From a bacterium (GTDB lineage Bacteria > Cyanobacteriota > Vampirovibrionia > Gastranaerophilales > Gastranaerophilaceae): a DNA stretch of 42,236 nt. Position 1 is the first letter of the stretch. Each line of letters begins with the position of its first letter. The position numbers were made by a program, and so were the translations under genes. Shown in pieces: positions 1-42,236 of this stretch. The notes under the pieces are model-generated. The model did not search any database. It saw only the letters and a program-made list of their open reading frames with translations, and was not told where the DNA came from. The stretch is from NCBI GenBank assembly GCA_017629215.1, contig JAGBXP010000038.1:1-42236 (forward strand), given 5' to 3'.

Positions 1-1
1 A

Positions 2-73
2 CGTGGCATTATGAAAGAGGCATTAAAGAAGGTGTGTGATGAGTTAGAAGGTAAACCGCTTGAAGAACCTTAA
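2..73 (+). CDS. C-terminal tail of an unknown gene (cut by window edge)
   Basis: An open frame enters from the left edge and ends with TAA at 71-73; the visible tail is 23 residues, ending KPLEEP. It is followed after about 40 bp by a strong terminator, so it is probably the last gene of its operon. An in-frame ATG at 11 exists but has no ribosome site, so the gene most likely starts outside the window. No family can be named from so short a tail. Confidence 0.5.
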   Translation, partial: RGIMKEALKKVCDELEGKPLEEP

Positions 74-111
74 AATACTGCACCTGAACTTGGGTTATAA
101 AATAAAAAATT

Positions 112-140
112 AAAAAGTCGGGTTTATAACCCGGCTTTTT
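112..140 (+). terminator. Rho-independent terminator
   Basis: A 13-bp stem (AAAAAGTCGGGTT / AACCCGGCTTTTT, one G-T pair) with a 3-nt loop ends in a T-run. It closes the operon entering from the left edge. Confidence 0.85.
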
Positions 141-167
141 ATATGCAATTAACAAGGAGAGGATACA

Positions 168-308
168 ATGTATCAAGCAAAGTGAAAAGATAGAGTTTTT
201 TCTATAACTTCTAATACAATAAGAACCCTGACTGAGCTTGGTACAAGCTACAAAGTCAAGAAAAAAACAGATAGCACGAGTTTGATAATAATAAAAAGCC
301 TCATTTAA
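168..308 (+). pseudogene. Short frame with excellent RBS but TGA at codon 6
   Basis: AAGGAGAGG sits 5 nt before ATG 168, one of the best ribosome sites in the window, yet the frame stops at codon 6 (MYQAK then TGA at 183-185). Reading through the TGA gives 40 further codons to TAA at 306-308, with protein-like composition (KDRVFSITSNTIRTL...). TGA is a normal stop elsewhere here (the histidine kinase ends with it), so a decayed gene is the simplest reading. The 3' end overlaps a minus-strand terminator, suggesting the original gene was truncated. A recoded phage remnant is a less likely alternative. Confidence 0.35.
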
Positions 309-318
309 TTAATGAGGC
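290..318 (-). terminator. Terminator of the minus-strand gene at 363-536
   Basis: GCCTCATT / AATGAGGC stem (298-318, loop of 5) is followed on the minus strand by a T-rich run (290-297). It lies 45 bp past the stop of the minus-strand gene and supports that gene being real. Confidence 0.7.
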
Positions 319-362
319 GCATAGATAAGTGATTGGGGAATTTAATTAAGTAAGTAAGTTTA

Positions 363-536
363 TTATTTTTTCACTCTCGAAATAAAAGTAACTCTTGATT
401 TCATATCCATTGCAAAAAGACGCATTTCATCAATTAGGATGTGAGATCTATCTTCTGGAGAATTTTCATTAATGAAAAATTCTTTTGAAATTTGTGTTGC
501 CATTGCATTGATATTATAGCTTTGTAGTGTTGCCAT
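363..536 (-). CDS. Unknown small protein (57 aa)
   Basis: Unrecognised. The ATG at 536 (MATLQSYN...) is preferred over the one 21 bp upstream because GAGG lies 6 nt before it, while the longer start has no clear site. The protein is soluble, with no signal or membrane segment, and has a basic C-terminus (SRVKK). It has its own terminator downstream and faces an AT-rich divergent spacer shared with the gene at 797. No function is proposed. Confidence 0.5.
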   Translation of the reverse strand: MATLQSYNINAMATQISKEFFINENSPEDRSHILIDEMRLFAMDMKSRVTFISRVKK

Positions 537-776
537 CGCTCGCCTCGTTGTTTTCATCTTACATCTATATAAAGTTTTTTCAGAAACACGAATTTCTGAG
601 AATATATCTTTTTGTTACAAAACTTAATAAAAACGACAGCTTGGTATTATACTTTGTTAATATAAAAAAGCGAGATATATCTGCGTTTGAGATTGTTATT
701 GTAACAAATTGTAAATATTATTTTAAAATAATTAAAGTTTTTAGAAAATGTGCCGATATATATTATATATCAAATA

Positions 777-790
777 TATAATACTAGAGG
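777..790 (+). promoter_or_regulatory. -10 box and ribosome site of the 797 gene
   Basis: TATAAT at 777-782 is followed by AGAGG at 786-790, 6 nt before ATG 797. The -35 region is only AT-rich. The rest of the 560-776 spacer is very AT-rich and shows no gene I would support. Confidence 0.45.
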
Positions 791-796
791 TGTGTT

Positions 797-1258
797 ATGT
801 CGAATTTTACAGTTAATGGTGTTTATTCATATTCCAGTTCGAATATTTATTCATATTTAGGCAGAGTACCTTTGAATTCAAGAAAGTTAGAAGAAGCTTT
901 TGATGAGTTTAATATTACTCCTACTGGTAGTGTTGATGACTTAAAAAAATTAGAAAGAGCGATGTATGCTGAGTATTCTGAACAGGTACAGAGTCAGATT
1001 GCTAATCAGAACGGAAAGGAAATAGCACCTTGGGCAGGATTATGCGCACAAATAGGAGTTAAGGCTACTGGTGATTATGAAAAAGACTATGCAGCTTTTA
1101 ATGATGCAATTAGATTGCTTTCACAAAGTGCGATAGATGGTCAAGCAATGGCATATTTTGCAGGGTTAAAGACAGAAGCTTATAAAGTTTTTGAGCAACC
1201 AAATGATACCAAAGAACCGATAACTTATGAGGTTTTCCAAGCGCAATTCTTGAGATAA
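797..1258 (+). CDS. Unknown soluble protein (153 aa)
   Basis: Unrecognised. ATG 797 has AGAGG 6 nt upstream. The N-terminus is rich in Ser/Tyr/Asn (about residues 1-25), followed by a mainly helical, acidic body. No signal peptide, membrane segment or catalytic motif is visible. It is flanked by its own promoter-like box and a strong terminator, so it is probably monocistronic. It is likely a lineage-specific protein; no function is proposed. Confidence 0.65.
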   Translation: MSNFTVNGVYSYSSSNIYSYLGRVPLNSRKLEEAFDEFNITPTGSVDDLKKLERAMYAEYSEQVQSQIANQNGKEIAPWAGLCAQIGVKATGDYEKDYAAFNDAIRLLSQSAIDGQAMAYFAGLKTEAYKVFEQPNDTKEPITYEVFQAQFLR

Positions 1259-1279
1259 GCTTCATATAGTAAACCAAAG

Positions 1280-1309
1280 CCTCTTATTGTGATATAATCC
1301 AATAAGAGG
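1280..1309 (+). terminator. Terminator hairpin overlapping promoter and RBS of the SDR gene
   Basis: A perfect 10-bp stem (CCTCTTATTG 1280-1289 / CAATAAGAGG 1300-1309) with T5 after it closes the 797 gene. The 10-nt loop holds an extended -10 box, TGATATAAT (1290-1298), and the 3' arm holds AAGAGG (1304-1309), 8 nt before the SDR start codon at 1318. One 30-bp element thus seems to act as terminator, promoter core and ribosome site. Confidence 0.75.
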
Positions 1310-1317
1310 TTTTTATT

Positions 1318-2025
1318 ATGAATATACTTATAACTGGTGCAACTCGTGGAATAGGCAAAGCTATTGCAGAACGGTTTATAAAAGAAGGCGCAAATGTATT
1401 TGTTTCTGGAAGAAATGAAAAATTATTAGTTTCTTATAAAGATTATTGTTGCTGTGATTTAGCGTTAAAAGATGGGGTTGAAAAATTAGGCTCTTATATT
1501 CAAGAGAAGAAAATTGATGTGTTGGTGAATAACGCAGGTGAATATCTTTATACTCCTGTTTTAGAAGGTTTTAATTATAGCCAGTTGGAGCATATTTTTA
1601 GATTAAACATAGAAGCTCCATTATATTTGATTTCGAAAGCTGTTCCGTATATGAAGGAGCAAGGGTTTGGAAGGGTTATTAATATTGGTTCAATAAGTGG
1701 TGTTATGGGTGAAGCTTATGCAAGCTTGTATTCTGCAACAAAGTCTGGTTTGATAGGTGCAACAAAAGCTTTAGCACTAGAACTTGCAGAATACAATATA
1801 ACTGTAAATACTATTAATCCAGGTTGGGTTGATACAGAGCTTGGAAATTCTTCGTGTGATGATAGTTGTTTTTCAAAGGAAGAAATTGTAGAATGTATTC
1901 CACAAAGAAGGTTTGTTGATCCATCTGAAGTAGCAGGCATGGTAAAATATTTGACATTAGATGAAGCAAAGGGTGTAACTGGTCAATCAATTAATTTGTG
2001 TGCAGGTTTAAGTGTTGGATATTAA
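1318..2025 (+). CDS. SDR-family NAD(P)-dependent oxidoreductase (FabG-like)
   Basis: Classical short-chain dehydrogenase/reductase of usual length (235 aa). Visible are the nucleotide-binding TGATRGIG (6-13), NNAG (71-74), catalytic Ser125 and the YSATK motif (Tyr138, Lys142), then INPGWVDT after strand 6. The C-terminus ends GQSINLCAGLSVGY, as in FabG-like reductases. The substrate cannot be read from sequence; 3-oxoacyl-ACP reductase activity is possible but there are no fatty-acid genes beside it. AAGAGG in the preceding terminator arm is its ribosome site. It appears to stand alone. Confidence 0.9.
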   Translation: MNILITGATRGIGKAIAERFIKEGANVFVSGRNEKLLVSYKDYCCCDLALKDGVEKLGSYIQEKKIDVLVNNAGEYLYTPVLEGFNYSQLEHIFRLNIEAPLYLISKAVPYMKEQGFGRVINIGSISGVMGEAYASLYSATKSGLIGATKALALELAEYNITVNTINPGWVDTELGNSSCDDSCFSKEEIVECIPQRRFVDPSEVAGMVKYLTLDEAKGVTGQSINLCAGLSVGY

Positions 2026-2137
2026 TTTAGTTTAGAGCCAAGTTTAGAAGAAATTTCGTCTTTACGAGCGAATGCGAAGCAATCCAGAGTTTAATTTTCT
2101 GCCATCCTGAAAAAACGTAACTTCTTCTAAACTAAAT
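2025..2137. repeat. Intergenic repeat element bounded by a 12-bp inverted repeat
   Basis: ATTTAGTTTAGA (2025-2036) is the exact inverse of TCTAAACTAAAT (2126-2137), and GTTTAGAAGAA (2042-2052) of TTCTTCTAAAC (2122-2132). Between them lies the dispersed core GCGAAGCAATCCAGA (2074-2088), also present at 8903-8940 and, inverted, at 22137-22168. It looks like a REP/MITE-type non-coding element. Confidence 0.6.
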
Positions 2138-2218
2138 AAACTCCATCTTGAGAACTTGCCTTTATAATAAACTTGTATTAAAATAAGTTTGATTTGAGAG
2201 ATTTGAGGATATTAATAT

Positions 2219-2752
2219 ATGAAAAAAGCTTTATTAATTGCAACTGTTCTTTTTGTAGCAGTAATTTCTACAGCTTGTATTAATAATATCGCTGTACAAG
2301 AATTAAACATCAAAGCTGCTGAATATATGCAAAAAGGAGATTATGATGCAGCTATAAATAGGCTTCAAGCTAGTTTAGATTTAGACTCTACAATGTATGA
2401 AACATACTATAATTTAGGGATTGCAGCAACTAAAGCAAAGAAATATGATATTGCTATTGATGCGTTAAACCAAGGTATAAAAATCAAATCAGACTATAAC
2501 AACTTCTACTACTCGCTTGCTGTAGCTCAAGCTGAATACGCAGAAGTACTTACAGACTCTGACGATGACAAAAAAGAGATTTCTAAAGATGATAAAGCAA
2601 AATCTGATAGCCTAAAACTCTTAGCTATCGAAAATGCTCAAAAATATTTACAACTCGAGCCAAATGCAGAAGATAAAGAAGAAGTAGAAAATTTTATAAG
2701 CGATATAAAAAAGGTTGAGCAAGAAAAACAGCCCGTATTATTGAAAGGCTAG
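2219..2752 (+). CDS. TPR-repeat lipoprotein
   Basis: A 177-aa exported protein with a lipoprotein-type signal: MKKALLIATVLFVAV, then STAC with Cys20 as the probable lipidation site (the -3 Ser is unusual). The body carries two to three tetratricopeptide repeats (about residues 32-100: GDYDAAINRLQASLDLD, then YNLGIAATKAKKYDIAIDALNQGI) and a charged C-terminus. TPRs usually bind partner proteins. It ends 1 bp before lgt, the enzyme that lipidates such proteins, so the two are very probably co-transcribed. Confidence 0.75.
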   Translation: MKKALLIATVLFVAVISTACINNIAVQELNIKAAEYMQKGDYDAAINRLQASLDLDSTMYETYYNLGIAATKAKKYDIAIDALNQGIKIKSDYNNFYYSLAVAQAEYAEVLTDSDDDKKEISKDDKAKSDSLKLLAIENAQKYLQLEPNAEDKEEVENFISDIKKVEQEKQPVLLKG

Positions 2753-2753
2753 T

Positions 2754-3551
2754 ATGTTTGCATCTCATTCTCAAATTATATGTACAATATTTGGTGTCAA
2801 TATATATTTTTACGGTGTTATACTTGCATTAGCAATTGTCTTAGGAACTTGTCTTTCTGAATATCTAGGTGTTAAATATTTTAATCTTAAAAAAGACACG
2901 ATTATTGATTTAGCACCATATTTAATTATATCAGGGATTATTGGAGCAAGATTATATTATTGTTGCTTAAATTATGATTTCTATTCAAGATTTCCTACTG
3001 AAATCCTAGCTATAAGACATGGTGGAATTTCTATACATGGTGCAATTTTAGGAGGAATAATTGGTTTATTAATATATGCTAAAAAACATAAAATTTCAGC
3101 ATTAAAATTAGCAGATATATCAGCTGTTGGTTTAGTAATTGCTCAAGCTATTGGACGTTGGGGTAATTTCTTTAACTCGGAAGCCTTTGGGACTCCAACA
3201 AACTTGCCTTGGAAGCTATATATTGCACCTCAATATAGGCCAATACCATATACTCAAAATGAATATTTCCATCCAACTTTTTTATACGAAAGCATTTTAG
3301 ATTTTGGAATTTTCTTAATTTTATTTTATTTACTTAAAAATAAGATTTTTAATAAAGATGGTAACATTGCATGCCTATATTTGATTTTATATTCAATTGC
3401 AAGAATTTTAGTTGAATCATTAAGAATTGATAGCGTTTGTTATATACACGGCATACCTATTGCAATCGTTATCTCAATTTGTGTAATAATTATATCTATA
3501 ATAGTATTATTTTTAAATAACAAATGTTATATAAATACATTAAATAAGTAG
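2754..3551 (+). CDS. lgt: Prolipoprotein diacylglyceryl transferase
   Basis: Transfers a diacylglyceryl group from phosphatidylglycerol to the lipobox cysteine of prolipoproteins in the inner membrane. It has the usual length (265 aa) and several membrane helices. The signature is clear: RHGGISIHGAILGG (about 88-101), the IGRWGNFFNSEAFG segment with its essential Arg and Asn, and HPTFLYES further on. It starts 1 bp after the TPR lipoprotein stop, so it is probably translationally coupled, and is followed within 6 bp by an alcohol dehydrogenase. Confidence 0.95.
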   Translation: MFASHSQIICTIFGVNIYFYGVILALAIVLGTCLSEYLGVKYFNLKKDTIIDLAPYLIISGIIGARLYYCCLNYDFYSRFPTEILAIRHGGISIHGAILGGIIGLLIYAKKHKISALKLADISAVGLVIAQAIGRWGNFFNSEAFGTPTNLPWKLYIAPQYRPIPYTQNEYFHPTFLYESILDFGIFLILFYLLKNKIFNKDGNIACLYLILYSIARILVESLRIDSVCYIHGIPIAIVISICVIIISIIVLFLNNKCYINTLNK

Positions 3552-3557
3552 GTTTCT

Positions 3558-4589
3558 ATGAAAGCGATTTTATTTTATGGTCCACAAGATATAAGATATG
3601 AAAATACAATGATAAAACCATTATCAGATGGTGAAATTTTAGTTAAAGTTAAATCAGCACTTACTTGTGGCACTGATGTTAAAACATTTCGCCGTGGACA
3701 TCCTGTTTTAATAAAAAACATACCTTCAGGGTTTGGACACGAATTTTCTGGTATTGTAGAAAAAGTTTCAGATAATGTTACTAACGTGAAAGTTGGAGAC
3801 AGGGTTGTTTGTGCTAATTCAGCTCCTTGCGGAGAATGTTTTCATTGTAGAAAAAATGAATATAATCTTTGTGATAATTTAGATTTATTAAATGGAGCTT
3901 ATGCAGAATATATTGTTGTGCCTGAACGAATTGTAAAAAAGAACACATTAATTTTACCAGATAGTCTTTCATTTGATAAAGCAGCTTTTACAGAACCACT
4001 TGCAAATGTTGTACATGGCGTAGAACGAACAGGGATAAAACCTGGAGATACTGTCGGAGTAATTGGTATTGGTCCAATAGGATTAATGTTTGCACGAGTT
4101 GCAAAACTAAAAGGAGCAAGAGTTATTGCTGCTGGTAGAAATAAAGAGAAATTAAGACTCGCAGAAGAATTTGCTCATGCAGATGAAATAATTGATTTAA
4201 AAAAATATTTAAACCCAGAAAAAATTTTTAGAGATTTCTCCGAAGAAAAAAGAGGACTTGATGTTATGGTTGAATGCGTTGGACTACCTGAAATATGGGA
4301 ACGTGCGTTTTCTTGTGTTCGCAAAGGTGGAACCGTTCACTTTTTTGGAGGCTGTAAATCTGGCTCTAAAGTTACTTTTGACACAACAAAAATGCACTAT
4401 GGTGATATTAAATTAATGAGCGTATTCCATCATACACCACAATACTTTAGAGAAGCATTAGACTTAATAGCATCTGGTAAAGTTGACGTAGAAAAACTAA
4501 TTACAGATACATTACCATTAGAAAAATTAGAATACGCAATGGAACAACATATCGCAGGAAATGCTATTAAATTTTTAATCAAGCCTTAA
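3558..4589 (+). CDS. Zinc-dependent medium-chain alcohol/polyol dehydrogenase
   Basis: MDR-superfamily oxidoreductase (343 aa). Catalytic-zinc residues are Cys37, His61 and Glu62 (GHEFSG); the structural-zinc lobe has Cys91, 94, 97 and 105; the Rossmann motif GIGPIG is at 170-175. The layout fits sorbitol/threonine-dehydrogenase-like members acting on secondary alcohols of sugars or amino acids; the substrate is not decidable. It lies 6 bp behind lgt, with TAGG before the start, so it is probably in the same transcript although functionally unrelated. Confidence 0.88.
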   Translation: MKAILFYGPQDIRYENTMIKPLSDGEILVKVKSALTCGTDVKTFRRGHPVLIKNIPSGFGHEFSGIVEKVSDNVTNVKVGDRVVCANSAPCGECFHCRKNEYNLCDNLDLLNGAYAEYIVVPERIVKKNTLILPDSLSFDKAAFTEPLANVVHGVERTGIKPGDTVGVIGIGPIGLMFARVAKLKGARVIAAGRNKEKLRLAEEFAHADEIIDLKKYLNPEKIFRDFSEEKRGLDVMVECVGLPEIWERAFSCVRKGGTVHFFGGCKSGSKVTFDTTKMHYGDIKLMSVFHHTPQYFREALDLIASGKVDVEKLITDTLPLEKLEYAMEQHIAGNAIKFLIKP

Positions 4590-4600
4590 TTAAAAACAGC

Positions 4601-5212
4601 TTAAAGTATTTCCATCAATATTTCATCTTGTCTAGTTTCAGGAATTTCATTCAAATCTGGAAGCTCAGATTCCTTGGCTGGATTTGAAATCTCTGTAACT
4701 TTATCTGACGCAATCGCAGGTTTTACTGTATATTTTGAAATAAAAGGATCAGGATTACGTTTTAAATTATGATAATCTTGCATAATAACATTTACAAAAC
4801 GCTTTGTTTCCTTAAAAGGTGGAATTGTACCACCATATTTTTTAACATTTCCTGGACCTGCATTATATGCTGCTAAAGCTAGTTCTGTAGAACCAAACAT
4901 TTTATACATCATTTTATAATAAGTTAACCCTGCTTTAATATTTTCGTTCAAATAATAAGGATTATAACCAATCTTTTTAGCTGTAGAAGGTAGCACTTGA
5001 AACACTCCTACTGCACCATAAGGACTTTTTAATTCATGTCTAAACCCTGATTCCTTTTTTGCAATACTTAATGCTAAGGCTGGATCGACTCCCATTTCCA
5101 TAGAATGCTTAACAATGCTCTCTTTTATAACATCTTCAGATATTGCTGCGTATGAATTTGTGGTTAGGAATGATAATACTGCAATAGCTGTTAAGACTAC
5201 TTTTTTAATCAT
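4601..5212 (-). CDS. Lytic transglycosylase, SLT (LysM-less) type
   Basis: Secreted or periplasmic murein-cleaving enzyme (203 aa). A signal peptide (1-22, cleavage near SYA-A) precedes one SLT domain (about 30-135) with the catalytic Glu54 in AKKESGF, then GAVGVFQVLPSTAKKIG and the ALAAYNAGPGNVKKYGG motif. The C-terminal 70 residues are a low-complexity acidic tail without a known fold. GAGGA lies 5-6 nt before the ATG. It faces the zinc dehydrogenase convergently, 11 bp apart, without an obvious terminator. Confidence 0.92.
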   Translation of the reverse strand: MIKKVVLTAIAVLSFLTTNSYAAISEDVIKESIVKHSMEMGVDPALALSIAKKESGFRHELKSPYGAVGVFQVLPSTAKKIGYNPYYLNENIKAGLTYYKMMYKMFGSTELALAAYNAGPGNVKKYGGTIPPFKETKRFVNVIMQDYHNLKRNPDPFISKYTVKPAIASDKVTEISNPAKESELPDLNEIPETRQDEILMEIL

Positions 5213-5372
5213 CGAAATCCTCGTTGTACTTGTAAATTGAATTCTGTATATTATTTCGAAAATCCTCCCTACGGTTTCACTATGTTCTCAAATAAACCAT
5301 ACCAGAATGTCTTTCCTAAATTTTTACGTGCTAGATTTCCATCATCGCTTCGCTCAAACTTGTTAGGCGACT

Positions 5373-5422
5373 ATTTCTGTTATTATTTATCTTCCGGTTT
5401 GGATAAATAGATACACAGAAAT
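5373..5422. other. Long interrupted inverted repeat (16 paired bp)
   Basis: ATTTCTGT (5373-5380) pairs with ACAGAAAT (5415-5422), and inside it TATTTATC (5384-5391) pairs with GATAAATA (5402-5409). No T-run follows on either strand, so it is not a simple terminator. It lies between two minus-strand genes, downstream of the STAS-like gene and upstream of the transglycosylase. The rest of 5216-5482 holds no gene I can support. Confidence 0.5.
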
Positions 5423-5482
5423 TGTATCAACAACATTCTATATTAAACAAAAAAATATTTCAACATGCCAGTATCATTGTGT

Positions 5483-5815
5483 CTAAACTATAGCAAACTG
5501 TCTATTAATAAGTTGTCTTGAATTTTCTTTAAAGTCTTGTTCTGAGACATATAATTTAATACTCTTATCAACATTCATAATATTAAATAAAACAAATATA
5601 TCTGATGGAATATTAAATATCGACAAATCTCTATTTGCTATTTTTTTTAATTCTTCTATAAATTCAATAGCACAGTCTTGAACGTATGTTAAATCCAAAG
5701 CTACGTTGCGTTTTTCATTAATTACCATTGAAACTATCTTTGAAATTTTACGACTATCTAACTTTGCTGATAGAGGTGTAATTATGCAAATTTTATCATT
5801 ATCACGAATTTCCAT
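5483..5815 (-). CDS. STAS-like protein (anti-sigma-antagonist fold)
   Basis: A 110-aa soluble protein whose pattern fits a lone STAS domain: an N-terminal strand, VALDLTYVQDCAIEFIEELKKIA (about 38-60) in place of the usual DLS-x-V-x-x-[DN]-S segment, then LSIFNIPSDIFVLFNIMNVDKSI (about 64-86). The Ser that is phosphorylated in SpoIIAA-type antagonists is not seen; the position reads DCA. It may be a structural or signalling STAS without phospho-control. It follows dxs by 85 bp on the same strand and may have its own promoter. The family call is from pattern only. Confidence 0.6.
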   Translation of the reverse strand: MEIRDNDKICIITPLSAKLDSRKISKIVSMVINEKRNVALDLTYVQDCAIEFIEELKKIANRDLSIFNIPSDIFVLFNIMNVDKSIKLYVSEQDFKENSRQLINRQFAIV

Positions 5816-5821
5816 AATTAC

Positions 5822-5850
5822 ATCATATATTTTTTAAGTTTTTTTTGAAA
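5822..5850 (-). promoter_or_regulatory. Possible promoter of the STAS-like gene (leaderless)
   Basis: On the minus strand TATGAT (5827-5822) ends 6 nt before the ATG at 5815, and no Shine-Dalgarno is seen. A weak TTTCAA-like -35 lies about 17 bp further upstream. Same geometry as the stronger leaderless candidates in this window. Confidence 0.35.
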
Positions 5851-5900
5851 TTATATAAAAATATAAAAAATCTCTAACTAAAGTTTAATAAATCAAAATA

Positions 5901-7646
5901 TTATAAAATTTTCATAATATCATCAAAAATTAGTTCTTTAGTTAGCCTATAACGAATGTATAATTCATCAATAGAAATTCTATCAGTAAATTCTTTCTTA
6001 GCTCCATAATTTAAAACTTTCATATTAGAATTTCCATAAAATCTAGAAATTTTTTCACCAAAACCACCATCAAGCACACCGTCCTCAAGTGTTACTACAA
6101 TATTGTGATTTTGTTTTAACCTTTCTAGCAAATCCTCATCAATTCCAGTTATAAATCTTGGGTTAATGATTGTTGGTTCAAAACTTAGCTTGTTTTTTAT
6201 TTCATCAGCAACCTTGTTTGCAAGAGACAAAAATCCACCTAAGCCAATAATTGCAACCTTTTCACCTGCTTGTTCAACTTTAAATTTATTTAATATTGAA
6301 TAATTAGTTTTATCTTCAACGCCAGTAGATATTAATTCTGTATTTGGAACTCTTATACCTACTGGGAATTGATTTTGCTCAACAGACCAGTTTAACATAG
6401 CAAGGTATTCTTCTTTATTTGTCGGTGCTAAATATACCATGTTAGGAATATTAGAAATAAGTGGAATATCAAATACGCAAAGATGTGTTGCATCAGCACC
6501 AGAAATTCCTCCCCAATGTACAAGCATGGTAATTGGTGAATTATTTAAACACAAATCTTGAGATAACTGATCATAAGTTCTTTGAACAAAAGAACTCATA
6601 ACATTAAAAATAGGTTTTGCTCCACTTTTTGCTAATGCTGAACAATAAGCAACTGCGTGTTCTTCTGCAATTCCAACATCAGTATAATGCTCTCCTAACT
6701 TAGCCCTAATTTTTGAATTAAATCCAAAAACTCCAGGAGTGCCTGCAGTAACAGTAACAAATGTTTTATCTTCTTTTGCTTTCTCTAAGATATAATCCAA
6801 AGTTATTGATGCGTATGTAGCAGGTGTTTGAGCATCAGAAGTCTTATCTAATATTCCAGGCATTACCCAGTGAAAAGTTTCTTTGTTTTCTTCAGCTTGT
6901 TTTAGTCCACAACCTTTTTGAGTGCAAATATGAACAATTATAGGATGGTCTATATTCTTTATTTTTTGGAATAATTCAATAAGTTTTTGAATATCATTAC
7001 CTTCTTTTAAGAAACAATAATCAAAACCTAATGTTTTAAAGAAATTAGATTTTGCTTCGCCATTCGTTTCTCTAAGAAGCTTTAAATTGCTATATAATCC
7101 TCCATGGTTTTCTGCAATTGACATTTCATTATCATTCACAATGATAATAAAATTCGAATTAAAAGTTGAAGCGTTATTTAAGCCTTCAAGAGCTTCACCT
7201 CCACTTAATGAACCGTCTCCTATTAGTGCAATCACATTTGATTTCTCATTCTTTAAATCACGAGCTTTAGCAACTCCACAAGCTAAACTAACAGATGTCG
7301 AAGTATGACCAATTTTAAATAAATCATGATCACATTCTTCTGGTGCAGTATAACCTGTATATTTTAAATAACATTCAGGATTTATAAACCCATCTTTTCT
7401 CCCTGTAACTATTTTATGAGGATAACATTGATGAGAAACATCATATATTATCTTATCCATAGGTGAATTAAATACATAATGTAATGCGAGAGTTGTTTCA
7501 ACTATTCCTAAATTCGGTGCCATGTGTCCACCAATTGCATTAACCTTGTTTATAATAGCATCCCTTATTTCACCTGCTAAAGTAACCATTTCTGCTAATT
7601 CAAGTTTTTTTAAATCCTCTGGTGTATTAATTTTATCAATAATCAT
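5901..7646 (-). CDS. dxs: 1-deoxy-D-xylulose-5-phosphate synthase (divergent, short form)
   Basis: ThDP-dependent condensation of pyruvate and glyceraldehyde 3-phosphate, first step of the MEP isoprenoid pathway. At 581 aa it is shorter than the usual 620-640. The DXS order is intact: GGH (39-41), SHQCYPHK (71-78), GHTSTS (113-118), ThDP motif GDGS...ND (143-172), proton-relay Glu328 (GIAEEHA), and GADATH...FD (383-393). Departures: SHQ instead of GHQ, and WGGISG where most DXS have the DRAG-x-x-G segment, so the Arg expected to meet substrate phosphate is missing. It could be a DXS paralogue with altered substrate. AGAGG precedes the start. Confidence 0.82.
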   Translation of the reverse strand: MIIDKINTPEDLKKLELAEMVTLAGEIRDAIINKVNAIGGHMAPNLGIVETTLALHYVFNSPMDKIIYDVSHQCYPHKIVTGRKDGFINPECYLKYTGYTAPEECDHDLFKIGHTSTSVSLACGVAKARDLKNEKSNVIALIGDGSLSGGEALEGLNNASTFNSNFIIIVNDNEMSIAENHGGLYSNLKLLRETNGEAKSNFFKTLGFDYCFLKEGNDIQKLIELFQKIKNIDHPIIVHICTQKGCGLKQAEENKETFHWVMPGILDKTSDAQTPATYASITLDYILEKAKEDKTFVTVTAGTPGVFGFNSKIRAKLGEHYTDVGIAEEHAVAYCSALAKSGAKPIFNVMSSFVQRTYDQLSQDLCLNNSPITMLVHWGGISGADATHLCVFDIPLISNIPNMVYLAPTNKEEYLAMLNWSVEQNQFPVGIRVPNTELISTGVEDKTNYSILNKFKVEQAGEKVAIIGLGGFLSLANKVADEIKNKLSFEPTIINPRFITGIDEDLLERLKQNHNIVVTLEDGVLDGGFGEKISRFYGNSNMKVLNYGAKKEFTDRISIDELYIRYRLTKELIFDDIMKIL

Positions 7647-7658
7647 TTAAAAACCTCT

Positions 7659-8285
7659 CTATCTAATGTAAAAAAATAATTTACCATTATATTTACCATA
7701 ATGTTTAAATCTATAAGCACCATATTTTGAAAAAGTTATAAGTCCTTTTATATCTTTATCTTGTGCCTTTTCTTTCTTGCATGTTATCCTATGAAAAAAC
7801 TTATCTGTATCGTTATAAAGAAGAATTGTTCTTTTATTTAAAAAAGGTTTATGTAACCAGATTTTATCATCATCCTCTATTTGAGATATTTTAAATACTT
7901 CTACTTCTGGAAACATTTTTTGAATTTCGGCTTCCTTAATTTCAATTTCTTTAAAACTTCCATTTTCATGTATTAATTTATAAAATTTCAAAAGATTATT
8001 ATCTATAATTATTAATTCATTATTTGCAATTGCTTCACAATTAGTAGTAAGCGAGAAAGCTAAACTATCATCATTATAATAATATTTAGAATAATTACCT
8101 TCTCCTTCAAACAACTCTTTTTTAAAAGAAGTCATATCATCTGATATTAGTTCAAAAGACCATAAATTTTGAGAAGGCGAATAATATATTTTATCTTGGT
8201 CATATACTATTCTATAAGAAGATTGATTTGCAAAAGCCAAATTAATGCTCAAAAATATAAACAATATAAATAACACTTTTTTCAT
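7659..8285 (-). CDS. Unknown exported protein (208 aa)
   Basis: Unrecognised. The start at 8285 (MKKVLFILFIFLSINLAFA) is chosen because AAAGGAGAG lies 5 nt before it; a longer frame starting at 8321 has no site. A clean signal peptide (1-19, AFA-N) suggests periplasmic or surface location. The mature part is rich in Tyr/Asp/Lys with beta-type alternation and only two Cys (CEA, CKK). It stops 12 bp before dxs, so it is probably the first gene of a dxs transcript, but shows no functional link. Confidence 0.75.
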   Translation of the reverse strand: MKKVLFILFIFLSINLAFANQSSYRIVYDQDKIYYSPSQNLWSFELISDDMTSFKKELFEGEGNYSKYYYNDDSLAFSLTTNCEAIANNELIIIDNNLLKFYKLIHENGSFKEIEIKEAEIQKMFPEVEVFKISQIEDDDKIWLHKPFLNKRTILLYNDTDKFFHRITCKKEKAQDKDIKGLITFSKYGAYRFKHYGKYNGKLFFYIR

Positions 8286-8419
8286 ACCACTCTCCTTTCC
8301 CGAGTATATCATATTATTCAATCATTCTCAAATATTTATTATAAATGTAATATCACTAGCAAATTTTATTTTTTTTAGTTTTATAATATAATACAATCAT
8401 AATTTAAGGAGTATTTTAA

Positions 8420-8872
8420 ATGAAAAAGTTATTAATAATATTTATGTTAATTCTAATTGCAACAATGAACACAAGTTATGCAAATACAATTATTAATGAA
8501 ATACAAAGTCCAATATATACAGATGATTTAGGACGCTCTCACTTTTTAGGCAAAGGTGGTTATTCAAGCACTCGTCATATTGATATGGGTAACGCTTATT
8601 CAGAAGCAATTAATGAAGTAACTAATCAAACAGTTAAAAAAAATGTAGATACTGATATTACTTCAGTTATTAAAGAAAAAAACGAGATACCAGTTTCATC
8701 TAAAGCAAAAGCAACTTTTTCATCTCAAAATAGAACAATGGACGCATCAGCTAGTTTTGGACAAGGTGCAACATATTTACCTGATTCTGGTGTAAATAAT
8801 TCTAAGACAATATATACTGATGACTTAGGTAGATTACATTTCTTTGGAAAAGGTAATTTGATAAGAGAATAA
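8420..8872 (+). CDS. Exported protein with duplicated YTDDLGR motif
   Basis: A 150-aa protein with a signal peptide (1-21, SYA-N). It carries a near-identical 15-residue motif twice: IYTDDLGRSHFLGKG at 32-46 and IYTDDLGRLHFFGKG at 131-145, bracketing a Ser/Thr/Asn-rich middle. The family is not recognised; twin motifs at both ends suggest a binding or assembly element on a secreted protein. AAGGAG lies 9 nt before the ATG and TATAAT-like boxes precede it. It diverges from the exported-protein/dxs genes. Confidence 0.72.
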   Translation: MKKLLIIFMLILIATMNTSYANTIINEIQSPIYTDDLGRSHFLGKGGYSSTRHIDMGNAYSEAINEVTNQTVKKNVDTDITSVIKEKNEIPVSSKAKATFSSQNRTMDASASFGQGATYLPDSGVNNSKTIYTDDLGRLHFFGKGNLIRE

Positions 8873-8902
8873 GTTTTTTCTCGTTTTTGCAATTATAATT
8901 TC

Positions 8903-8940
8903 CGTCATTGCGAGCGTAAGCGAAGCAATCCAGATTTTAA
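8903..8940 (+). repeat. Dispersed intergenic repeat, copy 2
   Basis: CGTCATTGCGAGCG...GCGAAGCAATCCAGA, the same core as in 2058-2088 and, inverted, 22137-22168. All three copies are intergenic. The remainder of the 8873-9240 spacer holds an 8-bp inverted repeat ATTCTGAA/TTCAGAAT and a terminator but no gene that I see. Confidence 0.6.
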
Positions 8941-9053
8941 TTTTTGTCATCTTAAAACTAAATGGTAAGATTCTGAACAGCTTGAAAATTACGCCTTTGC
9001 AGGCTCTTTTTCTACGCTTTCAGAATGACACATGAAGACTTAATTCAAAACAA

Positions 9054-9095
9054 AGTCGGTTGAGATTAAAAATCTCAGCCGACTATATTTTTCAA
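9054..9095. terminator. Bidirectional terminator between convergent genes
   Basis: AGTCGGTTGAGATT (9054-9067) pairs with AATCTCAGCCGACT (9071-9084), 14 bp with one G-T pair, and has T-rich sequence on both sides. It can close both the 8420 gene and nadK. The stretch 9100-9240 beside it shows nothing else recognisable. Confidence 0.75.
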
Positions 9096-9240
9096 TTTAA
9101 TATTATTACGGAGTTTCATCCAGCCTACAAGCCTTCAAGGTTTTCATCGGAGAGGGTGGCATTTAATATATCGCTTACTCTCGTAAAGACGAAAGACAAG
9201 CTCTGTTGTAAAGCCCTATAATAATATAAAAACCATATTT

Positions 9241-10023
9241 TTACTTAGCTTCAGAAATTCCCCAATGAAGCTTATCTCTTAATATAGAATAATAATTTCT
9301 ACTGTTTAAAAATGCTAAAACAGCTTTTTTATCGCTTGATTTGATAGTTATTTTATCAACACATTTTTCGGTATCATATCCGTCAATTGAAACTGATAAT
9401 AATTTATCGGCAGTTTTAATAGAAATTACTTCTGTTGAAGGTACTACTAAAGGTCTAGCATTTAATGTATGTGGACAAATAGGAACAATTACAATGGCAT
9501 CCATTGTCGGGTAAACAACTGGACCTCCAGCTGATAGACCATAAGCTGTAGAACCTGTTGGAGTCGATACAATTAGTCCATCTGCTATATAATCGCAAAC
9601 TTCTTTATTATTTATTTCAAGATAAAATTTTGAAGTCCTTGATGAAATACATCCTTTTATAACAAAATCATTCAAAGCAATTCTATCAATTGAGGTTAGC
9701 ATTAATCGGTTTTCTGTGTAAAAATTGTTATTTATTATTGATTCAATAATAAAATTAATTTCTTCATCATCACTTTGAGATAAAAAACCTAAACGTCCTG
9801 AGTTTATTCCAAGGACAGGGATTTGCCATTCAGAATAATATCTTGCTGTCCTTAGTAATGTTCCATCGCCACCAATTACAATCGTAAAATCTCCAAAATT
9901 TGCGAGTTTACTAAGCTCAAAGCTTTTAAAGTCAATTTTTTTAGATATTAAAAGTTTTTCTATCTTAGATAATATATCTTCGTAGTTTTCAATATGTTTA
10001 TTATATACAACATTAATTTTCAT
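9241..10023 (-). CDS. nadK: NAD kinase
   Basis: Phosphorylates NAD to NADP; cytosolic. Short bacterial form (260 aa) with GGDGT (51-55, catalytic Asp53), NSGRLGFL (74-81) and the NAD-binding segment TPTGSTAYGLSAGGP. All family landmarks are present. No Shine-Dalgarno precedes the ATG; instead an extended -10 box ends 7 nt before it, so the mRNA is probably leaderless. It diverges from the BFN-dapL pair across a 62-bp spacer. Confidence 0.96.
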   Translation of the reverse strand: MKINVVYNKHIENYEDILSKIEKLLISKKIDFKSFELSKLANFGDFTIVIGGDGTLLRTARYYSEWQIPVLGINSGRLGFLSQSDDEEINFIIESIINNNFYTENRLMLTSIDRIALNDFVIKGCISSRTSKFYLEINNKEVCDYIADGLIVSTPTGSTAYGLSAGGPVVYPTMDAIVIVPICPHTLNARPLVVPSTEVISIKTADKLLSVSIDGYDTEKCVDKITIKSSDKKAVLAFLNSRNYYSILRDKLHWGISEAK

Positions 10024-10030
10024 ATAGCTG

Positions 10031-10060
10031 ATTATATCATGTAAACTGATTTTGTGTTAA
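10031..10060 (-). promoter_or_regulatory. nadK promoter (extended -10, leaderless)
   Basis: On the minus strand: TTAACA (10060-10055), 18 bp, then TATAAT (10036-10031) preceded by TGA to make the extended -10 TGATATAAT. The gap to ATG 10023 is 7 nt, so transcription should begin at or next to the A of the start codon. Confidence 0.75.
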
Positions 10061-10085
10061 TATTAATAAATAGAGAGGTGTTATT

Positions 10086-10595
10086 ATGATAGAAATGAAA
10101 GTAATGGGTATAGCACTTGATGTGAGAACAAACTCGCCTATTGTTGTACTTCACGATTTAGATAATAGAAAAGCTTTACCAATTTGGATAGGTTCAGCAG
10201 AAGCAAGTGCTATTATTCGTTGTATAGAAGGACTTGTTGTTGCTCGTCCTATGACACACGATTTAGTAACTAATATCATTGATAAAACAGGGTATAAATT
10301 AGAAAAAATCGAGATTAATGATGTAGAAAAAGAAACTTATTTTGCAACATTATATCTTGTTAAAGATGACGAGACCTTAGAAATAGATGCTCGTCCTTCT
10401 GATGCAATTGCTATAGCAATGAGAGCAAAAGCTCCAATCTTTGTTACGTCGAATGTTTTATTAAATGGTTCTGTCTCAACTGACACAGCAAAGGATGAAG
10501 AAGAAGCACAAGAATTTAAAGATTTCATACAAAATATTAAACCTTCAGATTTCGAAAAATTAATGGAAGGTAAACACGAGGAAACAGATCAATAA
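10086..10595 (+). CDS. Bifunctional nuclease (BFN/DUF151) family protein
   Basis: A 169-aa protein with the BFN domain over about residues 1-135: IALDVRTNSPIVVLHDLDNRKALPIWIGSAEASAI at the start and LEIDARPSDAIAIAMRAKAPIFV later, both highly characteristic. Plant members have been reported with RNase and DNase activity; the bacterial role is poorly defined. The C-terminus is acidic and helical. AGAGGTG is 7 nt before the ATG. dapL starts 17 bp downstream, so the two are likely co-transcribed. Confidence 0.88.
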   Translation: MIEMKVMGIALDVRTNSPIVVLHDLDNRKALPIWIGSAEASAIIRCIEGLVVARPMTHDLVTNIIDKTGYKLEKIEINDVEKETYFATLYLVKDDETLEIDARPSDAIAIAMRAKAPIFVTSNVLLNGSVSTDTAKDEEEAQEFKDFIQNIKPSDFEKLMEGKHEETDQ

Positions 10596-10612
10596 AATCT
10601 AAAGAGGGAAAA

Positions 10613-11782
10613 ATGAATCTAAATAAAAATTACGAAAATCTTGAACAAAGTTATTTATTTTCAACAATTGCTAAGAAAGTTAATGAGTTTATTTCAAATA
10701 ATCCTGATAAAAAAGTTATCAGATTGGGGATTGGTGATGTTACAAAACCTCTATGCAAGGCTGTAACAGAAGCGATGCACAAAGCTGTTGATGAAATGAG
10801 TATTCAAGAAACTTTTCGTGGATATGGACCTGAACAAGGATATGATTTTCTAAGATTAGCTATTCAGGATTATTATAGGAAAAACAATGTAGAATTAGAT
10901 TTAGATGAAATTTTCATATCAGATGGTGCTAAAAGTGATCTTGGTAATATTTTAGATTTATTCGGTGATGATAATATTGTATTAATTCCTGATCCAGTTT
11001 ATCCAGCTTATGTTGATACAAACATTATGGATGGTAATAAAATTGTATATATAAATGCAAATGAAGAAAATGGATTTCTCCCTATGTCTAGTGAGGAAAA
11101 GGCTGATATTATATATATTTGTTCTCCAAATAATCCAACAGGCGCTGTCTATAATAAAGAACAGCTTAAAGAATGGGTTAATTACGCAAATAAAAATAAT
11201 GCACTTATTCTTTTTGACTCAGCTTATGAAAGTTTTATTTCAGATAATGAGTTACCTCGTACAATATTTGAAATTGAGGGTGCAAAAACTTGCGCAATAG
11301 AAATTTGCTCTTTGTCTAAAACTGCTGGGTTTACAGGTACAAGGTGTGGTTATACAGTAGTACCAAAAGAGCTTGGAAAGCTTAATAAAATGTGGCTACG
11401 ACGTCAAACAACAAAATATAATGGTGTGCCATATATCGTGCAAAGAGGTGCAGAAGCAGTTTTTTCTGAAGCTGGCATGAAAGAAATTAAAGAAAATCTT
11501 GATTATTACAAAGAAAACGCAAAAATAATTGCTAAAACTGTCGAAAGTTGTGGGATTTGGTATGTCGGTGGTAAGCACTCTCCTTATATTTGGTTAAAAT
11601 GTCCAAATAATATGACAAGTTGGGAATTTTTTGATTATTTATTAAACAATGCTCAAATTGTAGGAACACCAGGAGCAGGTTTTGGCAAAAATGGCGAAGG
11701 CTATTTTAGGCTTACTTCTTTTGGCTCAAGGGAAAACACTATTGAAGCAATGGAAAGATTTAGGAAGCTTTTTGAAAAATAG
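10613..11782 (+). CDS. dapL: LL-diaminopimelate aminotransferase
   Basis: PLP enzyme converting tetrahydrodipicolinate directly to LL-diaminopimelate for lysine and peptidoglycan. Fold-type I aminotransferase of usual length (389 aa). PLP residues: Lys236 (SLSKTAGFTGTRCGY), Asn174 in SPNNPTGA, Asp202 and Tyr205. The N-terminus RLGIGDVTKPL and FRGYGPEQGYDFLR are typical of DapL. The DapL route is known from plants, Cyanobacteria, Chlamydiae and relatives, in keeping with the suggested lineage. It follows the BFN gene by 17 bp, with AGAGGG before ATG. Confidence 0.95.
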   Translation: MNLNKNYENLEQSYLFSTIAKKVNEFISNNPDKKVIRLGIGDVTKPLCKAVTEAMHKAVDEMSIQETFRGYGPEQGYDFLRLAIQDYYRKNNVELDLDEIFISDGAKSDLGNILDLFGDDNIVLIPDPVYPAYVDTNIMDGNKIVYINANEENGFLPMSSEEKADIIYICSPNNPTGAVYNKEQLKEWVNYANKNNALILFDSAYESFISDNELPRTIFEIEGAKTCAIEICSLSKTAGFTGTRCGYTVVPKELGKLNKMWLRRQTTKYNGVPYIVQRGAEAVFSEAGMKEIKENLDYYKENAKIIAKTVESCGIWYVGGKHSPYIWLKCPNNMTSWEFFDYLLNNAQIVGTPGAGFGKNGEGYFRLTSFGSRENTIEAMERFRKLFEK

Positions 11783-11801
11783 ATTGACTTATAATTTTTT
11801 T

Positions 11802-11807
11802 TATAAT
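11802..11807 (+). promoter_or_regulatory. -10 box of tRNA-Leu
   Basis: TATAAT at 11802-11807 lies 27 bp before the mature tRNA 5' end. A TTGACT at 11784 is too close (12 bp) to be its -35. Confidence 0.4.
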
Positions 11808-11834
11808 ATCATCAAATAGTTGCTTGGCAGTTAA

Positions 11835-11921
11835 GCTCCAGTGGCGGAATCGGTAGACGCGTTGGACTTAAAATCCAATCGGGGTCAACCCTCGGTGCCA
11901 GTTCAAGTCTGGCCTGGAGCA
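11835..11921 (+). tRNA. tRNA-Leu (TAA)
   Basis: Full cloverleaf with a long variable arm typical of class II tRNAs (87 nt). Acceptor GCTCCAG/CTGGAGC, anticodon stem TTGGA/TCCAA with loop CTTAAAA (anticodon TAA at 11869-11871), T-arm GTTCAAGTC, discriminator A. CCA is not encoded. Confidence 0.97.
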
Positions 11922-11940
11922 TTTAATAACAAGTAATTAA

Positions 11941-11964
11941 GCCTTTCGTTAAGAAAGGCTTTTT
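11941..11964 (+). terminator. Terminator of tRNA-Leu
   Basis: GCCTTTC / GAAAGGC stem with a 5-nt loop followed by T6, 20 bp after the tRNA. Confidence 0.88.
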
Positions 11965-12013
11965 TGTTGTTAAAATTCTATGTCTATTCAGTAAGTATTT
12001 GGCTGATTAAAAA

Positions 12014-12655
12014 TCAATTTAACATTTCAATACTTTTTTTGTAATCTTTTGAGTTATATATATAGCTTCCAGCAACTAATGAATTTGCGCCTAAAGAAGT
12101 ACATATTTTGGCGGTTAAATTATTTATCCCACCATCAACCTGAATTATAAAGTTTTCAGAGCATTTTTCTTTTAATTGAGGAATTTTTAAAGCACAATCG
12201 TGTATAAATTCTTGTCCACCAAAGCCTGGTTCTACTGTCATTATTAAAGCTAAATCAATACTATCTATATAAGGGAAAAGTACGCTTACATCAGTTTTTG
12301 GCTTAATAGAAACTCCTACCTTTTTGTTAAATGATTTAATTAAATCAATGGTTTCGTTAATGCTTTCCTGGCAAGCTTCATAATGAAATGTGATTAGGTC
12401 TGCGCCAGCTTTTGCAAATGCTTCAATATAATTTTGTGGGTTTTCTATCATTAAATGAGTATCTAAAAACATTTCGGTTTTTTTTCGAATAGATTTTAAA
12501 ACGGGGACTCCTATAGATATATTTGGAACAAAATGACCATCCATTACATCGATATGTATCCAATCAGCTCCAGCTTCTTGTACAGCTTTAATTTCGTTTT
12601 CTAAATTCATAAAATCTGCAGATAATATTGACGGTGAAATAATTATTTTATTCAT
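12014..12655 (-). CDS. rpe: Ribulose-phosphate 3-epimerase
   Basis: Interconverts ribulose 5-phosphate and xylulose 5-phosphate in the pentose phosphate pathway. TIM-barrel enzyme of normal length (213 aa) with SPSILSADF (7-15), HIDVMDGHFVPN (34-45, metal-binding His/Asp), DTHLMI (65-70), VEPGFGGQEF and the VDGGI phosphate-loop region. AAGGAG is 6-7 nt before the ATG. It is single, divergent from the 12765 gene. Confidence 0.96.
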   Translation of the reverse strand: MNKIIISPSILSADFMNLENEIKAVQEAGADWIHIDVMDGHFVPNISIGVPVLKSIRKKTEMFLDTHLMIENPQNYIEAFAKAGADLITFHYEACQESINETIDLIKSFNKKVGVSIKPKTDVSVLFPYIDSIDLALIMTVEPGFGGQEFIHDCALKIPQLKEKCSENFIIQVDGGINNLTAKICTSLGANSLVAGSYIYNSKDYKKSIEMLN

Positions 12656-12707
12656 ACTAGCTCCTTTGAATTTATTTTATCATGTTTTATAGGAATATAA
12701 AATAAAT

Positions 12708-12736
12708 TTGCTATATTTAAACAAATATTATATAAT
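12708..12736 (+). promoter_or_regulatory. Promoter of the 12765 gene
   Basis: TTGCTA (12708-12713), 17 bp, TATAAT (12731-12736). The TTG of the -35 box could be misread as a start codon, which would extend the next gene by 19 residues. Confidence 0.75.
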
Positions 12737-12764
12737 TTTATTTGTAGAATATGGTTATTACAAA

Positions 12765-13121
12765 ATGTATACAGATCAAAAAATTCTTGAATTTAAAAAA
12801 TATTTAGATAAATTATATAATCTTATTGAGAGAGAAGCTATATTTTCATTTATCTCTACAAAACTTGTGGATAAAAAAAGAATTGATGATTTAATTTGTT
12901 GTATTGATGCAAGTTTTCCAGAAGAATATATAAATTATGTTAAAAAAACTAATAAAAGCTTGGAAACTACTAAATGTTACCGCAGACTTCAGAATGCAAT
13001 TAAAAATAAGTTTTTGTTTAGTGCTAATGTGTATCTAGTTCGTCAAAGAGAGGCTTTAGCAGAAATTGTAGAGTTACAACAAATAATAGATTCTGATATG
13101 AAATTAATTAATAATCAATAA
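12765..13121 (+). CDS. Unknown helical protein (118 aa)
   Basis: Unrecognised. The ATG at 12765 (MYTDQKILEFKKYLDKLYNL) is preferred because an upstream TTG start would lie inside the -35 box of a good promoter. No Shine-Dalgarno is visible; the predicted leader is about 22 nt. The protein is almost wholly helical and charged, with three Cys and no signal or membrane segment. It precedes the coiled-coil protein at 13224, which has its own promoter. Confidence 0.6.
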   Translation: MYTDQKILEFKKYLDKLYNLIEREAIFSFISTKLVDKKRIDDLICCIDASFPEEYINYVKKTNKSLETTKCYRRLQNAIKNKFLFSANVYLVRQREALAEIVELQQIIDSDMKLINNQ

Positions 13122-13158
13122 GCTAACAAGTATTAGAAATAATTTTTATATATTTTAA

Positions 13159-13188
13159 TTGACTTTTATGCTTTGTTTATTATACAAT
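13159..13188 (+). promoter_or_regulatory. Promoter of the coiled-coil protein gene
   Basis: TTGACT (13159-13164), 18 bp, TACAAT (13183-13188); start codon at 13224. Confidence 0.6.
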
Positions 13189-13223
13189 TTTGATAACTAT
13201 CATACAAATTAATGGAGCAAAAA

Positions 13224-13820
13224 ATGAATTCACAACAAGATGTAATATATGGGCTTATGAGCAAATTAGATGAAGCTTTAGATAATGGATTTCCTTTTGG
13301 AAATTTAACAATAGTAAAAAAGCATGTTGTGGCAGATATTTTAGATAAGTTATATGCAGCGTTGCCTGATGAAATTAAAGAAGCAAGAGCTTTGCTTCGC
13401 AGAAAAGATGAACTTCAATATGAAGCCCAACAGCGTGCTGAAAAGATTGTTGCAGATGCACAAGCTGAGGCTAATAGATTGCTTAGTGAATCTGATTTAT
13501 TAAGAGCTGTTCAAAGAGAAGCTGAAAAGATTAAAGAACAAGTTATTGCTGAATGTGATGAAATAAAACGCAAATCTTATGAAGATGCTGAGACTTTAAG
13601 AAACCAAGCGATTGACGAAGCTTATAGAACTAAAGATGGTGCTTCTGTATACGCTGAACAAGTTTTAGCAGGTCTTGAGCAAAACTTAAATCAGCTTCAA
13701 GAAATTGTGAAAAATGGTCAACTTCAATTAGAAAGACGTAGAGTGGAAACTGATGGGCAGATTTCTGGAAATTATGTAAATCAGAGAGCAGAGTTTGCAA
13801 AAGATTTTAGAATGAATTAA
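13224..13820 (+). CDS. Coiled-coil protein, DivIVA / ATP-synthase-b-like
   Basis: 198 aa. The start MNSQQDVIYGL at 13224 is chosen because GGAG lies 7 nt before it; an ATG 12 bp upstream has no site. The N-terminus (to about 50) is compact, then a long coiled coil rich in Ala/Glu/Lys/Gln (about 55-185: AEKIVADAQAEANRLL, then AEKIKEQVIAECDEIKRK), resembling DivIVA-type proteins and the b subunit of ATP synthase. There is no membrane segment, which argues against a true b subunit. A cell-division or envelope scaffolding role is plausible but inferred. A strong terminator follows. Confidence 0.65.
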   Translation: MNSQQDVIYGLMSKLDEALDNGFPFGNLTIVKKHVVADILDKLYAALPDEIKEARALLRRKDELQYEAQQRAEKIVADAQAEANRLLSESDLLRAVQREAEKIKEQVIAECDEIKRKSYEDAETLRNQAIDEAYRTKDGASVYAEQVLAGLEQNLNQLQEIVKNGQLQLERRRVETDGQISGNYVNQRAEFAKDFRMN

Positions 13821-13840
13821 TTTTTTATATAGAATTTTAA

Positions 13841-13877
13841 AAAAGACGATTTCTAACTACCACGAAATCGTCTTTTT
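13841..13877 (+). terminator. Rho-independent terminator
   Basis: AAAAGACGATTTC (13841-13853) / GAAATCGTCTTTT (13864-13876), 13-bp perfect stem, T-run after it; closes the coiled-coil gene. Confidence 0.88.
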
Positions 13878-13881
13878 TGTT

Positions 13882-13911
13882 CTAATTAAAAAGGATGAGA
13901 GAACTCATCCT
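13882..13911 (-). terminator. Terminator-like hairpin pointing leftward
   Basis: AGGATGAG (13892-13899) / CTCATCCT (13904-13911) with its T-run on the minus-strand side (13882-13891). No minus-strand gene enters from the right, so it may stop antisense transcription or be a relic. Confidence 0.4.
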
Positions 13912-13991
13912 GTAATCAATCTATAACACAATACATACCATAGTATATATTAAACTATATAAAGATTAAATTTAAAGTTTATTTAAGTTCT

Positions 13992-14022
13992 TTGTTACAA
14001 AATTTTACTTTTATGCTAAAAT
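13992..14022 (+). promoter_or_regulatory. der promoter (extended -10, leaderless)
   Basis: TTGTTA (13992-13997), 19 bp, TAAAAT (14017-14022) preceded by TGC (extended -10). ATG 14030 starts 7 nt after the -10, and no Shine-Dalgarno exists. Confidence 0.7.
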
Positions 14023-14029
14023 TACATTT

Positions 14030-15376
14030 ATGAAAAGAAAACCTGTAATAGCTGTAGTGGGTCGCCCAAATGTAGGTAAATCAACTTTTGTCAATCGTCT
14101 TGTTGGCAAAAGGCAATCAATAGTTGATGATTTACCAGGAGTTACTCGTGATAGAATTTATTTTGATGTTGAATGGCAAAATAAGCAGTTTACAGTTATT
14201 GATACAGGGGGAATTATTCCAGGTGATGAAGACGAAATAATGCTTTCTATATATGACCAAGCTCGTATAGCTTGTGAAGAAGCTGAAAAAATTATTTTTA
14301 TAGTTGATGGTATAGAAGGTGCGACTCCTGTCGATATTGATATTGCTAATATTCTTCGTCAGTCAGGTAAGCCAGTTTTTTTAGCTGTAAATAAAGTAGA
14401 TTCTAGTAATCAAATAACTATGATAAGTGATTTTTACTCACTTGCTATTGGTGAACCTCGTGCGATATCAGCTCTTCATGGTTCAGGTGGTGTTGGTGAT
14501 TTACTTGAAGAAATAACAGAAGATTTTGAAATAGACGAGGAACAAGAAGAGGATAATACTATTAAAATTGCTATTGTAGGTCGACCAAATGCAGGAAAAT
14601 CTTCAATTGTAAATGCTCTTTTGGGTGAAAAACGAGTAATTGTATCTGATGTTTCTGGAACAACAAGAGATAGTATTGATTCAAGATTAAAATATAATGA
14701 TAGAGAGTTTGTAATCATTGATACTGCTGGTATTAGAAAAAAATCTAAAGTTGATTATGGCATTGAAAAATTTGCCGTAGACAGAGCAATTCGTTCTATT
14801 AGAGAGTGTGATGTTGCTTTAATGGTAATTGATGCAACTGAGGCTGTTAATGGAATTTCTGATCAGGATAAAAAAATTGCTTCAATTATTACAGAAGCTG
14901 GCAAGGGCATGGTAATTGCAATTAATAAATGGGATTTGATAGAAGATAAAAAATCAAATACTATTAATAAGTTTGAAAAAATGATAGAACATGAAATTCC
15001 GTTTTTAAATTATGTTCCTAAGATTTATATAAGTGCAGTAACTCATCAAAGATTAAATAATATATTTAAAAAAGTTGAAGATGTATATTCTGAGTGTACA
15101 AAACGAGTATCAACAGGGCTTTTGAACAAGGTTTTAAATGAAGCTTATGCTTTGAATCCACCTCAGACAATTAGAAATAAGCGACTTAAAATACTTTATG
15201 CAACTCAAGCAGCAATTCATCCACCAACATTTTTATTATTTGCAAATAATGAGGAATTATTAAAAGAACATTATAAGCGTTATCTTGAGAATAAAATTAG
15301 AGAAGCTTTTGGATTTTTTGGCACGTCTATTAGAATTTCTGTAAGAACAAGAAGTGAAAAAGCTAAGAAAAAATAG
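14030..15376 (+). CDS. der: Ribosome-assembly GTPase Der (EngA)
   Basis: Essential GTPase for 50S assembly. Tandem G domains: the first P-loop GRPNVGKST is at 11-19 with DTGG and NKVD; the second P-loop GRPNAGKSS is at about 184 with DTAG and NKWD; then a C-terminal KH-like domain (about 350-440) ending in the basic RTRSEKAKKK. The length of 448 aa is typical. The mRNA appears leaderless. It converges on the L,D-transpeptidase with only 2 bp between stops, where a 12-bp palindrome AATAGTACTATT (15372-15383) spans both. Confidence 0.97.
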   Translation: MKRKPVIAVVGRPNVGKSTFVNRLVGKRQSIVDDLPGVTRDRIYFDVEWQNKQFTVIDTGGIIPGDEDEIMLSIYDQARIACEEAEKIIFIVDGIEGATPVDIDIANILRQSGKPVFLAVNKVDSSNQITMISDFYSLAIGEPRAISALHGSGGVGDLLEEITEDFEIDEEQEEDNTIKIAIVGRPNAGKSSIVNALLGEKRVIVSDVSGTTRDSIDSRLKYNDREFVIIDTAGIRKKSKVDYGIEKFAVDRAIRSIRECDVALMVIDATEAVNGISDQDKKIASIITEAGKGMVIAINKWDLIEDKKSNTINKFEKMIEHEIPFLNYVPKIYISAVTHQRLNNIFKKVEDVYSECTKRVSTGLLNKVLNEAYALNPPQTIRNKRLKILYATQAAIHPPTFLLFANNEELLKEHYKRYLENKIREAFGFFGTSIRISVRTRSEKAKKK

Positions 15377-15378
15377 TA

Positions 15379-16023
15379 CTATTCTTTGATTATGATATAT
15401 TGACCCTTTTTAAGCTTTGTAGAAAGTTCTTTAATGGTTTTATTATACATTCTTATACAACCTTTTGAGGCATATTTACCAATGCTTGAAGGATTATTTG
15501 TTCCGTGTAAATATTGACCATTATATCCCGAGATTTCTCCTGTCTGTTGATCAATTATTGCTAAGATAATAATTCGAGGTCCATAATCAGAAGGGTTTTT
15601 ATATCTTTTTGAACTTTCAGGTGCTTTTTGATATGGATAAGATTCTATATTAATAATTTTTCTTATTCCAGCTTTAGTTGGTGTAGAATGTTTACCTGAT
15701 GCAACAGGATGAATTGATAGCAAAAAGCCATTTGAGTCGTAGTGATATAATTTGTTTTGGGATAAATCAACAACGGCAGAAGCAAGTTGACATTCTCCAG
15801 CCATCTCAAATATTGGTACTGGTATTGGTGCTGTATCAGTTAATAATGGGAAGTCTTTTGGGCTGTCATTTGTTTTTATTTCTGTTTTAATAAAATAATC
15901 ATTTTTTAAAGTATTTTGTCCCTGTAAATTTGCACTACCAATCGAAGCTAATCCCACACACATTAAAAACGATTGCTTTAGAAATTTTTTAGAATAAATA
16001 TTAGAAATATACTGTATTTTCAT
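15379..16023 (-). CDS. L,D-transpeptidase (YkuD domain), exported
   Basis: Peptidoglycan cross-linking or lipoprotein-anchoring enzyme family (214 aa). An N-terminal hydrophobic stretch (about 15-30) suggests export. The YkuD domain runs about 80-213: His173 in YLHGTNN and the catalytic-loop ASKGCIRM with nucleophile Cys189 and Arg191. The usual SHGC/SRGC reads SKGC here, a modest variant. It starts 1 bp after the trpS stop, thus last gene of the lpxI-lpxB-GH13-trpS cluster. Confidence 0.9.
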   Translation of the reverse strand: MKIQYISNIYSKKFLKQSFLMCVGLASIGSANLQGQNTLKNDYFIKTEIKTNDSPKDFPLLTDTAPIPVPIFEMAGECQLASAVVDLSQNKLYHYDSNGFLLSIHPVASGKHSTPTKAGIRKIINIESYPYQKAPESSKRYKNPSDYGPRIIILAIIDQQTGEISGYNGQYLHGTNNPSSIGKYASKGCIRMYNKTIKELSTKLKKGQYIIIKE

Positions 16024-16024
16024 G

Positions 16025-17026
16025 CTAATACATTTTTATAAGTTTTCGCACCTCTGCTAAAACTTTTTGAGCTTCAATTCTAGCTTTTTGAGAGCCTTCT
16101 TTGATTATTTTTTCAACTTCTTCAGGATGTTCTTCAAAGTATTGTCGTCTTTCTCTAATTTTTGCAAGTCTTTCATTAACCTTAGCGCCTAATTGACGTT
16201 TACAATCAGCACATCCTCTTAAACCTTTTTCACATTCACATTCTACTGTTTCAATCTCTGGTTCATCGCCAAAAATTTTCCAATATTTGAAAGCTACTTC
16301 ACATTCATCAGGATGTCCAGGATCATCTTTCCTCATTCGACTTCTATCGGTGATTGCTGACATTATTTTTTTAGCTGTAATTTCTGCAGTATCAGAAATC
16401 TTAATATCATTATTGAATGATTTACCCATTTTATTTCCATCTAAGCCACAAATTAGGCTACAGTTGTTTAATTTAGGTTGAGGTTCAACAAAAAAGTCTG
16501 TATTATAGACATTATTAAATCTTCTTGCAATATCACGAGTTAATTCAACGTGAGCAACTTGATCTATACCAACAGGTACGCAATCAGCATTAAATGTTAA
16601 AATATCTGCTGTCATCAATACGGGATAACCCATTAGACCATAATTAATCTGAGAAGCCATCCCTTCTTTAGATTTTAAAATTTTAGCCATATCTTTTAAG
16701 GTTGGATCTCGTTCTACCCAATTTTGAGGTGTAATCATACTTAAATATATATGCAATTCTGCTGTTTCTGGAACTAAAGACTGTACATAAATTGTAGCTT
16801 TATTTGGATCAATTCCACAAGCTAACCAATCCATAACAACATTCAGGACATCTTCTTTCATTGTTTCAGTTTTATCATATTTTGTAGTTAGAGCATGCCA
16901 GTCAGCTACTGAAAAATAACAATCATATTCATCTTGAAGTTTTACCCAGTTATCAATAACTCCTAAATAATGACCTAAATGTAATTTTCCTGTAGGACGC
17001 ATTCCTGACATAATTTTTTGTTTCAT
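16025..17026 (-). CDS. trpS: Tryptophanyl-tRNA synthetase
   Basis: Class I aminoacyl-tRNA synthetase, 333 aa. The start MKQKIMSGMRPTG at 17026 is chosen because TGAGG lies 9 nt upstream; a 5-residue longer frame has no site. HIGH motif is HLGH (16-19), KMSKS motif is KMGKS (199-203). A Cys-rich insert CECEKGLRGCADC in the C-terminal part could bind metal. Spacing to the glycosidase upstream is 29 bp and to the L,D-transpeptidase 1 bp, indicating one transcript. Confidence 0.96.
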   Translation of the reverse strand: MKQKIMSGMRPTGKLHLGHYLGVIDNWVKLQDEYDCYFSVADWHALTTKYDKTETMKEDVLNVVMDWLACGIDPNKATIYVQSLVPETAELHIYLSMITPQNWVERDPTLKDMAKILKSKEGMASQINYGLMGYPVLMTADILTFNADCVPVGIDQVAHVELTRDIARRFNNVYNTDFFVEPQPKLNNCSLICGLDGNKMGKSFNNDIKISDTAEITAKKIMSAITDRSRMRKDDPGHPDECEVAFKYWKIFGDEPEIETVECECEKGLRGCADCKRQLGAKVNERLAKIRERRQYFEEHPEEVEKIIKEGSQKARIEAQKVLAEVRKLIKMY

Positions 17027-17055
17027 ATTTATTAACCTCATTCCAAGTGCTTTTA

Positions 17056-18570
17056 TTATAAGGCAAAATTATCAATTCGTAAAACTTTTATCTCGCCATT
17101 ATCCAAATCCATAATTATTTTATTTTTAGATATTTTATAATTTATTGAACCTTTAATCACGCATAGATTTTTTTTCTTTTTTAGATTTGGGATTTTTACT
17201 ACAATTTTTTTCTGAGGGTTTTTGTAATCTAAATTTCCTATCACAACAATTGTATCTCCCTTATAGCTTCTTGAAAAAGCAAAAACTTTTTCTTTATCTG
17301 TTTTTAATGGTGTAAAAGTTCCCTTTGAAATTAAATCATTATTTTCTTTTCGGAAATTAAAAGCTTCAATGAAATTAGTTTTGACAAGTTCATTTTTCCC
17401 TTCAGGTTTGCAAGAATAATTAAAAATATCAAGTTTACCTCGATGGACAAAATAATAATCATCATCGGTTTCAGTAACCGTAGCTTTAGTATTTGCCCAA
17501 GAATATAAATAATCATCACCTGATTGAAATCCGTCAATAAAATAAGGATTAAAAGGTAATGTTGCTTCAAGCCAAGATATCATAATAGAAAATTTTTCAC
17601 CGTGTAATATTATCGGACTTACTTCATCATGTGTAGTAAATGAAAGAATTACACTTTTAAATTCAGGATAGGAATTTAAAAGCTTTTTATTAAATTTTAT
17701 ATGATCTATTAGTTGTGAAGCATTTTTCCAATCTTTTAGATTAAAAAAACTTCCATAATAACCATCAAATCCAGCATGTAATAATTTATTATAAGGTGTA
17801 AATTCAGCAAGTTTTGAAGGTGGTTCTCTCCAAGAATCAGAAGCTTCTGCTAGATATAAAAACTCTGGATTTTTTTCTCTTGTATAATTAATTAATTCAA
17901 ACCAAAATTTATAAGGTTTTATTGTCGCAACATCAGCTCTTATACCGTCTGCTCCTAGCTCTATTACCATATCAATAAAACGCTTATGAGCTTCAAATAA
18001 ATCTTCATTAAGTTTAGTATCATTACCTGTTTTAAAAAGTCTGACATCTGTCCAATCAGTAGGTACTATTGATAATTGTTTTTTATTTTTAACAAATAAT
18101 TCAGGGTTAGATAAAAATAAATCATAAGCACCGCAACTTGGTAAATCAATTATTACTTTAATATTGCGTTTATGGCATTCGTCAATAAATAATTTAGCTT
18201 GTGCTTCTGGTGATAATTCTGATTTCTTATCAATTAATTGAGGATTGATTTTATCGAAGCTACTTATTGCGTATACTGAGCCTGCTGTCCCTAATGCTTT
18301 TAATTTACCGACAGGAGTAATTGGTAAAAGATGCAACGTATTTATGCCAACTGCCTGTAATTCATCTAAGCGTTTAATAGCATTAATGAAATTTCCCGAC
18401 TCTTCATCTTCTTCAATTAAACCATTTTTATTTATATCATTTGCATTAAAATTACGGATATTTATACCACAAATTATAGCTTTATTATTTAGAAACATTG
18501 TTCTTAAACCGTCATCTGCATAAGTCGGTAAAAAAAGAAATAAACATAATATTAATAATAAGCTCCTCAT
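17056..18570 (-). CDS. Secreted GH13 (alpha-amylase family) glycosidase with EF-hand-like loop
   Basis: 504 aa with a signal peptide (1-18, TYA-D). The TIM barrel carries the GH13 residues: nucleophile Asp213 (DGIRADVA), acid/base Glu242 (LAEA) and Asp315 in FTTHDE; the C-terminal beta domain starts near 420. Residues 45-56 (DINKNGLIEEDE) match a calcium-binding EF-hand/dockerin-type loop. Substrate specificity (starch, maltodextrin or other alpha-glucans) is not readable. AGAGGG precedes the start. It sits between lpxB and trpS with 29-bp gaps each side, probably one operon. Confidence 0.88.
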   Translation of the reverse strand: MRSLLLILCLFLFLPTYADDGLRTMFLNNKAIICGINIRNFNANDINKNGLIEEDEESGNFINAIKRLDELQAVGINTLHLLPITPVGKLKALGTAGSVYAISSFDKINPQLIDKKSELSPEAQAKLFIDECHKRNIKVIIDLPSCGAYDLFLSNPELFVKNKKQLSIVPTDWTDVRLFKTGNDTKLNEDLFEAHKRFIDMVIELGADGIRADVATIKPYKFWFELINYTREKNPEFLYLAEASDSWREPPSKLAEFTPYNKLLHAGFDGYYGSFFNLKDWKNASQLIDHIKFNKKLLNSYPEFKSVILSFTTHDEVSPIILHGEKFSIMISWLEATLPFNPYFIDGFQSGDDYLYSWANTKATVTETDDDYYFVHRGKLDIFNYSCKPEGKNELVKTNFIEAFNFRKENNDLISKGTFTPLKTDKEKVFAFSRSYKGDTIVVIGNLDYKNPQKKIVVKIPNLKKKKNLCVIKGSINYKISKNKIIMDLDNGEIKVLRIDNFAL

Positions 18571-18599
18571 TTATCCCTCTAATTAATATTAATATAAGA

Positions 18600-19718
18600 T
18601 TATAAAAAATTGTTAATACATTCTGCTACTTCTTGAGCAGAATATTTTTCTGATAAGAGTTCTTTAACTCCTGATAGGTTCTTAATCATATTGTTACGAT
18701 ATTGGCTATCATAGAGTATTCTTTCTGTTTCATAAACAATATTAGAAACATTAAATCTATGTTGCACAAGCTCAGTTATAATAGATTTTCCACTGACAAT
18801 ATTTGGCAAAGAAACTTTATCTATACATCGTACAAGTAGATACACGAAATATAATAGCCAAGGACCTTTATATCCAATAACCATAGGAGTTTCATATAAT
18901 GATGCTTCTAATGCAACCGTACCTGAAGCTAGGATTAAAGAATCAGAAACGCTTAATAAAGAATGATTTTCTCCTTTTATAATTTTTATATCAACATCTT
19001 TTATGTATTTATCGAAAACTTTATCTTTTAAATTTGGTGCGTGAGATATACAAAATTGTATTTCAGGGTGTTTTTTCTGCAAAGCTTTTGCCGTTTTTAT
19101 AAATGTTTTAGCTAAATATGCTAATTCAAGAGGTCTTGAACCTGGGAAAATAGAAACTAATGGACGATTAATGTCTAGTTCGTGTTTTTTGAAAAATTCT
19201 TCTTTATTAGCTTTTTCTGGTAGCTGTTTAACAAGAGGATGTCCGCAATAGTGAACATCAATACCCTCTTTTTTATACATTTCTACCTCAAAAGGAAAAA
19301 TACAAAGAACTTTATCAACGAATTTTTTAATCTTTTTTATACGCCATTTTCGACTTGCCCATACTTGAGGTGGAATATAATGTAAAATCTTTATGCCTTT
19401 TCCTTTTAATCGTTTTGCAACTCTTAAATTAAAAGTTCCATAGTCAATTAATAATACTAAATCAGGTTTATATTCCTCTAAAATATATTCGCATAAATTA
19501 TTTTCAAGCTTAATATGATCAATAATCATTTGTAAGCTTAATCCAAAACCTGACATCTTTGAATGGTCGCAAAAAATCGTAGCACCAGCGTTTTTTAAAT
19601 TATCACCACCAATTCCATGAATTTCCAAATCAGAGTTCTGTGATTTTAATATTTCTACGACTTTTCCAGCATGTATATCGCCAGAATGTTCGCCAGTTAT
19701 TATAAAAATTTTTTTCAT
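18600..19718 (-). CDS. lpxB: Lipid-A-disaccharide synthase
   Basis: Condenses UDP-2,3-diacylglucosamine with lipid X, giving the lipid A disaccharide at the inner membrane. 372 aa with the family start MKKIFIITGEHSGDIHAG, then the GIGG segment, VLLIDYGTFNLR, IPPQVWASRKWRIK and FPGSRPLEL. The ATG at 19718 is given; a GTG at 19724 overlapping the lpxI stop (TAGTG) is equally possible and implies translational coupling. Directly behind lpxI, the preceding enzyme of the pathway. Confidence 0.95.
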   Translation of the reverse strand: MKKIFIITGEHSGDIHAGKVVEILKSQNSDLEIHGIGGDNLKNAGATIFCDHSKMSGFGLSLQMIIDHIKLENNLCEYILEEYKPDLVLLIDYGTFNLRVAKRLKGKGIKILHYIPPQVWASRKWRIKKIKKFVDKVLCIFPFEVEMYKKEGIDVHYCGHPLVKQLPEKANKEEFFKKHELDINRPLVSIFPGSRPLELAYLAKTFIKTAKALQKKHPEIQFCISHAPNLKDKVFDKYIKDVDIKIIKGENHSLLSVSDSLILASGTVALEASLYETPMVIGYKGPWLLYFVYLLVRCIDKVSLPNIVSGKSIITELVQHRFNVSNIVYETERILYDSQYRNNMIKNLSGVKELLSEKYSAQEVAECINNFL

Positions 19719-19723
19719 ATACA

Positions 19724-20539
19724 CTAAACTGCCATTATTACTATATTATGTTTATTTGCATATTTAACTACTTCTTCTTGATCAACAATAATTGTTTCTC
19801 CTGCTTCAACTGCAATTAAATCTGCTTTATATTTTTTCATCGTCTTTAATGTTCGTAAGCCAATTGCAGGTATATCAAAACGCTTATCTTGAGCTGGTTT
19901 TGCAACTTTAATAATTCTAGCATTCTTTTTGGCAATCTTACAGCCTCGCTTAATACATTTATCTGTACCTTCAATCGCTTCAACAGCCATTATCATCTTA
20001 TCTTTAATTACTACTGATTGACCAATATCAAGCTTTCCACTTTCTTTAGCTAACCAATAACCATAATTTACATCTTCAATTTGCTCAGCTTTTGGCTGTA
20101 ATTTGCCTAAAACTCCTGATGGAATCATTAGATTTTTTATAAATAAAGTCTGATCAAGAATTGAAATTCCTTTTTTTTCAAATTCTTCAATAATCATGAG
20201 CATAACTTTGTCATCATTTAGTCTAATTGCTTTTTTGATAAATTCAATCGCTCGAGCATCAAATTTTGGTCGTTTTAATAATACAGTCTTATTTACTTTG
20301 CCTAAAAAAGTTACCTGTTTGATTTCTTCTTTCATAAGCACATCTTCAATTTTTTGTACTTCTCCAGGGCAAAAAGAATAAACTTTAGAACAGTATTTTT
20401 TTAATTGTTTATAATTATCATCAGATAATGAAATTGCAACAACATCAAAACCATTTTCCTTTGCATATTGAGCCATTTTAACAGGTAAAAGTCCATCTCC
20501 TGCTACTAATCCTTGTTTTTGTTCTAACGCTATAGACAT
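19724..20539 (-). CDS. lpxI: UDP-2,3-diacylglucosamine pyrophosphatase LpxI
   Basis: Hydrolyses UDP-2,3-diacylglucosamine to lipid X; LpxI is the non-LpxH type first described in Caulobacter. 271 aa with GLVAGDGLLPVKMA near the start, VEAIEGTDKCIKRG, VAKPAQDKRFDIPAIGLRT and AVEAGETIIVD, all diagnostic of the family (DUF1009). The start at 20539 is chosen over an upstream TTG because the GGAGGAAG there serves as its ribosome site. The LpxI-LpxB pair indicates lipid A synthesis and thus an outer membrane. Confidence 0.94.
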   Translation of the reverse strand: MSIALEQKQGLVAGDGLLPVKMAQYAKENGFDVVAISLSDDNYKQLKKYCSKVYSFCPGEVQKIEDVLMKEEIKQVTFLGKVNKTVLLKRPKFDARAIEFIKKAIRLNDDKVMLMIIEEFEKKGISILDQTLFIKNLMIPSGVLGKLQPKAEQIEDVNYGYWLAKESGKLDIGQSVVIKDKMIMAVEAIEGTDKCIKRGCKIAKKNARIIKVAKPAQDKRFDIPAIGLRTLKTMKKYKADLIAVEAGETIIVDQEEVVKYANKHNIVIMAV

Positions 20540-20621
20540 TATAAAAACTTCCTCCAACTCATTAATAATAATACACTAAACATAAAATTGAAAGAAGTTT
20601 TTAATAAATTTTAAAATATAA

Positions 20622-20801
20622 TTATTGTTCGCTTTTTTCTGCTAAGAATTTTTCCATCGCTTCATTTGAGATTTCAACAGAATCCAAAATTAAATATTGC
20701 GCAACATTTTCAGAATGTTGAGCCATTTTCATACAAGCTACTTGATAAATTAAATTAGCTTGTTCTGTCAGGGCTGTTCCACCTATTGAACTTATATCCA
20801 T
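20622..20801 (-). CDS. Small protein (59 aa), possibly YjfB-like
   Basis: A short gene below common length cut-offs. ATG 20801 has AGAGG 7 nt upstream, and the frame runs 59 codons to TAA (20622-20624). The protein starts MDISSIGG, is helical and contains VACMKMAQHSENVAQYLI; this is loosely like small YjfB-type putative motility proteins, a weak resemblance only. It lies 82 bp upstream of lpxI on the same strand and may lead that transcript. Confidence 0.6.
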   Translation of the reverse strand: MDISSIGGTALTEQANLIYQVACMKMAQHSENVAQYLILDSVEISNEAMEKFLAEKSEQ

Positions 20802-20987
20802 GCTATAACCTCTTTGATTTGTGATATTTATATTATAACGATTTTATATAAAGATTTCAAGTGGAAATATATAAAAAATTACTTTCAAAATCCCACGCAA
20901 AAATCATTAATTTTCGTAACAAAACTTCACAAAACAGGCAATTGTAACGATTTGTAAAGATGAGTTTTTATGAGACTAAAATCCAGT

Positions 20988-21030
20988 TATAATGCCCTAT
21001 ATGACATGATATGATATGATATGAGGTGAG
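20988..21030 (+). promoter_or_regulatory. TATAAT box followed by six 5-bp tandem units
   Basis: TATAAT at 20988-20993 is followed at the expected transcript start by ATGAC ATGAT ATGAT ATGAT ATGAG GTGAG (21001-21030). The predicted leader to ATG 21101 is about 100 nt. The -35 is only T-rich. The rest of the 20802-21100 spacer shows no gene. Confidence 0.45.
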
Positions 21031-21100
21031 GTGTCTTTTTGCGTTAAAGTTTTCTGAAAAAATGTCGTTAACTATTTTGTAATTAATAAAAGGACATTAC

Positions 21101-21415
21101 ATGGTATCAACAGGCAAAGAGAAAATATTATTAGATCCATTTATGTTACGTCAGTATACAATGATATTAAGTTTAACCTCAGAAGAATATCATAGTAAAG
21201 AGCGCGTAAAAAAGGAGCTAGAACAATTGCGAGGATTAGAAGATATTAATGAAGCTCGTGAATTGATTTATCGTCTTTGTCCATCTTTAAAAGAGCATCC
21301 GACATATTATTATGATGGAGTAAAATTTACATTACGTGATACAGAGGATAAATTAAGCTTGTTGGTAAAATTAAATACCGAAATAATGTCGTATAGTTTT
21401 AGAGCAAAAAAATAA
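21101..21415 (+). CDS. Unknown soluble protein (104 aa)
   Basis: Unrecognised. AAAGGA lies 7 nt before ATG 21101. Helical and charged (SKERVKKELEQLRGLEDINEARELIYRL), ending in a basic RAKK; no signal or membrane segment. It is followed after 12 bp by the 21428 gene, so the two form a two-gene operon whose long leader carries tandem 5-bp repeats. Confidence 0.65.
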   Translation: MVSTGKEKILLDPFMLRQYTMILSLTSEEYHSKERVKKELEQLRGLEDINEARELIYRLCPSLKEHPTYYYDGVKFTLRDTEDKLSLLVKLNTEIMSYSFRAKK

Positions 21416-21427
21416 GGAGGCGTATTA

Positions 21428-21976
21428 ATGGCAAATTTAGAACTATCAAATTTAACAGCGAAACAATTTGTTGCAACATCGAAGGTATTGGATGAAAAAG
21501 CTGTAAAATTAGAAAGTTTAGTAGAGGATGTAAAAGCAGGCAAAGTTTCGTCAGAGGTTTTTCTTGCAAGAGTGGAGAATCTTGTAAAAGATATGGAGTT
21601 AGCTAAAATAACGCCCGAAGCTTTAGGTAAGGAAGTTGGGATGAGTAATCTTAATTTTTCTTATAGTAAAGAGAGATTTGCTTTGGCTTTTGATTATAAT
21701 AATCATCAAATTACTCTTGATGCACCGACAGTTAATGATGCGATAGAAGAGTTAGCAGATATAATGGAAGATTTAATTAATGAGGATGGTGCATCTCAAG
21801 AACGCGCAGCGAAAGGTAAGAAGAAACCTTTTAAGGAACGCTTCAAGGAAAATTGGAAACATCATATGGATGCAACGGGAGGTCATTATGGTCAACAAAC
21901 TCGTTATGAAAAAGGTTCTCCCCCAGGAGCAGCTGCTATTGGAGATTTGGTTATTGTGCTTATTCGATCTTTATAA
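21428..21976 (+). CDS. Unknown protein with C-terminal hydrophobic tail (182 aa)
   Basis: Unrecognised. Excellent ribosome site AAGGAGG before ATG 21428. Residues 1-125 are helical and acidic; 126-165 are basic and Gly/His-rich (KGKKKPFKERFKENWKHH); the last 14 residues (AAIGDLVIVLIRSL) are hydrophobic and could insert into or touch a membrane. Second gene of the operon with 21101; a strong terminator follows at 22069. No function is proposed. Confidence 0.65.
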   Translation: MANLELSNLTAKQFVATSKVLDEKAVKLESLVEDVKAGKVSSEVFLARVENLVKDMELAKITPEALGKEVGMSNLNFSYSKERFALAFDYNNHQITLDAPTVNDAIEELADIMEDLINEDGASQERAAKGKKKPFKERFKENWKHHMDATGGHYGQQTRYEKGSPPGAAAIGDLVIVLIRSL

Positions 21977-22068
21977 TATAAAATCTTGGTTGAAATCTAA
22001 TAATAGCAATGTAGGCTGAAACCCAACAATAATAGGCACAAATAATTGTTATATTAAATTAAACTTAG

Positions 22069-22103
22069 TCGGCTTGGATTTTTAAATCCAAGCCGATTTT
22101 TTA
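22069..22103 (+). terminator. Rho-independent terminator
   Basis: TCGGCTTGGATTT (22069-22081) / AAATCCAAGCCGA (22084-22096) followed by T6; ends the 21101-21428 operon. Confidence 0.88.
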
Positions 22104-22136
22104 TCTGAATTATGTTTTTACAAGGTTTTATTTTTT

Positions 22137-22168
22137 TCTGGATTGCTTCGCTTCGCCCACAAAGACGG
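22137..22168 (-). repeat. Dispersed intergenic repeat, copy 3 (inverted)
   Basis: TCTGGATTGCTTCGCTTCGC, the reverse complement of the core seen at 2058-2088 and 8903-8940. Apart from this repeat, the terminator and the promoter at 22253, the 21977-22288 spacer shows nothing else. Confidence 0.6.
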
Positions 22169-22252
22169 GAAAATTACGTTCGTAAGAATTGAAGAATAAG
22201 CACAATAATAACAAACGAAAATACTCTTCAACTCTTAAAATAAAAAATAATC

Positions 22253-22282
22253 TTGCTCAAATTATAAGTTTTTTGCTATTAT
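22253..22282 (+). promoter_or_regulatory. Promoter of the histidine-kinase operon (leaderless)
   Basis: TTGCTC (22253-22258), 18 bp, TATTAT (22277-22282) with TGC before it. ATG 22289 begins 6 nt after the -10. AGGG at 22283-22286 is too close to the ATG to act as Shine-Dalgarno. Confidence 0.7.
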
Positions 22283-22288
22283 AGGGTT

Positions 22289-24301
22289 ATGAGTAAGTTT
22301 TTACTAATTAGCGAAGATAATGAAAAAGAGAAAGCAATAAGAGAAGCTTGTTCGTCAAGCGAAATTATTGTAACAACAGATACAACTTTTATTTTTGATT
22401 CTCTTGAAGTTGAAGAGCCTGATATCGTAATTATTGATGGTGATATTAAATCTCTTGAGCTAAAACCTTTATGTAAAAAAATCAGACAATATCCAGTAAT
22501 AATCTTAATGATAATTGGCGAAACTCATCATAATAAAGACATCACTCGTAATATTAATTTGTTTGTTAAAGCACCGATAGATAAATATTTTTTAACTACA
22601 ACTATTGATTCCAGTTTAAAAACTCGTCAATCGTTGCTTAAAATGACAAAGTCTAACCAAGAATTAGCAAGAAGTCTTTATCAATTAAATGTGTTATATA
22701 ATACAAGTTCTCAATTAGCAGGATCGTTAGATAAAGATAAGCTTTTAAAAATAATGACAGAAGGGATTGAAAAATCGCTTAATTTTGATTTGTCTTGTAC
22801 GCTAATGTTTCGTTCAGAAAGAGAGCCTGTGCTTTTAATAAATTCGTTGTACAAGGTCTCCGATAGATTATTAGAAGCGTTAAAATTAAGAGCTATTTTA
22901 AGTTATAAATCTTTATTAGCAGATCCACCTTTTGAAATCAAAATTGGAAATCTAAAAATTGAAAAAACGATTAAACATAGTATTAACGAGTTTGATTTTT
23001 CGGTTTTAAGATATGATAATATGTTTGCACCCATAATGCTAAATGAAGAATTTTTTGGGTTTACAGAAATTTATAGAGAAAAACCGTTTTCAACTGAAGA
23101 TGCGACTTGTTTTCAAACATTAGTTCAACAGGTTGCAATTCCATTACAAAGTGCATCTTTTACACAAGAATTAAAAGCAACAAATAGAAAATTACAAAAG
23201 CTTGAACGACTTAAATCTGAGTTCATATCAATTGTTTCACACGAACTAAGAACTCCTCTTACTGCAATTAAAAACGCAATGGACATTGTTCTAAGTGGTA
23301 AAGCTGGTGATATGACTGAAAACATTGAAAAATTTTGTTCTATGGGTAAAAGAAATGCTATAAGACTTTCTGGTATCGTGAACGATTTATTAGATATATC
23401 AAAAATTGAAGCTGGAAAAATGGATTTTAAATTTGAATTAACAAATATTGAACCTGTTATTGAAGCTGTAAAGAACAATTTATCAGAAGTTGCAAAAGAA
23501 AAAGATTTAATAATTAGTTATAATCCTTCTGGTAATCCAGTTGAAGTGTATGCTGATTTGAATAGAATAGAGCAAGTGCTTACAAATCTTGTATCTAATG
23601 CAATTAAGTTCACTCCAAATTCTGGGAAAATTGAGATAACTTCTCAAGTTGTAAATGCACGTGAATTACAGTATGATCAAAGCTTTGAAGAAGATATTAA
23701 AAATTTACAAGGTAATTATTTACAAATTTGTGTTGAAGATCATGGTATAGGTATAGAACGTAAAGACTTAAATCATGTATTTGATAAATTTGCACAAATA
23801 GAAAATTCTTTATCCCGTCAGGTTGGTGGCTCAGGATTAGGCTTACCTATTGCAAGACAATTAATAGAGTCTCACAATGGAGCAATTTGGTGTGATTCCG
23901 AAATCAATAAAGGTTCACGTTTTTATTTTGTTATACCTATTGCAAATGATAAAAGTAATTTCAATATGATAAAAAAACAGTTAATTCAAAAAGCTCGTTC
24001 AAGTGGAACAACTGTTGCAATAATCAAAATTAAATCAAAAGATGACGTAATTGAAAATTTAATGAAAGAAGAAAATCTATTAAATAAAACATATATGTCT
24101 AATTCTCTCGTAGAAAGAGAAGAACAATTAACTTGTTTATCTATGCTTGTAATTGATGGTGATAAGCCTTCTGCAGAATTTTTAAAGAAAAAAATTAATT
24201 CAATAACTTCACAGAACAAGACGAAATATGGAGAATGTGATATAATGTATTCATACGAGATTGAAGGGGATATGCATGAAAAAGATTCTTATAGTAGATG
24301 A
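22289..24301 (+). CDS. Histidine kinase with N-terminal receiver and GAF-like domain
   Basis: 670-aa cytosolic sensor. Residues 1-115 form a receiver-like domain (Asp50 in VIIDGD, Lys94 in VKAP); about 135-290 a GAF-like sensor; a coiled coil (290-312); HisKA with phospho-acceptor His318 (SHELRTPL); HATPase_c with NLVSNAIKFTPNSG, DHGIGI and GGSGLGLPIA. After about residue 555 there is a 115-aa extension (TTVAIIKIKSKDDV, then LTCLSMLVIDGDKPSAEFL) resembling a worn cyclase/GGDEF-type fold, uncertain. No membrane segments. Stops with TGA, overlapping the next gene by 26 nt. Confidence 0.9.
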   Translation: MSKFLLISEDNEKEKAIREACSSSEIIVTTDTTFIFDSLEVEEPDIVIIDGDIKSLELKPLCKKIRQYPVIILMIIGETHHNKDITRNINLFVKAPIDKYFLTTTIDSSLKTRQSLLKMTKSNQELARSLYQLNVLYNTSSQLAGSLDKDKLLKIMTEGIEKSLNFDLSCTLMFRSEREPVLLINSLYKVSDRLLEALKLRAILSYKSLLADPPFEIKIGNLKIEKTIKHSINEFDFSVLRYDNMFAPIMLNEEFFGFTEIYREKPFSTEDATCFQTLVQQVAIPLQSASFTQELKATNRKLQKLERLKSEFISIVSHELRTPLTAIKNAMDIVLSGKAGDMTENIEKFCSMGKRNAIRLSGIVNDLLDISKIEAGKMDFKFELTNIEPVIEAVKNNLSEVAKEKDLIISYNPSGNPVEVYADLNRIEQVLTNLVSNAIKFTPNSGKIEITSQVVNARELQYDQSFEEDIKNLQGNYLQICVEDHGIGIERKDLNHVFDKFAQIENSLSRQVGGSGLGLPIARQLIESHNGAIWCDSEINKGSRFYFVIPIANDKSNFNMIKKQLIQKARSSGTTVAIIKIKSKDDVIENLMKEENLLNKTYMSNSLVEREEQLTCLSMLVIDGDKPSAEFLKKKINSITSQNKTKYGECDIMYSYEIEGDMHEKDSYSR

Positions 24302-24638
24302 TGAACAAGATATCGTAGAAAGTTTGAAATTTGTACTAGAAGTTTCAGGTTTTGTCTGCTATACAGCGTTTAATGGTGAAGATGGCTTAAGATTAGCAAA
24401 AGAAATCATGCCAGATTTAATCATTTTAGATGTTATGATGCCGAAAATTAATGGTTATAAAATAAGTCGATTATTGAAATATGATAATAAATATAAGGAT
24501 ATTCCAATAATAATGGTTACAGCTCGTTCTCAGCTAGAGGATAAGGCTATTGGTGAAGAAACAGGTGTGAATGAATATATAACTAAACCTTTTGAATTGG
24601 ATGCTATTGTAAAAAAAGTTGAAGAATACTTAAAATAG
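24276..24638 (+). CDS. Single-domain response regulator
   Basis: 120 aa, CheY-like receiver only, without an output domain. Phospho-acceptor Asp52 (ILDVMMP), acidic pair Asp8/Asp9, Thr82 and Lys104 (TKPF) are present. The ATG at 24276 is chosen because GAAGGGG precedes it; it lies within the end of the kinase gene (26-nt overlap), so the two are co-translated and are almost certainly partners. The output is likely protein-protein, perhaps on the ATPase downstream. Confidence 0.93.
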   Translation: MKKILIVDDEQDIVESLKFVLEVSGFVCYTAFNGEDGLRLAKEIMPDLIILDVMMPKINGYKISRLLKYDNKYKDIPIIMVTARSQLEDKAIGEETGVNEYITKPFELDAIVKKVEEYLK

Positions 24639-24648
24639 GAGGTTAGAT

Positions 24649-24864
24649 ATGGGAAAAATTTTTGGAATTTCTGATAATCCAGTATCAACAATTGAAAGTG
24701 CATTAAGAGGACAATATACTATAGAACCTCCGGTTTTTTATGAAATAAAAAATCCAAAAGAAATCTCTGTTGATAAATTTGAATCTTCAGCTAATAAAGT
24801 TTCTAAATCAAAAAATAATGCGTCTAAAATAGTTAGAAAAATGTTATCTTATTTTAAAAAATAA
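24649..24864 (+). CDS. Unknown small basic protein (71 aa)
   Basis: Unrecognised. A near-ideal AGGAGG precedes ATG 24649. Begins MGKIFGISDNPVSTIESALRG, with a C-terminal Lys/Ser-rich helix ending KIVRKMLSYFKK that could bind a membrane or nucleic acid. It lies 10 bp after the response regulator and 43 bp before the PilB-like ATPase, so it belongs to the signalling operon. Confidence 0.65.
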   Translation: MGKIFGISDNPVSTIESALRGQYTIEPPVFYEIKNPKEISVDKFESSANKVSKSKNNASKIVRKMLSYFKK

Positions 24865-24907
24865 ATTAAGTATAGGCTTGGAGTATATTTGTACTAAAGG
24901 TTAAAAA

Positions 24908-26290
24908 ATGGAAACTATCAATAATAAAACTTTAGAGAAACTTAAATATGAACTTGTGCGTGATGGAGTTGTAACTTATGAAACTTTAGAAAAAGCAGAA
25001 GAACTTGCAAACGTACAAAATATTAATATTGGTCAGGCATTGATTAATTCTGGGATTTTAAATGAGGAAACTTTATTAAAATTTTTAGAATCAAAGCTTC
25101 ACATTCCTTATGTAAACCTTGAGGACTATAATCCAGATCCCAAATGTTTTAATTATGTAGCTTTTGCAGATGCAAGAAGATATCGAATAATTCCTTTGTT
25201 CAAAATTGAAGACGTTTTGACAGTCGCTATGGCTGATCCATTAGATTTGTTTGCGATTGATAAGGTGATTGAGACTGCAGAATGTTCAATAGAACCTGTT
25301 ATTGCTTCAGAAAAAAGTATTGTTAAAAAAATAGATGAATATTATAAGGTTGCTGATACTGTAGACAATATTACACTACCTCAAGGCTCTGAAGCTTTTG
25401 ATTGGACAGAAGAATTACATAAAGAGGATTCTGGAGAAGAGCATATACAAAGAGTTATTAGAGCAATTTTAAAGCAGGCAATTATTGAGGATGTTCATGA
25501 ATTAAATTTTGAGCAAGTTGAGGATGGTCTTAAAGTTGTTTTTAAACAAAATGGTGAGGTGTTGGATAAAGGAGTTATCCCTGCGATTTTGAATGCTTCT
25601 TTTGTTTCAAAGCTTAAAATACTATCTAATTTAGATCCGTCTGTTTGTGAAATTCCTCAGCTTGGTAAATTATGTTTTAAGGTTGAAAACACTATATTGA
25701 TAGCATCAATTTCATCATTTCCAACGATTATGGGTGAAAGAATTTCGCTTAAAATTTATAAACCACCTTCATTACTAGAAAAAATTATTCATGATGAAAA
25801 ACAGCGAGGAATTCTTTTGAACGCCTTAGAAACTCCAGGAATAATTTTAGCATGTGGTTCACCACTTAGTGGTAAAACGCATATCATATATTCGTTGTTG
25901 ATGGAAATAGTTGGATTAAAAAAGAATATTATGACTATTGAATCTATTGCTAAATATGATTTAAAACATGTTAATCAGTGCGAATTAAACGAAAACATTG
26001 GATTTAACATGGAAAAAGCATTAAGATTTGTAGAGTTTCAAAACCCTGATATCATATATCTTGAAGGAATTAAGACTCGTGAAGCTTTTGAATTTCTATC
26101 TGAGCTTTATTATAATGATAAAGTTATAATTACAGAGTTTATGGCGAACAATATGACTGATTTAAGACAAAAATTAGCTTATGATGATTTTCAAGCTTTT
26201 AAATCTTTAATATCATCACTTATTTTTATACATTCTCGTGAAAGTATTGAAGTTTTTGATAAGACAACATTGCAAAAGTATTTAGCTTAG
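24908..26290 (+). CDS. Degenerate PilB/GspE-like secretion ATPase
   Basis: 460 aa. The N-terminus (about 1-150) is a GspE/MshE-N-type domain with NIGQALINSGILNEETLLKFL; the conserved Arg of the c-di-GMP motif is Asn here. The C-terminal ATPase has a Walker A GSPLSGKT and a Walker B-like PDIIYLEGI, but the His-box TNDA and the zinc tetracysteine loop of PilB are not seen, and it is about 100 aa shorter than PilB. It may be a regulatory or non-motor homologue of type IV pilus/type II secretion ATPases. Co-directional with the kinase and response regulator. Confidence 0.78.
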   Translation: METINNKTLEKLKYELVRDGVVTYETLEKAEELANVQNINIGQALINSGILNEETLLKFLESKLHIPYVNLEDYNPDPKCFNYVAFADARRYRIIPLFKIEDVLTVAMADPLDLFAIDKVIETAECSIEPVIASEKSIVKKIDEYYKVADTVDNITLPQGSEAFDWTEELHKEDSGEEHIQRVIRAILKQAIIEDVHELNFEQVEDGLKVVFKQNGEVLDKGVIPAILNASFVSKLKILSNLDPSVCEIPQLGKLCFKVENTILIASISSFPTIMGERISLKIYKPPSLLEKIIHDEKQRGILLNALETPGIILACGSPLSGKTHIIYSLLMEIVGLKKNIMTIESIAKYDLKHVNQCELNENIGFNMEKALRFVEFQNPDIIYLEGIKTREAFEFLSELYYNDKVIITEFMANNMTDLRQKLAYDDFQAFKSLISSLIFIHSRESIEVFDKTTLQKYLA

Positions 26291-26296
26291 TTTTAG

Positions 26297-26325
26297 TTGT
26301 AAAAACTTTTATAAAATGCTAAAAT
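26297..26325 (+). promoter_or_regulatory. Promoter of the glycosyltransferase gene
   Basis: TTGTAA (26297-26302), 17 bp, TAAAAT (26320-26325) with TGC before it (extended -10, same as der). Leader of about 14 nt. Confidence 0.65.
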
Positions 26326-26345
26326 AGTTTTGGGGTTGGTTATTT

Positions 26346-27287
26346 ATGAATAAGAAGATTTTGGCTATTTTACCGATAAGCATTGGTGGTAGGCTTACAA
26401 CAACTAGTATAATTGATGGCTATAGACAAAACAATTATGAAGTTGTGGTCTATGACGAGCTTTTTGCTAACAATTTAGATGAAATCTTGAGTAATAATAA
26501 ATTTAACCATATTGTTGGATATGATTTTTCACCATTAAAAATAAAAGTTGATAAAAATCTACAAATTCCATGCGTTTGCTATTTTTCCGATGATATTAGA
26601 AGTAAAGCTTCTGGTCCTGAATGGGAAAAATATCTTCCATATTTAGAAAATAACGATAATTATACTTTCTATTGGGATAAAGTACTATCAAGTTATGAAA
26701 ATTTTAAAAACATTCATTATTTACCTCATTTTGTAAATTTTGAGGTATATAAAGATTTAGGTATAGAACCTGAATTTGATATTATGTTTGCAGGTAGGCT
26801 TGATACAGATTTTCGTTTAAGCTTTTTTGAGGAGCTTATTTTAAAGCTTCCTCATTTAAAAATTGCTTGGTACGCAATTGGTAAGCATTATGATGATGCA
26901 AAAAGCCGTTCAAAATACCCTGAATTAATTGATTTATGCTATCAAGGTTTTATAGATAACGAATACGATATGGCAAAAGCTATTAATAATTCAAAGATTA
27001 TCTTTAATATGAATGCTCAAGGGATATCATCATTAAATTATAGGACTTTTCAAACGATTGCTTGTAAAAGATTATTAATAAGTGATTATAGAGATGAAAT
27101 AGCTTTATTCGATGGAAATTTACCTTTTTATGAAGATTTTTCAGATTTAATTTTTAAAATTGAAAATTATTTAGATGATAAAGAAGCTTATAATACAGTT
27201 GTTGAAAATTGTTATAACATAGCAAAACAAAGTCATAATTCAAAAAACTGCGTTAGATATATGCTTAAAACAATAGAAAATAAATAG
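26346..27287 (+). CDS. CgeB-like glycosyltransferase (GT-B type)
   Basis: 313 aa. An N-terminal Rossmann half (to about 135, with GYDFSPLK and CYFSDD) and a C-terminal half of the Glyco_trans_1_2 / CgeB type: DIMFAGRLDTDFR, KAINNSKIIFNMNAQGISSLNYRTFQTIACKRLLISDYRDE and LPFYEDFSDLI. Members add sugars to protein or cell-surface glycans; donor and acceptor are unknown. It precedes bioD by 24 bp with no obvious functional link. Confidence 0.82.
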   Translation: MNKKILAILPISIGGRLTTTSIIDGYRQNNYEVVVYDELFANNLDEILSNNKFNHIVGYDFSPLKIKVDKNLQIPCVCYFSDDIRSKASGPEWEKYLPYLENNDNYTFYWDKVLSSYENFKNIHYLPHFVNFEVYKDLGIEPEFDIMFAGRLDTDFRLSFFEELILKLPHLKIAWYAIGKHYDDAKSRSKYPELIDLCYQGFIDNEYDMAKAINNSKIIFNMNAQGISSLNYRTFQTIACKRLLISDYRDEIALFDGNLPFYEDFSDLIFKIENYLDDKEAYNTVVENCYNIAKQSHNSKNCVRYMLKTIENK

Positions 27288-27311
27288 CTATTTTACACTA
27301 GAGAGCAGAGA

Positions 27312-27986
27312 ATGACAAAAAAGATTTTTATTACAGGTACTGGAATAAGCACTGGAAAAACTTACATTTCTACGCTAATCATAAAAAAAATGCGAGAAAA
27401 TGGGTTTGATTGTGGGTATTACAAACCTATTTTGAATAATGTAACTGAAATTTATGGAAAATTAATTGATAGCGATGTTAATTATGTGCTAAAGAATTCT
27501 GATATTTTAGATGAGCCTGAAACTTGTACAAGCTATTGGACTTCAGAAAATATCTCCATAAATTTATCATCTAAATTAAAAAAACATCAAATAGATATTG
27601 ATAAAATTAAATATGATTTTTATCAAATATGTAAAAAGCATGAATATTTAATAATTGAAGGCATTGGAGGGATTGCGTATCCACTTATTAATAACAAGGA
27701 AGAAAAATATTTACTAAAAGATCTTATTTGGGAATTGGGTTTAAATATTATCATAATTGCAGATATGAATTTGGATGTAATAAACTCAACCATTTTAACG
27801 GTAGAATATGCAAAAACTAATGGCATTGAAATTGAAGGGATTATATTAAATAATTACGAGTCAAATAATGCTAATCATTGGGAATGTTTAGAACAAATAG
27901 AAAGCCTTACAGGAGTTAATGTACTTGCAACTATTCCAACAAATGTTAATGATATTATGCTCTTAGAAGGTCTATTCAAAGAATAA
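27312..27986 (+). CDS. bioD: Dethiobiotin synthetase
   Basis: ATP-dependent ring closure of diaminopelargonic acid to dethiobiotin. P-loop protein of normal length (224 aa): TGTGISTGKTY (8-18), YYKPI with the substrate Lys38, and EGIGGIAYPLI in place of the common EGAGG segment. GAGAGCAG precedes the ATG. No other bio gene is adjacent, so the biotin pathway must be scattered. Confidence 0.92.
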   Translation: MTKKIFITGTGISTGKTYISTLIIKKMRENGFDCGYYKPILNNVTEIYGKLIDSDVNYVLKNSDILDEPETCTSYWTSENISINLSSKLKKHQIDIDKIKYDFYQICKKHEYLIIEGIGGIAYPLINNKEEKYLLKDLIWELGLNIIIIADMNLDVINSTILTVEYAKTNGIEIEGIILNNYESNNANHWECLEQIESLTGVNVLATIPTNVNDIMLLEGLFKE

Positions 27987-28029
27987 ATAAAGAATGTCAA
28001 AACCTTTAAACTTTTGTTAAGCATAGTCC

Positions 28030-28149
28030 TTGACACTTGGACACAAGTCATGATTAAATGATAGATGTATAAATAGTATTAGATAGGTAAACCGTGCCTA
28101 AAATCGTTCACGCAAACGGTTACGGTTCCTCAAAAAGAAAGGAAAAACT
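28030..28149 (+). promoter_or_regulatory. rplU promoter and structured leader
   Basis: TTGACA (28030-28035), 18 bp, TTAAAT (28054-28059) preceded by TGA. The transcript then has a leader of about 80 nt in which AACCGT (28090-28095) can pair with either of two ACGGTT copies (28116-28121 or 28122-28127), and CGTT (28105-28108) with AACG. Such alternative pairing in front of a ribosomal-protein operon suggests autoregulation, as known for the B. subtilis L21 leader; homology to that leader is not shown. Confidence 0.5.
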
Positions 28150-28503
28150 ATGTACGCAATAGTCGAAACAGGTGGTAAACAATACCAAGTTGAAGAAGGT
28201 CGTTACGTTGATATCGAATTAATTGGCGAAGAAGCTGATGCAAAAGTTGTTTTCGATAAAGTTGTAATGATTGTAAATGGAAAGAAATCTAAAGTTGGAC
28301 AACCTTATGTTGCTAACGCAAAAGTAGAAGGTACTGTAATAAAAACAGACCGTGCTAAAAAAATCATTGTCTACAAACAAAGACCTAAAAAAGGTTATAG
28401 AAGAAAATATGGTCATAGACAAGGTTTTGCAAGAGTTATGATTAATAAAATCAGAACAACTGCCGCTAAAAAAGAAACAGCTGCTGAGACAGTTGAAGCA
28501 TAA
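28150..28503 (+). CDS. rplU: Ribosomal protein L21
   Basis: 50S protein, 117 aa: MYAIVETGGKQYQVEEG at the start and KIIVYKQRPKKGYRRKYGHRQ, the L21 signature, followed by a short Ala/Lys/Glu tail. AAAGGAAA before the ATG. It leads the rplU-rpmA operon behind a promoter with a structured leader. Confidence 0.98.
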   Translation: MYAIVETGGKQYQVEEGRYVDIELIGEEADAKVVFDKVVMIVNGKKSKVGQPYVANAKVEGTVIKTDRAKKIIVYKQRPKKGYRRKYGHRQGFARVMINKIRTTAAKKETAAETVEA

Positions 28504-28577
28504 ATTTAATCTTGATCAATTGGTTCCCTGAACATTTGGTCATTCAATTTCAAAAATAACAAAAAAGGAGAATAAAA

Positions 28578-28832
28578 ATGGCACATAAGAAAGGTATGGG
28601 TTCCACCCGTAACGGTCGTGATTCCGAAGCGAAGCGATTGGGCGTTAAAAAATTTGGTGGAGAAATCGTAAAAGCTGGTAATATCTTAGTTCGCCAAAGA
28701 GGAACTAAAGTACATCCTGGTAACAATGTTGGTATCGGTTCTGATGATACTTTATTCGCTCTTATTGACGGTCAAGTGAAATTTGAATCACACAGACGTG
28801 ATAGAAAACAAGTTTCTGTTTACGCTGTATAA
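28578..28832 (+). CDS. rpmA: Ribosomal protein L27
   Basis: 50S protein at the peptidyl-transferase centre, 84 aa, starting [16 protein letters not shown] with the usual [11 protein letters not shown] and VHPGNNVG. There is no N-terminal extension of the kind cut by Prp in Firmicutes, and no prp-like gene lies between rplU and rpmA. AAGGAG precedes the ATG; a strong terminator follows. Confidence 0.98.
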
Positions 28833-28851
28833 TTACCAAAGTATAAAAGTC

Positions 28852-28891
28852 AAAAAGTGGTTAATGTTAAAAAATATTAACCACTTTTTTT
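28852..28891 (+). terminator. Terminator of rplU-rpmA
   Basis: AAAAGTGGTTAAT (28853-28865) / ATTAACCACTTTT (28876-28888) with further T residues. Confidence 0.9.
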
Positions 28892-28961
28892 GTTTTTAGC
28901 AATTTCTCTTTCGATTTATTTTTATATATATATGTGTGTAGTAATTTGAAAGTAGAAAAAC

Positions 28962-29180
28962 ATGAATTTGGTAGCAATTAATCCTCAAAATTTAGGTAAA
29001 ATACTTAAATTAATGGAAAAGAAAAATAATTTAACCATAGTTGGTAAGGATGGCCATCCTTTTAAATGTTATAAATATAATAGCCCTGGTTCGCCAGTAA
29101 AAACCGCAGCTAAAGAATATATAAAAGAATTAGTTAATTTATCAGAAGAATGTGGCAAAAAATTTGTAAAGTTTTTTTAG
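28962..29180 (+). CDS. Unknown small protein (72 aa)
   Basis: Unrecognised. Begins MNLVAINPQNLGKILKLMEKK and ends in a helix with EECGKKFVKFF; small, basic, without a signal peptide. The ribosome site is weak (GAAAG, 9 nt before ATG). Its protein-like composition and position after a terminator support a real gene, but expression is uncertain. Confidence 0.5.
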   Translation: MNLVAINPQNLGKILKLMEKKNNLTIVGKDGHPFKCYKYNSPGSPVKTAAKEYIKELVNLSEECGKKFVKFF

Positions 29181-29359
29181 TTTTAATAATTATGTAAAAA
29201 CAAAATTAGACTAATTGCTCTTACTTTTTTGATAATACTAGAAATATTTGACATTGATGAAATATTACTATAAACTCAAAGAAAAGGGTTTTTAGTCTAA
29301 TTTGTGTTAAAATAAAATAAGTTGATACTAGAGGATAGTATGATTTTATAGGAGTTTTT

Positions 29360-29785
29360 ATGAAAAAGATTTTAATAACATTATTGCTAATTTCACCATT
29401 GTCTGTTTTTGCAATTGATAATTTTAGTTTAAACATTCCTCAGTGGAAGGATTTTGCACCTTCTGCATTTATAGATGTTAATGAACCAAGGGGTTTTGGA
29501 AAACTTAATACTACTGCAAAATATTGGTATGAACGTAAATTAGCTTTTGAAGAAGGAATTAATATTTGTGCAGAAAAAGGAACTCATGAAGAAAAATTTG
29601 CTTGTTATGAAGAATTAAAAATTAATCAGTTTAAATTAAATACTGAATATAATGCAAAAATTGAAGCACAACAACAAAACATGCAAGCTATACCAGAAAT
29701 GCGTAATAGAACAGATACAATGTTACCACTTAATATGTTTGGTGGCTATGCGCAAATGATGCCAAACGAATTAAGAGGTTATTAA
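29360..29785 (+). CDS. Unknown exported protein (141 aa)
   Basis: Unrecognised. Signal peptide 1-18 (SVFA-I), AGGAG before ATG 29360, and an extended -10 (TGTTAAAAT, 29305-29313) upstream. The mature part has two Cys (NICAEKG, FACYEE) that could form a disulfide, and a Gln/Asn/Met-rich C-terminus (MLPLNMFGGYAQMMPNELRGY). Probably periplasmic or surface-exposed. Monocistronic, ended by the hairpin at 29875. Confidence 0.65.
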   Translation: MKKILITLLLISPLSVFAIDNFSLNIPQWKDFAPSAFIDVNEPRGFGKLNTTAKYWYERKLAFEEGINICAEKGTHEEKFACYEELKINQFKLNTEYNAKIEAQQQNMQAIPEMRNRTDTMLPLNMFGGYAQMMPNELRGY

Positions 29786-29874
29786 AAAACTTTTATTTAA
29801 CAATTGTGTAAAACTAAGAAAATTAGTTTTCATATCAATAGATAATTTTAAACAAAATATATACTAATAACATT

Positions 29875-29900
29875 AAAGGAGGTAATTTATTACCTCCTTT
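29875..29900. terminator. Bidirectional terminator hairpin
   Basis: AAAGGAGGTAA / TTACCTCCTTT stem with a 4-nt loop between the convergent exported-protein gene and mscL. The arm contains a full Shine-Dalgarno, which is sequestered in the stem. Confidence 0.75.
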
Positions 29901-29923
29901 AAATATTAAATTGAAATTTTAGA

Positions 29924-30391
29924 CTATATTTCAGAAGTACAGTTTGGACATCTTTTTGCATTAATAGCAATTGTAGAGCAGCAAAATGGACATTCTTTTG
30001 TTGTAGCTTCAGCTTCGACAACTTCTTCTTTGCAGATTTTGTCTTTTAGAGTATTAATCGCTTTAATTACTGCAAAAACAGCACAAGCAACAATTAAAAA
30101 GCTAATAACATTGTTTATAAAAGCACCATAGTTTAATGTTACTGCACCAGCAGCTTTAGCTGCTTCCAATGATGGATAAGTTACTTCATCTAATGCTGGT
30201 GATATTTGCAAATATAAATTTGAAAAATCTACTTTTCCCAACAGCATGCCAATTGGTGGCATAATGATATCATTTACCATTGAATCTACAATACTTTTAA
30301 ATGATGCACCAATTATGATACCGACTGCCATATCAAGTACATTTCCACGTAGTATAAATTCTCTTAGTTCTTTTGCAAGATTTTTAAACAT
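29924..30391 (-). CDS. mscL: Large-conductance mechanosensitive channel with C-terminal zinc ribbon
   Basis: Inner-membrane osmotic safety valve. 155 aa: the MscL start [35 protein letters not shown] with TM1 (about 16-45), a periplasmic loop with two short Ala-rich segments, and TM2 (about 88-112, [19 protein letters not shown]). In place of an ordinary C-terminal helix only, residues 134-151 hold CPFC...CPNC, a predicted zinc ribbon, preceded by an acidic linker. GGAGGAG precedes the ATG. Confidence 0.94.
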
Positions 30392-30540
30392 AGTTTTCTC
30401 CTCCCATTAATTTTTATTTTAGCACGAAATTACAAGAATAAAAAAAAGTTTCATGTTAAGTTTTTTATACCTATTATGTTTCCAGTTAACATTATACGTG
30501 ATATAATATTTTTGCAAGAAGTAATTTGAAAGGATTTATT

Positions 30541-30903
30541 ATGTTTAAAAAAGCTTTATTTTTATTCTTAGGAATAATAACTCTAACAACAGCAGTTTAT
30601 GCTTATAATTATGATACAAATTTACCATTGCCAGGTAAATCAATTGCAGATACAAAATTGCAAGAAAACACATTGTTTACAGCTTATATGTTTGCTCATA
30701 GAGTAGCGACTCCTGATTGTAAAGATTTTGCAATTGTTGATACATCTGTATCAGAAGAAAAAGTTGATAATAAATGGCAAGAAATTTGGACAATTAGAGC
30801 TTGCTCAAAAACAGCAGTTGTTCCTATTAACTTTGAATTAAAAGAAAATGGTGCTACTTATGCAATCGACCCAATGGGTGTAAGAGTAATTTCTAATCAA
30901 TAA
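30541..30903 (+). CDS. Unknown exported protein (120 aa)
   Basis: Unrecognised. ATG 30541 is chosen over an upstream TTG because GAAAGGA lies 6-7 nt before it, and an extended -10 (TGATATAAT, 30499-30507) precedes it. Signal peptide about 1-20 (VYA-Y). The mature part has two Cys (PDCKDF, RACSKT), probably a disulfide, and a DTSVSEEKVDNKWQEIWTIRAC segment typical of small beta-rich periplasmic proteins. Ends at a strong terminator. Confidence 0.68.
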   Translation: MFKKALFLFLGIITLTTAVYAYNYDTNLPLPGKSIADTKLQENTLFTAYMFAHRVATPDCKDFAIVDTSVSEEKVDNKWQEIWTIRACSKTAVVPINFELKENGATYAIDPMGVRVISNQ

Positions 30904-30913
30904 TTTTTAGCTC

Positions 30914-30953
30914 AAAAGAGGTGTGGCTGATAATTTTACGCCACACCTCTTTT
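30914..30953 (+). terminator. Rho-independent terminator
   Basis: AAAAGAGGTGTGGC / GCCACACCTCTTTT, 14-bp perfect stem with a 12-nt loop and T-run, after the exported-protein gene. Confidence 0.9.
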
Positions 30954-30984
30954 CTGTTATTATGAAATAAAAAGGAGCGTTTAG

Positions 30985-32352
30985 ATGATAAAATTTGGTA
31001 CGGATGGTTGGAGAGCGATACTAGATGATGAATTTAGTGAACAAAATGTAAAAAGAGTAACTCTTGCTATAGGTAAATATGTTTATGAGACTTTTGGTTT
31101 TAACAAACTAATCCTAATTGGTTATGATCCTAGAAACAAAGCTTCAGAATATGCAGAATACTGTGCCAATATACTTGCAGGAAAAGGTTTTCAGGTAAAG
31201 CTTTCTACCCGAATAATACCAACTCCCATACTTGCATATAATGCAAAATTACTCAACGCTTCTGCTATTATGTTTACAGCTTCGCATAATCCAGCTAATT
31301 ATTTAGGAATGAAATATATCCCAGATTATGCAGGTCCAGCAACAAACGAAATTACTGATAAAATTATTTCAAATATTGATAAAGATTTTCTAAGTGGTGA
31401 GAGTAAAATAATCCAAAAAGTAGATTTTGCTGAGGCTTATTATGAGCATCTTAAAACTCTTATTAATTATGATATTATAAGAAATCTTAAAACAAACATT
31501 ATTTTTGACGGACTATATTCTGCATCTATAGGTTATTTTGATGAAATATTAAAAGATAATGGAATTTCTTTTGAGTCATTGAATATGCGACATGATATTA
31601 ATTTTGGTGGAGGAATGCCAGATCCAAAACCTAAATATTTAAAGGCTTTAATAGAAAAAGTAATTGCAACTCCAAATTCAATAGGACTTGCTAACGATGG
31701 TGATGCTGATAGGTTTGGAATAATAAACGAAAAAGGAGAATATGTTTCACCAAATGAAATAATTGCGATATTACTAAAATATCTTAAATCAAAAGGTTTA
31801 ACTGGAGCTGTTGTAAAAACTGTTGGCTCTAGCATGCTTATCGATAAAATTGCAGAACATCTTGGGATAGAGGTTATTGAAACAGCAGTTGGATTTAAGC
31901 ATGTAGGTGAAGCAATGCGATTGAATAAAGTTATTATAGGAGGAGAAGAATCTGGTGGACTAAGTATTGATGGTCATATTCCAGAAAAAGATGGACTTAT
32001 TGCTAATCTTCTTGTACTTGAAGCTATGGCTTCAAGAAACTGCTCATTAGTCGAGTTGCAAAATGAAATTAAAGAAATTACAGGAGCTTTTTATAATGAT
32101 AGAATAGATTTAAAAAAATCTAATTCTGATGAAATCAAATTCATTATTGAAAAATTTAAGAAGATTAAAAATATAGGAAAATTTACTGTTTCTAATATAG
32201 ATTTAAAAGATGGAGTAAAATTAATGCTAGGAGAAAAAATAAAAATTCTTGTTCGTCCTAGTGGAACAGAACCATTATTGAGGATATATTTTGAAACAAA
32301 CTCAGAGCAAAAACTCGAAGAAATCAAACAAGAAGTTGAAAAAATCCTATAA
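30985..32352 (+). CDS. Phosphohexomutase (phosphoglucomutase/phosphomannomutase family)
   Basis: Alpha-D-phosphohexomutase of 455 aa in four domains: FGTDGWR (4-10), phosphoserine loop TASHNP (Ser100), metal loop DGDADR (238-243), sugar loop GGEESGG and phosphate loop RPSGTEPLLRIY. FGTDGWR rather than FGTDGVRG argues against GlmM; glucose- or mannose-phosphate is more likely. It provides sugar 1-phosphates for cell-surface glycans or glycogen. AAGGAG precedes the ATG. The 32413 gene follows within 60 bp. Confidence 0.92.
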   Translation: MIKFGTDGWRAILDDEFSEQNVKRVTLAIGKYVYETFGFNKLILIGYDPRNKASEYAEYCANILAGKGFQVKLSTRIIPTPILAYNAKLLNASAIMFTASHNPANYLGMKYIPDYAGPATNEITDKIISNIDKDFLSGESKIIQKVDFAEAYYEHLKTLINYDIIRNLKTNIIFDGLYSASIGYFDEILKDNGISFESLNMRHDINFGGGMPDPKPKYLKALIEKVIATPNSIGLANDGDADRFGIINEKGEYVSPNEIIAILLKYLKSKGLTGAVVKTVGSSMLIDKIAEHLGIEVIETAVGFKHVGEAMRLNKVIIGGEESGGLSIDGHIPEKDGLIANLLVLEAMASRNCSLVELQNEIKEITGAFYNDRIDLKKSNSDEIKFIIEKFKKIKNIGKFTVSNIDLKDGVKLMLGEKIKILVRPSGTEPLLRIYFETNSEQKLEEIKQEVEKIL

Positions 32353-32412
32353 AAACTAGACAGAATTGAAAAAATATTATAAAATTTATATAGAATTAAG
32401 CGAGGGAAATAA

Positions 32413-32757
32413 ATGCCAAATAAAGATTCAATGCCAATAGAAGTAATTATTTTAACAGAAACAAGTGATATAAAAGGAACTGTATACGTTTCTAAAAATG
32501 TCGCTACAAATAGACAGTTGACAGAATTGTTAAATTCAAACGATCGTAAATTTTTAGCAGTAACAAATGTTGAAATTTATCCAAAAAATTCAAATCAACC
32601 ACCAAAAAGATATGAGTTTTTAGAAATTCATATTGATTCAATATTGATGGTTCACCCAACTTCGCAAGCTTTGTTTAAAGAATCACCAAAGACTCAAGAA
32701 GATATTGCTAGATTTAGAGAGCTTAGAGCTAAATTAAATCAAACTAAGCCATTTTAG
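32413..32757 (+). CDS. Unknown small beta-rich protein (114 aa)
   Basis: Not firmly recognised. Residues 7-90 alternate as short strands (PIEVIILTETSDIKGTVYV, FLAVTNVEIY, FLEIHIDSILMVHP), a layout that recalls DUF6812-type small proteins, and the C-terminal 25 residues form a charged helix. Soluble. GAGGGA lies 5-6 nt before the ATG. Probably co-transcribed with the phosphohexomutase 60 bp upstream; terminator at 32796. Confidence 0.65.
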   Translation: MPNKDSMPIEVIILTETSDIKGTVYVSKNVATNRQLTELLNSNDRKFLAVTNVEIYPKNSNQPPKRYEFLEIHIDSILMVHPTSQALFKESPKTQEDIARFRELRAKLNQTKPF

Positions 32758-32795
32758 TCAAATCTAGGTTAGAATACATATAATTATTCAAATAT

Positions 32796-32831
32796 AAAAT
32801 AGTAGGCTATACAGGTTTAGCCTACTATTTT
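32796..32831. terminator. Bidirectional terminator
   Basis: AAAATAGTAGGCTA (32796-32809) / TAGCCTACTATTTT (32818-32831). It reaches into the last codons of the GH38 gene on the minus strand and closes the phosphohexomutase transcript. Confidence 0.85.
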
Positions 32832-34935
32832 AAGTGATAATATAATTATATACCCTATTCATTACGTTATTAAATGTATTTTGGTTTCCAAAAAATACAT
32901 ATAATTCAGCCTGATTTTGTCCTAGCATTTGTAAATCTAGAGTCTCTATTGGAGGTCCTGCAGGAGTTGTGCGAGCAGTATTTAATGGATTAGATATAAC
33001 TCCAGTAGCTCTCAAAATTGGAATATAAAGCTTGTTTTCAAAGATTTCATATTGAGTTAAGCCTTTTGTTATAACTCCTATATTGTTTTCAGATTCATCT
33101 ATTATCAAGCCTCTTTGCATTGGAGCTGTGTTAGTTTTTGCTTCAATACCAATCTCACTAGGTAAATGCTCTCTAATATTATACCCTGAGTCAAATTCTC
33201 GTTTTATTAGTAAATTCATATCCTCGGAATAGACCTGTTTAATATTTTCTTTTAAGCTAAAACAAACCTCTAAAAGATGATTTTTTTGTGAATTATCCCA
33301 ATTAAATTCAAATTTTAAGAAATCTGCACCTTTATCTAGGGTTACAACTAAAGATACAATATCTCTAGCTCCTTCAAAATCAATTTTTAACCCAACACGA
33401 TTTTTCTTGTTAAGAATAACTCTTGAACGTGAAAAATTAAATTTGTATCCGTTATCATCAATTTTTGGGCCATAATTATAACTATCTCCTAAATCTATCC
33501 AATCGACGAGGCTAAAAGGTGTATCTTTAATTAAAATTTCACCGTTATTAATTTCAAGTTTTATTTTGTCATTTTTTATTAGCTTATCTGAAATGTATAA
33601 ATCTGTTTCACCAACTTCTGGCATTATAAATTCAATTTGATCTGGTTCAAGATTTTCAACATTAACTAAATATTGATTAATATCAATATAGTCCTCTGTT
33701 ACAGGTATTTTATTAATGTTAGCTAATAATTTTTTATCAAACCCTTTTTTAGAATATAATTTTTCAAACTCTTTATGCTCTTTTGCAGATGAGAATTCTA
33801 AAGTTCCAGTGTAATTTTTATCAGCAAGGTTTAATACCATTTTTTCTTCAAAATTTGTTTCAAACTTTAATTCATCGATTATTGTGCTTGCAATTTGCAT
33901 TATTTTTTTATATCTTATAATATTTTCTGCATGTACATCATCAGTAGAACATCCACAAATACTATCGTGTGCTTGATTTTGAAGTAACATTTCATAAGCA
34001 TAGTCTATAATTCGTGAATACTTCGACTCAGCCTTGCAAAAACGAACATATCTATTTGCTAAATCAAGCTTATGTGAAGTTTCAATATTCAATCTCTTTA
34101 TATCTAACCTTGATGAATAACAACCTTGAAGGGTAAAAGTTTTGGAATTATCTCTTAGTTCGTCGTCAAATTTAAGTTTATCAAAATCAGTACTCACGTT
34201 TTTAAAATAATCAAAAGGAGATCCTAAAGTTATTTCATAATCCTCAGAAAGAATTTCATTCACTGCAGCAATTTGATCTTCAATATCTAATGGAATACCT
34301 AAATGATCAGCTCCAATCGGTAATAATATATATAAACCTGATTTTTCAGCAATTAAATCAAGATTTTTTTTAAGTATAGATGCCTTTTCCTCAATAGAAC
34401 AATCCATGGAGAATACGTCATTAAAATATCCTCTTACAAGATTAACTGTATCCATACCACACCATTTGAATTCAGCAGGAAAATCTCCACAGCCACGCCA
34501 TACTATTGCTTTATCTATTCCAAATTCTCTTAATATGTCTGGAATATTTTGACTATGTCCAAACGTATCTGCTAAATAACCAATAAAATCAGTGCAACCA
34601 AAATCTATTGCAGTTTTCATCCCTAATTCAAGGTTTTTTTCAAAACATTGTCTGTCAGTTAAGAATTCATCTACAAGACAATAAAAAGGTCCTATAAAAA
34701 GCTTCTTTGTACGAATTAACATGCGAATAAAATTTTCTTTCTCAGGACGCATTTTAAGATAATCCAAAAGAGCTGATACTTGACCATCAAAATAGAAACA
34801 AGGAATTTTGTTATTATCAAGCATGTAAAGTATATTGTCAAATACACGCAATAAACGCATGCGAAAGACCTCGTACTCTCTATACCACTCTCTATCCCAA
34901 TGAGTATGCAAATATGCTATAACTTGTCTTTTCAT
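32830..34935 (-). CDS. GH38 alpha-mannosidase
   Basis: Zinc-dependent alpha-mannosidase family, 701 aa (shorter than the common 850-1000). HTHWDREW at 10-17 provides zinc ligands His12 and Asp14, nucleophile Asp123 is in LADTFGHS, and the fourth ligand His323 is in NQAHDSICGCS; a C-terminal beta domain follows from about 380. No signal peptide, so it probably acts in the cytosol on imported mannosides or mannosyl-glycerate-like compounds. No transporter is adjacent. No Shine-Dalgarno; the mRNA appears leaderless. Confidence 0.92.
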   Translation of the reverse strand: MKRQVIAYLHTHWDREWYREYEVFRMRLLRVFDNILYMLDNNKIPCFYFDGQVSALLDYLKMRPEKENFIRMLIRTKKLFIGPFYCLVDEFLTDRQCFEKNLELGMKTAIDFGCTDFIGYLADTFGHSQNIPDILREFGIDKAIVWRGCGDFPAEFKWCGMDTVNLVRGYFNDVFSMDCSIEEKASILKKNLDLIAEKSGLYILLPIGADHLGIPLDIEDQIAAVNEILSEDYEITLGSPFDYFKNVSTDFDKLKFDDELRDNSKTFTLQGCYSSRLDIKRLNIETSHKLDLANRYVRFCKAESKYSRIIDYAYEMLLQNQAHDSICGCSTDDVHAENIIRYKKIMQIASTIIDELKFETNFEEKMVLNLADKNYTGTLEFSSAKEHKEFEKLYSKKGFDKKLLANINKIPVTEDYIDINQYLVNVENLEPDQIEFIMPEVGETDLYISDKLIKNDKIKLEINNGEILIKDTPFSLVDWIDLGDSYNYGPKIDDNGYKFNFSRSRVILNKKNRVGLKIDFEGARDIVSLVVTLDKGADFLKFEFNWDNSQKNHLLEVCFSLKENIKQVYSEDMNLLIKREFDSGYNIREHLPSEIGIEAKTNTAPMQRGLIIDESENNIGVITKGLTQYEIFENKLYIPILRATGVISNPLNTARTTPAGPPIETLDLQMLGQNQAELYVFFGNQNTFNNVMNRVYNYIIT

Positions 34936-34942
34936 AAATTAA

Positions 34943-34971
34943 ATTTTACATCAAAATTTATATCTAATCAA
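34943..34971 (-). promoter_or_regulatory. Promoter of the GH38 gene (leaderless)
   Basis: On the minus strand TTGATT (34971-34966), 17 bp, TAAAAT (34948-34943), then 7 nt to ATG 34935; no Shine-Dalgarno. Confidence 0.65.
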
Positions 34972-34991
34972 TAAATGATACATTTCTCAAT

Positions 34992-35024
34992 AAAAAAGAA
35001 CTTGTTATAAAAACAAGTTCTTTT
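34992..35024 (-). terminator. Terminator of tRNA-Pro
   Basis: AGAACTTGTT / AACAAGTTCT stem, with a T-run on the minus-strand side (34992-34997), just past the tRNA 3' end. Confidence 0.8.
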
Positions 35025-35029
35025 CTAAA

Positions 35030-35106
35030 TGGTCGGGATGACACGATTCGAACGTGCGACCCCTTCGTCCCAAGCGAAGTGCGCTACCAAGCTGCGCTAC
35101 ATCCCG
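35030..35106 (-). tRNA. tRNA-Pro (TGG), CCA encoded
   Basis: Complete cloverleaf: acceptor CGGGATG/CATCCCG, D-arm GCGC...GCGC, anticodon stem CTTCG/CGAAG with loop CTTGGGA (anticodon TGG at 35072-35070), T-loop TTCGAAT, discriminator A and an encoded CCA (35032-35030). The two other tRNAs in the window do not encode CCA. Confidence 0.96.
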
Positions 35107-35153
35107 ATACCTATAAGTTATCAAAAAGATATTTAATTTTCAATACATTGAAC

Positions 35154-35247
35154 GGTGAGCGAAGTGCTACCTCTCCTCGGAAGATACTTAATCTTCCTCG
35201 TCGGCAGGGTCAAGCTGCGCTACATCCCGATACCTATAAGCTATCAA
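35154..35247 (-). pseudogene. Damaged partial copy of tRNA-Pro and its upstream flank
   Basis: Positions 35211-35247 repeat 35088-35124 (tRNA 5' end, D-arm and 18 bp of upstream flank) with one mismatch. Further in, AGCGAAGTGC (35158-35167) matches tRNA positions 35073-35082 around the anticodon stem. About 40 bp containing the hairpin GGAAGAT/ATCTTCC (35179-35197) lie between, and the T-arm and acceptor 3' strand are absent. It cannot be a functional tRNA. Confidence 0.7.
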
Positions 35248-35570
35248 TTATTCATTTTTCAAACACTCTCAAGAAGTGCATTTCAATATTATCTTAAACA
35301 AAAAAAGAAATCAAGTCTTTAGTTTTAATTTGCAAGAGCAAAATAGAAATTTTCTTTTTTATGTAATTATAATTTAATATTAGTTTCAGAAGGCTTACTT
35401 GTTTTAATAATAAATACTCAGCTTTAAAACAATTGTTAAGATTTGCAAAGCTTGATTTTTCGCGCCAAATAAGGGCTTCAAGCTTTTGTGGCTTTTATTA
35501 TTGTAAAAAAGCCTTATAACAAGTCAATTTTTCAAAGCGATTTGTTTTATTGTTTGTAGGTGATAGTGTT

Positions 35571-36158
35571 ATGTATTTACAAGCAAGTGATAATGTGAAT
35601 ATGCGTGGAAATAAGTTTTCTAAGTTTATTAAACAAGTAAAACAGAAAGCTTTAGATACCTTGCCGAATTCTGCCTGCAAAAACCCAAAAGATGTTGAAA
35701 AATACCAAAAATATACAACAATTTTATCGCATCCTGCAAAAAATCGTTTGATTATGGGTGCTACAGCTATCATCACTCAACCAACAATTGATTTTTTAAA
35801 CCATGATGTAAATAAAGAGACACGAGAAGTTTCACGCAACAGAACTATCGCCAAAATTATTGTTGGTACAGCAGTTGGATTTCTTGTTAGAGGATCTTGT
35901 TATGAAATTGTCAATTATTTTACGAATATAAAATCTAAAAATAAAATACATCACGCTCTATTATCTGAAAAATTTTTAAAATCATTAGTTCAAAATGAAA
36001 ATCAGCTAAAAATATATCGAAATTGTTTATCAACATTTTTAGCAATGCTTGCGATGACATTTACTAATTATTATATTGATGCACCATTAACTCAATTGTT
36101 TGCAAACCGTTTGAACAAAAATGTGAAAACAGAAGCTTCAGAAAGAGGGGTGGTGTAA
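35571..36158 (+). CDS. Unknown predicted membrane protein A (195 aa)
   Basis: Unrecognised. ATG 35571 is chosen because TAGGTGA lies 8 nt upstream; an earlier TTG start has no site. The N-terminal 60 residues are basic and soluble, then two or three hydrophobic stretches (about 64-76, 101-122, 160-180). It is 1 bp from the next gene and shares its architecture (basic segments alternating with Ala/Gly/Thr-rich hydrophobic ones), so the two probably form one unit. No function is proposed. The preceding AT-rich spacer (35250-35560) holds only a GGCTTTT/AAAAGCC hairpin near 35490. Confidence 0.65.
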   Translation: MYLQASDNVNMRGNKFSKFIKQVKQKALDTLPNSACKNPKDVEKYQKYTTILSHPAKNRLIMGATAIITQPTIDFLNHDVNKETREVSRNRTIAKIIVGTAVGFLVRGSCYEIVNYFTNIKSKNKIHHALLSEKFLKSLVQNENQLKIYRNCLSTFLAMLAMTFTNYYIDAPLTQLFANRLNKNVKTEASERGVV

Positions 36159-36159
36159 T

Positions 36160-36759
36160 ATGGGTAAACTTGGAGCTTCATTGTTAAATTTTATTGCGAA
36201 AAGTTTTATGGCTAACCCTTCAGGGATGTTAATTGTAACAACTGTTTTTGGTTGGGTTACAGCTTCAACTGCACAAATAATATCAATTGCTAGAAATCCA
36301 AAATATACTAATGAGCAGAAAAACTTTCTTTTACCTCAAGAATTATCTGATGCAGCCATTAATATTGGTGCGTTTTTTGCAATTACAACGGCAAGTAAAA
36401 AAATTGCATTAAAAATGTTTCAAACAGGGAAATTAGTGCCTAAAATTGTAAGCGAATATTTGAACAAAAATGAAAATTTGCGTAAACAAGTTGGGAAATT
36501 AGATTTTAATCTTGATAAATACGCAAAAGAGGACAAACTTTTTCCGAAAAACGAATACGAATGTTGTAGAGATTTGTTTACAACAGGAGTAACTGTCGGA
36601 GCTGGAATACTATCATCAAATGTTATTACGCCAATTATAAGAAATAAAATGGCTTCTAATATGCAACATACATATATTAATAATAAAGATATTATTGAGC
36701 AGGAATTATCAAAACCTGCGAAATTACCATTAAATAAAGCTACAAGTATGAAAATATAG
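36160..36759 (+). CDS. Unknown predicted membrane protein B (199 aa)
   Basis: Unrecognised. Starts 1 bp after gene A with GAGGGGTGG before the ATG. Hydrophobic segments at about 20-42 (GMLIVTTVFGWVTASTAQIISI), 68-82 and 143-160 (TTGVTVGAGILSSNVITPI) alternate with basic soluble stretches; ends KATSMKI. Likely partner of gene A in the inner membrane. No homologue can be named from memory. Confidence 0.65.
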   Translation: MGKLGASLLNFIAKSFMANPSGMLIVTTVFGWVTASTAQIISIARNPKYTNEQKNFLLPQELSDAAINIGAFFAITTASKKIALKMFQTGKLVPKIVSEYLNKNENLRKQVGKLDFNLDKYAKEDKLFPKNEYECCRDLFTTGVTVGAGILSSNVITPIIRNKMASNMQHTYINNKDIIEQELSKPAKLPLNKATSMKI

Positions 36760-36869
36760 TTTTGTTTATAGATTAGCTATGCATTTTACTTCTATAATTA
36801 AAATATAGTTCTTGATTTTTTAATAATTACTTGTTAATATTATTAAGAAGAGTTTAGAACTCTGATATT

Positions 36870-36908
36870 CCACCTTTTAGAAAGATAAGAATTTCTTAAA
36901 AGGGGTGA
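36870..36908. other. Imperfect long hairpin upstream of tRNA-Met
   Basis: CACCTTTTAGAAA (36871-36883) pairs with TTTCTTAAAAGGGGTG (36892-36907) with a few bulges. It lies 22 bp before the tRNA and could end upstream transcription or belong to the tRNA precursor. Confidence 0.35.
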
Positions 36909-36929
36909 TGGTATTAAAGACTATCGCTT

Positions 36930-37001
<72 letters not shown>

Positions 37002-37003
37002 TT

Positions 37004-37038
37004 AAAAACAGGCTAGATTAATGTCTAGCCTGTTTTTA
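37004..37038 (+). terminator. Terminator of tRNA-Met
   Basis: AAAAACAGGCTAGA (37004-37017) / TCTAGCCTGTTTTT (37024-37037). After it, 37040-37268 is AT-rich and holds no gene that I can support. Confidence 0.92.
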
Positions 37039-37268
37039 TTTTTATTCGTTCTTCAATTACATTTACTATGGAATTGCCAGCTTCTCTACAACAATTATTA
37101 TTCTTTACACGCTTACAGTTTGATAAAAAGTATAAATAGTTTTATAAATTATTTTGATTAAAATTAGGAAACTAATCCTTTGATAACACTTGCTATAGAA
37201 TTGTAGACTTTTCTTTATATCAAAGTAATTTGAAAAAGTTTAAGATATTATCTACAACCTTTTATCAA

Positions 37269-37317
37269 TTAATGTCAATAAACGCTTTATTTTTATTATT
37301 AATGTGTTTAAATAAAA
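37269..37317 (+). repeat. Left copy of the 49-bp direct repeat
   Basis: Starts TTAATGTCAATAAACGC and ends GTTTAAATAAAA; identical to 41228-41276. The next 4 bases differ and then TTGTAATT matches again (37322-37329 with 41281-41288), so the original repeat may have been about 61 bp. Contains a small palindrome AATAAACGCTTTATT. Confidence 0.95.
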
Positions 37318-37343
37318 TTAATTGTAATTAATTTTATTTAAAC
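37306..37343. repeat. 38-bp perfect palindrome before the nuclease gene
   Basis: GTTTAAATAAAATTAATT (37306-37323), GT, AATTAATTTTATTTAAAC (37326-37343): 18-bp arms without a mismatch. It overlaps the end of the left direct repeat and ends 13 bp before ATG 37357, a good place for a dimeric operator. The right direct repeat lacks the second arm. Confidence 0.9.
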
Positions 37344-37356
37344 AATAGGTGAAATA

Positions 37357-38931
37357 ATGGCTAATAATTCTCATGGTAATAAAAACGAAGTAGAAATATC
37401 AAACTATCTTAATGAGAAAAAGTTTTGTGAATTAAATTTGTGTATGAAAGAATTTATAAAATATATTTGCAAAAATAAGGAAATATTATTTAATGACGAT
37501 ACTATTATTTATTCAAGTTATGAAAAAAATAATAAATTAAAACAAGATATATATATAAATATTAATAATGTTATAATCAATGTTAGTTTGAAAATGGGTT
37601 CTGGTAATTCATTACATCAAGAAAAAATTGAAGATTTTATATTATTTATAAAAAAAGAATTAAAGGCTTCTGAAGAAATTTGTAATATGTGGCGATTTTT
37701 TATATGGGCAGACGGAACTCTAAATGGAACAGGTCCTTTGGATAAAAATACAAAAGGAGAAATTATTTGTCGTTTTGGTTCAAAAGAATATCAAAAAAAA
37801 TATGCGCAAGATCGTGTCATTTTACAAAATTTTATAAATGAAAATAAAATTGCATTAATAGAAAGAGCTTTGTTCATTGGGAAATGTGAAAATAGTAATG
37901 TAGATTTTGTATACCACGGAACATATAAAGAAGGGTGTTGGATTTCTAAGCAAGAAGTTATTAATTTTCAGTTGGAAAATGAAACGAAGTCTAAAAATAC
38001 TTGTTTTAGACTTGGTAAATTAACCATTCAAGCTTGGAATGTTTCTTTAAAAGGAAAAACCGAACGAAAAAGAGGACAAATTCAATTTAAATATGGATCT
38101 ATGAAAGATGATTTTAACAAATTAATGCAACAAAATATTAATCGTATCGGAACTTTTGTAGGTGATATTGAGGAATTTGAATTAAGTCATTGTTTGAACA
38201 AAAATAAAAAAAATCAAATGTGGAAAGTTATTTTGCCAAATATTGATGATTTCACAAATTATTATTTAGTAAAAGTATCGTCAAACCAATTTTCACGTTT
38301 GAGTGAAAAAAAGGTTAAAACTAAGAGTGATGCCTATGTAATAAAAGCAAATCTTCCTAAAGATTTATTATTAAGTCGTGAATATGTAATTGAGGAATCG
38401 GATTTAAATGATTACGATTATGAAGTTCAAGCAAATTCTGGAATTTCTATTAAACTTAAATCTTCTCAAAATTATACTTATCAAAAATTTACAAAAAATT
38501 CTTTTTATAAAGCTTTTGCGTTTATTCCAGATATTAATTTTTGGTTTGCATCTTTATTAATTTATAGTTCTAAAGATGAAATTTATAAAAATCATAAAAT
38601 CCTTTCTGATATAGGCTTTTCTTTTGAAACTTTTTCAAATTATGTTGAAAAATATATGCAAATAACATTCAAATCAGCTGATATACAAAATAGTTCTTAT
38701 TGGGAAAGTATCAGAAAAAAGGCTCAAGAAAAGATAAAAGAAGAAATACAAAAGAATATCGAGCTGTCGGAAAGTATATTTATGGGAAAGCATTGGTTCG
38801 AAGCTCAGTATCAAGCATTATTCATATATGAAAAAGGTATATTAAGAAAAAATACAATAATGGATTTTTCTATAACTACAGGTTCTGGTAGAAGTAAAGG
38901 AAAATATTCAATAGAAATAAAGCCAAATTGA
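37357..38931 (+). CDS. Probable type II restriction endonuclease (PD-(D/E)XK-like)
   Basis: 524 aa, soluble. A PD-(D/E)XK-like core is visible: Asp64 (KQDIYI), then 12 residues on Ser77-Leu-Lys79 (VSLK) followed by GSGNSLHQE; SxK replaces the usual ExK. Residues 100-524 match nothing I know and should hold DNA recognition and perhaps further catalytic parts. AGGTGA lies before ATG 37357, right behind a 38-bp palindrome. It converges on two m5C methyltransferase genes with 8 bp between stops, which supports a nuclease role. The codon and base composition do not obviously differ from the neighbours. Confidence 0.65.
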   Translation: MANNSHGNKNEVEISNYLNEKKFCELNLCMKEFIKYICKNKEILFNDDTIIYSSYEKNNKLKQDIYININNVIINVSLKMGSGNSLHQEKIEDFILFIKKELKASEEICNMWRFFIWADGTLNGTGPLDKNTKGEIICRFGSKEYQKKYAQDRVILQNFINENKIALIERALFIGKCENSNVDFVYHGTYKEGCWISKQEVINFQLENETKSKNTCFRLGKLTIQAWNVSLKGKTERKRGQIQFKYGSMKDDFNKLMQQNINRIGTFVGDIEEFELSHCLNKNKKNQMWKVILPNIDDFTNYYLVKVSSNQFSRLSEKKVKTKSDAYVIKANLPKDLLLSREYVIEESDLNDYDYEVQANSGISIKLKSSQNYTYQKFTKNSFYKAFAFIPDINFWFASLLIYSSKDEIYKNHKILSDIGFSFETFSNYVEKYMQITFKSADIQNSSYWESIRKKAQEKIKEEIQKNIELSESIFMGKHWFEAQYQALFIYEKGILRKNTIMDFSITTGSGRSKGKYSIEIKPN

Positions 38932-38947
38932 TTTATATTTCAATTTG
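38924..38947. terminator. Hairpin formed by two convergent TGA stops
   Basis: CAAATTGA (38924-38931) / TCAATTTG (38940-38947), 8-nt loop. The TGA ending the nuclease gene and the TGA ending the methyltransferase gene sit symmetrically in the two arms. Weak stem without a clear T-run. Confidence 0.45.
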
Positions 38948-39914
38948 TTTCTTTTGTCAAAATATTTATAATTTCTTTGGCTATATCCGTTATTATCGGT
39001 ACAATAACACTATTTCCAATTTGTTTATAGCTTTGATGATGATTGTTTTGTATTTTATAAGAATCAGGATATCCCATTATTCTCAAGCATTCTCTTTCTG
39101 TGAGTTTCCTTTTTTCTGAGACAATTATTGGAATATTGTTACCACCAGTTCCCATTTTAGCAGTTAAACAAGGTGAAATACCATCACACCTAAATCCACA
39201 TCTTGATTTACGCACTTCATTTGCTATCAAAATATGTTCGCTATTATATCTCTGGCTTTCATAAAATTTATTTATATATTGTTCTATATTATATTTACAA
39301 GTATCAGTTATTGAATATTTTAAATCAACATTTTTTTCAAATAATGATTCTATTTCGTATTTTAATTTTCTTTTTTTAGGAAATAAATTTTCGCAATTTT
39401 TATCTATATTTGGGAATGTTTTTTTATTAAATGCAACACAATACCAGCGAGATCTATTTTGAGGATAACCAACATCTTTTGCGTTTATAATTTTAAAAAA
39501 TGGGATATATCCAATTTCTTTTAAACAATCAAGAATGGTTTTCATTGTTTTACCATTATCGTGGTTTGATAATCCTGCTACATTTTCAAGAAAAATAATT
39601 TTTGGTTGTTTTTCTTTGGTAATGCGTAGTACTTCAAAAAATAAAGTTCCTCGAGTATCTTCAAAGCCTTGTCTTTTTCCTCCAATGCTAAATGGTTGGC
39701 ATGGAAAACCCGCACATAAAATATCATGATTGGGGATGTCTTTTTCGTTAATTTTTGTTATATCACCAAAAGGAAGTTCTCCGAAATTCAATTCGTATGT
39801 TTTTTGCACATATTTATCATTGTCAGAACTAAAAACACACTCACAACCCAGGCTTTCAAATGCTATTCTAAAACCTCCAAGACCACAGAATAAATCTATA
39901 AACTTGAAATTCAT
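38940..39914 (-). CDS. DNA (cytosine-5-)-methyltransferase, copy 2
   Basis: 324 aa with the ordered m5C motifs: I DLFCGLGGF (7-15), IV AGFPCQPFS with catalytic Cys72, VI ENV (110-112), VIII QNRSR (152-156), a variable target-recognition region (about 165-265), IX/X RECLRIMGYPDSY and KQIGNSVIVPI. Starts 3 bp after the stop of the first methyltransferase, so it is co-transcribed. The two enzymes differ most in the recognition region, suggesting different targets or strands. Confidence 0.96.
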   Translation of the reverse strand: MNFKFIDLFCGLGGFRIAFESLGCECVFSSDNDKYVQKTYELNFGELPFGDITKINEKDIPNHDILCAGFPCQPFSIGGKRQGFEDTRGTLFFEVLRITKEKQPKIIFLENVAGLSNHDNGKTMKTILDCLKEIGYIPFFKIINAKDVGYPQNRSRWYCVAFNKKTFPNIDKNCENLFPKKRKLKYEIESLFEKNVDLKYSITDTCKYNIEQYINKFYESQRYNSEHILIANEVRKSRCGFRCDGISPCLTAKMGTGGNNIPIIVSEKRKLTERECLRIMGYPDSYKIQNNHHQSYKQIGNSVIVPIITDIAKEIINILTKETN

Positions 39915-39917
39915 TGC

Positions 39918-40973
39918 TTAATTATCCTCCATATAACTAATAAAATGGTTAATAATTGCAGTAATTACAGGAGGACTAACAGCATTACCTGCTTGTTTAT
40001 ATTGCTGTGTCATGCTTACTGTTCTTGAAATATTATCAATAAAAAAGTCATTAAAACCTTGTAATTTAAAGTTTTCTTTAGGTGTTAATTTTCTAATATA
40101 TTTTTCGGGAGTGCTTATATATATTTTAGCAGTATCAGATCTTGCAAGAATTGTCGGTGATATGCCATAAATTGAATAGACTCTTCGTTGACGTTCCATA
40201 TCGTTCCATACATTTCTTGGTAAATCAAAAAGTTTAACAATTTTATTAACACAAGTTTTATTCTCTTTAAAACAATTCATTTTTAAAAATTCTTTAACAT
40301 TTTTATTATTAATCAAATATCTTTCATTTTTTGTTTCCTCTAAAATATCCTTAATATATTTTTGAGGATTGTGAAATTCTAATGAATTAAAAAAATTAAA
40401 TCCATTATATTCAAAAGAAGATTTTAATTTGTTTATTTTATTATTTCTTTTTTCGATTTTTTCTTTGTTATTTTTACCACCTAGTATTCCAACAATATAG
40501 GTTCTTTCTCTGTTTTGTGGTAATCCAGCTTCTAATGAATTAATTATTGAAAAATCTATGGTATAACCTAAGTCATTTAATGTCTTAATAATCGTCTTAA
40601 AAGTATTTCCATTATCATGTGAGACAAGATTTTTGACATTTTCTAATAGAAAATATTTTGGCTGTTTTTCTTTTAAAATTCTTGCTACCTCAAAGAACAA
40701 AGTTCCTCGAATATCATTAAATCCCCTTTGTTTACCTGCAATACTAAAAGCTTGACAAGGGAAGCCTGCTACAAGTAAGTCGTGATCGGGGATCTCTGTT
40801 TCAGGAATTTTTGTAATATCACCATATAAATTTTTTTCTCCAAAATTTACAATGTATGAAGCTCTGGCATGAATATCTATTTCTGACGCAAAAACAATTT
40901 TTGCATCCAAATTAGATTCTTTTATGCCAACTTCAAATCCTCCTATCCCAGCAAAGAGGGATGCTACTTCCAT
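39918..40973 (-). CDS. DNA (cytosine-5-)-methyltransferase, copy 1
   Basis: 351 aa: motif I LFAGIGGFE (6-14), IV AGFPCQAFS with catalytic Cys73, VI ENV (111-113), VIII QNRER (153-157), recognition region about 165-290, then LQGFNDFFI and KQAGNAVSPP (motif X). It follows the AbrB-like gene by 2 bp with GGGGGCAT-type sequence before its start. First methyltransferase of a tandem pair that protects DNA against the convergent nuclease candidate. Confidence 0.96.
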   Translation of the reverse strand: MEVASLFAGIGGFEVGIKESNLDAKIVFASEIDIHARASYIVNFGEKNLYGDITKIPETEIPDHDLLVAGFPCQAFSIAGKQRGFNDIRGTLFFEVARILKEKQPKYFLLENVKNLVSHDNGNTFKTIIKTLNDLGYTIDFSIINSLEAGLPQNRERTYIVGILGGKNNKEKIEKRNNKINKLKSSFEYNGFNFFNSLEFHNPQKYIKDILEETKNERYLINNKNVKEFLKMNCFKENKTCVNKIVKLFDLPRNVWNDMERQRRVYSIYGISPTILARSDTAKIYISTPEKYIRKLTPKENFKLQGFNDFFIDNISRTVSMTQQYKQAGNAVSPPVITAIINHFISYMEDN

Positions 40974-40975
40974 TC

Positions 40976-41170
40976 TTATGCCCCCTTTGTTTTGTTGTTA
41001 ATATTATCATTTCTTAAAATTAACTGAGAATTAATCGGATCATAAAATATTTCTAGCTTACTTTTGCCTTTTTCTAATCCCATATTTTGAAGAATATTTT
41101 TAGGCATTCTTATTCTCATATCTTGTTGTAATAAGTATGTAGCTAGATATGTTAAATCTTTTTTATCCAT
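40976..41170 (-). CDS. AbrB/SpoVT-like DNA-binding protein (64 aa)
   Basis: Short protein whose core MRIRMPKNILQNMGLEKG, then LEIFYDPINSQLILRND, matches the swapped-hairpin AbrB/SpoVT/MazE fold (about residues 18-54), preceded by a short helix. As first gene of the methyltransferase operon (2-bp gap) it is well placed to be an operon regulator, comparable in role to C proteins of RM systems though of another fold. Four 11-bp iterons lie directly upstream. GGA lies 7 nt before the ATG. An antitoxin is an alternative, but no toxin is adjacent. Confidence 0.75.
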   Translation of the reverse strand: MDKKDLTYLATYLLQQDMRIRMPKNILQNMGLEKGKSKLEIFYDPINSQLILRNDNINNKTKGA

Positions 41171-41187
41171 AATAATTCCAAGTTTTA

Positions 41188-41231
41188 TTTTAGTCTAATT
41201 CTAGCTTAATTTTAGTCCAATTTTAGTTTAA
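41188..41231 (-). repeat. Four 11-bp iterons upstream of the AbrB-methyltransferase operon
   Basis: TTTTAGTCTAA, TTCTAGCTTAA, TTTTAGTCCAA, TTTTAGTTTAA in uninterrupted tandem (plus strand), 17 bp before the AbrB-like start codon. The period is about one helix turn, so a protein could bind all copies on one face. The minus-strand promoter must overlap them (TTGGAC and TAGAAT-like hexamers occur inside). Confidence 0.8.
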
Positions 41232-41276
41232 TGTCAATAAACGCTTTATTTTTATTATTAATGTGTTTAAATAAAA
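41228..41276 (+). repeat. Right copy of the 49-bp direct repeat
   Basis: Identical to 37269-37317 and in the same orientation; overlaps the last iteron by 4 bp. It lies 73 bp upstream of mlaE, which probably marks the ancestral position. Confidence 0.95.
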
Positions 41277-41315
41277 GCTTTTGTAATTTGTATATAATTA
41301 CTTAAAAAGAGGTCT

Positions 41316-41343
41316 TTGCTAAACCATAATTTTGACTTATAAT
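41316..41343 (+). promoter_or_regulatory. Promoter of the mlaE-like gene (leaderless)
   Basis: TTGCTA (41316-41321), 16 bp, TATAAT (41338-41343), then 6 nt to ATG 41350. AAGAGG at 41306-41311 is too far away to act on this start. Confidence 0.7.
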
Positions 41344-41349
41344 AAGCTT

Positions 41350-42081
41350 ATGTTAGATTTTTTGGGTAAATGCGTACAAAACCTTTTTACAAGTATTATC
41401 TATTTATTGTCAGGGAGAACTCGTTTTGTGGCAGTGTTAAATCAAGCTGCTGCTATAAGCTTTGATTCTTTGATTATTTCATTAGTTATTGTTTTTGTTT
41501 CAGCTGCTGTAATTGCGATACAGGTTTCAAAACAGTTTTTAATGACTGGTGCTGAGGCTTATGTTGGAGGATCTATTGCGATAGTTATGATTAGGGAAAT
41601 TGCTCCAGGATTTGTTGCTCTAGCAATAGGTGCGCGTGCAGGGACAGCTATTTCTGCTGAAATCGCAAATATGAAAGTTACATCACAGGTGGATGCGATA
41701 AAAACTTTAAAAATTGATCCAGTAGGATATTATTTTTCTCCAAGAATCTTAGCTGCTGCGATTACAGTGCCAATGGTTGTTTTAATTGCCGAATTAATAG
41801 GTATTCTTGGAGGACTTTTAGTTTCTCATGCAACAATTGGTCTACATCCAGCTAGGTATATTAACTCTGTATGGTTATGGCTTAGTACTCGTGATATTTA
41901 TATAAGCCTATTTAAAGCTTTCGTTTTCGGTATTGTAATTTCGCTAGTTTGCGCCACTCAAGGGTATGAAACAGTAGGTGGAGCAAAAGATGTTGGTGTA
42001 TCTACAACTAAGGCAGCTGTTCTTTCTACAGTGTATATGTTAATTGCAGATTTTATTATAAATATCATTTTTTATTTATAA
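41350..42081 (+). CDS. MlaE-family ABC transporter permease
   Basis: 243 aa, inner-membrane subunit of a lipid transporter of the Mla/TGD type. The start at 41350 (MLDFLGKCVQN) is preferred; a longer frame from a TTG at 41332 would begin inside the promoter. Family features: an N-terminal amphipathic helix, about five membrane helices, IREIAPGFVALAIGARAGTAISAEIANMKVTSQVDAI (the MlaE core with the Glu/Met segment) and a GYETVGGAKDVGVSTTKAAV C-terminal loop. The ATPase and MCE partner genes are not in the window, but an outer membrane is implied. Confidence 0.92.
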   Translation: MLDFLGKCVQNLFTSIIYLLSGRTRFVAVLNQAAAISFDSLIISLVIVFVSAAVIAIQVSKQFLMTGAEAYVGGSIAIVMIREIAPGFVALAIGARAGTAISAEIANMKVTSQVDAIKTLKIDPVGYYFSPRILAAAITVPMVVLIAELIGILGGLLVSHATIGLHPARYINSVWLWLSTRDIYISLFKAFVFGIVISLVCATQGYETVGGAKDVGVSTTKAAVLSTVYMLIADFIINIIFYL

Positions 42082-42083
42082 GT

Positions 42084-42236
42084 TTTAATGCTCTCGCCCA
42101 CGCCCTTGATATAAATAACATAGAAAACCATCCAATATATCAAAATATAATATCCGAAGTATGTTCAAGAATAGAAAGTGGGGAATGGAGATATCCAGAA
42201 GATAAAGCAAAAATAGACGCTTATATTCTCACTCAA
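42084..42236 (+). other. Open frame without a visible start at the right edge
   Basis: After the mlaE stop an open frame (phase of 42087) runs to the window end and reads like a real protein (NALAHALDINNIENHP, then ESGEWRYPEDKAKIDAY). No ATG, GTG or TTG with a ribosome site is found between the mlaE stop and this stretch. It may be a 5'-truncated gene or pseudogene continuing beyond the window. No family recognised. Confidence 0.35.

Follow-up and report, generated by a model that had tools for sequence, protein, structure and literature searches.

Leaderless mRNAs are translated from initiation by the 70S ribosome together with initiator tRNA. Leaderless genes with a -10 box adjacent to the start codon are known in Deinococcus-Thermus, Actinobacteria and other groups (PMC3160421, PMC12340547, PMC3898074), and the survey of Zheng (2011) detected such genes in 207 of the 953 bacterial genomes it covered, Cyanobacteria being absent from its list (PMC3160421). 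For Synechocystis, leaderless transcripts, taken as those with a 5' UTR under 9 nt, have been mentioned (PMC8155712). Our literature search found no paper joining leaderless expression with Melainabacteria or with Gastranaerophilales, the non-photosynthetic cyanobacterial relatives from animal guts to which the DNA studied here belongs.

The window, that is, the whole stretch of 42,236 nucleotides that was analysed, is one contig of a 1.8 Mb Gastranaerophilaceae genome in 54 contigs. We consider it highly probable (roughly 0.9) that in this genome housekeeping (sigma-70-type) promoters make the A of the start codon their +1 and so yield leaderless mRNAs, as a minority mode beside genes led by a Shine-Dalgarno (SD) sequence, and that this mode is strongly represented throughout the Gastranaerophilaceae. 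In the proposed mechanism, the -10 hexamer stops 6 or 7 nt short of the ATG, in many cases accompanied by a TGN extension and a weak -35. RNA polymerase would then initiate 7-8 nt beyond the -10, at an A that follows a pyrimidine; as this A is that of the ATG, the mRNA would be leaderless, and the ribosome would initiate on the 5'-terminal AUG without an SD. Where the transcripts really begin, and how they are translated, we infer.

The closest likeness is to Deinococcus-Thermus (PMC3160421, PMC12340547), where a -10 box also lies a few nucleotides before the ATG, the SD is dispensable and SD genes stand alongside. There, however, about 40% of genes are concerned and the box is a loose TANNNT, whereas here, in another phylum, the figure is about 8% and the box is a near-consensus TATAAT, often with TGN. 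In Mycobacterium tuberculosis (Cortes 2013, PMC3898074) leaderless genes are likewise -10-driven, have no strong -35 and carry the transcription start site (TSS) at the start codon, as is predicted here. Its TSSs were mapped experimentally and a quarter of the genes with a primary TSS are leaderless, while ours are predicted from sequence; moreover, 7% of its promoters have an extended -10, as against 20 of the 45 SD-less candidates in the present sample. Since leaderless genes with an adjacent -10 already occur in several phyla, the mechanism itself is not new; what would be new, as far as the literature searched shows, is finding it in the Gastranaerophilales clade.

Six genes of the window (nadK, der, a histidine kinase, GH38, mlaE and a STAS-like gene) had been proposed as leaderless from the letters of the DNA. 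Their start regions, read directly, have the -10/ATG geometry claimed for them, and an independent rule-based scan of the window recovered exactly the same six. For nadK, put forward as the clearest case, the lack of an SD and the -10 box 7 nt before the ATG are both seen in the sequence. At mlaE the correct reference start is the table's ATG, not the TTG upstream, and the STAS-like gene has no Pfam match at 1e-5. The sequence-only reading of these starts as leaderless is supported, as a prediction, by this geometry and by the genome-scale peak, initiator base, promoter positions and conservation described below, all of which agree with what leaderless transcription predicts.

Table 1. Genes, proposed leaderless starts and -10 boxes discussed in the text. 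Positions are those of the window unless a contig is given.
Feature	Position	Strand	Remarks
STAS-like gene, -10 TATGAT	5822..5827	-	6 nt before ATG 5815; weakest box among the six
nadK (NAD kinase), proposed leaderless	9241..10023	-	ATG 10021-10023, predicted +1; Pfam PF01513/PF20143
nadK, extended -10 TGATATAAT	10031..10039	-	Ends 7 nt before ATG; read in the sequence and by pattern match
Divergent nuclease-domain gene, extended -10 TGTTAATAT	10055..10063	+	TGNTANNNT on the strand opposite nadK in 58/59 relatives
Bifunctional-nuclease-domain gene, divergent from nadK	10086..10595	+	Pfam PF02577; SD GAGAGG 10073-10078; leadered contrast to nadK
der, extended -10 TGCTAAAAT (core TAAAAT)	14014..14022	+	7 nt before ATG 14030; identity by Pfam
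Histidine kinase, -10 TATTAT	22277..22282	+	TGC before box; 6 nt before ATG 22289; HisKA/HATPase_c
GH38 gene, -10 TAAAAT	34943..34948	-	7 nt before ATG 34935; PF01074
mlaE, -10 TATAAT	41338..41343	+	6 nt before ATG 41350; PF02405
mutL, candidate leaderless by the same rule	L020:8146-9963		Another contig of the same genome; MutL domains

To place these six genes in context, we scanned a sample of 647 kb that includes the window and covers about 36% (roughly one-third) of the genome. It holds 544 ATG genes of at least 90 codons, whose starts were taken as the first ATG, called without a trained gene finder. A -10 box was scored as TANNNT with at least two of the three middle bases matching the consensus and ending 6 or 7 nt before that first ATG. 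Such a box precedes 50 of the 544 genes, against 9.6 +/- 2.8 expected when upstream columns are permuted among genes and a maximum of 18 across 500 permutations. The gap is sharply set, at 6 nt in 38 genes and 7 nt in 12, compared with 5, 2, 4, 2 and 0 genes at 4, 5, 8, 9 and 10 nt, respectively. Relative to dinucleotide shuffles, TATAAT was found 19 times (2.7 expected), TANAAT 43 times (8.1 expected) and TGNTANNNT 26 times (2.4 expected). The peak that a comparison of ATG-proximal -10 hexamers with shuffled upstream regions was meant to reveal thus holds in the sample. Internal in-frame ATGs of the same sample show no comparable peak at 6-7 nt, and at GTG and TTG starts the peak is absent. 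That the pattern is a compositional coincidence or the product of misplaced start codons has next to no probability in our judgement: A/T hexamers are indeed frequent at 30% GC, but the shuffles, the column permutation, the internal ATGs and the neighbouring gaps contradict it, as does the conservation at nadK and mutL described below. Composition was ruled out as the source of an artefact by these controls, and start-codon misplacement together with them by orthologue alignment.

The candidates make up about 8% of all ATG genes in the sample, nadK and mutL among them, and their messages very probably begin at the start codon, on the strength of the promoter geometry; chance would account for roughly 10 to 20% of the 50. 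They include nadK, der, mlaE, mutL, uvrC, dnaG, dprA, ribD and lptF/G, and further a sigma-70 region 4 protein, the histidine kinase and several TPR proteins, with no single pathway apparent. Leaderless starts had been thought common for the first genes of transcripts. The genome-scale signal behind that view is real, but "common" is only partly right because this is a minority mode: 39 of 317 first-gene-like genes (12%) are candidates, a share that rises to 36 of 112 when only those without an SD are counted, and 22% of the candidates are not first-gene-like.

The initiator base agrees with the proposed +1. In 96% of candidates the ATG directly follows a C or a T, compared with 48% (p = 1e-6) of control genes carrying an AT-only, non--10-like hexamer in that position. 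Among the genome's leadered extended -10 promoters, 17 of 23 have a purine 7 nt past the -10, where +1 is expected; a gap of 6 would therefore make the A of the ATG the +1, and with a gap of 7 that A lies one base further on. In SD genes the -10 boxes lie mostly 14 nt or more upstream, with few at 8-13 nt, and the promoters thus fall into two position classes rather than a smear. An SD is found in 10% of candidates against 72% of genes overall. It should be noted that the position-matched AT-hexamer control is also low (21%, a difference from the candidates that is not significant). The lack of an SD among candidates is largely mechanical: since the -10 occupies the SD position, SD absence is not independent evidence, and we dropped it as such.

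The TATAAT-like boxes might instead be A/U-rich translation enhancers in SD-less leaders and not promoters at all. The genome is AT-rich (30% GC) and SD-less genes exist outside the leaderless set, as such enhancers would suppose; yet the motif is specific, with its TGN extension and TATAAT-like core, its spacing is fixed to +/-1 nt, and the same motif lies farther upstream of SD genes. We regard this explanation as very improbable, and the promoter reading gains further from mutL, where orthologues with an SD have the box farther upstream.

Conservation of the geometry was assessed in orthologues of two genes, nadK and mutL. TGNTATAAT stands before nadK in all 59 distinct upstream regions of Gastranaerophilaceae. 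Its gap to the ATG is 7 nt in 48 of these, 6 nt in 7 and 8 nt in 4, and the -1 base is T in 58 and C in 1, while most bases between box and ATG vary across the 59 regions. The NadK N-terminus aligns from residue 1 with orthologues of the same family, which start at the same place. The neighbours at the nadK loci behave differently: a -10 at 6-7 nt is seen in 0 of 80 nuclease-domain genes and 0 of 57 dapL genes, and an SD is present in 61/80 and 46/57, respectively. Eight loci from other families of the order differ: their nadK encodes a longer N-terminus, and no ATG stands at the corresponding position. The extension in these loci (L063-L070) amounts to some 30 residues, and the short NadK form with a putative leaderless start is found in all Gastranaerophilaceae loci examined.

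The space between nadK and the divergent nuclease-domain gene measures 62 bp and contains two divergent extended -10 promoters (10031-10063). TTAACA had been read as the -35 of nadK. The motif is present (10055-10060, minus strand, 18 nt from TATAAT), but it coincides with the extended -10 of the divergent gene, which is kept in 58 of the 59 regions, and its conservation fits that -10 at least equally well; we have therefore set it aside as a clear -35. The same bases may serve as a -10 on one strand and a weak -35 on the other. Because each -35 region would then lie on the other promoter's -10, nadK and the nuclease-domain gene should compete for polymerase, with a polymerase at one promoter keeping another from the second. 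The two divergent -10s, that of the leaderless candidate nadK and that of the SD-led nuclease-domain gene, lie at a near-fixed distance in most of the 59 relatives. Downstream of nadK, the intergenic stretch 9060-9235 appears by eye less AT-rich than its flanks; it has no ORF of at least 80 aa and no Rfam match at gathering score.

The crowding of this intergenic space bears on a further explanation, in which the promoter next to the ATG exists but contributes little, the main transcript arising from a more distant one, with a leader that lacks an SD. A precedent exists in Clostridium phytofermentans, where 4% of TSSs are concerned and the genes kept an upstream TSS and a ribosome-binding site (RBS; PMC5171806), and 22% of our candidates lie inside possible operons. 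The C. phytofermentans genes keep their RBS, however, whereas 90% of the candidates here are without one, and the 62 bp upstream of nadK are already taken up by two promoters. Selection on the position of +1 is also suggested by the near-invariant spacing and by the pyrimidine at -1. We therefore hold dual promoters to be unlikely as the general explanation, although individual genes may have a second promoter upstream that gives a leadered message, and continue with start-codon initiation as the preferred reading.

At mutL, both start modes occur among orthologues. Counted by eye, 16 of 25 distinct upstream regions have a -10 6-8 nt before the ATG, and all 16 have T at -1; in 8 of 25 a TATAAT-type box lies farther away, at about 15-28 nt, and an SD-like sequence comes after it, and 1 of 25 is unclear. 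The 6-8 nt geometry and the SD-leader form are mutually exclusive. Putatively leaderless and SD-led forms alternate among close relatives (L071-L131), with apparently the same -10 box. The series has the appearance expected if orthologues pass from one kind of start to the other, and would represent recent switches between two initiation modes among close relatives.

The signal is strong throughout the Gastranaerophilaceae and weak in the order's other families, and it was not detected in the sampled photosynthetic cyanobacteria. Most Gastranaerophilaceae genomes contain about 12-50 copies of the pattern TGNTATAAT-N6-ATG, and some (e.g., genus g27) have ~7; a reversed control pattern gave 0-4 per strand. 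Hand-summed over 30 Gastranaerophilaceae genomes, the mean per genome is 21 for N6, 9 for N7 and 4 for the N9 control, compared with 6.4, 5.3 and 2.9 in 16 genomes from other families of the order, counts that between clades are affected by unequal promoter make-up and GC. Five photosynthetic cyanobacteria, a sister lineage in the same GTDB phylum, showed no N6/N7 excess (totals of 27 for N6, 23 for N7 and 21 for N9). In gene-level samples the signal was strong in the window's genome and family members (p from 1e-18 to 6e-5; 0.01 in g27) and weak in families f3, f6 and f7 of the order (p 0.002-0.03, small samples); none was seen in the small samples of f2, f4, the class-level relative f8 and two cyanobacteria.

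We lean towards the view that leaderless initiation has expanded as a Gastranaerophilaceae-specific trait in the cyanobacterial phylum, whose photosynthetic members lack the genome-wide signal, and that mutL orthologues have switched repeatedly by moving one conserved -10 box. If both the expansion and the switching are true, the Gastranaerophilaceae would be a natural laboratory for the evolution of such switches. The findings would also add to the known range of leaderless expression a gut lineage that is abundant but almost uncultured and that stands next to the photosynthetic cyanobacteria, in which a large survey detected none, and gene finders that rely on the SD may misplace starts in these genomes.

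Elsewhere in the window, two adjoining C-5 cytosine DNA methyltransferase genes (38940-40973) lie beside a gene for a 524-aa protein with no Pfam match (37357-38931), and the whole segment 37357-40973 is possibly a restriction-modification unit.
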